The position numbers were made by a program, and so were the translations under genes. A stretch of 64,000 bases of DNA. It comes from Lutjanus erythropterus. Taxonomy: Eukaryota; Chordata; Actinopteri; Lutjaniformes; Lutjanidae. Numbering within the stretch: the stretch's first letter is position 1; the number at the start of each line of letters is the position of its first letter. The notes below the pieces were generated by a model, which was not told the origin of the DNA, did not search any database, and saw only the letters and a list, made by a program, of their open reading frames with translations. The DNA lies in assembly GCA_020091685.1 (NCBI GenBank), contig CM034610.1, positions 25,332,094-25,396,093 of the forward strand. Reading direction: 5' to 3'. This document shows positions 1 through 64,000 of the stretch, one piece after another.

Positions 1-3000
1 CAATGTTAAAATGGCTTTCAGGCAGCGTCTCATACAACCACAAAAGGGCATCTTGGACATTAGTCGGTATATGACAAGTCGGGATGAGACTGGCCAGCAG
101 GTAGAGTGCACTCAGTGCACTGTGGCTGATTTAGCTAATCTAGAGATAACATGCAGTTTTTTCCCCCATTGAGCAGTCAGTTGGTTGAAGAGTGGTAGAA
201 TTTCAGCCCTAAAACTCACTCACAAAATGTAGCATGATGGTTTCTTTCTTGTGACTTCAGAATGAATGTTTTGGCAATTCTTTCCGTTTTCAGCAGGACT
301 TTTGGGACTCTGTTATTGATATAAATGACTAAAGCCTTTTGACTACGCAACAAAAAATGCAAACTTAATAACAGCGATTTCATGCAGAGGCTCTGGCTTC
401 AGGCCCACTGAACCCTAGGGCCCCTGGGCCTGGTAGGCCTGTTGGGTAGTTGTAAAGCAAGTTGTGTGTTTGAGTTTGGTCTTAGACACACACTCTCCTG
501 CTCCTCTGCTTTGACATTCATTTAGGCTGAATTTAAATCATATTCACAACAAAGTGGAGCAACTTAATGAATCACAACAGCACAGCGAGCTGCACTGAGC
601 CATATGAGAGCGCAGACATCTGCTCAGCTGTAAAGTTGGCGGACATCTTCATTAGCATCAGCCTCGGTGTGAGCTAACATAAAAATGCATGCATATTCCA
701 AAGCATACACGCACACAGACACACACGTCTCGTGTGAGAGAGCCTGTCAAGTGTTTCTCTCCAGCGCTGCGCTGAGACAGCCGGGGTCTACCACAGGAAG
801 TGGAGGGTTCTGATATCCTGCCAAAGTAAAACAATGGAGAACCGCTTGCATCCAAACCACAACACACACATTTACTGTATATACGTACACATGCAGGCAT
901 ACACAGCAGGAGAGAGGATGATATGCTGCGAAGAGACCAAAAATATTCTTTGCAGGGGAGACTAGTGTCAACAATAATCCAGATTTCAACAGTCACAGGG
1001 TTCTACTTTAGTTCAGCTGAACATTTCACTTCTAAACTAAGTACAATGAGAAAGGCATGTGATCACACGTCTCTTTCTGCCTAAAAAGTATACAGAATAA
1101 TCATGTATTAATTTCATTTCTTACTACAAAATCCATTAAAAGTAAATCTGATGTAATGTTATCTGTTTTGGCTGGCAGCCCATCTGGGTTCAGCTATTCA
1201 GACTTTTGTTTTGACAAATTACAGTTGAAAAGAGAGAAGTGGTGATGGAAACACAGCAGGGCTGCAAAAGCACAGATACAGAAAAACAAAAATACACCAG
1301 TAATACAGCAGGGACGGCTGCGGCTCAAAAAGGTAGAGCGCAACGCTGAACCCCGGGTTGCTCTCCAGGCCATTACACTCCTAACTGCAGGACCCAAGCC
1401 TGGATAAAGGAGGAGAGTGAGAGGGCATCTGGTGTAAAAAGCTTTCAAATATCAAATCATATCAAATCAAATCAAATATGCGGATCATAAAATTGGCCAC
1501 GTGGGCAGGGCCTGGTTTGCCAGCGAGACAGCCACAGGAAGAAAAACACACCAGTAACACACCAGCAGCCAGATACAGTTACTTCTCCATTACAGCCCCT
1601 GAAAATGTAGTTTCAAGTAAGTATTTCTTTATAACATTAAATATAATAAATGTACAAAACTTAAGTTTAGGTCTGAAATAAAAACAGCTTAGCATTCGAG
1701 CTGCAACAGTTTGAAAATGAATTTGCAACCATTTTCAAACTCTGTAAAATCAAAAAAGTTTTGAGAAAACTCAAAATTTCAAGGCAACATACAACATACT
1801 ACTACAAATTTTGAAAGACAATTTTAAACTTGAAAATTAAAGTTTATCTAAAGAAGAAAAGTGAATTATCTCAACAAAAGATTATAAGTCGACAAAACTT
1901 TGTTTAGCTCATTTTTAAAAGTTTGAGCTATTTTTCAGCAAAAATGCCAAACATTCTTTGCTTCCATCTTCTCAAATGTTAGAATTTGCTGATTTTCTCT
2001 GTCGTAGAATCAGTATTTTTTGGTTTTGGACTGTTGGTGAGACGGAACAACAAATCTAATTAAATGATTTTTGGACTTGTGACATGGTCATACTACACAA
2101 AGAAAAACAAGACCACGTTTTCCTGTAAAAACCCATATATCCTTGTACATGTACCTTCATATTAGCCATCTAGCTCACGTTGACACCCGTCCGTGCATGA
2201 AAACAAATGCAGGAGCAAATTTAAAGAAGCATGTGGTGCATGCAAACACTATTCAGGCCATGCTGCTCAATGCTTCAGCCTTGTGGTCATTCTAAAGCAG
2301 TACAAAAAGGAGGGCTGAGGCCTGTTTGTCACTGGCTGTTTTACGTGCAGTGACAGGCCAAAAGGACAATCCTGTCAAGTCTTTAGCAATATTACTTTGA
2401 GGGAGGACAAACTGCACCAGTTACGAGGGCTCCCAGTAGTGGGAGATACTGTTATGGACCTTTGTTGTTTGTGAGTCAGTGGGGACGGCGGGAATGATGC
2501 AGGTGTGCTGAGAGGAAACGTAGAAAGGAGACTGAATGAGGGAGGGACGGCCAAGCTGGCAGTTTCACAAGCTGTTAACTGCGTTTAGGACAATGCTCAT
2601 ATCAGCTTTGATTTAATGTGTGTGTGTCCTACTCTTTTACAAGCAAGAAGGCTAAAAAAAAAGAACAGCCAGCCAACATGAGAGCAAAGAAACTGATGTA
2701 CTGTGTGGGTAGCAGACACTTCTGAATGTTTCCAATGCCTACTGCCTGCTGAATAGTCCAATAATATAAAGCAAAAACTGAATTTAAAACACACTACAAG
2801 CTGGACATTTTGTACAGACTAATTTTACATTCCAATTCTTTATACTCGAGTCTGTTTATTAGATAATGTGTGAAATAAACACCTGCATTCTGGTACATTT
2901 GCTCAGTTCACCAAGTAAATAAAGGAATGATTAGTTTATAATGAGAAAACGAAAAGACAAGCAGGGGGAATAACTAATATTTTATCATGAGGCCCAAGCA

Positions 3001-5279
3001 ATTTTAGCTTTAATTTTTAGTAGAGCGTAGATCCCAGCCAGGCAACAGATGGTGAAGCACCCACTGCAATGCCACCACAACTGCCAGATGCAACCAGCGG
3101 TGATTTGAAAAGTTACACCAATGTTAACTTGACCTCCATGTGCATTATCCCGACCTGAAACAAGACTTTGCACTGAAGCAGTTGTTGATCACTTGCAACA
3201 ACAATCGGTCGGTTAAGAACAGTTATTGCGTAACTTTGTCACCAGTAGCGTAAGAATTCTTGAGTTACGTTCAATGCCTTGGACCATGAAAAGATGAAGG
3301 CATGAAAGTAATTTTAAAAAAAAAAAGAGGTTTTTCCAAAATTCTCAATCACAGATGTCCTTCAGCATACAGTCATTGATGTGCACAAAAAAATGAGTCT
3401 GATCAGTCCAGCAGTGCTCAAGATTAGCTCTGCACAAGACGCAGGTCCGCTGATGACTTACGCACGCATACACTCACGTATGCACACACGTAGGGATAAT
3501 GACTCATGATTTAACACTCGCTATTTGTGGTCTGGTCCTAAATGGTGCAACAAATTGAAGATTTCATGTCAAATATGTATATGTGGATCATACTGTGCCT
3601 TTTTAACAGCCAGTACACGCAACCATATAGTGTAGGTTATGCGGCATTTTGGCTTATTTGCATGTGTCCTCAATAAAAATACAAGGTGAGCCGGTACATG
3701 CACTAACAGTACCTCCAATTTGGGCCAAATACCTCTTTAAAGTGGCAAAAGACCCAAGTCAGGGCATAAACAAAGAGTATTTAATATCTGAGATAATAGC
3801 ACTGCAAATAATTTAGATTAATCTTTGTTGTTGCAGCCGAGGCTCATTTGTTCTTTCTGCATATTGGTTTACATGCCGAGAGCAAACTGTAAATCAGTGG
3901 CATCTTCCAATTTGCCAAGCAACAGCGGATGCAATAAAAGAAGAAATATTCCTATATCCCAGTCATGCCCAAAGCACTACAGGGGTATCTCTATTTGTTC
4001 TGTTGTTACATAACTGTTGATTATCCGGTGGCTACGACAAATCCCAGTGAAAGTCTTTTTTTAGCTCATACTACTGCTGTTCCTTTTTTTTTTTTACCTC
4101 ACCTGTGTTCCCAGATACAATATGACCTGCATTACACAACATGCCTGATGGGCTTACACTGGCTCATTTCAGTGTTTTCATACTAAAATTAAAGACTGCT
4201 AATATTGTAAGCTAATATGTATAACATTTTAATAGAAAATTAGTGATAAAAAAAAGATCCCAAAAATTAAGTCCAATAAGATTACGCCATAAAATTCCAA
4301 CAAGGATTCTTTATTCCTGAAATGTAACAGCCAACCTCAGGGTGGTAAATTGATTTCTAATTTCTTTATTAATCAGTCAGTTAATATAAATGTGAATTCA
4401 AGGCATTAAATCTATGGTTAAAACAAGTTCAATATTAATCTTTCAGGACAAAACTGGAGAGAAATAAAATATTCTTTTTCTTTTACACATCTTGTTAAAC
4501 CTTGATCGACTTGTAATAAAGCTCAAACCTCACTATGCTTTCTTGAATTTAGTCAAATTAATTTTATTAACTTGTTTGAGCTTTGTATTATTTAAATATA
4601 GACCTTTTAAAGATAATATTATACAAAAAAAATTGATTGAAATTTGATTGTTTTGGCCTCATGGGGGCTGGTGCAACAAATTCAGAACACAACATTTACA
4701 ATCCCCAACTCACAACAGGCAAATTCTGCAAATAGGGTCATCATGGGAGTTGTTATCTTCACTTTTAATCAACCACCATAGCTGAAAATATCTACCTGAC
4801 AGACTCAGGCAGAAATCAAGCTCAGGGATGAGGTAATATTAAAGTTTTATTGAAGTTACACGACTGACTCACTCCCTGACGTACAGCAACCCACAACTAG
4901 CAAGCAACAGCTAACTGAAAACACACCGTTACTTTGAGTAAATTTCAGATTTATTTTGTTTGGCAATTGTTGGAAACATTCAGGGTAACACAAGTGTACA
5001 ACTTAACAAAGTTTATACACTTGGCAAACAGTTGCTTATTTATACATCCAGCAGTTATGGAGCATTTGGAGTTGTGTTTTAGCTTTAGCTTTATTAGGGA
5101 AAATATCCGGCTCTTTAACTGCTAAACGTTCCAGTATGTAAAAAATGTCTATTTATATTAAAAGAAAATATCAGCAGTTATATCATTATCAGATTTTTAA
5201 AAATCAATACAGATTCTAACCTCAAAATAACAATATTTGTTTGGCTTTAAGCTAGTATCTCTAATGTTTTAAACTGATA
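1..5279. other. Intronic DNA without recognised genes
   Basis: No coding exon was recognised. A GC-rich patch at about 385-450 (GGGCCCCTGGGCCTGGTAGGCCT) stands out from its AT-rich surroundings. Positions 3440-3495 hold an imprecise CACGCA/ACTCACG repeat. Positions 5040-5130 contain GCTTTAGCTTTATTAGGG and GGCTCTTTAACTGCTAAACG, phrases I associate with dispersed fish repeats but cannot assign. Poly-A/T runs are frequent. Confidence 0.5.
1925..2090 (+). repeat. Fragment of the CTGCAACGATTA element family
   Basis: The interior phrases AGCAAAAATGCCAAACATT, CTTCCATCTTCTCAAATGTTAGAATTTGCTG and TTTTGGACTGTTGGT match the middle of the family seen at 13500-13845. Both ends are missing, so this is an old internal fragment. 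Confidence 0.5.
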
Positions 5280-5606
5280 CATCTTCTTAGTATTTCTGTT
5301 TTTTAGCTTTCCTATTTTATCTTATTTATTCTATTTTTTATTTTGTTTTAAAATATTTTCAGTAGATTTTATTTTCCAGTTATACATTCTATGCCTTCCA
5401 CTTTAATCCTTATTTTTATTTTCCTTTTACTAGTTTGTTTTATATTTCATCTTATTTTACATTAATTATAGCATTCCATTTCTGTTTTTACATTAATTTT
5501 ATGTCTTTTTGTGGCAGTTGGTGCATGTGATTTCTTTGTTTTAAAGCACCTTGGGCTGCATTTTATATATCAAAGGTGATATATGATGATGATTATTATT
5601 ATTAGT
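5280..5606 (+). repeat. Probable LINE 3'-tail remnant
   Basis: A T-rich stretch ends in TTTTAAAGCACCTTGGGCTGCATTTTATATATCAAAGGTGATATATGATG followed by TTATTATTATTAG. This resembles the shared 3' tail of L2-like or related fish LINEs and SINEs (AAGCACTTTG...GGTGCTATATAAATAA). No reverse transcriptase remnant is visible upstream, so only the tail is present. The subfamily cannot be told. Confidence 0.5.
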
Positions 5607-5934
5607 AGTATATAATTGTTCTTATTATTATCATTATCATCATTTTTATTGGCAATAATAACAAATAACAGTAATAATAATGATATTACTACTATATTTC
5701 CCCTTGTTCTGTGCTGCTTCTTTTTTCCCTTGTGTTTACGTGTCAAATTGAATTTTTCCCCTGCAGGGCGTCAATAACGGTACATCTTATCTTCAGTATA
5801 CAGTACACCTGTATCGTGGTGTACTTGCCCCAAGAATGACCTGTGATCCTCTCCAACATAAAAAAAAGGAAAAAGAAAAGAACTACAGTGTTTCCTTGGC
5901 TTAAAATAACGCTTTATCTCCACCCACCCTCCAG
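5607..5934. other. AT-rich intronic DNA with TTA-rich simple sequence
   Basis: Positions 5607-5700 are imperfect ATT/ATC repeats that continue the tail of the preceding LINE remnant. Positions 5701-5934 are non-repetitive and ordinary. Confidence 0.5.
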
Positions 5935-6017
5935 AAAAGCCCGGAGCCGATGACCCTGGCCGTCGAGGTATACGTGGAGGACAGCAAACAGCACGGTGGC
6001 GGCGCTGGGCCAGAGAG
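5935..6017 (+). other. GC-rich exon-like island, unassigned
   Basis: A short CpG-containing island in AT-rich DNA. On the plus strand it is bounded by CACCCACCCTCCAG and AGAG|GTGACG, which could act as splice sites, and one frame reads PEPMTLAVEVYVEDSKQHG. The minus strand is also open, reading TVLFAVLHVYLDGQGHRLRAF. I recognise neither protein. It could be an exon of an unknown transcript, a remnant of a processed copy, or chance. The plus orientation would oppose tanc2. Confidence 0.2.
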
Positions 6018-6079
6018 GTGACGCATATGTGAGTGGCTGAGTGCGTCAGGCGCTGGCTGACAGCACCACGACTCAGCAG

Positions 6080-6320
6080 TGTCCTGGATGGATGGAGGTG
6101 TTATGATGGAGGATGCAGGGAGAGAGTGTGTGCGTGAAGCAGAGAGAGCGAGAGAAAAAAAAAAAAAAACGAGAGAAAGAAAAGAGTGATGTGCCCTGAC
6201 TCCTACACTGCCATCCGATGCTGAGAAAAGCTGTGTCGCAGCACTGAGTGGGTGGGCTTCGTTTAAAAATAAAATAAAAATAAAAGCTAGTGAAGAAGAG
6301 TCTGGGAAAAAAAAAAGAGA
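6080..6320. repeat. Purine-rich simple sequence
   Basis: A long AG/A-rich run on the plus strand (GAGAGAGCGAGAGAAAA..., AAAAAAAAAAGAGAGAGAGG) with G/T admixture. Its reverse complement gives an artificial Phe/Ser-rich frame, which is not a gene. Confidence 0.6.
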
Positions 6321-9300
6321 GAGGCCGCATCATCTCCTACCTTCAGTCTGACACACCACTGGGGTTACATCACAGAGCAGAGAAGTGAAAAGCATGCAGC
6401 AAAAATAACCAAACGGAAATGGAAGTGTTATAGGGATTTTGCTTTGGCTGCCTCGAGACTGGGAGAGAAAGAGAAGAGGATGAGCAGAGAAATAAAAAGC
6501 TGGTATGGCTCCTGGTCTGCCTCCAGGCTCTGCGACGAAGAATGATGCTTTTGTTTCTATACATTTTTAATCTTTGACAATCACACGCAGAGGGACCACA
6601 AAAAATGTGAAAGGCAGACATCCCACCTGTACCAGCTCTCTCCTCATTTCCCCCACTCACATGGCATCTCCAGCACCTCCCAGGTTTTCTTTTTGCTTTC
6701 TTTGAACATACATAGAATAAATCAATGTGTCTACTATTTTTCTCATCAATCATTTAAGAGTTTTGTTCAGTCCAAAACACAAAGATATTCAATCTACCAC
6801 TGCGCTACATAAAACACAGAAAAGTTCAGTTGAGAGGAATCAGCAAATGTTTTTTTTTCTTCAAGAATGACTTAAAATCTGAATAAATTATCAGTTATCT
6901 GTTAGACAAACCCTTCACTAGACCGACAATTGTCCAATCATAACTTCAGAAACTGTTACTTGGCCCGGCAGGCCTGTCGAGCTTTGAACTAAAGTGACTC
7001 AGCAAGTAAAGATTTTAGAGGCGGGTGTCTCTCTTTTTTTTTTTTCTGGCCTTTCCAAAACTGAAGACAGGAAGAAAAAAAAATCAAGAGGGGAATTTAA
7101 TAACTGTGTAAAACGCAAATATAACTTTATATCTTAAAAGAAATTGGGCCACAGGGGTGGAGAGGTGGGGGAGGGCTGGAGTAACTTTATGATCAAAGGA
7201 TGGAAGATGGAAGTTAGAACTGAAAGTGAATTGAATTCTGTTAAAATCCATAAGAACACACCAGTGTTCTTTTTTTTGGGTCTTATTCAGAGTATATGAC
7301 TATATGTAGCATTTATTTGTACTTATTTTACTTAATTTTGGTTGTTTCACTTTATTTCACATCAATGTGTCAGTTGAAAGCAAACAGATGAGCTGTAAAT
7401 TCAAATTCTGTTACAGCAGTTTCATATGAGTTGTTACCTCCAAAATGAATGAAAAAGCAAAAAACAATAAGAAAAACAAAAAACAAAAAACCACAAAACA
7501 ACTAAAAACAGCAAAAGAAATGAATTCAACAACAACATAAGCCGCAAATATTAGCAGGTCCAGCTAATTAGCTTACAACCTTCGATAGCAACATCGTTAC
7601 TCCTAAAACAAAGCAGCATGTCATTAACTAGAAACATTAGTTTGCCAGGTTTGCGTTGTGATTGGCTACTACTACTGTATTCTGATTGGCTGGTACTCGT
7701 TGCCTCAACCACGCGTGCTTGTGACTGACAGAAAGCTGTTGCTTACTTTGTGAAAGTCTCTATTTTAACCATAAATCATGATCTTTTCTTAAAACTACTC
7801 AAGCAGCAAAGTGACACGCGAACACTTCTCTTAAGTTTTCAACTCACACTTAATACAACATTGCCTGAGACACTGTATTCCATCACCAAACACTTATTTG
7901 GAGGTCTCGATTTGGTGCTTTTCAAAACTGAAGACAGCTAACTAGCACTAGCTGCACGTCACTTCTCAACTCTGTAGGACTGCTTATAAGTAAAAGAAGA
8001 AGTAGAATTTGTTTCCATGCTATGTGTGGACAACACGTCTGCTGTGGAGGAGCTTTTTGGTTGTTCTGTTGCTTTGTTCCAGTTAATCCACACGTCTCGG
8101 TCTGCGGCGCACGAGCAGCATCACCTCCCATTCCCTCTGACCTCTGGCTGTCTACAGTGAGAGGAGGGGCGTCTGCGACTCCTGCTAAGGTTGCAGATGC
8201 CTCTCTCTGCAGCGCCAAAGAGTGTTTAATGAGAAAAGGTTGGGATCGTGATAAATTCACACAGGGAGGCTGAAGAACAGAGCGCCTGCTGCAGTCAGTG
8301 CTTGTTCATAATGGAGGAAGATATTTACTGCCTTTCAAATTACTGCCTCAGTGAATGACAGACTGAGCTATTACCATACAGCAGCTTAAAGAGGAATGCT
8401 GCTAAATTTGATCCTTATTCCTGCTGCTTGGGGGGGGCTCTCTGTGCTGTGGGGATTTGTAAGCTTCACAACAAAACCCTGAAATGTGGAAGGAGAAGTT
8501 TGTACCACACCCTAATCTCGCCTTTGCCAGCTCCACGGAGGATGAACTAATTCTTAGAGGATCATTCAAAGGATATTCAAGGATATTCAGAAATGTTTTC
8601 TTCAAAATTAACAACTCAAAATGCTGAAACGTATGAATGCAATACCAGACTGATAGAAAACACCACTGCTACTCTATAGACTAAATCACTGTGACTGTTA
8701 CTCTTTCATGTTCTTGGACACAAAGTGAACAAAACTGAACAATAATTATTCACATACATTTAGTGCCATTAACATTTAGAAACAAAACAACTTATTCCTG
8801 TCTTTATCCCACCATGTTCCCTGTAGTCCCTTGCCTTATCCTATTAGACGCCCAACCCACAGATTTAACTTATCTCTCTCTTGAACTGTAGGTATAAACT
8901 TCCTGAAAACATGTTTACACTGGTGAAGAAAACAATAAAGCAGAGCAAAACAAAGAGTAATCAATATTTCACACCTTCACATTATAGATTATCTGCAGAG
9001 TATAAGCCTTAAAACATAAATAAATATATATATGAGTGATTGTCCCAGTTTTATGCTGTTCTGAACAATGCATCCTGCAGGATACAGACATTCAGAGTCT
9101 GATTATTAAAGCTGTGAGAATGTTATCCATTATTTCTCAACAAGAACAGAAAAAATAAGCTTTAAAAAACTATTTTCAAAAACAAATCTCCCCAACATAC
9201 AGTTAATATGAAAAAATAACAACAGCTTGCTCGTGGCCGGTTTCCACGTACGCATTCATGTTGGATTTTGACAAATTCTGAGCACATTTTTGATTATTGT

Positions 9301-9330
9301 CATTCATCGCCCTCCCTTCAGTGTTTTTAA
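6321..9330. other. Intronic DNA without recognised genes
   Basis: Ordinary sequence with A- and T-runs (7030-7100, 7440-7500). Positions 8040-8230 are less AT-rich, with open frames on both strands that have no protein-like composition. No element ends or inverted repeats were noticed. Confidence 0.45.
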
Positions 9331-9724
9331 TAGGCCTGGGTGATAGAGCTGAACAACCTATCACAGTTTCATATCAGTCGATATTGATAATTATTGATCA
9401 TGCAGGTTGTGACTAAATACATGTTGTGTAGTCGAGGGAGTGGAAGCGGCTGAGGTGAAAAAATTAGAGAAAATCACAATATTTTTTTTACCAGAAACCT
9501 TGATATTGCAACAATATTGTAGGGATGAGTATTGGTACTTTCACAAAATACTAACTCAGTGAATATTTTTGGTAAATAATTATCAGTAATGTGGATATAA
9601 TAAGAGGAAAATTATATAATTTTACTGCAATGCAGCCTTTAAAACCAGGAAATATCATAATTTGTCACGATATCTACTCTCACTCCACGATATGTTATAA
9701 TACTGATATAAAGCCCAGCTCTAG
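9331..9724 (+). mobile_element. Non-autonomous element with CTGGGTGAT-type inverted ends
   Basis: It starts TAGGCCTGGGTGATAG and ends ATAAAGCCCAGCTCTAG, so the ends are inverted repeats of the CTAG(A/G)GCTGGG type. The interior has the ATCGATAT/ATTGATAAT phrases typical of a very common fish repeat with GGGCTGGGCGATAT ends. An inverted relative lies at 62553-62786; both share TCCTGGTTTTAAAGGCTGCATT(A/G)CAGTAA in opposite orientation. There is no coding capacity. The superfamily is not clear from the sequence. Confidence 0.65.
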
Positions 9725-10535
9725 TTTTTAATCATTATGTTTGGCCAGTTAATGCCCCTCCCCCCACAGCCTCAAGAGACTGTATCCCCAAGCAAACAGG
9801 AGAAAGTGGTCTGAAAGCTTAAAATGTGCATTTTAGATAAATGAGATGTACAGACTTTGAAATAACATCATTAAAACATTAAATATGTTGCTGCCATGTG
9901 ACGCAGAGGTTTTCTGTTGTAAACAAACACTCTGATTGCTTCTGTTGGCAACTCTGCAACAATGACTTGTGGCAAACTTATTGCTCTCTACACCAACACC
10001 AGCAGCTGCTATTATTTTCCCTGTTTACCTCCGCCGTTCACCAGGCAGGAAATACTACGGCTTTAACCGCTTTACTGTCGGAGAAACAGATGTCTGAAAT
10101 GAAAATGGGGCGCCTCAAAATTATACGCCGCGTTAAAATGCAAAGGTGAGTTGACTTGTGTTAAATTTAGCTGGACTGAGGTAATGAAATTCAGACAAAC
10201 AGCCCACGAGGGCAGCGGCGTGTGGAGTGTCACAGACGCAGCTCCAGGCTGTGGATTAGTGTACGGTGCCACATTTAAAGGCTAAATCTCTCTCGTGGAT
10301 TCGTACAGAACTTAATTTAACGTTCTCTGGCCCGTCCGCAGGCTGTATGACTAAAGTAAATCATTCTGTTGAGTGGTCATTTCATCATATTTGTTCTGAA
10401 GAGCCATCGCTTGGAAATGAGTTCTGTTTTGATAGAATTCCACCTAATTGAGGGGTTCTGTGTGCTAGAACCACAGAAAGACTTCCACAGACAAACAGAC
10501 TAAAAAGAACAACAACAAACACATAAATTGAAAAT
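9725..10535. other. Intronic DNA without recognised genes
   Basis: A low-repeat stretch. An open frame at 9898-10149 has unremarkable composition and no recognised domain. No element ends seen. Confidence 0.45.
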
Positions 10536-11251
10536 GCACTCTTAGAAACGAAGCTGAAAGGGTTCTTCAGTTTAGCCCCATAGAACCTTTTTTGGTTCCT
10601 GGTAGAACCTTTCATATATGCTCCACTCTGAACCCTTTCAGAGAGTTCTACATAGAACCCATCATAAAGAGTTATACCTTAAGGTTCTACCCAGAACCCT
10701 CTATGAGAGGTTCTACAGAGAAACCATCTATGGTGTAACTGTTCCTCCCAGAACCCTTTCTGGATGTTCTATTTGGAACCTTTCCAGTTTCTCAGGGTGC
10801 CAACAAGAAGCCACTCAAGGGTTTTACCTAGAACCCACTAAGGGGGTTTTACTGAGAACCTTATTATATTCCAAGGGTTTTATCTAGAACACAGTGAGGG
10901 GGTTCTACGGAGAGCCTTCTTATATTCCAGGGGTTTTATCTGGAACACACTGAAGGGGTTCTACAGAGAAGCCTGTTATATTCAAAGGGCTTTATCTAGA
11001 ACCAACTAATGGGGCTCCACAGAGAACCCTTTTATATCCCAAGAGTTTTATCTAGAACTCAGCCTTGATGAAAGAGTTCATCAAGGATTTCGACAAGACT
11101 TGAAACTCTTTCTTCTAAAAAGGGTTCTTTGGATGAAAATGGTTCTTAATGGAGCCCTTAGTCTTTCAAAGAACCCAACAAGCCCTCTCCTCATAAAGGG
11201 AAGTAAATGGTTCTGGGTAGAACCCTTTTGGAACCCTTATTTCTGAGAGCG
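10536..11251. mobile_element. GGTTCTA/AGAACCC element with terminal inverted repeats and internal tandem units
   Basis: The left end GCACTCTTAGAAACGAAG...AAAGGGTTCTTC is the approximate inverse of the right end GAACCCTTATTTCTGAGAGCG. The interior is a series of GGTTCTA(N)AGAACCC half-palindromes. Within it are four consecutive 56-bp units at 10820-10875, 10876-10931, 10932-10987 and 10988-11043, plus a partial unit to about 11063, each beginning GG(T/C)TTTA(T/C)CT. A collinear half-copy at 48846-49165 shows that this is a dispersed element and not only a local satellite. There is no transposase; the superfamily is unknown to me. Confidence 0.7.
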
Positions 11252-13180
11252 TACACAAAAGGGACTCCAAACAACAGAATGCAATCACCAGTTCATCTAT
11301 TTATATAATGATTTAATGCTCTGTAGCCTTTTATTTGGGCCGGAGCCACAGAGAGCACCTCTCCTTTTGGAACACCAGCTAAATGCCAAACAAACAACAG
11401 ATAAAAAAGCCCAGCGTACATACAGTGTCTCCAGAAAAGCCACGAGCACAAAAACACAACCGTAAAAAGGCTGTTTGATGTTGGATAGAAAAGGGCCGGC
11501 GGCAGACGGGCAAAGTGTCATTTTGTTTTTCTCCTCATTCCAATCTGAGTGCAGAGCTTTCAACCCGCACACAGGGACGAACAATTAGGGAGAGAAGAAG
11601 GAGAAAGAGACGGAGACACAGAAGAGGAGAGGTGGCCATTGACTGTGCCCATAGTAACAGACAGAGCATGGAGGACGGAGAGAGGTGAAATAAAAAAGAC
11701 GACGGAGGCCGTCCTTGCTGCTGCGCCCTCTTTCATGGCGCTCCGTTATTCTTATCCTCCGCTCGCCCAAAGCAACGCAATAATTCATTCTGTTCTCAGT
11801 GTCATTGTGACGATGGGAGAAGGAAAAAAAAAAAAACAGAGTATACCCACACACACCGTCTCAATTGCAATGAAGATGGGCCTACAACTGCAAACAAGCA
11901 CGCCTGAATAATGAAATACACATTAAATATAAAATAGACTGGGGGATTGTGGAGCCTGCAGTGCCACAGCAGACACTAACACTTACACATGGTGGGGAGA
12001 AAGTAGGCTACTGTATGTGGCTGGATGTCTTTTACCATTAACATGACAGATACACCCTATAGTACAGTATGTGTGCTGCTATATTTAGTGTAAAACAAAC
12101 GTACGTGTCCTAACCTGAACCACCGCTGCTGCTGCTTCATTTGCACTGATGTTGTATCAGACTAAACAACTAGAATTTCAGATTTCAGATGATGTATATG
12201 CAAAGATGGACGGATTAAAGAAGAATAGTGAATCTGAATCAAAAATACATACTTTTCGTCTGGTCTGTACTGTGATTTATCCATCTAGATTGTTTTGATG
12301 TGAGTTCAAGAGTTTTGAAGATATTGGCTGAAGAGCTATCTGTCATCTCTCCGATATTTTAAAACTAGACGACTTGGCTTTTGGTGCTCAAAGCACCAGA
12401 AGTTACTTAACTCAAGATAAGAGGAACTACTTTGTCTCTGGTAGAAAGAAAGTAGTTCTGGTAGATCAACTGCAGACAGACAACATCTATAGCAGAGGTC
12501 TGACATCTTTATTCTAATCTTCGATTTAATCTATCTACTAAATTCCACAAGGCATGGCTGCGTTGCGCCTTGCAGCGTCCTCTGTGCTCTATGCTCTGTC
12601 TCAAACACATGCCGAGTCTATTTTTGACAGATGCCGCATCATTTGGCACAGAGCAGATCGAGCAGGCAGGAAGTCAGACACAGAAAAAGTAGAGAGAATC
12701 CAGTAAATTTTCAAAATAAAAGACCCCGCACAGACTCACGATCAGAAAGATAGACAGAAAAGAAACTATTTAATTATATAGTGTGCACAAAGAGCAAGGA
12801 AACAGGACTAAATCAACAAAATGTGAGCAAGTAAACATGATCAGGCGGGCAAAATCCTCCGCTGCAGAAATGCTTCTGAAACGCTGCTGGTAGTGGCTGC
12901 AGATGTGTCGAGGATGGATTAAAACGACGGCGCAGACGTGCCGTGCTTGGTGGAATCGACTGGATGGCTAAATAGCACTACAGGCCAGGGGAAAAACATG
13001 GATTTTTGATTATGGGGTGAACTGTCCCTTTAAATAAATGTCACAGAGGCTCCACTTCAGAGACAAAATAGTGTCAAGTTTACATAAAAAGAACTTTTAA
13101 TTCATCAAAAAGTGTTTGCTGAGTGCAAAGAATTCAACAATGGGTGAGAAAAACAATGTCACAAACTGCAGGATATGGGT

Positions 13181-13184
<4 letters not shown>
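11252..13184. other. Intronic DNA without recognised genes
   Basis: Positions 11585-11700 are purine-rich (GAGAAGAAGGAGAAAGAGACGG). Positions 12991-13033 end in GGGGTGAACTGTCCCTTTAA, the right tip of the TTAA-bounded element seen complete at 36459-36953. The rest shows no repeats or exons that I can name. Confidence 0.45.

Positions 13185-13214
<30 letters not shown>
13185..13214. repeat. (GT)15 microsatellite
   Basis: Uninterrupted GT dinucleotides, 30 bp. Likely length-polymorphic. Confidence 0.95.
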
Positions 13215-13215
<1 letters not shown>

Positions 13216-13499
13216 AGGGAGAGAGGAGAGGAGTATTGTTTTTCACAGATTCAGCGTGCTGCTCTGACATCAATTTTTCATGTGCAGCTTTCAGCTGGGC
13301 ACCCACTGTAGTTCTGTTTGGGTGTACAGTCAGTCTCATTGTTCACTTCTCTCCTTTACACATTTTTATAGAAAGATTTCATTTTTAGTTGGAGCTGATT
13401 TCATTATATTGTTTTTATGATAAGGCTGCAAATAATGATTATTTTTTATCATTGATACACCAGTCAATTCTCTTCTCAATCAATTGTTTGATCATTGGT

Positions 13500-13845
13500 G
13501 GAGCTGCAACGATTACTGCCAACCATTTTGACATTTCAGTCATTCTTCGTCATTTCATCGTTTCAGTCAAATTTAAATAAAAAATGTCAAACATTTGCTG
13601 CTTCCAGCTTCTTAAATGTGAGGACTTGCATTTCTCTTTGTCATTCATGACAGTAAATGAAGAGTCTTTGGGGTTTTTGGGAATGTTGGTTGTACAAAAT
13701 AGCAATTTGAATTAGTCATTTTGGGCTCAGGGAAATCGTGATGAGCATTTTCAACACTTCTTTGACATTTTATAGACTTAACTGTTAATTGTGAAAATAA
13801 CTGGCAGATTATTCAATGACAAAAGTAGTCAGTAGGTGCATCCCT
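13500..13845 (+). mobile_element. CTGCAACGATTA element, near-full copy
   Basis: It opens GGAGCTGCAACGATTACTGCCAACCATTTTGA. Diagnostic interior phrases follow in order: AATGTCAAACATTTGCTG, CTTCCAGCTTCTTAAATGTGAGGA, GACAGTAAATGAA and TTTGGGCTCAGGGAAATCGTGATGAGCATTTT. It ends in a degraded AATAACTGGCAGATTATTCAATGACAAAAGTAGTCAGTAGGTGCATCC. The ends are imperfect inverted repeats of the CAGGGCTGCAAC type, which would fit a hAT-like non-autonomous element; that assignment is an inference. Confidence 0.65.
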
Positions 13846-13861
13846 GATTGTGGATCTAGAA

Positions 13862-14103
13862 AATGGAACAACATAGTAAAAAATCCAATCCTCTCCAAAT
13901 TTCTTGTTTTATATAACCATCAGTCCAAAACCAAAAAATATTCAATTTATAATGATACAGAATAAAGAAAAGCAGAAAATCATATTTAATAAGCTAGAAC
14001 CTGATTTATATGTTGCTTGACTGAACTGATAAATAGATTATCAAGAGAGTTGCTGATGAAGTTTCTGTCGACTAACGAATTAACTGATTGTTTCAGCTCT
14101 TAA
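13862..14103 (-). mobile_element. CTGCAACGATTA element, truncated inverted copy
   Basis: The same family read in reverse: CCAAAAAATATTCAATTTATAATGATACAGAATAAAGAAAAGCAG is the inverse of the 'CTG..TTTCTTT..ACAGTAAACTGAATATCTTTGG' core, and it ends AACGAATTAACTGATTGTTTCAGCTCT. It lies immediately after a plus-strand copy, so the pair forms a loose head-to-head arrangement. Confidence 0.55.
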
Positions 14104-14260
14104 TTGATTTATATACACATTTTTCCCTAAAATAATATGCCTACCTAATATCTCTGACCAAATACCTCCATATTGATATTTATCAAAATATCAAGTCTCA
14201 TACCACGATATCAATAAAATATTGATATGAGTTCTTTTTTTAAAACATAACGCGGTCAAT

Positions 14261-14574
14261 AGAGCTGCAACAATTAGTTGATTCATTGATTATTTATCAG
14301 CAACTACATTAATCCCCTACTATATGGATAATCAATTAATTGTTTTCAGTCTTTTTCTTTTTTTTAGAGAAAATATATCAAAATTCTCTGAATTCAGCTT
14401 CTCAAGTGATTATTTTCTTTTCTTTACTTGGACAAAACAGGTTATCTGAGAGCGTCTCCTTGGGTTTTGGGAAACACTGATCAACATTCTGTGAATCAAA
14501 CACAAACAACTTATTAATTAATTGAGAAAATGATTGATTAATCCATAATGAAAGTAATTCTTAGCTGTAGCCTA
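14261..14574 (+). mobile_element. CTGCAACGATTA element, near-full copy
   Basis: Ends are AGAGCTGCAACAATTAGTTGATTCATTGATTA and CCATAATGAAAGTAATTCTTAGCTGTAGCCTA. The interior contains AATTCAGCTTCTCAAGTGATTATTTTC, TTTACTTGGACAAAACAGG and TTGGGAAACACTGATCAACATT. There is no coding capacity. Confidence 0.65.
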
Positions 14575-15102
14575 AATGTTCAGCTTCACCTGACACAGTT
14601 TTACCTTTATCACATTCTGTTTGTTTCTAAATGATTTACAGGGTGGGTTTAGCTAAAATGGAAATGGCGGCCACAAATGATGATTATGTTCATTATTTAG
14701 TCTAAAAGATGTAGAAAAAAATGTGAAAAATGCACATTACAGGTTCCCAGACCCAAAGGTTACGTCCCAAAATAGTTTGTTTCGTCTGTTCATCAGATAT
14801 CTAAATCACAATCACGGTATAAAACGGAGCAAACCAACAAATCCTCACATTTAAGAAGCTGGAAACAGTGAATGTTTGGCATTTTTGTTCAATCTATAAT
14901 CAAAATAGTATCCTGTCATTTCAGCACAAGAGGGGATGCACCTGTTACAGTACATGTGTTTGCATAATGTGTGACACCATCATCAGAGCTGTCAAAACAG
15001 ATAAACTCATCCTGCGGCCTGATAAATCCAGTCCTTCCAGCGAGTGTCAGCAGGAGTTAGAGCTATTGAGAGTGGCAAACATGGCTGCCACAGACTGGAG
15101 AA
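14575..15102. other. Intronic DNA without recognised genes
   Basis: Ordinary sequence; nothing beyond short A-runs and a frame running into the following GGA repeat. Confidence 0.4.
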
Positions 15103-15140
15103 GAGGAGGAGGAGGAGGAGGAGGAGGAGGAGGAGGGGGG
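15103..15140. repeat. (GGA)n microsatellite
   Basis: About twelve GGA/GAG units ending in G6. It produces artificial poly-Gly and poly-Ser frames on the two strands. Confidence 0.95.
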
Positions 15141-15762
15141 CACCAGACAGTCAGACAGACAAGTACAGACAGAGACAGACTGTAGGTTTGAATTCAGAGA
15201 TGGCACGATAACTGCCATCAGACAGAGACAGCCGGCGAGACGCATTTGGACACACAGCTGGCGTGGGTTTCTGTCCACGCCTTGCTGTTGTGGGTCCTCG
15301 CAATCGCAGCCCGATGCCGCCGCCGTTTGCTTATGCAACGTTGTGTTTTGCAGCATTTTATCATGCAGTGCAAAGCAACACAATATCCCTCAGTATGCTC
15401 AGCTAGCAAGGGCACTTCCTGCTATTCAAAGGCACACAGCGTTGAGCAGCAATAATGAGCCCATCCACATCAAGAGGCACAATGAAAGCCCAGTTTCCCG
15501 ACTGGCAAAAACAACAGGATGCCGCTGCAGAAGGGGGGCTGATAAGTCCTGCAATGGCATCAAAAATTTAAATGGGCCACCGTCGTGTTATTTCATATTT
15601 CTCACGGACAAATGCACAATCGAGCAGGCTGTTTGTTTATGCAGGATTTTGGGTCGATATGTGTGTCAGTGTCAGAGAGAAGCTGGAATAAATTAAGCAA
15701 AGAAACAGTGATGGGATGGATTGAGGTCTTTGGGAAAAAAAACAAACAAATAGTTTAAAACA
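15141..15762. other. Low-repeat, moderately GC-rich intronic stretch
   Basis: Overlapping open frames exist on both strands at 15218-15700 (about 65-120 codons). None shows a known motif, and the four-way overlap is what a GC-richer non-coding stretch gives by chance. Candidate conserved non-coding DNA only in the sense that it is free of recognised repeats. Confidence 0.3.
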
Positions 15763-15807
15763 TCGGTCTTCAACAGGGGGTCTGTGACACCCAAAGGGGT
15801 CCTCCTG
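15763..15807 (+). repeat. hAT-like terminus fragment
   Basis: TCGGTCTTCAACAGGGGGTCTGTGACACCC resembles the end of the widespread 'GGTTCCCAACC..GGGGTCCGCGGACCCC' elements. A related piece lies at 44341-44380. Confidence 0.35.
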
Positions 15808-15855
15808 TTTGATACTTTTTTGAAGGTTCTTTTTTTTATTCATTTAAAACATGGA

Positions 15856-16150
15856 TTAAAGATCCAGTGTGTAAGACTTATAATGATTTATTGGCAGCAT
15901 ATGGCATAAATTAGATATAATATTCATAAGTATGTTTTAATTAGTGTTTAATCACATGAAAATAAGAACTGTTGTGTTTTTGTCACCTTAGAATGAGATC
16001 TTTACATCTACAGAGGGTGCAGGCCCTCTTCCAGGGAGGCCGCCATGTTGCACCATCATGTTTCTACAGGAGCCCAAAGCGGACAAACAAAACAGTACAG
16101 CCTATAATAAATTTTGCAGCCGCCGTAGTTTAAGGCACGTAGTAAGATGA
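15856..16150 (+). mobile_element. TTAAAGATCCAGTGTGTAAG element, right part missing
   Basis: The left end TTAAAGATCCAGTGTGTAAGACTTA and the interior phrases CCTTAGAATGAG, CTCTTCCAGGGAGGCCGCCATGTTGCACC and GTTTCTACAGGAGCCCAAAGCGGACAAACAAA match, from memory, a very common percomorph non-autonomous repeat. The right end was not located. The GCCGCCATGTTG phrase is part of the repeat, not a gene start. Confidence 0.6.
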
Positions 16151-16529
16151 AAGCAACAGTGTTTTCACCATGATAACCACAAAATATGACATCAAAAATG
16201 AATTTATCCAAATAAAAATCTTCTCCTGCTTCTTTTTAAATGGTTAATATGTGAGTTTGGCTGGGAAGATGTGAACATAAGCTTGTTTAATCTGATTTCA
16301 AGAAGAATCAGACCCAGCAGCATTAAGAATAACTTTAAATAACTGATCTTTTTGCTGATGGATTCATTTTCTTATGTAGGTCAGACTGTGTTTGTAGGGG
16401 AAAGGTTACCCATGAATCCTTGTGCAATAACACAAGTTAGCTAACCTGTTTAATCACTGTCTGTCACCTATCCATTAATAGTGAACCAGTTAGCTATATG
16501 AATTATTAAAACTTATTAATTTGTTAAAT

Positions 16530-17000
16530 ACTCGATTCTGATTGGTACAGCAACCTAAAGTCTGTTATTTTTGTATCGCAGACCGTTGCTATGTATAACA
16601 GACCGTTGCTATGGGTGCAGTTCTGATCATAGACTCTGGAGGAACAATAAAATCATTTTAAACCCATAAAATAATTTTGAAGTTAATATTTTGTGCCAAA
16701 TTATTGTTTTTGGGGGTAAATAACCATGTAATAAGTGGAATAATGTACAGTGAGGAGTGGCCAATATGGAAGAGATAACGCAGAGTTAGCAGGTCATTAT
16801 TATGAAATAAACCCCCTCAGTTTGATTCAAGACCACCCCACTTTGTGTCCCAGTCCTTCATCACCTTCTCAGGGTTTATTTCATAATAATGACCTGCTAA
16901 CTGTGCATTATCTCTTCCATATTGGCCAGTTAGTCGTGTCATTATCCCACTCGCTCTTGTGAGCTACAGTGGAGACTCTGACCAGCTCAGAAACAAGTGG
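16530..17000. mobile_element. Repeat containing a 57-bp-arm hairpin
   Basis: It contains CAGACCGTTGCTATG twice (16580 and 16600 regions), a phrase I associate with a dispersed fish repeat. There is then an inverted repeat: arm 1 at 16758-16814 and arm 2 at 16872-16928, 57 bp each with two mismatches by eye, separated by 57 bp. Outer boundaries are uncertain. Confidence 0.55.
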
Positions 17001-17216
17001 CGAAAGCGCAGAGGATGGCGCTAACATGCCTAACATTAGCCATGCTAATAACTTAGCAGCTATCGGTACTCACAAATGAGAGGAGACCTGAAAATATTCA
17101 ATGCAATATACATATCAGAAGGTCTCTCTCTGCCAGCTCACAGGTCTGTGGGCTGAAAAATGTTGTGACCTGTGGCTTAAAAAACGAAGAGTGAGGACTA
17201 TGGGGATGGCAATCAG

Positions 17217-17600
17217 TTAGCACCTGTAATTATGAGAATAAATTAATGATGAATGGGTGGAATGAGTGGGACTTGACAAAAAAAGGAAGATGAGGGGGCG
17301 TAAGAAAATAACCACTCCAGGACGAACGAAAGAAAGGAGGAACAGTGGGACGGATGTGAAAAGACTCCGTGATGAAAACGTTATGGATTGATGAAAAGAG
17401 ATGAAGGAGGAGGAAGAGAAGCAGCTAGCTGCGGCGGTGATGAATGGAGAGGACGAAGAACCTGAAAAAAAAAAAGGCGTGAGGTGGACACGTTTGGTTA
17501 TGAGATGATGCGGATAAATGGACACAGACACGGGAGGACATGAGAGAGAAAAGGAGGAAGATGGGGAGGAAGAAAAGAGGGGAGGGGGTGGAGTGGTGAA
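17217..17600. repeat. Purine-rich low-complexity stretch
   Basis: The plus strand is dominated by A and G (GGAGGAGGAAGAGAAG, GAAGATGGGGAGGAAGAAAAG). The complementary strand therefore gives Phe/Ser-rich pseudo-proteins, which I do not call genes. Confidence 0.6.
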
Positions 17601-18068
17601 GACTCATTAGCCTACGCAGGGCTGCTACATTGAGCCTTCCCTGCTCTACTGTTTTATCTCCCTCTCTTCTCGCTCCTTTTGTTCTCCAGAAATATCTGAG
17701 TGGGTGGGAGGGAGAGTAACAGCGTGTGCGAGAAAGCAGGAGAAAGTTACAGTAAGTGAAGTGATGACAGAGTGAGGGGGAGACAGTGACAGAGGAAGTA
17801 GATGACTAGTGAGCAGCCTGGTATCTTTAGAAAATTTTCTATATACAATATCAATAGGACAGCAGATTTTCATTACTAAAACTGGTCTCTAATGTTATCC
17901 AAACCATAATAATAGCTGGGAAGTAACTAAACACACTCAGTATGATGTTTAAAGATATCTCGCAGGGTTTCACACAGTGTTTTTACAGTGGAGAGACCCC
18001 ACCTCGCCTTAAATAAAGAGCATCTCAAAGGAAATGATTTGATTTTTATGAAATATAATGTCAGGCTC
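17601..18068. other. Intronic DNA without recognised genes
   Basis: Mixed pyrimidine- then purine-rich sequence around 17640-17810 (CTCCCTCTCTTCTCGCTCC; GTGAGGGGGAGACAGTGACAGAGG). Nothing else noted. Confidence 0.4.
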
Positions 18069-18312
18069 AGAAAAACAGCAGTGGTGGGTTGGCCCTATAG
18101 CTCAGTTGGTAGAGCTTCCGCCTCATGTACTGAGGCTGTTAGTCCTCTGCAGCAGCCACTGGTTCGACTCCCGCCTGCGGCCCTTTGCTGCGTGTCATTC
18201 CCCCTCTCTTCACCCTATTTCCTGTCTGTTCTTCAGCTGTCCTATCCAATAAAGGCAAAACAGCCCAAAGACATATCTTTTAAAAAAAAGAAAAAGAAAA
18301 ACAGCAGTGGTG
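18069..18312 (+). mobile_element. tRNA-headed SINE with an 18-bp target-site duplication
   Basis: The SINE body is about 18087-18294. The head has an RNA polymerase III A box (TAGCTCAGTTGG, 18098-18109) and B box (GGTTCGACTCC, 18161-18171). It is followed by CCCTTTGCTGCGTGTCATTCCCCCTCTC, a tail with CTGTCCTATCCAATAAAGGC, and an A-rich end. AGAAAAACAGCAGTGGTG occurs perfectly at both sides (18069-18086 and 18295-18312). The perfect duplication suggests a fairly recent insertion. The head is too degenerate in the acceptor and T stems to be a working tRNA gene. The family is very common in percomorph fish as I remember it. Confidence 0.9.
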
Positions 18313-18387
18313 CTAAATCACACAGCAAAAACCACATATTTTATGATTGAGGTAGTTAAAGCAAATGTCTGGTGTAGATATCCATCA

Positions 18388-18719
18388 CAGAGCTGCAACA
18401 ATTAATCTATTATGGATGGATTATTAAATTAATCACCAACTACTTTGATAATCGATTAATCGTTTTTTTAATTTTAAGAAAAAATAGTCAAATTTCTCTA
18501 ATTCCAGCTTCTAAAATGTGAATATTTTCTGGTTTCTTTACTCCTCTATGACAGTAAACTGAATATCTTTGTGTTCTCGACCAAAAAAAAAGACATAAAA
18601 TGCTAGAAAATGGTGAAAAATGTCAGCCAGTGTTTTGCAGAGCGCAAACAACTAAATGATTAATCAAGATAACAATCCAAAGATCAATCGAATGTAAAGA
18701 TAATCATTAGTTGCAGCAC
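18388..18719 (+). mobile_element. CTGCAACGATTA element, near-full copy
   Basis: It opens CAGAGCTGCAACAATTAATCTATTATGG and closes GATAATCATTAGTTGCAGCAC. The central TTTCTTTACTCCTCTATGACAGTAAACTGAATATCTTTG is well preserved. It starts 76 bp after the SINE. Confidence 0.7.
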
Positions 18720-18721
18720 AG

Positions 18722-18876
18722 TAGAGCTGAAATGATTAGTCAATTAATTACAAATAAAATGGCAACTCCTCTAATATTTGATGAATGCATTTAAACATTT
18801 TTAAATAAAAATACCAAACATGCCCCAGTTTTAGCTTCTTATTTGTGATATTTTGTGACATCTTGTCATACATGAC
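18722..18876 (+). mobile_element. CTGCAACGATTA-related element, left half only
   Basis: GAGCTGAAATGATTAGTCAATTAATTACAAATAAAATGGCAACTCC and CATGCCCCAGTTTTAGCTTCTTA. This is a subfamily close to the copy at 19201, sharing ATGATTAGTCA(A/G)TTAATTA and CATGCCCCAGTTT. It is truncated where the next copy begins. Confidence 0.5.
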
Positions 18877-19182
18877 AGATCTGCAACTATTGGTCGATTA
18901 ACTGATTAGTAAATTAGTCAATCGAAAGAAAATTATTTGCCAACTATTTTGATAACTGACTCATTGCTTCAGTTATTTTTTTAAACAAAAATGTCAAACA
19001 TTTGCTTTTTAAATGAGAGGCTTTGCTGTTTTCTTTGTCAACTGTTTAAAGAAATCACTTTGGGCTCTGCAAAACTGCACTGAGCATTTTTGGCTATTTT
19101 ATACACTAAAAAATTAATTGATTAATCATGAAAATAACGAGCAGATTAATTGATAATGAAAATTATCATTAGCTGCAGCCCT
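18877..19182 (+). mobile_element. CTGCAACGATTA element, near-full copy
   Basis: CAGATCTGCAACTATTGGTCGATTAACTGATTAG at the left and GATAATGAAAATTATCATTAGCTGCAGCCCT at the right, with TTTGGGCTCTGCAAAACTGCACTGAGCATTTTTGG inside. Confidence 0.65.
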
Positions 19183-19200
19183 CATTAGCACCCAAGCTGT

Positions 19201-20205
19201 CTGCTGAACTGAAATGATTAGTCAGTTAATTAGAAATTGAATGGCAGCTGCTTTGATATTTGATTCATGGTTTTAGGACATTTTTCAAGCAGAAATGCAA
19301 AACATGCCCCAGTTTGAGCTTCTCAATTGTGACAGTTTGTTGGTTGGACATGAAATTTGAAAGCAAGTCCCGAGCGCAGAGTGTTCTAGGGTCACATGAC
19401 ACATGACAGAGCAGAGGGTATACTCATCGACTCTGTGTGGACTTCTGTGATCCTGTAGACGGAAATCTACCGCACGAGTGGAGCACGTCCTCCAAATGGA
19501 CTCCAGGAAAAAGTATAAACAGAACTACTATGCTAACCTGGTTTGTTACGCAGAACCATCTGGGAAAAGGGCAAGAACTTTCAAGAAACCCCCCTGGCAG
19601 GTGATTGGAACCATCTGTCATGTCTAACAAGGGCTAACTTCAACCAATCAGATCAACTCACTGAAATGAAGCCGGCCAGAAGAACAGCAAAGACATGTTT
19701 TCCATTGATAAAAGCCTTCAGTGTCGTTCTTTGCTCTTCTTTCAATGGAGAAATACTCTCCAGGTCTGATATAACTGATAGTATCTACACTAGCCTCTTC
19801 AGGAGTCGCCATTGTTTGTTCGAGACGAGTCGTTTCCATGGACGCTTCATGCAGTCATCACACCTAAAACCACGACCCTAACTGCCAGTAGTGCCTCTGA
19901 GCACGCTGATTGGCTGCACCACCTCTGGTGTGGACTCAAACGGACAGCTTGGAGCCTGGCAAGAGGGATTCTCGCGTGATCTTGAGAATCCAGTTAACTA
20001 TTATGTGTCCATGGTGCCTGGTGCCCCAACAGTCCATGAATGCATCCTTTTGGGAGTATAGTCCAGGCTTAACAAGTCACATTGAGGTTTATCAAATTGT
20101 GAAGGACTCATTTTCTGAGTTTATGGACCGAATGATTTATCGATTAATTAAGAAAATAATTACCAGAATAATCAATAATCAAACTCTTCTCTAGTTGCAG
20201 TCCTA
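19201..20205 (+). mobile_element. CTGCAACGATTA-related element split by about 0.7 kb of other DNA
   Basis: The left half (19201-19355) opens CTGAACTGAAATGATTAGTCAGTTAATTAG. The right half resumes near 20070 with AACAAGTCACATTGAGGTTTATCAAATTGTGAAGG and closes TCAATAATCAAACTCTTCTCTAGTTGCAGTCCTA (to 20205). The intervening DNA, about 19360-20065, is GC-richer and includes CACGCTGATTGGCTGCACC and CCAATCAGATCAACTC, phrases that look like another dispersed repeat. I found no clear terminal repeats or target duplication for it. Confidence 0.5.
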
Positions 20206-21425
20206 GAACATATGGCAGAGTTCACAGACTGACTTCTAAGTCCAATTTCAGCCAAATGTTCCTGTTTTCCTGTGCGATGAGAGATTTAAAGAAAGCTCAT
20301 TTCCAATTTTACCTTAAAATAGTAATTTAGATAAACTTCGATTAGGTTTTGGTTTGTTTACAGACTGTCTGATTGTCTCACTGCTGATTCTTCACACTTA
20401 TTTTTAGCGGTGACGCTGAGTCGCTGTGATCCCCAAACTTCATTAGATACGTAATCATAACAGATAGAAATGATGGCCAAGAGATTCTTGATAGATTACT
20501 ATTTAAACGGGGAAATATCTGATTAAAAGAAAAAGAAAGCAAGCCAAAGAATGTGACTGCTGCCATATTAATTAGTTGGTGAGAAAAAAGCAGTGAGCAG
20601 ACAGAGTTGCTGTAGGTAAAGCTGGGTATTGCTGAAATTAAGCACAAAACATTTTGACAAATAAAGCCAAAGTTCCCACATTTTAAAACAAAACATAGGT
20701 AACTATACAAAATGATCTAAAACACAATCTGGTCTGATCAAAGAATATCAAGGTTTGATAGCCAGCTTTAGGGAGAGATGGATGAAGGGGAGAGAAGAGA
20801 GATGGAGAGGTGAAAACAGAGAGAGGTGACATAATTTGGTGGAAACCAATCGGCAATAACAAGCAGAGCTGCGTGGTGTTATTAATAAACTTGAAGACAT
20901 GAAGAGCGACATGAAGAACACTGTGAATCACTATCAGGAGACACTTGATCTTTCATTCCTGTCTCTCGCACAATTTTCTCCACTAATGGCCATCTGTCAG
21001 ACACCACGGCCTCTCTGGTTCTCTCACTCCATCACTTATTTTCAGTCTGCACAGTGGCACAAGAGGTGGGACCGATCTGATCCACGGGCATTCATCGGAT
21101 ATCGGAATCGCGTCACCAATCCACATTCCACGACACCATGTGTTATCCATTTGTAAATATTACGTAAATTAAAGGCTGAGGCGCGCTTTTCATACCTACT
21201 TTGTGTTTGTATTAAGTTTATAGGACACAAATCCTAAGTTGTGGGGCCACTATACAGCTGGAGTGAAGAAAAGTACCAGCCACCTCACTCAAACTAACAA
21301 ACAGTTACATCTGCATTTTGGAAAATTAAATATTCAGGATGTAACAACACCAAAAACCCACAATACGATATAAAAAACAAAGAAAAATTACAACTTGAAA
21401 AAATGTCTTTCATGTTTCCTTTTAG
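20206..21425. other. Intronic DNA without recognised genes
   Basis: Positions 21060-21120 (GGACCGATCTGATCCACGGGCATTCATCGGATATCGG) resemble 'rounds' of GATCCGAT seen in some fish repeats but were not assigned. Otherwise ordinary. Confidence 0.4.
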
Positions 21426-21530
21426 CTAGGCATGTTAATGATTAATTATTAATAAATTAATCACAACTAAGAATTCATTCAATTAAAAATGTATTAATTT
21501 ATAATAGAGACATGGCAGTAAGTGTGCATC
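21426..21530 (+). repeat. Left end of a CTAGGGATGTCAATGATTAAT element
   Basis: CTAGGCATGTTAATGATTAATTATTAATAAATTAATCAC matches the inverted right end of the element at 30963-31242 at 19 of 21 leading positions by eye. The right end was not found. Confidence 0.4.
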
Positions 21531-22438
21531 ATTGATATTGGTTTGTCTAGTGGAGGCGTTTGTTGAACAAGGGAACTCGAACTAAAATGAAAACAAAAGA
21601 AAAATAACAGTGCGTTTTGTATCTTAATGATAAATCAATTAATTGATTGTCAGTGTTCAGTTGAGGAAAATGCACAAAATTTGCAATCCTACTTTCAACT
21701 TAAAGTTTTTCTGCTTTATAAAAGTAACCAGCCGTGACCTAATCATAAAAATGAATTGTCTCTGGCAAAGAATATGGAATATAAATATAGCAAATGCAAA
21801 CTCTCGGCAATGCATCATAGGGAAATTATGCAAATGGTGTGTCAGCCTATCAGCTGCACATGTGAATGTCACAAGCCACAATCCTACAGCGCCCCACAAT
21901 GGTGGGAGGATGCCACTGCATAACAACGTTACATTACACAAACCACACAAGCTTTCCAGAGTGAAGTTCAGTTTCAGCCTCTTGGGAAGTAATCTAGAGA
22001 GCCCTGGTGCTGGTATACTATCAGTATTGGCAGATATCCAAATTGAAATTCGTTAGGAACTAAAAAAAAAGGATCATAAGTACCACACATGCAGTGTCCA
22101 TTCTTAAGGTGTGGCACGAAGCTTCCAAGGCACTGATTGCTGTGAGAGTCCACTACCTGGGTCAAGGTGACACCAGCAGCCACAACAAACCAGACGGACA
22201 GAGGGTTTGACAGAAGCTGCTGACACCAGACACTCAACACGGCTCTTAAATCACACACTTGAACCCTTCACCTTTAAAAACGCACACTGAGACGCCTACA
22301 CAGTGAAATCAAGAGCTGCCCAGACACACAGAAATCCTGAGAAACAATTAAAACCTTGATGAATTCTGTCTCCTTCCAAAGCCAGTTTCCACCACTCCCC
22401 ACAGTCACAACTGAATTCTACATCCACACAAGCCATTC
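21531..22438. other. Intronic DNA without recognised genes
   Basis: No repeats or exons recognised. Open frames at 21643-22056 (+) and 21657-22258 (-) overlap each other and lack any protein family character. Confidence 0.4.
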
Positions 22439-22496
22439 ACCCATCCATCCATCCATCCATCCACCCATCCATCCATCCATCCACCCATCCATCCTC
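22439..22496. repeat. (CATC)n microsatellite
   Basis: About thirteen CATC/CACC units, with CACC interruptions every fifth unit or so. Confidence 0.95.
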
Positions 22497-22559
22497 CAAC
22501 CCCGATTCATCCGGCTCACCTTTGTCAGTCGAGCGCCTCGTCTGCCCAGGCAATAAAAA

Positions 22560-22735
22560 TCCTGCACCATAGTAAGGGAGATCCTAGACAAAAGGAGGAG
22601 ATCGTAGGGGCACGGAGAGGATAAAAAACAACACGGGGAGAAAAAAAGGCAGAGAGAAGAAGAGGACAAAAGATAGAGGGAGGGAATAGAAAGGAAAAGA
22701 GGAGAGAGGTAAAGAATGGCCCAGACAGGCAGAGA
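22560..22735. repeat. Purine-rich tract
   Basis: The plus strand is almost wholly A/G from about 22570 to 22715 (AGAGAGAAGAAGAGGACAAAAGATAGAGGGAGGG). Together with the pyrimidine tract downstream it forms a purine-to-pyrimidine switch. Confidence 0.7.
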
Positions 22736-22812
22736 GCTCTCCACAATGTGAGCAGCGAGGGAGGGCGAGCGCCAGGTGTCAGTACGCATACACTCACTGA
22801 GCTGCCGCGCAT

Positions 22813-22998
22813 GCACACACACACACACACACGCACTCACACACGCTCACAAACACAAGCAGACAGGCAACTCTCTCTCTCTCTCGCTCTCAATCTCTCC
22901 CCCTCCTCCTCCTCCTCTTCCTCCTCCACCTCCTCCTCCTCTCGCTCGCTCTCTGGCAGCAATAACTCTCCCTCATCCTCCTTCTCTCTCTCTTCTTT
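22813..22998. repeat. (CA)n, (CT)n and (TCC)n microsatellite cluster
   Basis: CA repeats at 22814-22832 decay into CACTCACACACGCTCACAAACACA. (CT)n follows at 22871-22885, (TCC)n at about 22903-22940, and CT-rich sequence runs to 22998. Ser-, Pro- and His-rich open frames here are by-products. Confidence 0.9.
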
Positions 22999-25862
22999 CA
23001 GCCAGGGCAGCATTCCTTAACTCTTTCAAAGCCAGTGATCTTAAAGAGCGATTGATCTGTCTTCCTCCACTTGTGCCAAGGCTGAACGATTAACTGTCTT
23101 CGTACTGAAATCGTACTTTAAATAAAGAAAACTTCCAAATCGCAAGAAGTGGTGATTGTGATCCCCACTTGGGGGCAGTGGAAACATGCTGTAAACTCAA
23201 AGTTTGTATGGCGAATGTGTTAACAAAAAGTTGCCAATCGCACATTATACACGTCCAGCACACTTGGAATCTTGTTTCCAATATTTTTCTACTGTCTGTT
23301 TTACACAAAATCCTGAGAAAAATATCTGTCTCTTAAGCTGTTCAACGCTCGTTAGCTAGATGCTAACGGTGTCAGTATGCTGGACAAGTAGTGTACAGTG
23401 GGTTTATCAGAGCTTTTTTCCTGGTCAGAGTGAGAGCTGCAGATCATCAAACCAGTAAACCAAAACCAAAACAATTAACTGAAAAATGCTAAAAAAAAAA
23501 AACCAAACAAAAAAAACTCCATCTGCTAATGAATGACCTCCTTTCTGATATGCTATTTGCTAACACTTGTCTGTGTTGAAATGAGAGCCAAATTTCAGGA
23601 TGATTAAAAGATGATGCTGGAGGACCTGTAAAAGCGATATATATATTCATGTTTTTAGTTAGTTAATTTTAGCAAAATGCTAGCTAACTTACTACCTGAT
23701 CTACATCATTCATTAGCTAGCTAGTTTGCTGGCATTTAGCTAACATGAACTAACTTCAGATGATGTTTTACAGGAAAAGGAGATGTTGGCTTAACTGTTT
23801 TTAGAGCACAGAGCAAAAAATGATGGGACTTAGGAAGGGTCAATTCTCTGTGAGTTTCTCTCACATCTATATATTATATATGTATCAGTGCAGTTCAACA
23901 TTTTTCAGAATCTCCAAGAAAACTTGTGAGTAAATCATATCGTTTAGGACTTTCCGTATTGATTCAGGGCAGTGAAACTGCTAACGAAGCTAATGTTGAA
24001 GCTATGAAGCTAACGTTAGCTAGATAATCTAAACTGCATCATTGTCAGATGCGACTATAATGACGCTTTCAAGTGTCATAATTGTATTTCAGTGTTATCG
24101 AGTATTGTCACGTATAATTTTTTACTTGTCAAAACTTGCCAAGCTGGCCAAGTTCAGTCACAAGATCTATTCAGGTAGAAACAAGATAAATTTGTGATTA
24201 TGCTCAGTAGAAACACTTTTCTTCACACTATGATGACAACAAATACGGGCAGAGAGTTGAATTTACAGGATATAGCTGAAATTTAAATTAAAAATTGATC
24301 AGAAAAATGTAATTAGATATTTCCCTCCAGTAGTTCAGCTCTAACGTGTCACTAACTTGGGATGTGAATTCTTCATATCCCACATTTACGACACCGAGTC
24401 TCAAATTGCCTCTCCACTTCATTCTATTTTAGTCATACAGAAGAGCGACTGCTTAAAGTCTGCACGTCCTTCTGTGTGGACGAGGACGTCGATACAGGCG
24501 ACGTCTTTAGAGCTCCAGTATCACAGAGAAATAATACACCAGAGTGCTCAGCGCCCATCAGGGAGTTAAAGCTGAAACATGCCTGTGAAGACTCATGAAA
24601 TTGCCTTGTGTGTTGGGATGCAGAGAGAGGCCTTCTGGGTAACAGTAGCTCATGGAAGTTTGAAGAGTTGCTCGCACACACATATTGAAAATCTCAATTA
24701 CATGTTGAGTGTGTCTGCAGACCTGTGAGTCAAACAGGGAAACGTGTCCCTCAGGATTGGAACTGGGCCAACATTAAGTACCTACTGTACTACCTCACTC
24801 CACAGTAGCATCACGAATACACCTCTAAAATAGGTTTCGAAATACATTCTATGAAGTAATTTCAGCATAAAATCTACCGGTAATGCAAAGAAACAATACG
24901 TGTAAACATATACAAGTTCTTCTGTTAGTCAGCAGGACATTTATGAAGCCTCTGAACAGATTTGAATGAAATCTGGTGGAAAGTTCGGCCATGAGCCAAA
25001 GAACAAGTAATTACAGTAGTTCTAGGTGCATTTTGCATTTTCAAAATGACACATTTGGATGATAACTCTACCTTGGCAGAAGTATGGTGTTCTGAGTGCT
25101 TTTGAGCTTTTATTTATTTTCCAAATTCATTTTTACATCAAGATTAATTTTCAGGGTCTGAATGTTCCTGTGGGGTTTTTAGTTCCCAGTACAATCAGTT
25201 TAGTAAATACAACGCTTCCTCTGAGCGCACAGGGGAGCATTACATTCAAAGCATGTAGGCAGACACCTGAGCAATACTTCTGTGCTGTTCACGGGGAACA
25301 GAAGGGTATCAGACACAACACCTCGACGTATAAACTGATCTAAACCTGAAGCGATTAGCCAATCAACAGAAACTGCCGACAGTTCTGATAATCAGAGATG
25401 GACAAAGAGATACATCAAGATTTATCAGAATAAAACGCAAAATACTGCTGTATCATTGAACCTTACAGGGAAGCTAAAGGTTGAATGTCATAGAATCAGC
25501 AGTAATTGCACCTCATTTGACATTATCTTGTTTGTGACAGACAAACAAAAGCAGCAGTTTCAAGCAAGAGCCTTATTATTGCCTTATTATTCTGTTCATT
25601 TAAGCTGTTTGTGCTTCATAAATTAATGTTTCACAAAACTAAGGTGTCACTAGAATAGTTTAAATAAAATTTAAATGGTGAAAATTTAAAAAGCCCTTGT
25701 TTCAAATTAAATTCCTTTAGCGTTTCATGCACGGTCCAGCCATGTACTACTTTTTAACATAGTTTTATGAACCATGAGGAAAGTATTTTGAGTACTTTAA
25801 AAGTATAAAATTACTCCACTCTACAGTGTCTTGTTATACTGTAGATACAAAACATCTTGATC
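22999..25862. other. Intronic DNA without recognised genes
   Basis: Positions 23080-23160 begin AAGGCTGAACGATTAACTG and may be a worn end of a GCTGAACGATT-type element. Positions 23640-24020 are rich in GCTAGC/GCTAAC phrases, as is the minisatellite at 29.6 kb. No exon recognised. Confidence 0.4.
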
Positions 25863-25920
25863 GCCCCCTGGTGGCTGACTGCAGTATAGGTCGTAAACCC
25901 CACCAACTCCACATTAGCTA
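25863..25920 (+). repeat. GCCCCCTGGTGGCTG repeat fragment
   Basis: GCCCCCTGGTGGCTGACTGCAGTATAGGTCGTAAACCCCACC, a common fish repeat phrase as I remember it. It also occurs at 28241-28293, and at both sites it is followed directly by the CTGCAACGATTA element. Confidence 0.6.
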
Positions 25921-26239
25921 GAGCTGCAATGATTAATCAGTTATATCTTAATCTTGGGTAATTTTTTAGTATTTCTGTAAGAAAAAAGTAAACATTCTCA
26001 GATTTCAGCTTCTTAAATGTGAATATTTTTTGGCTTCTTTACTTGTCTCTGGCGGTAAACTGAATATTTTTTAGTTGTGGACAAAACAAGACATTTGATG
26101 ACATCATCTTGGACTCTGATCAACAGTTTTCACCAGTTTCTGGTGCACATTTCATGGACCGAACCACCAGTTGATTAACAGAGAAGATAATCGACAAATT
26201 AATCAATGATAAAAATAATCATCATTGATTGCAGCCCTA
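25921..26239 (+). mobile_element. CTGCAACGATTA element, near-full copy
   Basis: GAGCTGCAATGATTAATCAG at the left and AATAATCATCATTGATTGCAGCCCTA at the right. The interior TTCTTTACTTGTCTCTGGCGGTAAACTGAATATTTT and CATCTTGGACTCTGATCAACAGTTTTCACC is well kept. Confidence 0.7.
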
Positions 26240-28040
26240 AAACATTATATTAGGTTAAACAATTTCACTATATTAACGTAGTCCAAAAGTAACAGAAAGT
26301 AATCAAGTTACATTACTTTAATATTGTTATACATAGATTAAATTACTAGTAACTGTATGAGAATACATTCTTAAAGTAAACCTCCCAACTCTAGTTATAG
26401 ACTAAACAACTACTGAAAATAGTTGTTTATTGCAGTCCAAAACTGAGCAGTCAAAAATAGTGTTTCTGTGATGACAAATTTGAATCAATAAAAACTGATT
26501 TTTACTCAGATTTTATATTCCTAAACATGTCCTGCTCCAAAAAGACACTAGTGTTTGAGCAATTTACAGAAATAAGTCGAGCTATTGCTCAAAACGTAGC
26601 AAATAAATGCACAATTTTTCTCTCCAACGTTCACATGTTCAAGGCTTATCACTTTCCATGACCATAAAACGCTGCCAACACTCTCCCTGCTTCAGTTGCC
26701 ACCTAAGAAAGGACACCATATCTAGGTCACAGCAACGCCAACTGCTAAATATCAGTCACACTTCAGCCGCGAACACCCTTTAATCAAGCTGTCAACATTA
26801 ACATGGAGTAGAGCGTTGACACGGATCCAGAATAAAGCATCAGATGCAACAAACGCTCTCACATTACGATCAGAGTCAGCGTGAAACACTGACTGTAAGG
26901 AAGTGACAAAGAGGAAGAGGCCATAGAGGGACAGCAGGAAAGTGAGAATAAGAGGGAAGGGAAGGGAAATGGACACATCGAGACAGAGCGAAGAAGAGTG
27001 AGACTTCCCACTATTGACGTTGTGATCAGAGAGTGGAGGAGAGGTTAGATCAACGCTTCTTTTACCCACGCATCGTGCTGCTGCCCACTCCCTACTGTCA
27101 GTACTGCTAGAACGGTTCCCTTTTCACAAAAGAGCTGCATGGGAGAGACACAGCCACGAACCCCGGCGCTGGTCTCCATTTAAATGTCACCACTTCCACG
27201 CAGCAAGCGAGATCACTAGGGAACGTTGTGAGAATGGCCGTCAAACCACCTGCAAAGGCGGGTGTCAGTGGGACATTCAGGACCCTGCTGTGGGCTGATG
27301 GAACAAGCTCAAAATGTACTGTACTGATTTTAGACATGCATCAGGCCCTTTAATACAGATTTATGACAGCAATCAAACCAGAAGTGCTGAATACGGAGGG
27401 CACACCGGTGGCTCGGCAAACCCAGACATGATTCACGCCATCTTCACACATCAGAGTGTGCTATTGTATAGCAAAAAAGCATAAGAGGATGTGCTTCACT
27501 GTGATTATTGCGATGATGGTGATACAAAAGAAACAATGTGCAGCTGAGTACCATCGGCAGCACTGAGTGCCAGCTATTACAGCAAAGAATGCACTCGTCA
27601 GTATTGAGTTTTTTATCCAGCAATTGAAATAACTACAGACAGCCTTTAAAGCTTTCTTCAAAGTACTGCATGTTCTCTATGAAGACGGGTGATGAAATGA
27701 GGGAAAAACATAAATATACAGACCCTTTTCACTGCAGACAGTTCGACTTGTCATAGTAAGGAAAGCACAGGTGTTACCAGTGACAGAAATGATGGCTGGC
27801 GTCCCAGTAAGACGTGACGGTGAGCCAGCGTGCGCAACACTGGGGCCCTGAAACTGATGCATTCGAATGGAATTCAGCCATCATCAATGTCATTAGTTAC
27901 ACCCGTGATTTTTCCCACTCAGACATGTCAACATGTCTTGAAAAAGGCCGACGAGTGGAGAGGCGTAACAGCTGCAAACGGAGCATGAAGGCTCACCTGA
28001 ATGCTTTGATGACATCATGTGATTCATGTGCTACGGCCTA
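26240..28040. other. Intronic DNA without recognised genes
   Basis: Positions 26750-27330 are GC-richer with open frames on the minus strand (26752-27069 and 27107-27337) that have no recognised domain. Positions 26930-27000 are purine-rich. Nothing else assigned. Confidence 0.4.
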
Positions 28041-28293
28041 CACAGTCACCGCTTCACGACTAAGCTGAACGCCTATGGGAGATTTGGAGCAACGCGTTAG
28101 TCATCACGCTCCGCCACCACGATCAGAACATCAAATTTGGGAATCCAGTGAAGTTCCACATACTTGAAGCTGCTCTGGAGGCTCACGGTGGACAATTGAC
28201 AAAGAAGGACAACGTGACAGCTCTTTCAAGTGAAGCCAACCGGGTGGCTGGCTGCAGTATAGCTCATAAACCCCGCCACCACCATGTTAGCTG
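28041..28293 (+). repeat. Composite dispersed-repeat remnant
   Basis: Positions 28090-28200 (GTTAGTCATCACGCTCCGCCACCA, CCAGTGAAGTTCCACATACTTGAAGCTGCTCTGGAGGCTCACGGTGG) resemble a common fish repeat with an apparent but meaningless reading frame. It continues into the CCGGGTGGCTGGCTGCAGTATAG...CCCCGCC phrase at 28241-28293. Confidence 0.45.
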
Positions 28294-28375
28294 GAGCTGC
28301 AACGATTAATCACTTATTAATCACTTATTAATTTAATCGCCAACTATTTTGACAGTGATGTATCACAGTGGTAAA
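28294..28375 (+). mobile_element. CTGCAACGATTA element, left end only
   Basis: GAGCTGCAACGATTAATCACTTATTAATCACTTATTAATTTAATCGCCAACTATTTTGA, with a small internal duplication of AATCACTTATT. Truncated on the right. Confidence 0.6.
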
Positions 28376-28843
28376 CATGCTCCTGTCCCAACTTTTATGT
28401 ATCGTGTTGCAGGCATCAACTTCATGATGAGTGTATATTTACAAAAAACAATAAACCTAAGAGCTGATTTCTACTTTTGCTCGTCTTTATGAGGGTGAAG
28501 ATACCTGACACCACAAGAGCATGGAGTACAAGGCAATACCACAGATTTTGTAGATGTGTAGAGGACAGCATTGCTTAATTTTCTTCTGAAAACCCCAAAG
28601 AAGGTGTTGCAATGACCACCATAGACTGGCAACAGAATAAATTAAAAGTGCAACAATAGATACCGTACTGTAATTCTAATAAAAACATATATAACTCCAA
28701 AAAGTGGCTTTAGAGTCAAGTTACTCTTTAATATCATGATATTGATTTCAACCACAACGGCCTAACCATGACTCTCAGAGAGGATGGCAGAAGAGGTTTC
28801 AGGCTGTCACATTCTTGAGGCTGAAGGACTTAAAGGAGGTAAT
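28376..28843. other. Intronic DNA without recognised genes
   Basis: Ordinary sequence between the truncated element and the following GC-rich block; no repeat ends, tandem arrays or exon-like patterns seen. Confidence 0.4.
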
Positions 28844-29318
28844 TCAGCAGAGGCACATGGGTGGCCGTGACCAGGGCGGTATGTGCATCAAGTGGTGCCA
28901 CTGAACCATAATGATGGGCCCATAAGTGCCTCCCACACTCCACGAGATAGCAGAGTGCCTCCGCTGACACTTGGGGCCCGTCGTCTCGCAGCCCTCAGCC
29001 CTCTCAACAGGCCGTCTGAATTGTCTTTGACCTTCAGCACACTTTCGTTTTGCTGTAGCTTTGTTGCCATGGTTGCCCGGTGACGAGGCCACAGGTGCCC
29101 GTTGATGAGGTTGGCAGCTTCGGAGGCCGTGCTGACCACCTGATCCACACTGGATATATTGTTTCTGACCCGAAGCGAGGAACGACTTCTCCTCTTCTTT
29201 GTTGTTTTGGGAGAAGGCCGATGAGGCCACAGGCAGGGAAGTGATGAGGTCTTCTTTCTGCTGATGGCTCTTCATCTCACCACTCGGGAAAACTTTATGG
29301 ACCAACTTAACACTGAGA
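28844..29318 (-). pseudogene. Coding-like GC-rich block, unassigned; possible degraded gene fragment
   Basis: A 486-base minus-strand frame (29329-28844) contains HKVFPSGEMKSHQQKEDLIT and KEEEKSFLASGQKQ. From about 29150 a second frame looks more protein-like (VDQVVSTASEAANLINGHL). Near the end a third frame reads ALCYLVECG...HTALVTATHVPLLNYLL, which has the rhythm of an ankyrin repeat. Shifts between frames would mean a decayed copy. I do not recognise the protein, and it does not match what I recall of TANC2. It abuts the transposon at 29319. It could instead be part of a dispersed repeat or chance. Confidence 0.25.
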
Positions 29319-30173
29319 CTGGGTTGCACCAGAGACTGATTTAATCAGAGATGATAATCAGAGTTTAGCAAAACTTGGTTTAAAATAAGTAAATCCAGAT
29401 TTATAATTAAGCAGAGCTTTGGTACATTAAACACTATCTCTGTTTAATAAATAAAAGTTTTGTGATATAAACAAAAACTGACTGGTTTAATCAATATAGA
29501 GATGCTTTCTTACCCAAATTAAAATAAACAGATAAATAAATGAATAAATAAATTTCAGTGCTGTTGGGACATAGTAAGTATAAAGTTCTGGATTACTTAA
29601 CAAAACATTATAAACTGTTTGCTAGCTAGCTAAAAAGCCTTTCAAGTTACATCATTTACTAGCTAATTAAACAGTTTAAAAAACTTATACTGTTTGCTAG
29701 CTAGCTAACAAAACATTACACTGTTTGCTAGCTAGCTAAAAGTTTTTAAAAAGTTTTATTGTCTGTTAGTTCACTAACAATACATTGTGTGCTAGCTAGT
29801 TAAAAAGTTAACAGAACATTATATTGTTTGCTAGCTAACACGCAAACAAAATGTTACATCGTTTGCTAGCTTGATAAAAGTCATCAAAATGTCACATTAT
29901 TTGCTTGCTAGCTAAAATGGTAACAAAATGTTATATTGTTTCCTAGCTTGCAAAAAAAAGTTGGTTTGGCTAGTTAGCCCCCTCACGGTGGCTCAGCAGA
30001 TCATTTTAAAAGTTAAACCTCTTCAAGCGCAAGTTAATACCAGATTTTCTATCAGAGGTTTAAATTGAATCTTTCTGAATTTTAAGCCAGTCTAAAAGTT
30101 TGGTGGAACCTAATTTAAAGTTAAACAATAATTTAATCAGGTTTAAAAATTAATCCTTGTTGGTGAAACCCAG
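29319..30173. mobile_element. Non-autonomous element with CTGGGTT(G/T)CACCA ends and an internal minisatellite
   Basis: The left end CTGGGTTGCACCAGAGACTGATTTAATC and the inverse of the right end (CTGGGTTTCACCAACAAGGATTAATT) form terminal inverted repeats of about 13 bp plus weaker similarity. Both flanks of the interior are rich in GGTTTAA-type phrases. The middle carries the GCTAGC minisatellite. No target duplication is clear and no transposase is present. Confidence 0.65.
29585..29955. repeat. Degenerate minisatellite with GTTTGCTAGCTAGCTAA units
   Basis: About nine irregular units of roughly 35-45 bp of the form AACAAAACATTACACTGTTTGCTAGCTAGCTAAAA. Units vary in length and carry the palindrome GCTAGCTAGC or its decayed versions. 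It lies wholly inside the element at 29319-30173. Confidence 0.75.
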
Positions 30174-30962
30174 CTTGAGGTATCTAACACACTTTAGAAA
30201 TGATAATGCGCTTTCTAGAGTGGAGAGGGAAATATAGAAGACAATCCTCAGGGGAAAGAGAAAAGCCGTAAACAAGCGGTTTCTGACAGTTCCTTGAACA
30301 CTTTATCTGTCGAGCTCTGATGAGGAAAACAGATTATACCCATGCATATATCTACATATGAAGGCATCTCACAGCTGGAGCAGAATCTTGAGGCACCAAC
30401 TTCACTCTGGCAGACGCTATCTGGTGTTTTCACAGTTGCTCAGTCACCACTGCAGAAAGGCACCTCAGAAATAAATGTCAACAGCTGAAGGAAAAAAAAA
30501 AAACTAAATGACACGTTGCAGTGAAGCTCTTGGAGGCTGCAGACATCAGGCTGTTGTCCTTAGTAACCAAAGGTCAAAGCTCCTCTTGACAGCTGTCCAC
30601 CATATTGATTCACAGATCCATTGTCTGCTCTGCAGTCCACAGTCTGTGTTTACACAGCCACTTATTGTTCACATTTGAAGGGAATTAAGACATGCAGAGA
30701 TTTCAGGAACACTTGCTATGAGGCCGCACTGTATAATTATAGCTGCATGCACTCAGAAATATTTATAATTCTTTATAACAATAATCATAACACATTGTGA
30801 AAGCCTTTAATGATGACTTATAAGGTCAAGTATCATAATATCACATAATGGTAGTGAAGGAGCCTGACAGCAGGGAGGAATGGTTGAGTGATTGTTAGCT
30901 TATTTGTAGTTGTATATTAATTTGGATTAATTTACCTGTACTCAGTTAACTGTCTGTCATGA
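30174..30962. other. Intronic DNA without recognised genes
   Basis: Ordinary low-repeat sequence with one A12 run near 30490. No exon signals noticed. Confidence 0.4.
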
Positions 30963-31242
30963 CTAGCGATGCAAATTTATAAGTGAAAAAAACAAAAACA
31001 TTTAATTGGTTAATCATTAATAATCAGCAAGATACAAAAATACTTTTTTTTACTATTTTTTTTTCAAAATTTTTCCAGCATTTTAAGTTGAAGTTAACGT
31101 TTCTTTATTTGACAAAAGGCTCTGTCAGATAAAAGAATGTTAAATGAGGAACAATTACTGCTATTTCTATACCTCAGATTAGTTATCAATTAATTGGCTA
31201 AAATTATCGATTAGCCTAGTGATTAATCATTGACATCCCTAG
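30963..31242. mobile_element. Element with CTAG(G/C)GATG inverted ends
   Basis: The left end CTAGCGATGCAAATTTATAAG and the inverse of the right end (CTAGGGATGTCAATGATTAATC) are imperfect inverted repeats. The interior is T-rich with no open frame. A relative's left end lies at 21426. Confidence 0.6.
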
Positions 31243-31499
31243 TTATGACCCACCATGTACAACTTCGGGGAAAGTAGAAATTCTATCAGGTATTTTCTAT
31301 CTATATAGTCTGATTTTTGTCGTTAAAATAATGATTCATTTGTCTGTTTTTCACCTTATTATTTAGTTTTATTTGTTGATGAAAATGCTACGTTTTTTTG
31401 TCGTAGCTTTCAGCTTATTTTATTTTATTTTGGGCTTATTTTTATTGTGGTAAAAAAGATGGTCAATGAATATTTTTTATCTTTTCATCACTGATGAAA

Positions 31500-31771
31500 T
31501 TAACGCTGCTAGTTTGACAACTGATAAATAATTTAAGTCGTTTTTTAAACATTTTCTGGCACGAGATTCTCCAGTGTGAGGATTTGCTGCTTTTGTCTGT
31601 TATCAGTGTAAATTAAATATCTTTGGTTTAATGGACTGGTGTTGGCATAAAATGTATTTGGCCTGGGCTTTAAGGAATTGATACATATTTTTCACAATAT
31701 TCGGACAGTTCTTAGACCAAATAATTGAGGAACTAATCGCCAAATGATGAATAATGAAAACTGCAGCCTTA
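31500..31771 (+). mobile_element. CTGCAACGATTA element, left end missing
   Basis: Interior phrases GTGAGGATTTGCTGCTTTTGTCTGTTATCAGTGTAAATTAAATATCTTTGG and AACTAATCGCCAAATGATGAATAATGAAAACTGCAGCCTTA. Confidence 0.55.
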
Positions 31772-32414
31772 AAATAGAGCATCGATCATTTCCGACTGTC
31801 AAAATTAAAGACTTACTACCTATTTGGGTCTACAAGCACACCTTGTAATCTGCAGTGAATGGGGCAAACGAAGGGCTAAATATGACATCCCTCTGCAGGA
31901 GCTCAGTGTTCCCGCGTGTCATCCGAACCTGCCCCACTGAAATCCCTCCATTCATTCATGTTTTTTTCTCCTGGGTTCATTAATACAGGAAGGAAGGGGA
32001 CATTCTGTGGAGCAGTAGGTGCCAATCTGTCGCTCTGTGGAGATCAGCCAGACTCAGCTCATGTTAAGCTGCTGCTGCTGCTCCTCCTGAAGCCTCTTAC
32101 ATCCATCTGATAGGTGGCGTGATTAATTTCTACACAGTAAATGCAGTCACTAATGTCACTGGTTATTCCATAGCTTGCTTTGAACGTAAGAAGCAATATA
32201 TATGTAAATGTGCAACATCTGTATATACATGTTTTTTTTCCATTGCATTTATTAGATTTTAAAGTGCACTCACTACTGACGAGATAAAATCATTCAAAAT
32301 GCATAAAAAAAACCTAAAAATCAAGTGTGGTACGTAATTGATTTTTACATCATAGGACTCTGATGATATCCGTGTGATCCACGCGTGGTTGAGCTAATTT
32401 GCCTTTATTACAGC
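31772..32414. other. Intronic DNA without recognised genes
   Basis: Positions 31850-32110 are slightly GC-richer with (CTG)4 at about 32068. No motif assigned. Confidence 0.4.
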
Positions 32415-32676
32415 AAATAAAAAGTAAAAAAAAAAAAAAATCTGGTTTCAGCTTCTTAAAGGTCAATAATTTCTGGTTTCTTTACTCCTCTGTGACACTA
32501 ATGTGAATATCTTTGGCTTGTGGACAAAATAAGACATTTCAGGACATCACTTTGGGCTTTGGGAAACACTGATCGACATTTTTCACCGTTTTATGAACCA
32601 AACAACCAATCGATTAATCACAGAAGCAATCAACAGAATAATCCATAATGAAAATAAATGGTTGGTTGCAGGCCTA
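32415..32676 (+). mobile_element. CTGCAACGATTA element, left end degraded
   Basis: GGTTTCAGCTTCTTAAAGGTCAATAATTTCTGGTTTCTTTACTCCTCTGTGACA, ACATCACTTTGGGCTTTGGGAAACACTGATCGACATTTTTCACC and a right end GGTTGGTTGCAGGCCTA. Confidence 0.65.
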
Positions 32677-32738
32677 AATGTTTCAGTCTCATGTTATTCC
32701 ACTGTCCAGTGTGTCTGGGATCAGACCTGTGAATGAAT

Positions 32739-33010
32739 AGGGCTGAATGATTTTAAAGAAATATCTAGTGATTATTTTGAGTGATATTGCATTTGCGGTA
32801 TGATTTGCAATATTAGAAGGAATAATAATTTTTACATCTTTATTATCTTTTGCAAGGATCTGTACCAAACAAAGATGGTTTCTTAAGTCTGTAGAATATG
32901 ATTTTTAATATTTTGCCACACATTTTGCCTTTAAATGCTGCATGATATGAAAATTGCAGGGGGGCCGTATTACGATTTTGACAAAATTTCGATCACTTGT
33001 TCAGCTGTAG
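32739..33010. mobile_element. GGGCTGAATGATTTT element
   Basis: The left end TAGGGCTGAATGATTTTAAAG and the right part ATTACGATTTTGACAAAATTTCGATCACTTGTTCAGCTGTAG are consistent with the 'GGGCTGCACGATT...GCGATTTT' fish repeats. Its TTTGCCTTTAAATGCTGCA phrase recurs at 62945-62975. Confidence 0.5.
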
Positions 33011-34608
33011 TTCTCACACACATGCCTAGGAACGCAGCCTCTGATTGACTGACAAATCAGGAAGTGAGACTCTGATTGGTCGACTGAGTCAGCCCAAGGC
33101 ATCACGGGGTTGACATGGACGGCTAACAACTTGCTAACAACAACAATCGATTTCGACACAGAAAAATGTATGAGCGTTGCATTCACGGGTAAACTGCCAA
33201 CCTGCAGGAATACGTTGCTTTTTCAGCATTGTAAGAAAAAAAAAGTCATAGTTTATTTACAAAAATACTAATTATAAACAGTTCAAATAGTTCTGACAAA
33301 TCGCAGATACAATATTAGAAGCAAGGACTGCTGATTTATCTTTTCAACCTTGAAATTTTTGAAATAGCGGCATGTAAAGGAGCAGCATAATAAAGGCTGT
33401 TAGAGTGAGCCACTTAAGGTTCCTGTGTCATCTTCTATGCACAAAAATCTTGATGTTATGTTTTGTTATGCTTCCATTTTCTTTGTTCAAAACAAGGTGC
33501 GAGTGACAGAATCTAATCTAAGGAATGAAAACAAGGCAATAATAAAAAATGTCACCCCAATAAATGGTGCAATCTCGATTGTGGAAAACATCACTAATTC
33601 ACTCATTTTGAAAACACTAGAATGCAGCGGGGAAGTTTTCATACTGATGAATTCTACGGCTTATCAAAAATAAAACAGGCATAATACAGGCCAGTGTTCT
33701 TTAAATCTACTTGCATTGAGTATCTTGTTTGATTTAACTAGAGCTGCCCGGCGCAGGTGGGCTTATCTGCAGTTAAAGATGGACAATAATTGCGTTTACA
33801 CTGCATTAGGTCTGGCTGTTGTGTCACTCCTTCGTGCCGTAGAGCTCGAAGGTTGTTTGCTGATCTGATGATCTCTAATTAGATTTCTCCACCACTGTGG
33901 AAAATGAGCCATCAATTAGAGTGCTGTGATTAGGGGGACCGATTTGATTCCTGTCAAGCACCTGCTGCCTTCAGACTCGTCAAGTTACTGGAACGTTCCT
34001 CGTCTGACAGAAGGGGGAGGAACGTGGCTGCTTCCCCGCCACAAGAACAAATTACAGGACGTGCGTGTTCTGGGGCTCGCTGATATTTTTGAAAGGGGCA
34101 TGATGTTAGTATTTGCATTACTTTTACAGCAAGCATCATCCTCTGAGAACAGAACAAGAACAGGTTGATAAGAATGTTTTCTCTGATCTGCAGGGGCCAA
34201 TTTGTCAAGCGAGTTGCAGAACCATCCATCTCAGTGCATCAATAGCACAACACAGAAAAACAGCATTGTGAAAAATACAAGTATGCATAAATCAAACAGA
34301 TTATACTGAATATAGACAGTTTTCACACCTGAGCTGTTTGGTTTGGTTCAAATTAACTCCAGTACATTTGACTGTTTAGTCTGATTTGACTGGGCCGGCG
34401 TGAAAGCTGTAAACAACAGAAAGTGAATACAGCATGCCATTCCTTTTCAGCGGTTTGCTGAGTCAGCGCAGCGACAATGAAAAAATCATGACTCTGCTGC
34501 CTCTAAGAAGTGACACGACATGAGTGCAGTGCTGTTACACACAGCAGTTTACCTTCACATGAAAACAACACCAGGCTGCTTCAGTATCACCATACAGACC
34601 TCTACACA
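33011..34608. other. Low-repeat intronic stretch
   Basis: No mobile element recognised. Positions 33690-34200 are moderately GC-rich. CTCTAATT (33873-33880) and its inverse AATTAGAG (33914-33921) lie 33 bp apart, giving paired TAATTA-like homeodomain motifs. Possible regulatory DNA, unproven. Confidence 0.3.
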
Positions 34609-34940
34609 CAGGGTTCCTACACCTTTTCAAAAGTCAAGCACTTTTCAAGGATGTTCAAGGTGCATTTTCAAGCTTTTCCAGCACCTTACAGCTGTGGTAA
34701 ATTATACATTTATATGCACGTCCTCAAAATTATTATCTCACTTCTTTATCTCACTAAATCAGATATATTGTGCTGTAAACAACCCATATGACGTTTGATG
34801 ACAGCAGTCTACAGAGGGGTGACAAATTAAAGGAAAACACAACAAAGTCCACGTCTAAAATCCAAGGACTTTTCAAACCTTGAAGACACTACATTAAAAT
34901 TCAATTTTTCAGGGTTTCCAGCACCTGTAAAAACCTTGTA
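34609..34940. mobile_element. CAGGGTTCC(T)ACACC element
   Basis: CAGGGTTCCTACACCTTTTCAAAAGTCAAGCACTTTTCAAGG at the left and AAGGACTTTTCAAACCTTGAAGACACTACATTAAAATTCAA...AGGGTTTCCAGCACCTG at the right. Matching phrases appear around 57450-57480 and 57719-57800. A familiar fish repeat type; the superfamily is not determined. Confidence 0.55.
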
Positions 34941-35285
34941 CACATATTCCTAAAAAAGCATCAGTGCAATGTAAACATCAGTTTCTTTACTTTTTTAATT
35001 CTATCAGTATTATAACTGCCTGATGGAAAATCAATTCTGTCTGGATGCAGATTTGTGGTGACGTGTGTTCATGTCATGTGTACACGGAGAGCAGGACCTG
35101 TGACCTAACATTTGGCATGTATTATTCAAATTTCAATTGAGGGTGCAAAATATTGCTAACAAAGGGTGCAATGCATGCTTTTGCACCCTTGAAGAACCTG
35201 CCCTGTTATCCAGGAAGTGACACAAGTGAAAAATAAACTGTTCCATATTATTAAAACACAAGATTTTTTTTTTTCATTTTAAGGT
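34941..35285. other. Intronic DNA without recognised genes
   Basis: Ordinary sequence with a T-run near 35265; nothing to report. Confidence 0.4.
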
Positions 35286-35480
35286 AGGGCTGCAACTAAT
35301 TTTCAATTATTTTCTTTATCGATCAATCTGCCTTTTTTGATGATTAATTTATAATGATATAATATTATAATAATTCAGTCTATTTAATGTAGCTAAAAAC
35401 AGCAACTTTGCTTAAAAATTATGATAAAACAATTAATAAATCATGAGTGATCTTTTGCCAATTGATTTTCTTTTGATCGG
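35286..35480. mobile_element. Short CTGCAACTAATTTTC element copy
   Basis: AGGGCTGCAACTAATTTTCAATTATTTTCTTTATCGATCAATCTGCC is the mirror-side end of the CTGCAACGATTA family (its right end inverted), so this copy starts in the minus orientation and then loses similarity. Confidence 0.5.
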
Positions 35481-36458
35481 CAGGTACAAAAGATCCCAGT
35501 GATCCAAATTCGAATTTCGGCTCCTGGTCTGATCGTGTGTAAACTACATCTGTTCTGCTCAACTGCCACGCTCAAGCCCATCTCCCTCGGTGCTTATTAG
35601 TCATGCAACAGCTCCCTGTCCAGACACCCCAACCTTTCAACCCCATTTCTCATTTTCCAATCAGCCGGTGCCATAAACTGTAATTGCAGTGTCAGGCAGT
35701 TGACTTTGTTTCAAGTCTAGAGGCACTGATGGGAGCAAGAAGGAGATGGCAGTCATTTTGCCCATAACACCACAAAAATGAAACAGACTCCTCCACACTC
35801 CTCCATTTTCCAGCTAAAAAAAAAAGTATAAGGCTCGCTGTAATATCCGAGACCATGAGGGGACATTTTCCCTCTCGTTCACATTTTGGCTTTCCAGACG
35901 GGTCTACTTGTACATGAAACTGCCGCGGGCAACAGTAACAGTGGGCCGCTCTGTCTCAAAGAAAGCCTTACATACACACACGGGTTGAAGTCTGATCTGT
36001 GTCTTAACGAAAAGACTCAGAGCGTATCTGATATCTAAACACTGCTGCTGCCGTAACTGCGAGACATTTGTCCTTTCTGTTTAAACAGCCTGAATCTCAG
36101 GGTGTGAGATTACACACACTCTCTACTGAACATTTGCTACACATCTTAAAAGGCCTCTGATTAATCGCAAAGTGGTTGGACTGAGAAGAACAGCAGCAAG
36201 TTACAGACTGACTCAACTGTTAATAATAGTGTCTGAGAACAAAACACAACGTCGTTTCCAGAGATAAATAAAACATGAAATTTGATTTCCCACATGGATG
36301 TATAATAAGATCTAGATACCAGACCCGAAGACGGCACATATACAGTCTAATAAGAACTGCACTACACAAAAATGTACAAATCCATATGCACAGTAGTTTT
36401 TCTCCTGCTGACCCTGCCTGCAAGCTCCCACTTTACACTGTGATGATATCACTGATTT
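35481..36458. other. Low-repeat intronic stretch, candidate conserved non-coding DNA
   Basis: Free of recognised repeats. Positions 35640-35760 (CAATCAGCCGGTGCCATAAACTGTAATTGCAGTGTCAGGCAGTTGAC) and 35820-35960 have the mixed composition usual for conserved vertebrate non-coding elements. Conservation cannot be assessed here. Confidence 0.25.
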
Positions 36459-36953
36459 TTAAAGGAACAGTTCACCCGAAAATTCAAATTCTGTCATTAC
36501 CTACTCACCTTCATACCAGTTGAACATCAGGTTTAGTTTTTTAGTCTACAAAACATTGCTGGAGTTTTGTAACATAAAAAAAAAACATAAAAAAGCACAA
36601 AATGCCTCCATATAGTTTCCTAAAGCCCTGACATACTGTTGCACACCGTGACACTACACACACCCAGTTCAGACAGTGTGCACGCGCACATGAACATGGC
36701 TCCAAGTTAAGGATCTAAAGTGAGGATTTAGGCTAAAAACGTGGCATAAATGACGTCTTTCAAGTCGGCCTGGCGTGTCAGGGCTTTACGATACTTGGAT
36801 TTCACCAGACGAGCAGTACGATTCTGCAACGCTGTTCTTCTGCGAAACTCCAGCTGTGTTTTGTGGACTGAAAAACTAAACCCAACCTTCATTCGGCACG
36901 AGGGTGAGTAGAAAATGACTGAATTTACATTTTTGGGTGAACTATCCCTTTAA
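36459..36953. mobile_element. TTAA-bounded inverted-repeat element, essentially complete
   Basis: The left end TTAAAGGAACAGTTCACCCGAAAATTCAAATTCTGTCATT and the right end AATGACTGAATTTACATTTTTGGGTGAACTATCCCTTTAA are inverted repeats. TTAA lies at each boundary (36459-36462 and 36950-36953), the target choice of piggyBac-type transposons. Interior: TTTTGTGGACTGAAAAACTAAACCCAACC and no transposase. A right part of another copy is at 54800-54918 and a right tip at 12991-13033. Confidence 0.75.
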
Positions 36954-39656
36954 GTTGCTCAAGTTCAGCCATCCTCACCAAAACTTAAGAAGTAGCTTAG
37001 TTTAGAATGTAAAGGGGGGCGTCATGTTTACGTCTCATCATCCAACTGATTCACCCACAATGAACCTGCAGCCTGTATTATAACTTGGTGATCATAGGTG
37101 ATCATAATGTAGAGAATTGAGTTTTAAATTCCTTATTATTGGCTATTTCGCATCCCCCCCACCCACCACCACCACCACCCTCCACCCCACAGGTTATTCC
37201 TACAACTTAAAATTAGCTGCCCGAACTAGAATAAGGTTGGTTACATGTTGCTGGAAAAGGCCTGTTGGTTCATTTGTAAAAAGTCTGTGCAAAAAGGAAC
37301 TGGACCAGAGCTTCAAAGGCAACAATAGATCTCGTTTGTCCTTGGATTAGACTAAATGAACTGAACAAAAGGTGTGAAAATGTGTCTTACGAGACAAAAC
37401 AGTGAAGCACCGTCTTAATAGCTTATTATATCAGCCTATTATATCTTTAAAAACAACAATCTGGGGACAAAACAGGCTACACAATGTAGTTTCCTGAGAT
37501 AAAACACCCCGTTCCCTGAGTGTGTCGCTGCAGAGATTAATGCACTTCAGCGTCGTCACAATCAGAGCAGCTAATCTGTGTTATTCAATTTAAAAAATGC
37601 CATTCACCAGCTTAGTAACTTGGGGCTCACACAATTTCTCCAGCGCAGATCAAGGGACAGCTGGCTCATCTGTTGTCTTCAGATTAGCGGGTGTATTCCC
37701 CTTCAGAGCTCCGGCATCCCTGAAGCCAGAGGCTCACTTGAAACTGCATCAGACACAAAGGGCGGCCGTCTTATCTCGCCATCTCACATCTGAACTACAG
37801 ACCAATTTCAGCAGCCAGTGCATCCTCATTTAAGAGTGACAGGGCCTCTGTTTGAGCCAAGTGCACCTCCCACAGGAGCAGGAGTGGGATGTAGCTTTCT
37901 AGCGCTCCCTGTCTGTCGTGAGCTGATAAGTCAGGGTTGCTAAAACCAGTCCTCCAGATGTCCTTGAAAGGTTTGGAGAGCTGCTAAGAGAAAGCATGTG
38001 TGTGCGTACAGTATTTCTGGGTCTCGTCCTCAAGTGTAAATTGTGTCTTTAAAAGAGACGTTTGCGGCAGCGTGTGTGTATCTATTCAAGCGTGTACATA
38101 TGTCTTACAAACCGTAATAAACTGCAGGATACAGATGTTCAAGTGAAGGAGCCAGATTGTAAGATCGGCGCTCGTCTGTTAGGAGGGGTGGATTCACCGC
38201 AAAGTGACGGCTACAGATATCAAAACACCGGAGGATACTCCAGTCTCCTCTGCGCTTCACACATAAATACACAAACAGCAGAGAGGAGATACGTTCAGTC
38301 GGCAGCAAGTTCACCTCAGCCTTGAAGCCTTGCAGGGAAGGACATCACAACATTAGTGAATGAATTAAAAGATGTAATGTGTATATAAATGTATGTAGGG
38401 CTGTATAGAATAGTTAGAATCAATTTCATTAAACTCCTTCACTCAGTTTATCTTCAGATTTATTACAGTGACAGTTACTCTACTCATCTCTATCAGTAAG
38501 ACAGGCACTGGTTTCTTATACATAAAGCCCTTAATTGAAATTTACCATCATTTATCACTTCCTTTTTAATCTTCTCCGATAGCTGAATATTATTCAACTT
38601 GGATCGGATAACGCTCGAAGTCCCCCGTGGAAACACCAAATCTGGGAAAACTGCGTTCAGTTTTTGTGCACAAACCTGGAACATTTTACAACAAAGATTA
38701 AAACTTAGTCTGTGTAAAGCCGTAATAAATGTGTGTTCTGAGTTTGTCACACCACAGAAACTGCTATTAAGCACCCAGACAAATTTGAATGATTAAAAAA
38801 AAATTGCCAAGTATATAAAATTACCCTTCAAAATCATGAAAAAACTGCAGTAAAATGGAAGCAGTATGGTAAAAGTGAAAGTCTGAGGACGATATGATAA
38901 AGGGACCTGGACACAGTTTGGACAAGAGGCCTGAGAGGATATTGTCCATAACAGAGTGGCCAGTACAGGATAATAAGAGCAAATTTATGCATTATAAAAT
39001 AATTAATAGATATTGCTAGACTCCAGGGTTACTATCAGACCTATCATGCTGTGCTGTGGGATTTACTTTCGGTTTTTGTTTTGTTTTTTTGTCTGGGCTT
39101 GTGTTACCATGACATCACTGTAATGCTGCAGGACGTTTGTGAGGAAAACAATAAAAAAAATCTAGATGACAAAAAGCTCAATTTGAAAAAAAAAACGTGT
39201 TCTGTTGTTGTCTGTGTTTGTTTTCTCATTAATTACATATATATTTGTTTTGTTGTTGTAGTTATTCTGATGCAACTGAACTCTCATTAACATTGTAAAT
39301 AAGAGCATCCTGTCAATAATTACTGGAGATTAAATACAGGTGGAACGAATGAATGAATTTCAAATCAACATTCAAATGCTGTGCCGCTTTTTCTTTGCAT
39401 GTCTTTTCTTTCTGCACAGTTTCCAAATTCTCCGAAATGTTCCTTTAGAGTTATAACATCAAAGCTTCATTCAAAAACCCCAATAGAAGCGTCAAATGTA
39501 AAAAAAAAAAATATGAAAACAATTTTTAAAAACTTCGGTATAGCCAAACCGCCCAGTCAGGCAAGTGGGACAGAAGTCTACTTGTATGATTTTTTACTTG
39601 TCTTTGTACAAACTGTTTTATTACTGGTTATCAAATAAAGACAAAGACTAGAATCT
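36954..39656. other. Intronic DNA without recognised genes
   Basis: Positions 37155-37190 are a C-rich CCCCCCACCCACCACCACCACC tract. Positions 37560-37900 are GC-richer with overlapping short frames that have no recognised motif. Positions 38590-38800 have open frames on both strands, neither convincing. Confidence 0.35.
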
Positions 39657-39870
39657 GGGGCTGCAACATTTATAAAATGTCAGAAAATAATGAAAAATGT
39701 TCTTCAGTTCTTCAAAGTCCAGGGTGATTTCGTTAAATGTCTTGTTTTGTCAGTCTAAAACCCCAAGATATTCAGTTTACTATGATAATAAACAAAGAAG
39801 AGCAGGAAAACAACTAAAAACAGCATTTGAATGTAAAATTACTCCAACAATTAGTCGATTATCAAAATAG
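39657..39870 (-). mobile_element. CTGCAACGATTA element, inverted copy
   Basis: GGGGCTGCAACATTTATAAAATGTCAGAAAATAATGAAAAATG, AAATGTCTTGTTTTGTCAGTCTAAAACCCCAAGATATTCAGTTTACTATGAT and CAACAATTAGTCGATTATCAAAATAG: the full series of family phrases in reverse order. Confidence 0.65.
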
Positions 39871-41158
39871 TTTAATTCTTTTTTTTTGCTTGGTCAGGCA
39901 AGTGACTTGTGAGATTTAAAAGCCCAACATGGCATTAAACCCTATTAGTGAGCCTTGAATATGTATATGAATTACTTGAAAAGCAGCCCCAGAGTTTAAT
40001 TTTGAATTTGGAGCAGCTTGCGTGAAACATTGCAATGCAATTTAATTTGTTTTTTGTCAGATTTCACCCAGATGTTTATAAAAACGCAAGTCAGCAGTGA
40101 GAAAAATGTGACTGCATGTACGATTACAGCATCTGAAGCTGAGAGCAGCAAGTTTTATTCAGCAAGGCTCTGTGACCAGTTCATGAGTAGAGAGTAGATA
40201 ACAAGACATGACCTGTGCTTCACAAGGAGGAAAAGAGGTTTAAATCAAGTAAGATAAATAATGAGGAGGTCAGATGTTAAATGAGGGACATTTTTGGTGC
40301 TAAAATGAAGCCTTAAGTCCTGATGTCTTGAGAATAAATTACATAACACATCAACACTGACTACTGGGAAAAGTGCAGCTACTGAGTGTCTTTAACTTGA
40401 CACGAAACTTTCTAAATCATAAACCACAGCCAGTAAAAGTGACCCACACTGCATTCCTTCATCTCAAACGAGTAAATTATAATCAAACAAACAGCTACTT
40501 GGTTAAAAAACTGCAAAAAAAAACTTTCAAAGACTGATTTTTCATAAACACATTCACTGAAGCAGCGGACTCGAGGGACATAATAATATACTGTGGGATA
40601 TTTGAAGCTTTACTAAATTAATTCATCTGTGCAAATCAAGCTTTTGGCTGGACGAAAGCTCTTCGAAGGCACATTTTCACATCATAATAAAGGCCCTATC
40701 TATCCTGGGGAGACGGTTAAGAGAGAGGAGGGTGTTACATCGGCTTGGCAATAACCCGAAACTTATTAGATTCAAATAAGAGCGAGGACTGTGCTGTTAC
40801 AAAATGAACACTGCGAGCTCTCCCGAGTGTTGCTTTTGGCTCGGATTATCTGCCACATCAAAGGGCCCGTTCCTCTGAGTGAGAGCTTTATAAGGATTGA
40901 GTGACAGTAATGCATGTGCAGGAACAAAAGGTTTCGTGTGGCTCGGTGACATGGTTACAGCGTTTTAATAGTTATTTCACCTGACTGAGGGGGAAAGGGG
41001 ATGCAGAGGTCGGTCTGTGAACCACACAGAGAAGTGGTTTTGATTTAGCTGCAACGTGCAGCAGTGAAGGCTGAGAAATCTGTTTGCAGTGTTCATCATA
41101 TTAAAGACAGGACTTTTTAGGATATTTTTAATATCAATAAAATTAAATGTGTGAGCTA
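39871..41158. other. Low-repeat intronic stretch, candidate conserved non-coding DNA
   Basis: Positions 40600-40960 are free of recognised repeats and of even composition. CATCAAAGGG (about 40856-40865) matches the TCF/LEF core. The stretch lies about 3 kb downstream of the tanc2 start exon. Regulatory function is a guess until conservation is checked. Confidence 0.25.
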
Positions 41159-41541
41159 TATTTAGAATATTTTCACTGTTTTACTTTGTAGTAGGGCAGC
41201 CATTTCTTACAGGAAACTGCTTTCACAGAAGCTAAATATCATTGTCTTCCAGTCAACCAAATTCCACAGCCAAAATCGCTAATTTTACCTTGCAGACCAC
41301 AGGGGTTGATCGTCTACTGCTGCATTGATCTGTCAGTTTGTTTGTGTTTTGTGTGACTTTGGTGAATCTGAACCATTGTTTTAAGTCACAGAAGTCGAAC
41401 AATAACACAAACAAACTAACAGAACGAAGCAGCGGTAGACCAGCAACTCACGTGTTTTGCGAGGTAAAACGACTGATTTCGCCTATGGAGTTTGGTTGGT
41501 TAGGAGAGAGTGATATTTGGCCCATATAATGGTGGTTTTAC
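41159..41541. mobile_element. Foldback element, copy A (inner part)
   Basis: TATTTAGAATATTTTCACTG...GGCAGCCATTTCTTACAGGAAACTGC...TATCATTGTCTTCCAGTCAACCAAATTCCA is followed by the inverse series ...TATGGAGTTTGGTTGGTTAGGAGAGAGTGATATTTGGCCCATATAATGGTGG. The two halves fold back on each other around a centre with TTTGTTTGTGTTTTGTGTGACTTTGGTG and AAGTCACAGAAG...ACACAAACAAACT. The outer arms are missing. Confidence 0.65.
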
Positions 41542-43877
41542 ATCATCATTTCAATGATCTTTTGTCAGCAATTCCCAACTTTATATAATAATAATAATAA
41601 TACCTATTAATATAATCAATTAAATAACATGACCTTGATCAAAATGACAGGCAGAAAATGGACGGATGGGTGGATGGACCTTTTTACTAAAACAGACACT
41701 GGTCCATTAAGAGTCAACAGCCTCAGGCACTGTCACAACGATCACACTTCTGGTTTATAGATCCAGAAGGGGGTTGGGGGATGTCTACCAAATTGGCTCA
41801 TTGGCTCACTCAGCCGAGAAAACTGAGGCTCCCCATCACCAGATTAACTCTTAAATCCCTGCCAGGAGAGTGCCCAACACACACACACCCCTGTGCCAGC
41901 TTTAAAAGGGTCCTTGTCTCCTTGCCACATGTCTGTAACTTAGTTGTGTTCAGCCTCTGTTGCTCGAAACAAAGTTAGCCGATCTGCAGTTCTCATTGTA
42001 GTATTTTCTTTCCACCCCAACCTACTTGTGTGCATCCGGCAAGTGTCCAAAGAAAAAACAAAACAAAACAATACTTTGACAATTTCATTTAGCAGATGCT
42101 TTTATCCAAAGCAACGTACATCTGAAAGCTGATACAACATAAGCAGACGACACGACGTAGGTTATTGGTAAATCTGAGCTCCAATTTTCTATCTTTTGAA
42201 AGAGGAATTTGAAATGACAGTCAGGGCTTAAAACCAATGATATAGTCTAACAATGGCATACCCATCCATGCTAATACAATTATGTTTAAATTAAAAATAA
42301 AACTGCAACATGATATTAAAATCAAAAGTCAAATTGAATTGTGGACTTGTCACTATAGTGGAGATCTTGCAGATTGCAAACACTTTGGCTCACGCTCCCC
42401 TTCCAAGCATGTAGGAGAAACTACGGTGGCTTTGAAACTCATGAAAAAGTTGCATCTTGAGCCAGTTTTTGGTTTGTTTGCTCTGGGCTATGGGCTATCA
42501 TCATCAAAACAATCTAAGATGATGAAAAGATAATGATTCTTTTATTCACGCATGTTGATTATACACAACAGATCATAAAAATAACTTTCTGATTAACAGG
42601 GGATGGGTTGTGGGTGAGTCTGTCCAGTTGGATGTGTGCGCATTTACACACAAGGCTCAACAGAGCAACGTCTTTAGTTACTTCAGTTTCTGCTGAGGAG
42701 ATTTCTTTGTCCTGTTGAGTTTATACCTGCTTCAAGTTTTGCTGCTCAAGTATCAAAAATGTTTGCTGCAGTGACATTTCTGCAAGCATGGAAATTAAAC
42801 TGAAAGCAGATTTTCAAATCATTAAAGTAAATTGTTAAAGAAAACATTCATGCATCAATACAACACACAAAAAAGAATTCACCTGGAAAGCTCGACAACA
42901 TTTAAATGGTAACAGAGCCCATGGGTCTCTACATTGGAGAAAATCGTACGTTCAGGTGGGTGAATGATTTATGTGTACATGTGGAGGAGTACATCTGTGC
43001 ATCACTATTATACACAAACAAACACATACTTAAAAATATTATTTTGCATTTTGGTCATATTCTGCTGATAAATCCCAGTAAATCTTACAGACTGGATGTT
43101 TAAGACTTTTACATTACTTGTACATTAGGTCATGTACCTGCACCAACATGCATGATGAAACCATGTTTAAATACCAAAACGAATATACATGGCTTGACCT
43201 TGAAAACATTATTTGTTGGGATATTTGAGGTTCACTCAACCTGTACAAAGTGTGTCTCTGGTGAGAAACTTTTACTGTGAAATGGCTGCAGGAACTGTTG
43301 AGTTTGCTTTACAAGCAGATTAACACTGTGCTTTTATTACAGCTCTGATGGCAAAGCAAAGAAAAGCAATCATTAAACAGTGAGGTTCACAACTCAAACC
43401 TCCAGCCACAAAACAACAGTGAAGCCAACATTAAGCAGGTGCTATAAAACTACTGAATTGATGTAAAGAGAGCTTGGCTGAGCTGGGAACTGTCTTGTTG
43501 TGGTCAAAGTGAGGCTGAACAAGCCACTGCTGTGACTGTATAATGGGAACAGCAATCTCCTCAATGCAGCATGACATTGCATGACCAAAGCATGTTTTAA
43601 GTGTCGCTGGAAAACAGGTGTTTTGTTCTCACAACAGGAGGTAAAGCTGTTCAAGCAGCAGGACTGATGAGGGGCTTTGGATCTATTTTAAGCGGAAAAG
43701 AGGTTTTAAGGGGTCTTCAACAGTGACAGATTGCTCTTTAAGAACCGAAATACATTTAATCTTCTGAGCTGCATGTTCCTGCTTCCTAAAATACACCCGC
43801 AGCACGAGTGGCCACCTTCTGTGTGCTGACAGGCAGATGCGTCATTGTTTGTGGCTGGCATCAGAAAACAGACTCAC
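41542..43877. other. Intronic DNA just downstream of the tanc2 start exon
   Basis: Positions 41584-41604 are an (ATA)n run. Positions 42084-42122 (TTCATTTAGCAGATGCTTTTATCCAAAGCAACGTACATC) match, from memory, a short dispersed fish repeat (CATTTAGCAGACGCTTTTATCCAAAGCGACTTACA). The rest is ordinary with no further exon found. Confidence 0.45.
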
Positions 43878-43944
43878 CACTGCTGCGACTCTTGCGGTTG
43901 GCCTTCCCTCCCGTCAGCAACATCTTCAAGCTGTTCCTAAACAT
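43878..43944 (-). CDS. tanc2: First coding exon of a TANC2-like scaffold protein (start codon to splice donor)
   Basis: TANC2 is a large postsynaptic scaffold that binds PSD-95-type proteins; it carries a P-loop ATPase domain, ankyrin repeats and TPRs, all encoded by later exons not found here. Seen: on the minus strand the ATG at 43944-43942 opens 22 codons beginning MFRNSLKMLLTGGK and ending in the basic/serine stretch NRKSRSS. One extra G (43878) follows, then the donor GTGAGTC (43877-43871), so the intron is phase 1. The start is supported by an in-frame TAG at 43968-43966, eight codons upstream, and by G at -3. From memory, vertebrate TANC2 begins almost identically and differs from TANC1, which starts differently. 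The basic, amphipathic segment contains no named domain. I cannot tell a teleost tanc2a from tanc2b copy, and an alternative promoter isoform is possible. The match is recalled, not searched. Confidence 0.85.
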
Positions 43945-44005
43945 GACTGCAGCAGATGCCCTGGACTAGACTACAGAAAAATCTGTCGGGGAAAGAAGAA
44001 GAGAG
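43945..44005 (-). other. tanc2: 3' splice site and 5' UTR segment of the tanc2 start exon
   Basis: Read on the minus strand, a pyrimidine run (about 44005-43987, CTCTCTTCTTCTTTCCCC) leads into GACAG ending at 43983. The exon would then start at 43982 and carry 38 nt of 5' UTR before the ATG, for a total exon of 105 bp. Further AGs follow closely (CTGTAG at 43971, CTGCAG at 43948), so the exact acceptor could shift by a few tens of bases without altering the protein. A spliced acceptor here implies at least one non-coding exon further upstream on the minus strand, that is, at higher coordinates. Confidence 0.7.
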
Positions 44006-44340
44006 GATAAATATTAATGTTTCTGGGAGCACTCGCAGTATGACCAACTGTCTGCTGCGAGATCGAAATGACATCGTTAACAAGAGAATCCAGGAGTTAA
44101 AAGCATCATTAGAGATATCAGAACGCAACATAACGACACTGTCAAGACAAGAGAGAGAAAAAAAAAGAATATTCAAAAGAAGTTAATGGGAGTTTGTGTC
44201 AGATAAAGCTGAAATGAGGGAAATCCCACTCATGAATCATGTATACTCATAATTTTACCCATTCCCACACAACGATGGCAGCATGCTGATACATAAGGCC
44301 ACTGGTAGCAATTAGGATTCAGTGAAAAAAACTGCAGTAA
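44006..44340. other. Intronic DNA immediately upstream of the start exon
   Basis: Purine-rich near 44150-44180; a short open plus-strand frame (43956-44186) overlaps the exon antisense and is taken as chance. No repeat recognised. Confidence 0.4.
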
Positions 44341-44380
44341 CTCTGCGGACCCCCTAGGGGTTGCAGACCCCTTGTTGACA
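44341..44380 (+). repeat. hAT-like terminus fragment
   Basis: CTCTGCGGACCCCCTAGGGGTTGCAGACCCC is a palindromic phrase typical of the ends of 'GGGGTCCGCGGACCCC' elements. Related to the fragment at 15763. Confidence 0.4.
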
Positions 44381-46248
44381 ATCTATGATATAATTGTATT
44401 TTACAAAAAAGAGCGACAAATGTAATCATTTGTGTTGGATTAAAAATATTGTGGGCGGGTTCAGATCAGCTTTCTAGAAAATATCACAGGTTATGACAGG
44501 CGGGTCAACTGACAAAGCAGGAACTGTCTCCCTCTCAGTCAAACACACACAGCGCACAGCAGCAGCAGAGCATCCAGTGCGCTCCGTCAGCTCAACCGTC
44601 CGATGCTCAAAGCTTGGCAAAACAGGTTAAATCTTTAAACTGTGGACCAGACCAAACACCAGGCTAAAGGAAAAACAGTACAGACCTACAGATGTGTACT
44701 ACTATTCTATTAAAATTGACTGTCAATATGAAGAGAAAATGAGGAAGAGAATGAGAGAGAAACAGCAACAGTCAAACATGTCAGTCAAAACATGACAACA
44801 TGCTCTCCTGACAGTAACTTGTGGCAGGTTCAGTAAATCTCCCCTTCAGTCTTTTGTCCTAGAAGCTCAGAAGAGTTTTTATTTCAGGTGGCAAAGAAAA
44901 ACAACGTATCAAGAATCGTGGAAATTCACTAGTACTGGTATTGACGACTAAATTTCTGTTATATGACTAAATCACACAAATTAATACACTAATGACACAG
45001 TGCCAACAGGCTCAGAAGATCACCTGTGCAAACCCATTCACACCGCCGACCTTCTGATTACTGGACGACCCGCTTTACCTCCTGAGCTGCTCACTATAAC
45101 CTGGAGAACAGAAGTTTGGCACAGACAGTATAAACAGTGCACTGTGCAGTATTGGAAAACTACAGGAGGTGGAGTTTGGGCTTTCTGTAATAAAAAGATT
45201 TACATAGCTGACAGATAACACCATAAATCATAAGACTGCCTTCATTTCTAGACTCCAGCTTGCTTTATCCTGCTAATTCCTCCCCTCAGCCTCCCCACTC
45301 GGCGACCCCTCTGCACACAGGCGCACATATCTCTGCTGTGAGTGGTTAGAAAGCACGGCAGCAGATGTTCTCCATTAGGTGGGAGTGACTCAGCAAAGCC
45401 CCACAGACGAGCTCCAGCTGAGGAGTTAGCTTTGGACCCAAACAATTAAAAGAAAACCTCAAAGAGGAGGACATGAAAAAGCTCTCAAAAAGCCCCCTCG
45501 ACCTAGAGAGGGGTCTGAAAGGCTTCCAGGATCATAACACTGCAGACACAGCGAGGGCCGCTGGGAAAACGGCGATGACAATGAGGCAACGTATGATATT
45601 ATAGTCAGGTGGGAGGAAACTGAGCATAAAACATTCTTAACTGATGAGTTTTTTCTTCTTTTTTTAATTTCTGAGAGTGTTATAGGAGGCATCTTCTCTT
45701 ACAAATGGACTAATGGTGACTCCAGACTTGATTGTAATGCAGGTGCACAGTTTCCTAAATTGTGATGAGGCCGAACCTTTGAACTCCAGGCTGAAACAAC
45801 ATTTAAAAAAAAAAAAAAATGTTTGATTTCATCAGGCTGCGTCTGGCCGGGCCTTTTCTGGAATTAAGACGTCTACGGAGGGTCTCAACGAGATTGAAAA
45901 GCGAGCGCAGTCCTGGCAGCTGCCAATTTGGAGTTTAGCTCGAGTGTGGAGAAAAAGAGAACGAGCTGAAAGAGAAGTCAATTTGAAGAACAACAAATAT
46001 ACTGGGGGAAAACTGAGCTACTGTAGCTGCCAAAATGAGACCAGAGCCAGCCTTCAAATCACTTCACAGGCTTTCTGGAGATGCCTCCAGCTGTGTTTCT
46101 TATTAGTTTTGAATGAAGGTGAGCGTTGATACTCTCCTACACCAGTGACCATTCAGATTTCTTTCTACATGTGTATTCGTATTTTGCAAAAAGTTGATTT
46201 AAAGGCAGGAAAAAGAGAGATTCAGTGATTGAACTGTTATGTTGTGTG
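44381..46248. other. Low-repeat intronic stretch
   Basis: Positions 45240-45700 and 45830-46110 are moderately GC-rich and free of recognised repeats, with short frames on both strands. Positions 44730-44770 are purine-rich. No exon assigned. Confidence 0.35.
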
Positions 46249-46492
46249 TAGAACTGCAATGATTAATTGATTAGTTGTCAGCTATTACATTAATTACCAA
46301 CTAATTTGATAACTGATGAATCATTCTGAGTGATTTTTTTAAATAAATCATTCTTTGAGAGCTTCACCTTGGTATTTGGAAAACACCATTCACCATTTTC
46401 TGACATTTTAGGAACCAAACAACTAACTGATTAATGGAGAAAACGATCAGCAGATTAATCAGCAATAAATATAATCATTAGTTGTAGTCCTA
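46249..46492 (+). mobile_element. CTGCAACGATTA element, internally shortened
   Basis: Left end AGAACTGCAATGATTAATTGATTAGTTGTCAGC and right end AATATAATCATTAGTTGTAGTCCTA. The middle has lost the TTCTTTACT...GACAGTAAACTG part, leaving GAGAGCTTCACCTTGGTATTTGGAAAACACC. Confidence 0.65.
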
Positions 46493-47624
46493 GTGTGCAC
46501 ATTTCTGAGACTAAGAGTAGAATTTACTCACTGGTAATTGTGTTAGATCGGGTCAAAGAGTCATAAATTCTTGCTGTGACTCAGCAGAGAGTCATAACAG
46601 ACTACACATTCAACACCAACCAATCATCGCCTGCCGTCTTACACAACTACAGGTTCACAGAGATGAAATAAAACCTGATAGAGGATATCTAACTGGGTGA
46701 GGGAGAGAAAAAAAACATCTGACTCACTAGTCCTTCTGTTAGGATGTTGAGATGTTAACATGTGCAATACACACTCTGCATCAAGCTGCCGGGAATGCAA
46801 TAAATAAGAAAATCATTTTATTCACACTCAGTGTGTGAAGATTTGACCAATCAAATGAAGCCCCCACTATTTTCAGACTATTTGGTGGCGACTGCAAAAG
46901 CTGCTCTCTCAAACAAATAGCATTAAAGAATAATAATTAATAGTTAAATATTCATTAAGTGTTGAATACTTCAACATATACATTGTTAACCAGTTCTATG
47001 AATGAACTGAATAATTAAAAAATAGAAGAAAAAACTGAACAAAGATCAGAACTGTTCAGTATCCGTTAAATGTTGAATATTTTAATACTGTCGAGTCAAT
47101 TAGGGGAAGGTTATAAAACTAGTAGGTATATTAGGGAGTAAAAAAAACATCTGATATTGATATATCAGCCAATATTCTTTATAATCCTTGAAATGTGGCA
47201 AAGATGTGTAATGGAGGCAGGATATTTTAGAGTTTAACAATAAAGTTTATTGTCAAAAATGAGATCAGGCCACTGAAACAGTAAATAAATATAAATATGA
47301 ATTTAAAAAAACACTAATACAGCAAAATATACATTTATATTAAACTTGAATTAAGAAAAAGGATCAAATATGCATAAAATACTGACTATAAAGCTAATAA
47401 ACAGAAATAATCAGCATTATGATCTGTTAAAAAAAAAGTTTTTATACCAGAGAACAACCAATGTAAGGCATAACTTCTCAGCTTTTACACCCATCACCTC
47501 CTCCTGTCCTCATAAATATTCCCTTGTGTGCTGAATCACCACTTCAAAATTATTCCAAGCATTATTTTCTGCATTATATGTTCTAGAAAAAGAGTATCTG
47601 TGAGAGGCCCACGTTTTGGCCGGT
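46493..47624. other. AT-rich intronic DNA
   Basis: Very AT-rich from 46910 to 47430, with no repeat ends that I could pair. No exon signals. Confidence 0.4.
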
Positions 47625-47732
47625 AAAATCGATTAGATGTCAACTATTAAAGTAAACGCAAACTCTTTTGATGATTGATTTTTTTTTTCTTTAGACAAAG
47701 TCAAAGTTCTCTGATTGTTAGTTGCAGCTCTA
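47625..47732 (+). repeat. Collapsed CTGCAACGATTA element
   Basis: AATCGATTAGATGTCAACTATTAAAG ... TTTAGACAAAGTCAAAGTTCTCTGATTGTTAGTTGCAGCTCTA: the two end regions joined with the interior deleted. Confidence 0.4.
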
Positions 47733-48845
47733 CTCTGACCAGTATAATTGCACACCACAGTCCTTCCTCTTATCGTGCTGTCCTGCACATCACACAGGAT
47801 GAAAATGAGCAACCGTCCCGTGAGATGCTCATTTTGGTTCACGAAGCCTCACATCTGTCCGGTCAAAACATTTTCAGACTTGTATCGTGAAATCTACTCC
47901 TCTAACCATCTAACAGCCCAAAAAATAATGTATGAATTATTTTAGAACAAATTCTCTGAACAGAAGAAAGAGAATTATTATTATTATTAATAATATATTT
48001 TTTTGTCCTGTTTAACAACCTTTTCAGAATAAATAAATATGTTTCTTGCCACTGACTGTCTACAGAGCTGGAGGAGTCAGTGACTGAGGATCCTGATGTC
48101 TGATATGATTGTGCATCTAATAACACTTTTGACAGCAGTCACCATTCCTCTCCCCAGTCAATAACAGCGCCAGTAAATGTCCCTATCAAGGCCGATGCAG
48201 ATGAGGGTTATGGCGTCTTTAGTGTTTTATCTTTTGATGTAGGCTCAGACTCTCCAGCTCAGTTCATATCACAAGGGGCCAATAACTCCACCGCTCATAA
48301 AAAACACTTCTCAGCCGCTCTGATTTAAAGGGATCACTGACAATAAATATGAATATTTTTGACCTCATTCGCCAGGCAGTGCAGTGTCACCAAGCCATTG
48401 TGACAGGTTCCCCTAAATAAAAAATGAGCCCTGATGTGAATCGGTGGCTCCTCGAGGAAGGGCTGACATTTTTCTGTGTAACGTTTGGCCCAGATCCCGA
48501 CGAGACTGTTCTCTGGTGGAGTAAAGCGAGCCCGAACAGTATCTGAAACCGTATGAAGAGACTCCTACAGGCCTGTCTATTATAAACGTCTTATCAGCAC
48601 CTGATACGATTGTCTTGGCAACTGAGCTGAGGCAGTGAATTAAATGATGCTGCAGGCAAATAAACCCACAAAAGACATAACAGTTCCCCAATTTAGGGAA
48701 TTTCACTGTTTTGCTAAATTAGTTGAACCACAAAGGGCAGAAACTGTAATGTGGTCTTTTATAATCACAGAATGAAGCGGCATCATGGCCGCCTGTGTCC
48801 TCTTAACAAAGGTTTGCTGAAGAATTATTATCCTGCACAAGCTGA
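47733..48845. other. Low-repeat intronic stretch, candidate conserved non-coding DNA
   Basis: Positions 48130-48640 are without recognised repeats and of mixed composition (GGGGCCAATAACTCCACCGCTCATAAAAAACAC; CATTGTGACAGGTTCCCC). Positions 47976-47996 are a TTATTATTA run. Confidence 0.25.
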
Positions 48846-49165
48846 ACGCACTCAGAAATAAAGATGCCAGAACAATAAACGATTCTTCAGTTTGTTCCCA
48901 ATCAGAGAACCCTTCATGGTTCCTGGTAGAACCATTTATAAAGGTTCCACTTAACCTGACATAGATGGTTATACCAAGAACCATCTGTGGAAGGTTTCGT
49001 CCCGAACTTCCTATGAGAGGTTTTACAGAGAACCCGTCTATGGTGTAATGGTTCCACCCAAAACCCTCTCTGGGGGTTCTATCCAAAACCTTTCCACTGT
49101 CTAAGGACACTAATAAGAACCCACCCAGGGGAGAACCTTTATGTATTCCAAGGGTTTTATCCCGA
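48846..49165 (+). mobile_element. GGTTCTA/AGAACCC element, left half
   Basis: ACGCACTCAGAAATAAAG opens a sequence collinear with 10536-10890: ATTCTTCAGTTT, GGTTCCTGGTAGAACC, CTATGAGAGGTTTTACAGAGAACCCGTCTATGGTGTAATGGTTCC and TATTCCAAGGGTTTTATCC all recur in the same order. It stops at the start of the 56-bp tandem units of the first copy. An apparent long minus-strand frame here (49188-48703) is a property of the repeat. Confidence 0.75.
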
Positions 49166-49810
49166 TGCAGAGACGCCGCCTGTCTCACTTCCTGACTGGA
49201 GAATCACCCGGGCCTGCAGTCGGCTTTGATTTGCCACAGTGTCACTGGATATGTCTAAATTTGTTAAGTGTTGAACTACTGTATAGATCAGACTTTCATT
49301 GTGATGTGAAACTGAGGCACGTTACCTGCCTGGGACTGAGTAAACTTACGGTTTATGAGCTGAAGTACACATACAGACACTCAGAAATCCTATGTTTAGA
49401 ATCACTAAGAGCAGAGGTGCTGCTTCAAATGGTTTTGGACACTTACGAGCAGGGAAGGTCACATCGTTGAGCTTTCATTTATTTATTTTTTCATCTCTAT
49501 TATTTAGATTCAGGAAGACCTTGTTAAAAATCTGAGTGAGAATTCCTCGTTTGGTTGTTGGTTTGATTCATGCAGCACCCTCAGGGCCTTTTTTTCTTTG
49601 TTGCTCACCTTTGTTTTTGTTATTTGTAAATCTTAGTTACAACAGATAATGGTTTTACATTTCCTTTCTCCTAGAGAGCTGGGTCATACAGTAAAATCCC
49701 ATGTTTGTTGGTGTTAAGTACAGCAATGATTGTATGATACTGTAATAAATAACTGACATTAAGAAATAATCATTTGCCATTTAGTCTTGTTACACTTAGT
49801 TAAGTGCACA
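49166..49810. other. Intronic DNA without recognised genes
   Basis: Ordinary sequence; an open frame at 49141-49470 begins inside the preceding repeat and has no recognised motif. Confidence 0.4.
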
Positions 49811-50349
49811 GTATATTTAGAATATTTTCACAGCTTTTCGTTGCCAACAGACAGCCTTTTCTGACAGGAAGCCGCCGTTATCTAAGCCAAATATCGCTCT
49901 CTCATGCTCAACCAGACTCCTTTTGAAAAAACAGTAATTTTACCTTGCAGAATACTGACGCTTCTGCACTACTGCTGCCTCCATCTGTTAGTTTGTTTAC
50001 GCTATTGTGTGTTTTCTGTGAATCTGAACTAACTTTTTAAAGCACTGAATTCACACAATAACCCAAACAAACTAACCGAACCAGGCAGCAGTAGACTCAG
50101 AGACAACACTAGCAACTACTGTCTTCTGCAAGGTAAAATTTTGTCAATGGAGTCTGGTTGGTTTGCAGAGCACGATATTTGGCTTATATAACAGCAGTTT
50201 CCCGTCTGAAAAGACTGTCTGATGGCAAGACAAAGTGGTGAAAATATTCTACATATTAAGTACACATAATCTATAAAAGTACACTGACTATGCATAAGTG
50301 TGCATACACCTCATACAACCCCACTTCAAATAATCCAGACTTCCTTTAA
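49811..50349. mobile_element. Foldback element, copy B (one outer arm present)
   Basis: GTATATTTAGAATATTTTCACAGC ... GACAGCCTTTTCTGACAGGAAGCCGCC ... AAGCCAAATATCGCTCTCTCATGCTCAACCAGACTCC, then the inverse TGGAGTCTGGTTGGTTTGCAGAGCACGATATTTGGCTTATATAACAGCAGTTTCCCGTCTGAAAAGACTGTCTGATGG. It continues into the outer arm ACTGACTATGCATAAGTGTGCATACACCTCATACAACCCCACTTCAAATAATCC. The left outer arm is absent. Confidence 0.75.
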
Positions 50350-51179
50350 AATATATCCTCTTCCTAATGGTGGCTTCTATTAGCTGCTTGACCCTTTCTC
50401 CAAGAATCCTTATAATATTTGATTCTTTTTCCCCTCTTCTTCACATCACCTCTGCAACCGGCTGTTACCGTATCTGTATGACGTGCGATAAAGCTCTTAT
50501 AGCACTACGGTCAACTTCAATTGGATTAACTGGCGGCCCTCAGCTGTGGGAAAGAACTAGTTAAAAGCCTGCATAATCGCCGCAATCATTACAGCTGCTT
50601 CAATGATACAGTGACACAAGTGATCCCTACACCTACCAGAGGGACAGATGAAAAGCATTAGTCACATCAAAAGCAGCAGCGCGAGTTCAAGGTGGCTGAG
50701 CAGTGACACGTGTCGTGAATGGCTACGCTGAGGTGTGGGCTGACTAGAAAAGTCCAGACTTTTTACAATCCAGGTTCATTTATGAGGATTTTCACTGTTA
50801 ATTACAATCAACTAAGCACTGAGTATAATACCCTGACAATGATGCTCGTGGATTTTGTTCCCTAAATTTTGCTTGGTTTTTTTTTTGTTTTGTTTTTTTG
50901 CTTGTTTTTTTTAAATCACCCATTCTTGACAACTGGGACAAATCATGTCCTACCAAAAAAGAGAAACTCTAAAGTTAGTAATCTGTAGCATTTTCCTAAA
51001 AAACAATGTATATAGTCATATTTTCCATCACTTATGACCGACTAAAAGTGTGTATTGGTGGCTGTATCTGCAGCAAGCCTGCCCTCTGCCTGCATTTATT
51101 TATTTATTTATTTATTTTAATTAAATGTATAACTGCCATATATGTTGAGCATTTCTCTAAACCTGAAGGTGATGTCCTC
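50350..51179. other. Intronic DNA with T-rich and (ATTT)n tracts
   Basis: T-run cluster at 50877-50912 and (ATTT)6 at 51094-51117. No exon recognised. Confidence 0.45.
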
Positions 51180-51355
51180 AAATAATTGTCCACAGTCCAA
51201 AAATAATTCAGTTTAGCGCCATTAAGAACAAAGGAAATCTGAAAATATTCACATTTGAGAAGCTGAAATCAGAGAATTTGGGCAGTTTTTCAATTATTAT
51301 GGCAATTAATTTAATAATTGACAAATTATTGATTAACTGACTTAATGTTGTAGCT
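51180..51355 (-). repeat. CTGCAACGATTA element, worn inverted copy
   Basis: TCCACAGTCCAAAAATAATTCAGTTTA, TCACATTTGAGAAGCTGAAATCAGAGAATTTGGGC and GATTAACTGACTTAATGTTGTAGCTTA read as the family in reverse. Confidence 0.5.
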
Positions 51356-51929
51356 TAAGCACAACAAAAATATCTAGATAGAAAAATATCACAACAGGTA
51401 AGAGTATTTATTTTATTTTTTATTTTTTGGTTGAATTGTCCATTTAAATAAACACTCCAGTAATATGCAGTGCTCTTATCATTTGGAACCACACAAGCCC
51501 TTCTCTCTGCCTGAAATCAATTCATTGGTATGAATCATGAGCCTTCCGATGACAAGATGTAGACAGAAGTAAGCGAGTGTAAGGTGGTGGCAGGTCAGAT
51601 CTATTGTCATGCATGCTCGTCTCCAGAGGTACAGCCAAGGCTGTGCAGGGGCGTCTACGCAAGTATCCACGCAACTCGCCGCAACCTCACCTCAGCATAA
51701 AATATGAGTGGGGAGCAGCTTATTATGTCTGGTCTGGTTAGCCTGGAGGCCAGAAGGCATTCTGTGATTATAATACTAAATCAAACTCTTAAAAAGCCAT
51801 GACTCAGTAAGTGCATGCTGGAGCTTCAGCTCCACATACTGCGGAACAAACGCAGGGAACAGTAACTCCAGAACACATGATGATGAGAAAAGGGTTTCAA
51901 ATTTTCAGGCTGAATGGGTAAACTATAAA
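51356..51929. other. Intronic DNA without recognised genes
   Basis: Ordinary; a minus-strand frame at 51479-51670 has no recognised motif. Confidence 0.4.
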
Positions 51930-52945
51930 AGATGAATAGGATGTAATTCCCTCCTTTGATGTGTTTTTGTAGGCTACTTATTATTTTACCGCAAAATCAT
52001 ATATGATGTAAACCTCTGGAAAATCTTAAGGAAATATGACTGAAGCAATACCATCAGAACTTGTTCTTTTCAGCTTTCAATCTACTACTTTTACAAATAG
52101 TAATAATAATTCCCTTGAATAATTGTAAGAAATTAATTTACAAGTTAATATGTTTAAATAAGTGATTTTAAAGTAACGTGACTACAACAAATTGTGAATT
52201 TCACTTGAGTCAAAATGTGGTCTGGCAGTTACTGCAGCTTGGCTAAGCTAACATTAGGCTAGTTAGCTTTTTAGCTATTAGCTGTTTTTATTCTCCATGG
52301 CTGTATTTAGCTTCTGCCTTATTTATGTGGAACAACAAACTAATTTACTAAGATGCCAGTTTACAGAAATTGATATGTTTATAAATATATTTAACAGTTA
52401 GTGAGCTTCGGCCAAGGCTAGTTGTGGCTATCTCCAGCTAGCTTTAGCAGGATTTCACAGTCTTGCTTTAGGATGTAATCCCTGAAGTTTTTTTGTAGGC
52501 TACTTATCCACCATCCATCACCACAAAAGGACCCAAGTATCCACAAACAATACGCGTCCTTTCAGCTTTCTATTATGTTTGAAATAATAACAATGAACTT
52601 AAATAATTAATAGAATAAATTCATTCACAACTTAATACATTTAAATAAGCAATGTAAAAGTAACTTGACCACACCAAATTGTGAACTCCACAAGAGGAAA
52701 AAACTGGTCTCGCAGCTACTGCAGCTTGGCTAAGCTAACATAACGCTAAATAGCTTTTTAGCTGTTTTTATTCTCTATGACTAGATTTTCACCTCTGTCT
52801 TATTTATATGGGACAACAAACTAATTTACCAAGATGTTAGTTTACAGAAAGTGATTAATTTATCAATCAACAGCTGGGGTCTTCAGTTAAGGCTAGTTGT
52901 GGCTATCTCTAGCTAGCTTTAGCGGGATTTGGCTGTCTTGCTGTA
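51930..52945 (+). repeat. Diverged tandem duplication, two units of about 0.5 kb
   Basis: Unit 1 (about 51930-52468) and unit 2 (about 52469-52945) share, in order: AGGATGTAAT(T)CCCT, TTTGTAGGCTACTTAT, CTTTTCAGCTTTC, ACTGCAGCTTGGCTAAGCTAACAT, TTTTTAGCT..., CTTATTTAT(G/A)TGG(A/G)ACAACAAACTAATTTAC and AAGGCTAGTTGTGGCTATCTC(C/T)AGCTAGCTTTAGC. There is no coding content. It may be a local duplication or tandem copies of an unrecognised element. Confidence 0.8.
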
Positions 52946-53727
52946 GATACCTGTGTAGTTCATCATTTGGTTTGATTTTTAGCTTTGTTTTGCTTTAACT
53001 AGATATTTAACATGCTGTTTTCTTTGGAATTCTGTATCACATATGCTAAAATAAACATCAGTAAGTCAGATATTGGTCTTAGCTAGATATGTATTTACTG
53101 CATTTTGGCTTTGTAGGACAGCATAGTGTATCTGAAAAAAAGAGGACTTCACAGAGCAGCCTGATAAATCTGTTTCCATATGTATAGCAGTGAGCTAACC
53201 AGGCAGGGCTGCAGCAGTTTACTAACTGCCAGAGCAGAAAATAGGGAGAGATGTTGCTGTCCGTTTCTAGAGGAGGCAATCAATGTATGAAATCTTAGAG
53301 GACAGGATACTGAGTAGGCAAGTGAAGCGCACACACATATACAGACTCGCCATAGAGAGACAGCCACGCACACAGAAATGTAGCCGTATACACACGCAGC
53401 TGAAGCAATGTTTCATCTGAGGGTGTAAGCATACACATCTCTCATTCCCACTCTCTCTGACCCTGTGTACCGGCCTTTGTGAAGGGAAGCCAAGAAGCAG
53501 CATGCTCTCACAGATAATGTGCGTAAGCGGATGCAGCCCATCTCAGGCTCTTCCACAGCTCGGGCATAATGCTCCTCCAGTGTGTTAAAAACCACTTAAA
53601 GGCACATTCGCCAGCCCGGCTGCGTGATGAGCCACTTTCATCTGGTCACCCTGAAAGCAGCACACTTGTTTGTTCTGATGAAAAATAAAACACAGATGCA
53701 GCTTGGCTCATTTTGTAAGCGAAAGAG
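52946..53727. other. Intronic DNA without recognised genes
   Basis: Positions 53320-53420 are rich in CACACA/ACGCACACAG. Several overlapping short minus-strand frames here are ordinary. No exon assigned. Confidence 0.4.
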
Positions 53728-54326
53728 AGAGTTTGGATTATTTGAAGTGGGGTTGTATGAGGTACATATCGATGGTCAGTGCTTTAACTACAGTAGATGG
53801 TTTAAGGGTACACTAAATTTAGAATATTTTTACTGCTTTATCTTTCCATCAGACAGACTTTTCTGAGGGGAAACCAGCATTATATAAGCCAAATATTGCT
53901 TTCTCCAGACTCCATTAAGAAAAACTACGGCTACCGTTTGTTTGGGTTGCTGTGTGACCTTGGTGTTTTAAAAGGTTAGCTTGGATAAACCAAAGTCACA
54001 GAACAACACAAACTAACCAACCAACCAAGGCAGTGGTAGTCCCATGTTCTGTGATCTAAAATTAGCGTTTTTGCCTGTGGAGTCTGGTTGCTTTGGAGAG
54101 AGCGATATTTGGCTTAAAAAAAGAGCACTTTCTTGTTGGAAAAGGCTGTCTGACAGCAAGGTAAAGCTGTGAAAATATTCCAAATATAGTGTACACTGTC
54201 CACAGCAGTGCATTACTGTGCTGGTACTCCTCTCTGGGGATGTGCCATCTGCTGTAGGGAATACACTGACTATCGATAAGTGTCTCATACAACCCCAAAT
54301 CAAATAATCCAAACTATCCTTTTAAG
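53728..54326. mobile_element. Foldback element, copy C (both arms)
   Basis: The fullest copy. The left arm (about 53728-53960) opens GAGTTTGGATTATTTGAAGTGGGGTTGTATGAGG. The right arm (about 54070-54326) closes CTCATACAACCCCAAATCAAATAATCCAAACTATCCTTTTAA. Each arm is over 200 bp and the two are inverse copies with moderate divergence. The outer tip TTAAAAGGATAGTTT resembles the tip of the TTAA-bounded family at 36459 (TTAAAGGGATAGTTC). No transposase. Confidence 0.8.
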
Positions 54327-54799
54327 TGAAAGCAGCCACTTTATCTCACCAAACACAGAGGTCGCTGGTCTACTGCTGTCTCCGTCACGTACTTTGTGTC
54401 ATTGTGTGACTTTGGTGTTTTTTTTGGCGCAGCTCAATGAGTGTTACAGAGACGCCAGCTTTTGAAAAGCTCTGCTGAGGACACGCTACAGCTTCACCAC
54501 CTACCAGGTCTTTTATTTCAGGATCCATCCAAAATCAACCTAAACTTAAAGTGTACCTCCAATCATGTTTTACATAATATAAAATGCTCTGTGAGAAGCA
54601 ATAAATTGTCTGATATATTTTATTTTGCAAAATAAGTTCAAACACCTTGTTAAAATGACTTATATATAGCTACACCTTTCTTTCATTTAGTATTCAGGGA
54701 TTCATGAATATGCAAATAGTCCCCGCCCTCACCACATGTCTATGTTAACACGGTTAAAAATGTGACCATTAAGCTAACCCACCTCACGGCTGTTTCTCT

Positions 54800-54918
54800 G
54801 CTCTTGAAAACTATAGCATTGTGTTTTGTGGACTAAAAAACTAAATCCAATCTTAAATTACCTTGAGGGCGGGTAGATAATGACTTAATTTTCAGTTTTG
54901 GGTCAATCACCCCTTTAA
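54800..54918 (+). repeat. Right part of a TTAA-bounded element
   Basis: GTGTTTTGTGGACTAAAAAACTAAATCCAATCTTAAATTACC...TGACTTAATTTTCAGTTTTGGGTCAATCACCCCTTTAA aligns with the right 120 bases of the element at 36459-36953. Confidence 0.65.
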
Positions 54919-55194
54919 CAGTAATGTAACCATAACAACACTTAAATTGTTAAAATGTAACAAACTGTTACTTCAATCAGAGTGTAATTGTGATGTCGCT
55001 TACCAGCTACGATACAATGTAGCATTTATAAACAAAGCATGTTATATTACAAACTAATGATAAAATAATATAGATTATAGCACTGCTAATAATTAGTAAA
55101 CAAAATGATCATTTTATTAAAATAACTAAGTTTAATTGACTATCGGTTTATCATTGATTAATGATGGCCATTACAAAGTGTTACCCAGAGCAGT
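54919..55194. repeat. AT-rich repeat ending in ATTACAAAGTGTTACC
   Basis: The final ATTACAAAGTGTTACCC is the inverse of the GGTAACACTTCATAAT phrase at 62805. Both recall a common fish repeat with GGTAACACTTTA ends. The interior is AT-rich with no frame. Confidence 0.4.
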
Positions 55195-55313
55195 TCATTG
55201 CTTCACTTTTGTACTGAAGTGTACCCACAGCCATCTACTGTAGGTAATAAACTGACTATTACTAAGTATCTCATACGTCACTTCACTTCAAAAAATCTAA
55301 ACTATCCTTTTAA
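55195..55313. repeat. Foldback element, outer-arm fragment (copy D)
   Basis: CATCTACTGTAGGTAATAAACTGACTATTACTAAGTATCTCATACGTCACTTCACTTCAAAAAATCTAAACTATCCTTTTAA corresponds to the right outer arm of copy C. A further 20-base tip, TTCAAACTATCCTTTTAAC, lies at about 55590. Confidence 0.65.
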
Positions 55314-57420
55314 TGTCAATAATGTATTCCAGCATCATACAGTCACTGCCATATGTCATGAGCCAACACTCTAAAAGAAAGGGGAGCCACATAAAATCAG
55401 ATGAATTTAGCAAAATAAAGATATCTGTTGCATGGATTAGTCGCAGGTAACTTAGACTGACAAATAAAAAAAAAAAAAGGAAAACTATAAAGAAAGAAGG
55501 GCCTGAAGGTGCTGCAAAATTCAAGTAAACAACCAGAAGAGGTCTCCTAACTCAGGGTTTAACAAGGTCTTCCTGACTTTTAATAAAATAATTCAAACTA
55601 TCCTTTTAACACTCTCCAAAATATGTTCAAAATATGCCTTTTGAGCTGGACAGATACCTCTGTGAAAGGCTTTAAACTTACATTTAAACTGCATTACCAG
55701 CCTTAGTCATTAAAACGTGTTGGTTTAGCTTTAAGTCGTGCTTCAAGAATTGCTTCGTCATGGTTTAATGTTGAGAATATTAGAGGATTAGCTGAGGTCT
55801 CCTCCTCAAACTGCAGCCCTCCTGTAGACTGAATTAAATCTTTAATCACTAAGCCCCATCTAAATTTTTAAACATAAAAGAAATCCAGCTGGCAGCAGGT
55901 GCAGACGTCCCCCTCTGAGTCTGAGCCCAGACCCCGGACCGCCGCGACCCTCCATTAATTACACAGCTTATTTACAATCAATAAAGTATCCTTTAATGGG
56001 GCCGGCCATGGCAAAGGCCGGTGTTTGCAGGGCGTCCAATAGGATTTATCTCATGTTACCCCTGGCCTCCAAATTAAAAGTCATCTGAGAGGAAACCGCG
56101 CAGACACAATCATAGAATTAGAGAGGACACGCGTTTCCCGTGGGAGTGCTCTTACTGTGATTACCTATAACACAGAAGTCACAGCAGCCGAACAGCAGAG
56201 AGACGCTTTAAACTGAGATGGAGGAAATTGGGCTTTTTCAACAGGGCAATATGCCCACAGATAAAATTTAATTTTTCAGAGAGGTGAATGACTAGGGATA
56301 TTTCAAGGTAAAAATCTAATTTCTCATAAAAGATATAATAAAAATCTGTGTTAAAGTGGGAAATTAAGAGCCGCCCATGAAAGAATCAAGGCTCCACACC
56401 CTTTCCAAAATTGATTACTGTTTTTCACTTCTTCATCATATCAAATCAGATGATACTGTTCCATAAACAACCAAAATTATGTTTCATGATACCATTTTAC
56501 AGAAATGTGTGGTTGATTTCCAGTTCTATCAGCTTGATCCGGTCTTATTTTATGCTCATCGAATATACCGGGATTTGTTTAAATGAACAGACACATCACA
56601 AACCTGACGTTTGCATTTTGGAACACAAAACAGCAAAATAAAAAAAAAAACAACATACTGAATAGGTTTTGTTGGTTAGGCTGTGTATTCCAGTATTAGG
56701 GTGCATCATGGGAAACGTGGGCGGTCTCTGCAGCACCTAGGTGCACATCACAGCTGAGCAGACGGTGGGGCAAATTAAGTTGCGAACTAGCTTGGGAAAT
56801 ACTTTGCAGGGAAAGTTAATAAACAATGACCCCCGCATTTACCTCCGATTCAAGCCCCTGAGTGTTTGCTATGTTAGCCAGTTAGCTACCTTGCTAGAAT
56901 TTGTCAGTGCAGTCAGTAACGTATCAGATGGAAAGGTAAGTACAATCTACTTCTGTTTGCCCTGTTAAAGTTTCTGCATTACGCTGTGAATACACACATA
57001 ACACTTCCTGCTTTAAAAGCCTAACAAGTGTTATATTGTGAAACACTTTTAGGAACATGTTGTGGTGACTTGCCACGACACTCACACCTCAGACCTTGTT
57101 CATGGGCTCTCATTAGGAGTGGCTGAGTCATGTGCGATGCCTCGCACTGGTCTGGTCTTTGGCTTGATGTCACACCGGTTTGAAAATGTTTAAATCATCC
57201 GAACACTAAAAGAGTGAAAAATAAAAAGGAAAACAGCGAAGTTTCATGTTCCAAAATGTGTCACCTGTCTCCAAGTGGACTTCTCATTCATTACAAACTG
57301 ACTGAGCCAATATAAAACAATCACTTGACAAATAACTAATACATTTCAATAAAATCTTTACTATTAACTATGATGCTGTAACACTAGGCTTAATCGAAAG
57401 TTCCCAACTATAGTTTATCC
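55314..57420. other. Low-repeat intronic stretch, candidate conserved non-coding DNA
   Basis: Positions 55850-56200 stand out: repeat-free, with a GC-rich core (CCCAGACCCCGGACCGCCGCGACC) beside TCCATTAATTACACAGC, then ATGGGGCCGGCCATGGCAAAGGCCGG. The mix of CpG-containing and ATTA-containing sequence would fit a conserved enhancer. Nothing proves it. The remaining parts are ordinary. Confidence 0.25.
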
Positions 57421-57448
57421 TCTACGTGGCTTGAAAGTGCAGACTCAA

Positions 57449-57800
57449 CAAGGCAAGCAGGTTCAAGCACTTTATCCAAAATACGGCTGCAACTAATGAT
57501 TATTTTATGATTAAATTAAGTTGTTTGATTGATAAAATGTCAGAAAATGCACACAAGATTCGCCCACAACCCAAAGAAATTCAGTTTACTGTTATAAAGG
57601 AGCAAAGAAACCATTTGAGAAGTTAAAATTAGAGTGTTTTTTTTTTTTTTTTCACAAACAAATACTCAAACTGATTAATCAGTTATCAAAATCATTGGCA
57701 AGCTTTGATCCAAAATACAAGCACTTTGAAAACCCCACTAAACCCTATTAAAATTCAAGTGTTTTTAAGGATTTGGTGATTCAGCACCCATACAAAACCT
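57449..57800. mobile_element. Nested pair: CTGCAACTAATGATT element inside a CAAGCACTTT repeat
   Basis: The inner element (about 57485-57707, minus orientation of the CTGCAACGATTA family) opens GGCTGCAACTAATGATTATTTTATGATTAAA and contains CAACCCAAAGAAATTCAGTTTACTG. It is flanked by the perfect 11-base direct repeat ATCCAAAATAC (57474-57484 and 57708-57718). The outer sequence on both sides (GTTCAAGCACTTT; CAAGCACTTTGAAAACCCC) resembles the element at 34609. Confidence 0.6.
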
Positions 57801-60800
57801 GAAGAAATACAGCCCAATACTGCTGTTGCAAGAGTGAAAACGCCTGAGCAGCCAAAGCACAATGAAGCATCAACGGTCTGAGAGTGACAAATGGACTTCG
57901 CCCTGAGGGACACACATTTCTTGGAGCACTTACAGTAGAACTGGGCGGTCTGGCTGGGAAACATGAATGTCAGACCCTAATCAAATAAAAACAGCCGCAG
58001 GGGAAGCATTGTTTCAGAATATTTATCATGAAACAGCCGTATAATTGAAGCTGAGTCATCCTCAATCCATTGATTTCCTCCACTTGTTTCCACACACTTT
58101 CAGGGTTCAGGGGAGAAGGAGCGAGGTGGGCAGCAGAGTGGCAGATGGACCTGTTCATTAAATCAAGATCCTGCTGCAGAGGCGCATCTCTAAACACAGC
58201 AGAGAACATATTCTCACTCAAAAGGCAAAAACAGGACTCAAGCTGGGGGCTTGCTCAGTCAGAGCCTCCTCCTCCCTCATTTCGCCAGCAGCAGACACCC
58301 CGCAGCATCAGACGGGGATAAATCACACGCCCATCTCCAGTTTGAGGATGGCCGGGGGAGCACAGTTCCATAAATCACACTGATATCAATAAGGGGAAGT
58401 GTCAGGCCCCGGCTCACAAGGTGAGGGCTGCACAGGCCGATGCAGAAACCACTTAAGGTTGCTGGTAACAAAGTTTCACTGCTGCCCCATGGTAGATTAT
58501 TTATTAATCTAGATTAATGCCCCTGCACTCATTGCTTTGCAGGGGAAGGTGGTGATATCTGTATCCTGATGTACCATATAAGGCTTTGATCAGTCACACA
58601 GGAGACTCCAGGGTGACCAAGATTACTGTTTAAAGTAAAGTTCCTCGGCTTTTTAGTTCAACACGGAACATAAGGTACGTTCAAATCACACTTGAGGATA
58701 GTGTCACATACCAAAGTGTAGGCGTTTCATTTTTTCCAAGAATTGAAAGGTATTTCAGCTGAAACAGGGTAATAGCTGATATCAAAATGTCAAATGAAAC
58801 AAATGTGTTCTGTGTAAGAAAGAGATCGGTTATAAAATATGGAGCGGTAAGTTCCCGAAGAACTGTTTTAAAGTTATCCTCAATATTTCTCAACATTCAA
58901 ACATAAAAATATCCTGGATAACTTTATGATAGTAGTTTTTTGTTATGGCCATCATGGCTATAAATACTACGATACCCATGAGCCTCGGCTGCCTTTCTTA
59001 TGGAGAGGAAGACAAATCAGAGTTGTATTGAATTCAGAACGATTTGTTGTTGCAACTGGGATTAAAACACCATGACACAGCTGCTGAATTCACACAAAAT
59101 GTACCCAGATTCTGAAAATGAACTAATTTAATCTCTGTCTCTGTTTTCCTGTACAGAGATTATAAACTTTATTCAACCAGGAAAATATTATGTCCATCCA
59201 AACCTTCAGAGTGCTCCGACAAGGCCTGATGATGATGCACGACAAATCGTTCAATATTACCATGGCGATAAGATGGCGATAAATCTAATCGTTCCCCAAA
59301 ATAATTACAAGTAGCAGAAGTGCCGTTCTTTTTCCACCACAAGGTCTTCATCAACCACACTTTCCTCGCTCTCCACCAGTCGCCACCAAACTGACATAAT
59401 TTAATCAAGAGTAGCTGACAGGGTGCATGAATGCATGCATGCATGGCGAGCGTTTTCTGTGATGCGTTTATCTCCCGTGTTCATATCACACAGATGAAGA
59501 TACTATTTCTTGTCAGCACTAGTTGCAACGGGGATCGAAACGGCACGCCAAAGTTATGGAATTCATGCAAAATCTTACCCCGACTCTGAAAATTAACTGA
59601 TTTAAAGACGTAATGTGCAACACTTTCCAAAAAAAACAAAACAAAAACTTTTCAGAAACATGATTCCTCAGTCATTACTTAAAACCCACATGAGACCCCA
59701 ACCTCACCTTCTTATTTTCTCATTATTTTGCTGTGCTTGGGATGCTAAAATGTCAGTGTTTGACATCCTGTGAAAGAGATTCTACAGTCAACAATCTTTG
59801 TGTGTGTGTTTACAAACAGTAAGTGAAAAATCCTACTTATTCTATTCTCTATTCAGTAATTGGATTTTTTTTTTTTTACTACACCTTGAGATCTGTGGTT
59901 GACTTTTCTTTTCTCTTTTCAGTGAGACAATGTGGGAGACATTACTGTCCTGAGAGGTAGTCTAAAGTTTTGATATGATGTCTATCTAACTTAGAAAATA
60001 AACATGTCTCTTTTGCCCCTCGGCTCCTAACATTTTTATGCTTCACCCTCTGATTGAGTCAGTAGTACACAACAGACTATTCCAGGTACAATTTGGGCCT
60101 TTAGCATGTGAAGGATTTAATATATTTCATTTGAATGCAGCTTTCCCAAATTTCACAATAAGTAGACTAAGTAAGTAAGCATAAACCTGTATTTTAGGGA
60201 GTGCTGCACAGAGCGGTACACACTCGTCATTTCAGAGGCTTTTACCTTATCTGTCTGAAATAACTTATAAGTAGTTCCCCTGTCTTTGTTACAGCTGCAT
60301 TTCCTTTTCTTTGTGGTAGTTCCATCATTTTCTGCCTCAATCTGCATAGCTTGTGATTCGCAATTCTCCCCTTTGGGCGCAGCGTAGACAGCAAAGACGG
60401 TGACAGGGTTAACCTGAACCTGACCTGTGTGTGTGCAGTTTGACTGACATCAAATACAGCCCTGTGATGACAGCCACCCCTGCTTTCTTCACAGCCATTG
60501 GATAAAAGCCAGAGGTTTGACTTTTGAAAAGTAGAGCCAATCAAAATGCGGGACATTGTCTCCGAGTGGGATGTGGAATAAAAATGCTGTGCAAAATGTA
60601 ACATAAAGTGGGAACACCTGGTCATATTACTGTATTTGGTGAATCGGCCTGAGGTGATTCAATAACAGTTATGGAAATACGTCAATTTGCATAACGTGCT
60701 TCAACATGTTGTAATGAACTACAACCCCTGGTCAGAGTACGGATTCATCCAGAGAACATGTTGCAGCTAATCAGCTTCACCCATGATTGTTTTAAGTGTG

Positions 60801-62394
60801 GGAGCATTTTACACATTGACACAACAAAAGCTGGAAATATTTTATCACAGCAGGACAACTGCTCCGCACGAGCACTTGAAATGAAAGCACCGGAGCGCTT
60901 TCTCAAGCAGCAACAAGACAGCACCAAAACTCAGAACCCAACCATGATATATTAGGATTATCAACATGTGGAACATGTTTCTGTTAGTGGCAGTCACTTA
61001 AAACTTGAGTTTCAGACTTGTTACAGTCTGTAAATCATTTATTTTCCCTGCCCCACACCGATGCAAAAACACATTTCCAGTAATTATCTTACCTTAACTG
61101 AACAGTACTCCAGAGAGGAAATAAATCCATGTTATAACCATTTTAAGGTTTGAGTCAAGTACTTAAGTAAAAACTATTGATTCCCCACTTCAGGGAAAGG
61201 TTCGACGCGGTGATTAAATTAGTATGCGTCACAGCAATCCCTTTGAATTTGACAAAGCTGACAAATGGGGTCTAATAAAAAGGGCGGAAATAAGACAAAT
61301 TTGCAGCAACATGCAACTATTATTATTACTGTAATGTGCTTTATGTGTCTATTTTTCAGGATTTAAAAAAAAATCATCGTCAGGTGCAGCCCTGGCAGTG
61401 AATTCTGCTCAGACTGCCTGTCACAAACAGTAAGTTGTCTTCTCTCCGTTGATACATGAGCTGGAATGTGGAGACCTGATGTCAGCGCACCATCTGCAAC
61501 CTCAAGCCTCGAGAGTTCAATGCTAAAGAGCAAAGGCGACATTTGACACAGGTTTCATGTTCCCAAAGTGACACATTCTCATATCAATATTTCCATCTCT
61601 CTGCTATAAGCTTGTCTGTGTGACCTTTCGAGGACATTAATTACTGGGCCAACAAGTTGTGGGTCCGAGCTGTTTGTGCTCCTCGCAGGCCTTCTATTAA
61701 AGTCCGCACTGCTTAGGCAAAGTTGGGCTTAATGTGTTTATTCTCCAACAAACCGACACGGCCCACATATAGCCAAGTGAATTATTATGTGCTTTGGTTG
61801 TGTCATCTCCCTGTGGGGAAACAGAAGTCCTCCTACACAGGCCAACTGGCACACACTTTCATTACCAAATCTATGCCCAGTTTAAACCAGCTCAGACCTC
61901 TCTCACCCTCACGTTCACGTCTATTCAGAAGGAAGCAGCTGAAATAGTATGTCAACCTTTATCAGAGTCAAAGAGGGACAAATGAAGGAGGACATAATTC
62001 ATTGCTTTTTATTTCCCCCTGTTTGTTTTAGTGGATGTCTGGTCAAGACCAAATAATGGGATGAAACACTGCAAGCCATGTAGGCAGGTGTAGAAAATTC
62101 TACTGGCCAGGCCGAGGAGGGAAAATAAATCATCTAAATGCACGAAACCTATTTAGTCTCTCAGAGCTGCATGACCACAGTTTTTTAAAGTTCACTTGCG
62201 TGTCTTCTTTCATAATCTCTTCAGCTGCAGACAGTGTGGAGGGAGGCATTTGTCAGTGATTAATGAAAAAGCATTTTTGTCTGCAGACACCAAAATGACA
62301 ACGGCATCCCAGCTCTGATTTTAATATGTTGTGAGTGTGCTTCTTTAATGCTCCCTCGCTCTTGTTTGGTCGCTGCTGCGAACAATGACACAAG
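57801..62394. other. Intronic DNA without recognised genes
   Basis: Positions 58050-58480 and 61560-61980 are low-repeat and moderately GC-rich, possible conserved stretches. Positions 58980-59130 and 59480-59600 share loose phrases (AACTGGGATTAAAACACCATGACAC / AACGGGGATCGAAACGGCACGCC; TTCACACAAAATGTACCCAGATTCTGAAAATGAACT / TTCATGCAAAATCTTACCCCGACTCTGAAAATTAACT), so a second small local duplication about 0.5 kb apart is present. No exon recognised. Confidence 0.4.
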
Positions 62395-62520
62395 ACTGTG
62401 TGGATGAGCGGCGGCGAACATGCGGGGTAAAACTCTGCAGGCCTGACGATAGGAGAGAAAGCAGGTAGAGACACAGATACTGGAGGAGGAATGAGCTGCT
62501 CAGCATATTCATGATTGTGA
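62395..62520 (+). repeat. Local duplication, unit 1
   Basis: GTGTGGATGAGCGGCGGCGAACATG ... ACTGGAGGAGGAATGAGCTGCTCAGCATATTCATGATTGTGATGTTTGGGGACTATTCT recurs with moderate divergence at 63297-63400. Confidence 0.7.
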
Positions 62521-62552
62521 TGTTTGGGGACTATTCTACTGATATAGCATTA

Positions 62553-62786
62553 CTAGGACTGAGCAATAAGTGATGTCTTTTCCTGGTTTTAAAGGCTGCA
62601 TTACAGTAAAGTATTATTACCAGACTGTTCCTACTGTTACCCTCTTATAAATCCACTTCGTATGTCCACATTACTGATGATTATTTATCATTATTGTTAA
62701 TATTTTGTGCGTATCGATAAACATTGATAAAGGTATTTGGTCAAAAAATATCACAATTTGACTTTATGCATATCGCCTTGCCCTAA
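62553..62786 (-). mobile_element. CTGGG(T/C)GAT-type element, inverted copy
   Basis: Bounded by CTAGGACTGAGCAATAAGTGATG and CATATCGCCTTGCCCTAA. The phrase TCCTGGTTTTAAAGGCTGCATTACAGTAAAG is the near-perfect inverse of 9628-9658. The interior ATCGATAAACATTGATAAAG matches the family style. Confidence 0.6.
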
Positions 62787-62799
62787 ACTTTGCCCAAAA

Positions 62800-62880
62800 T
62801 AAACCGGTAACACTTCATAATAAACATCGTTAATAAATGGTATATTGATAGTTAATTACACTTTAGTTAATAGTGGAGTT
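62800..62880. repeat. GGTAACACTT repeat fragment
   Basis: CGGTAACACTTCATAATAAACATCGTTAATAAATGG...AGTTAATTACACTTTAGTTAATAG, the plus-orientation end of the repeat type noted at 54919-55194. Confidence 0.45.
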
Positions 62881-62931
62881 GGGGGACATAAGTCACATGA
62901 CTTAAGTCGGAATGAGTCAGCGTTCATTTAA

Positions 62932-63032
62932 AAGTTTTTTGACACAGACTTTGCCTTTAAGAAATGTTGCACCTCCTGCGATTTGAAACCTACTGCGATT
63001 TCAATGAAAATTCGATTAATTGTGCAACCCTA
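62932..63032 (+). repeat. GCGATTTT...GTGCAACCCTA element, right end
   Basis: TTTGCCTTTAAGAAATGTTGCACCTCCTGCGATTTGAAACC...GAAAATTCGATTAATTGTGCAACCCTAG. Shares TTTGCCTTTAA...TGCTGCA/TGTTGCA with the element at 32739. Confidence 0.5.
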
Positions 63033-63296
63033 GTTTTGTATGCAGACTTTTGAATAAACTGTGATTTTAGTTGACCTGTGTAAAAAATGATTATTCTAAA
63101 GTTGCACCTGTTACTTAAAATTCTTTGTAAATGGTTCATAACTACTGTGTAGTGCATCTACAAACATTATAAAGGTGCAACTGTAAAACTTCTTGCTTAG
63201 TAAATGGTTTACAAAACAAGCACGATTAAACTGGGAATTACCTGTTACCAAAGTTTAATAAACCATCAATTTACGATTATTATAAATGGCTGTTAC

Positions 63297-63400
63297 TGTG
63301 TGGATGAGCAGCAGTGAATGTGTAGCATGAACTGGACAGACACTGGAGGAGGAACGAGCTGCTCAAAATATTCATAACTGTGAAATTTTGGCACTATTCT
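63297..63400 (+). repeat. Local duplication, unit 2
   Basis: GTGTGGATGAGCAGCAGTGAATGTG ... ACACTGGAGGAGGAACGAGCTGCTCAAAATATTCATAACTGTGAAATTTTGGCACTATTCT, collinear with 62395-62520 and separated by about 0.9 kb that contains two or three mobile-element fragments. Confidence 0.7.
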
Positions 63401-64000
63401 CAATAAATCTTATCATTTCAATTCATGAGGGAGCATCCTGTAAAAGGTTTACTATTTCACCAACAAATGAAGCTGGGTGATGGCGTGAAAGGTCAAACAC
63501 TGTGTTAAATACTGAGCCCGGAGAGAGACGGATGGTTAAATGAGCCAGTCTGATTAATCCCACTGACTGCTGCTTCCAGTCCTCCCTCCACCTCTCTTCT
63601 TCATTCAGAGACCTCACTGCTACACCTGCTGGCCGTTTGGAAGCGCTGCTGCACCATCTGAGCAGAGGTGCCAGCAGTTATAGTAATGAAATGATAAATC
63701 TAAACCTAATCTAAATAATAGCCTTTTCATCTTTGTTGCTGACATATGACACTGACATGCCCATCATCCAGTCTGTAGGATACACGCAAAATTTAGTTTT
63801 GCATAAATCCTCTCGCAGGCTCCCATTTGTATGCCTCAGGCGCTCTGATCCTGTTCAAACAAATAGAGCAAAAGCTTCGGGAAGAAGAGCGGTTCAGTGT
63901 TTGACAGGCAGCTTAAAAGGGGCAAATAGAGTCATGACATGAAGAGGGAAGGTCATTCTGCAGAAGGCCACAGACGGCAGGTAATCAACGTTGGCACATT
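63401..64000. other. Intronic DNA without recognised genes
   Basis: Ordinary low-repeat sequence to the window edge; short frames on both strands lack any recognised motif. Confidence 0.4.

Follow-up and report, generated by a model that had tools for sequence, protein, structure and literature searches.

This locus raises the question of whether one small exon can anchor a whole stretch of DNA as the 5′ part of tanc2, a nerve-cell scaffold gene that in humans is a neurodevelopmental disorder gene. The stretch analyzed, referred to here as the window, is 64,000 nt long and corresponds to C20:25332094-25396093 on a 33 Mb contig, in a genome of 937,629,617 bases and 444 contigs that looks fish-like from its size, its repeats, and its duplicated tanc genes; positions given without a contig name are window positions. 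Reading the sequence base by base placed the exon at 43982-43878 on the minus strand, with a length of 105 nt. It is preceded by a pyrimidine-rich 3′ splice acceptor tract (43983-44005) that ends in CCCCGACAG, and it opens with a 38-nt 5′ untranslated leader part (43945-43982) containing an in-frame TAG at 43968-43966. A start codon ATG follows at 43944-43942 with G at -3, and the coding part (43878-43944) consists of 22 codons, translated as MFRNSLKMLLTGGKANRKSRSS, plus the first base of codon 23, so that the exon ends in phase 1 at a GTGAGT 5′ splice donor (43872-43877), again on the minus strand. The preliminary description of the window had named each of these elements, and all of them were present to the exact base. 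Scored with rough weight matrices, the acceptor at 43983 is one of 23 among 8246 AG sites on both strands of the window that score at least as high as it does (itself counted), and the donor at 43877 is one of 19 among 7214 GT sites counted in the same way. Two candidates in the window, 43982-43878 and 22520-22583, combine splice sites that score no lower than these, separated by 60 to 300 nt, and a reading frame that starts with ATG and stays open for 15 or more codons up to the donor. From this arrangement it follows that exon 43982-43878 would supply the start codon. Any special role for the basic, hydrophobic first 14 residues, for example in targeting or stability, would be a guess.

The claim that vertebrate TANC2 starts with a nearly identical segment also held when the translation of 43944-43878 was compared with a provisional version of the human TANC2 start (Q9HCD6, 1,990 residues): 19 of 22 residues are identical, including all 14 of the stretch MFRNSLKMLLTGGK. 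The human TANC1 sequence used below was likewise a provisional version, and the protein collection compared with the peptide consisted of PDB chains; neither PDB nor Pfam searches with the short peptide gave a match, which is unsurprising for 23 residues. Searching the window with human TANC2 by tblastn returned exon 1 with an E value of 8.5e-6, the best other TANC2 match inside the window having an E value of 0.47. The ungapped score was 96 at exon 1 and at most 31 elsewhere in the window, and the controls reached 23-31 (eight shuffled windows) and 35 (reversed window). A 14-codon degenerate pattern matched the window once and none of 100 shuffles; its exact form had no matches in viral_contigs and genome_contigs, which hold viruses and prokaryotes, making this result unsurprising. 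A literature search found neither the peptide nor the TANC2 first coding exon, and tanc2a/tanc2b appeared in it only off-subject.

The genome was then searched with residues 1-975 of the provisional TANC2 sequence, with 47 of 159 candidates scored and matches kept at E values up to 0.01. The 52 matches among the scored candidates fell on C20 (15), C19 (11), C1 (9), C6 (8, one of them far off and on the opposite strand), C8 (5), and C15, C14, C13, and C9 (one each). All 15 matches on C20 lie on the minus strand within 25207026-25271196 and follow the query order, from residues 63-132 at 25270990-25271196 to residues 941-975 at 25207026-25207130, each with 61-88% identity, over query residues 63-975. 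Judged from these matches, the P-loop NTPase and ankyrin regions (TANC domain names as used in PMC5533708) are located downstream, on the same strand and in order. Further TANC2 features, the TPR repeats, the disordered tail, and a C-terminal PDZ-binding motif, would be expected past residue 975, where the query ended. From exon 1 to the first body match on C20 the distance is about 105 kb, and exon 1 sits on the upstream side in the right orientation. Exons 1 to 4 are absent from the 52 genome matches, presumably because their short length or their divergence kept them from being scored genome-wide; exons 2 to 4 were sought locally in a 60-kb stretch adjoining the window on its left side. Exon 2 (C20:25323722-25323793, 72 nt) and exon 3 (C20:25317308-25317487, 180 nt) were recovered as local matches to TANC2, with E values of 9e-6 and 8e-8, respectively, and local searching also gave exon 4 (C20:25283006-25283122, 117 nt); exon 5 is at C20:25271023-25271171 (149 nt), and all of these are on the minus strand. 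Every join among exons 1 to 5 is GT-AG and all four joins are in phase 1; joined together, the exons give a frame of 585 nt that contains no stop, with the frame of exon 1 running on into exon 2 as GAT (D). Intron 1 measures 52,177 bp; because exon 2 starts about 8.3 kb past the left end of the window, positions 1-43877 are part of intron 1. The same-strand body in order downstream and the in-frame, phase-1 joins of exons 1 to 5 uphold the proposal that this exon is the 5′ anchor of tanc2, and the gene's identity now rests on the position of the downstream TANC2-like body as well as on the start peptide.

A second copy was recognized on C19. A degenerate 24-nt pattern made of synonymous codons for residues 1-8 had three genome matches, with 0.21 expected by chance and none in the control: the window exon, the C19 copy, and a place on C8 that is unrelated by translation. 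The C19 first coding exon starts MFRNSLKMLLGGK and reads MFRNSLKMLLGGKSHKNNSG; its donor, in phase 1, is GTCAGT, and upstream of it stands a tract resembling an acceptor, both ends having been read by eye. Since the 24-nt pattern forces synonymous codons, the agreement of the C19 copy over codons 1-8 is not independent evidence; the residues after the first eight, and the place of the copy, can be counted as such. The C19 copy resembles the C20 gene in having this first coding exon, a phase-1 donor, and an exon-3-like exon downstream, but it is much faster changing and its exon-3-like exon follows about 0.9 kb after exon 1. Human TANC2, as the vertebrate counterpart, has a nearly identical start and its body in the same order as the C20 gene.

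It is barely credible that the exon is noncoding DNA in which an acceptor, an ATG, and a donor have come together by chance, with a fortuitous likeness to TANC2. Degenerate matches do occur, as the unrelated place on C8 that fits the 24-nt pattern illustrates, but the 14-codon pattern is expected only 1.4e-12 times in the window by chance, the gene body follows on the same strand and in order, and exon 1 joins exon 2 in frame; the position of exons 2 to 5 speaks strongly against a chance array. More room is left for a real exon that provides a minor alternative start, most mature tanc2 transcripts using another first coding exon, although we consider this unlikely as well. Because all four junctions among exons 1 to 5 are in phase 1, these exons could be skipped in frame, and the TANC N-terminal region is reported to vary among sequences (PMC5533708); the C19 copy nevertheless retains a first exon of similar type, and the peptide closely matches the human start.

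The exon might also be the first exon of a tanc1 gene. Raw identity over three exons places C20 nearer to C6 (64/83, 66/95, and 48/58 identities) than to C19 (55/79, 51/78 in the exon for aa 314-404, and 34/54) in every case, while C19 is nearest to C20 and C1 is nearest to C6 in all three. Among the scored matches, the highest-ranking hit to TANC2 falls on C6 and not on C20 (E 8.8e-92, 68% identity, 215 query residues), and over query residues of about 448-536 the identity is 84% for C6 versus 83% for C20. The C20 gene, moreover, encodes a segment shared with TANC1, described below; TANC1 belongs to the same family and shares the start pattern loosely, the human TANC1 and TANC2 starts agreeing with each other at 8 of 22 positions. 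Against this, the exon 1 peptide matches the TANC1 start at 8 of 22 residues versus 19 of 22 for TANC2, and the best match to the TANC1 start region is on C6. In a tree built from 255 columns of the three exons, with the provisional human TANC1 and TANC2 sequences included, C6 and C1 join TANC1 with support of 100 and C20 stays apart. In this tree, human TANC1 was represented by just a portion of a single exon; at that exon, C20 has 33/46 identities to TANC1 and 34/43 to TANC2. C20 and C19 join next to human TANC2 with support of 78-81, and the long branches on C19 and C1 point to unequal rates as the reason that C20 is nearer to C6 by raw identity. A tanc1 exon is therefore very improbable at this position; most probably, the copies on C20 and C19 are duplicates of tanc2, and those on C6 and C1 of tanc1.

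The reading that we prefer, with a probability of roughly 0.96, is that the exon represents the first coding exon of the tanc2 orthologue on C20. A noncoding leader exon farther upstream would be spliced to the acceptor at 43983, and ribosomes would start at the ATG at 43944, past the in-frame leader stop, so that exon 1 encodes residues 1 to 22. From its phase-1 donor at 43877, splicing would then cross the 52-kb intron to exon 2, G and AT at the junction forming the codon for the aspartate of ...RSSDGGSE, and the product would be the TANC2 scaffold protein. Transcription and splicing in cells are presumed here, and function is presumed by orthology. Kim et al. (PMC8113471) report that human Tanc2 aa 127-1990, a near-full-length form, could still bind mTOR in HEK293T cells and inhibit it; given that aa 127-1990 was active there, the 22 residues of exon 1 are probably not needed for mTOR activity. 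The feature is real but is ordinary gene anatomy. For tanc2 in this genome it indicates where the protein probably starts, how the first exons are arranged, and that the first intron is 52 kb long, and such a map of the start and exons is useful to gene models and to knock-out design in fish disorder models. The preliminary description also proposed that so short an exon might escape gene predictors and leave the protein start misannotated.

On the upstream side of the exon, no tanc2 coding match was found in 43983-64000 when human TANC2 was compared with the window. A noncoding leader exon was not recognized when the upstream part of the window and 10 kb beyond it were compared with 10 kb of C19, nor when the whole window was compared with 20 kb of C19. 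The comparison of the window with C19 gave many short matches, mostly at the same few C19 spots, and we read these as probable repeats. Because the leader exon was not located, 43983-64000 may be either leader intron or 5′ flank. The preliminary description had assigned the other 63.9 kb of the window to tanc2 intron or flank; this can now be made specific for 43.9 kb of it (1-43877), which is intron 1. Under a loose CpG rule, three 500-bp windows pass, all of them inside intron 1, and none pass in the next 10 kb outside the window. With 400-bp windows, a weak upstream CpG peak is seen near 59233 (GC 0.42, CpG ratio 1.03) and another beyond the window at about C20:25402926-25403425 (GC 0.51, CpG ratio 0.69), either of which could be a promoter. 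The window contains 239 stop-to-stop frames of at least 60 aa; 10 of the 12 longest were searched against Pfam, two low-complexity frames being left out, and none of the 10 reached the curated cut-off.

Exons 3 and 4 carry the TANC1-like segment mentioned above. Gasparini et al. (PMC5533708) describe a 54-residue segment common to TANC1 and only some TANC2 sequences, including those of fish, and suggest that it was present first in TANC1, was duplicated in TANC2 orthologues, and was lost in other organisms. In tanc2 on C20, about 50 residues resembling TANC1 are encoded by the end of exon 3 (SLPSSPLL...) together with exon 4 (APLRKAKFVESPRIP...), a stretch that the provisional canonical human TANC2 sequence lacks. 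In tanc1 on C6, an exon junction divides the segment at the equivalent point, and SLPSSPLL is also retained in the exon-3-like exon on C19. The stretch in exons 3 and 4 on C20 is probably the segment described by Gasparini et al. Its residence in ordinary exons of tanc2, with the same split in tanc1, fits a segment that is ancestral to both paralogues. We regard it as an evenly balanced proposition that this is an ancestral exon pair which tanc2 has kept here and which the canonical mammalian form skips or has lost, rather than a later copy from TANC1, with the run of phase-1 junctions making the TANC2 N-terminus a cassette that splicing could shorten in frame. The TANC1-shared exons may bear on the published view of how the TANC2 N-terminus evolved.

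In human gene order ACE lies near TANC2, a neighborhood that does not define orthology. Peptidase_M2 (ACE-type) matches were located at C20:12059291-12083139, about 13 Mb from tanc2 on C20, and also at C1:14798374-14808001, where the tanc gene of that contig is about 0.7 Mb away; given these positions, the human neighbor order is not kept around the C20 gene. Within the window, ARAGORN called a 92-nt tRNA-Met at 18092-18183, and Rfam reported no family at its threshold over the whole window. The called region has A- and B-box-like motifs with an A-rich stretch downstream and looks like a tRNA-derived SINE. A tandem array with a 56-bp unit in about 4.3 copies occupies 10816-11058, and a single copy weakly related to this unit (63%) lies at 49047-49124. 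Members of a dispersed repeat family, 71-80% alike, are found at 18463-18588, 25964-26089, and 32407-32532 and, inverted, at 51199-51290; the same family was matched several times in the 20-kb stretch of C19. Finally, a diverged tandem duplication spans 52118-52946, its copies spaced about 480 bp apart and 80-86% alike.
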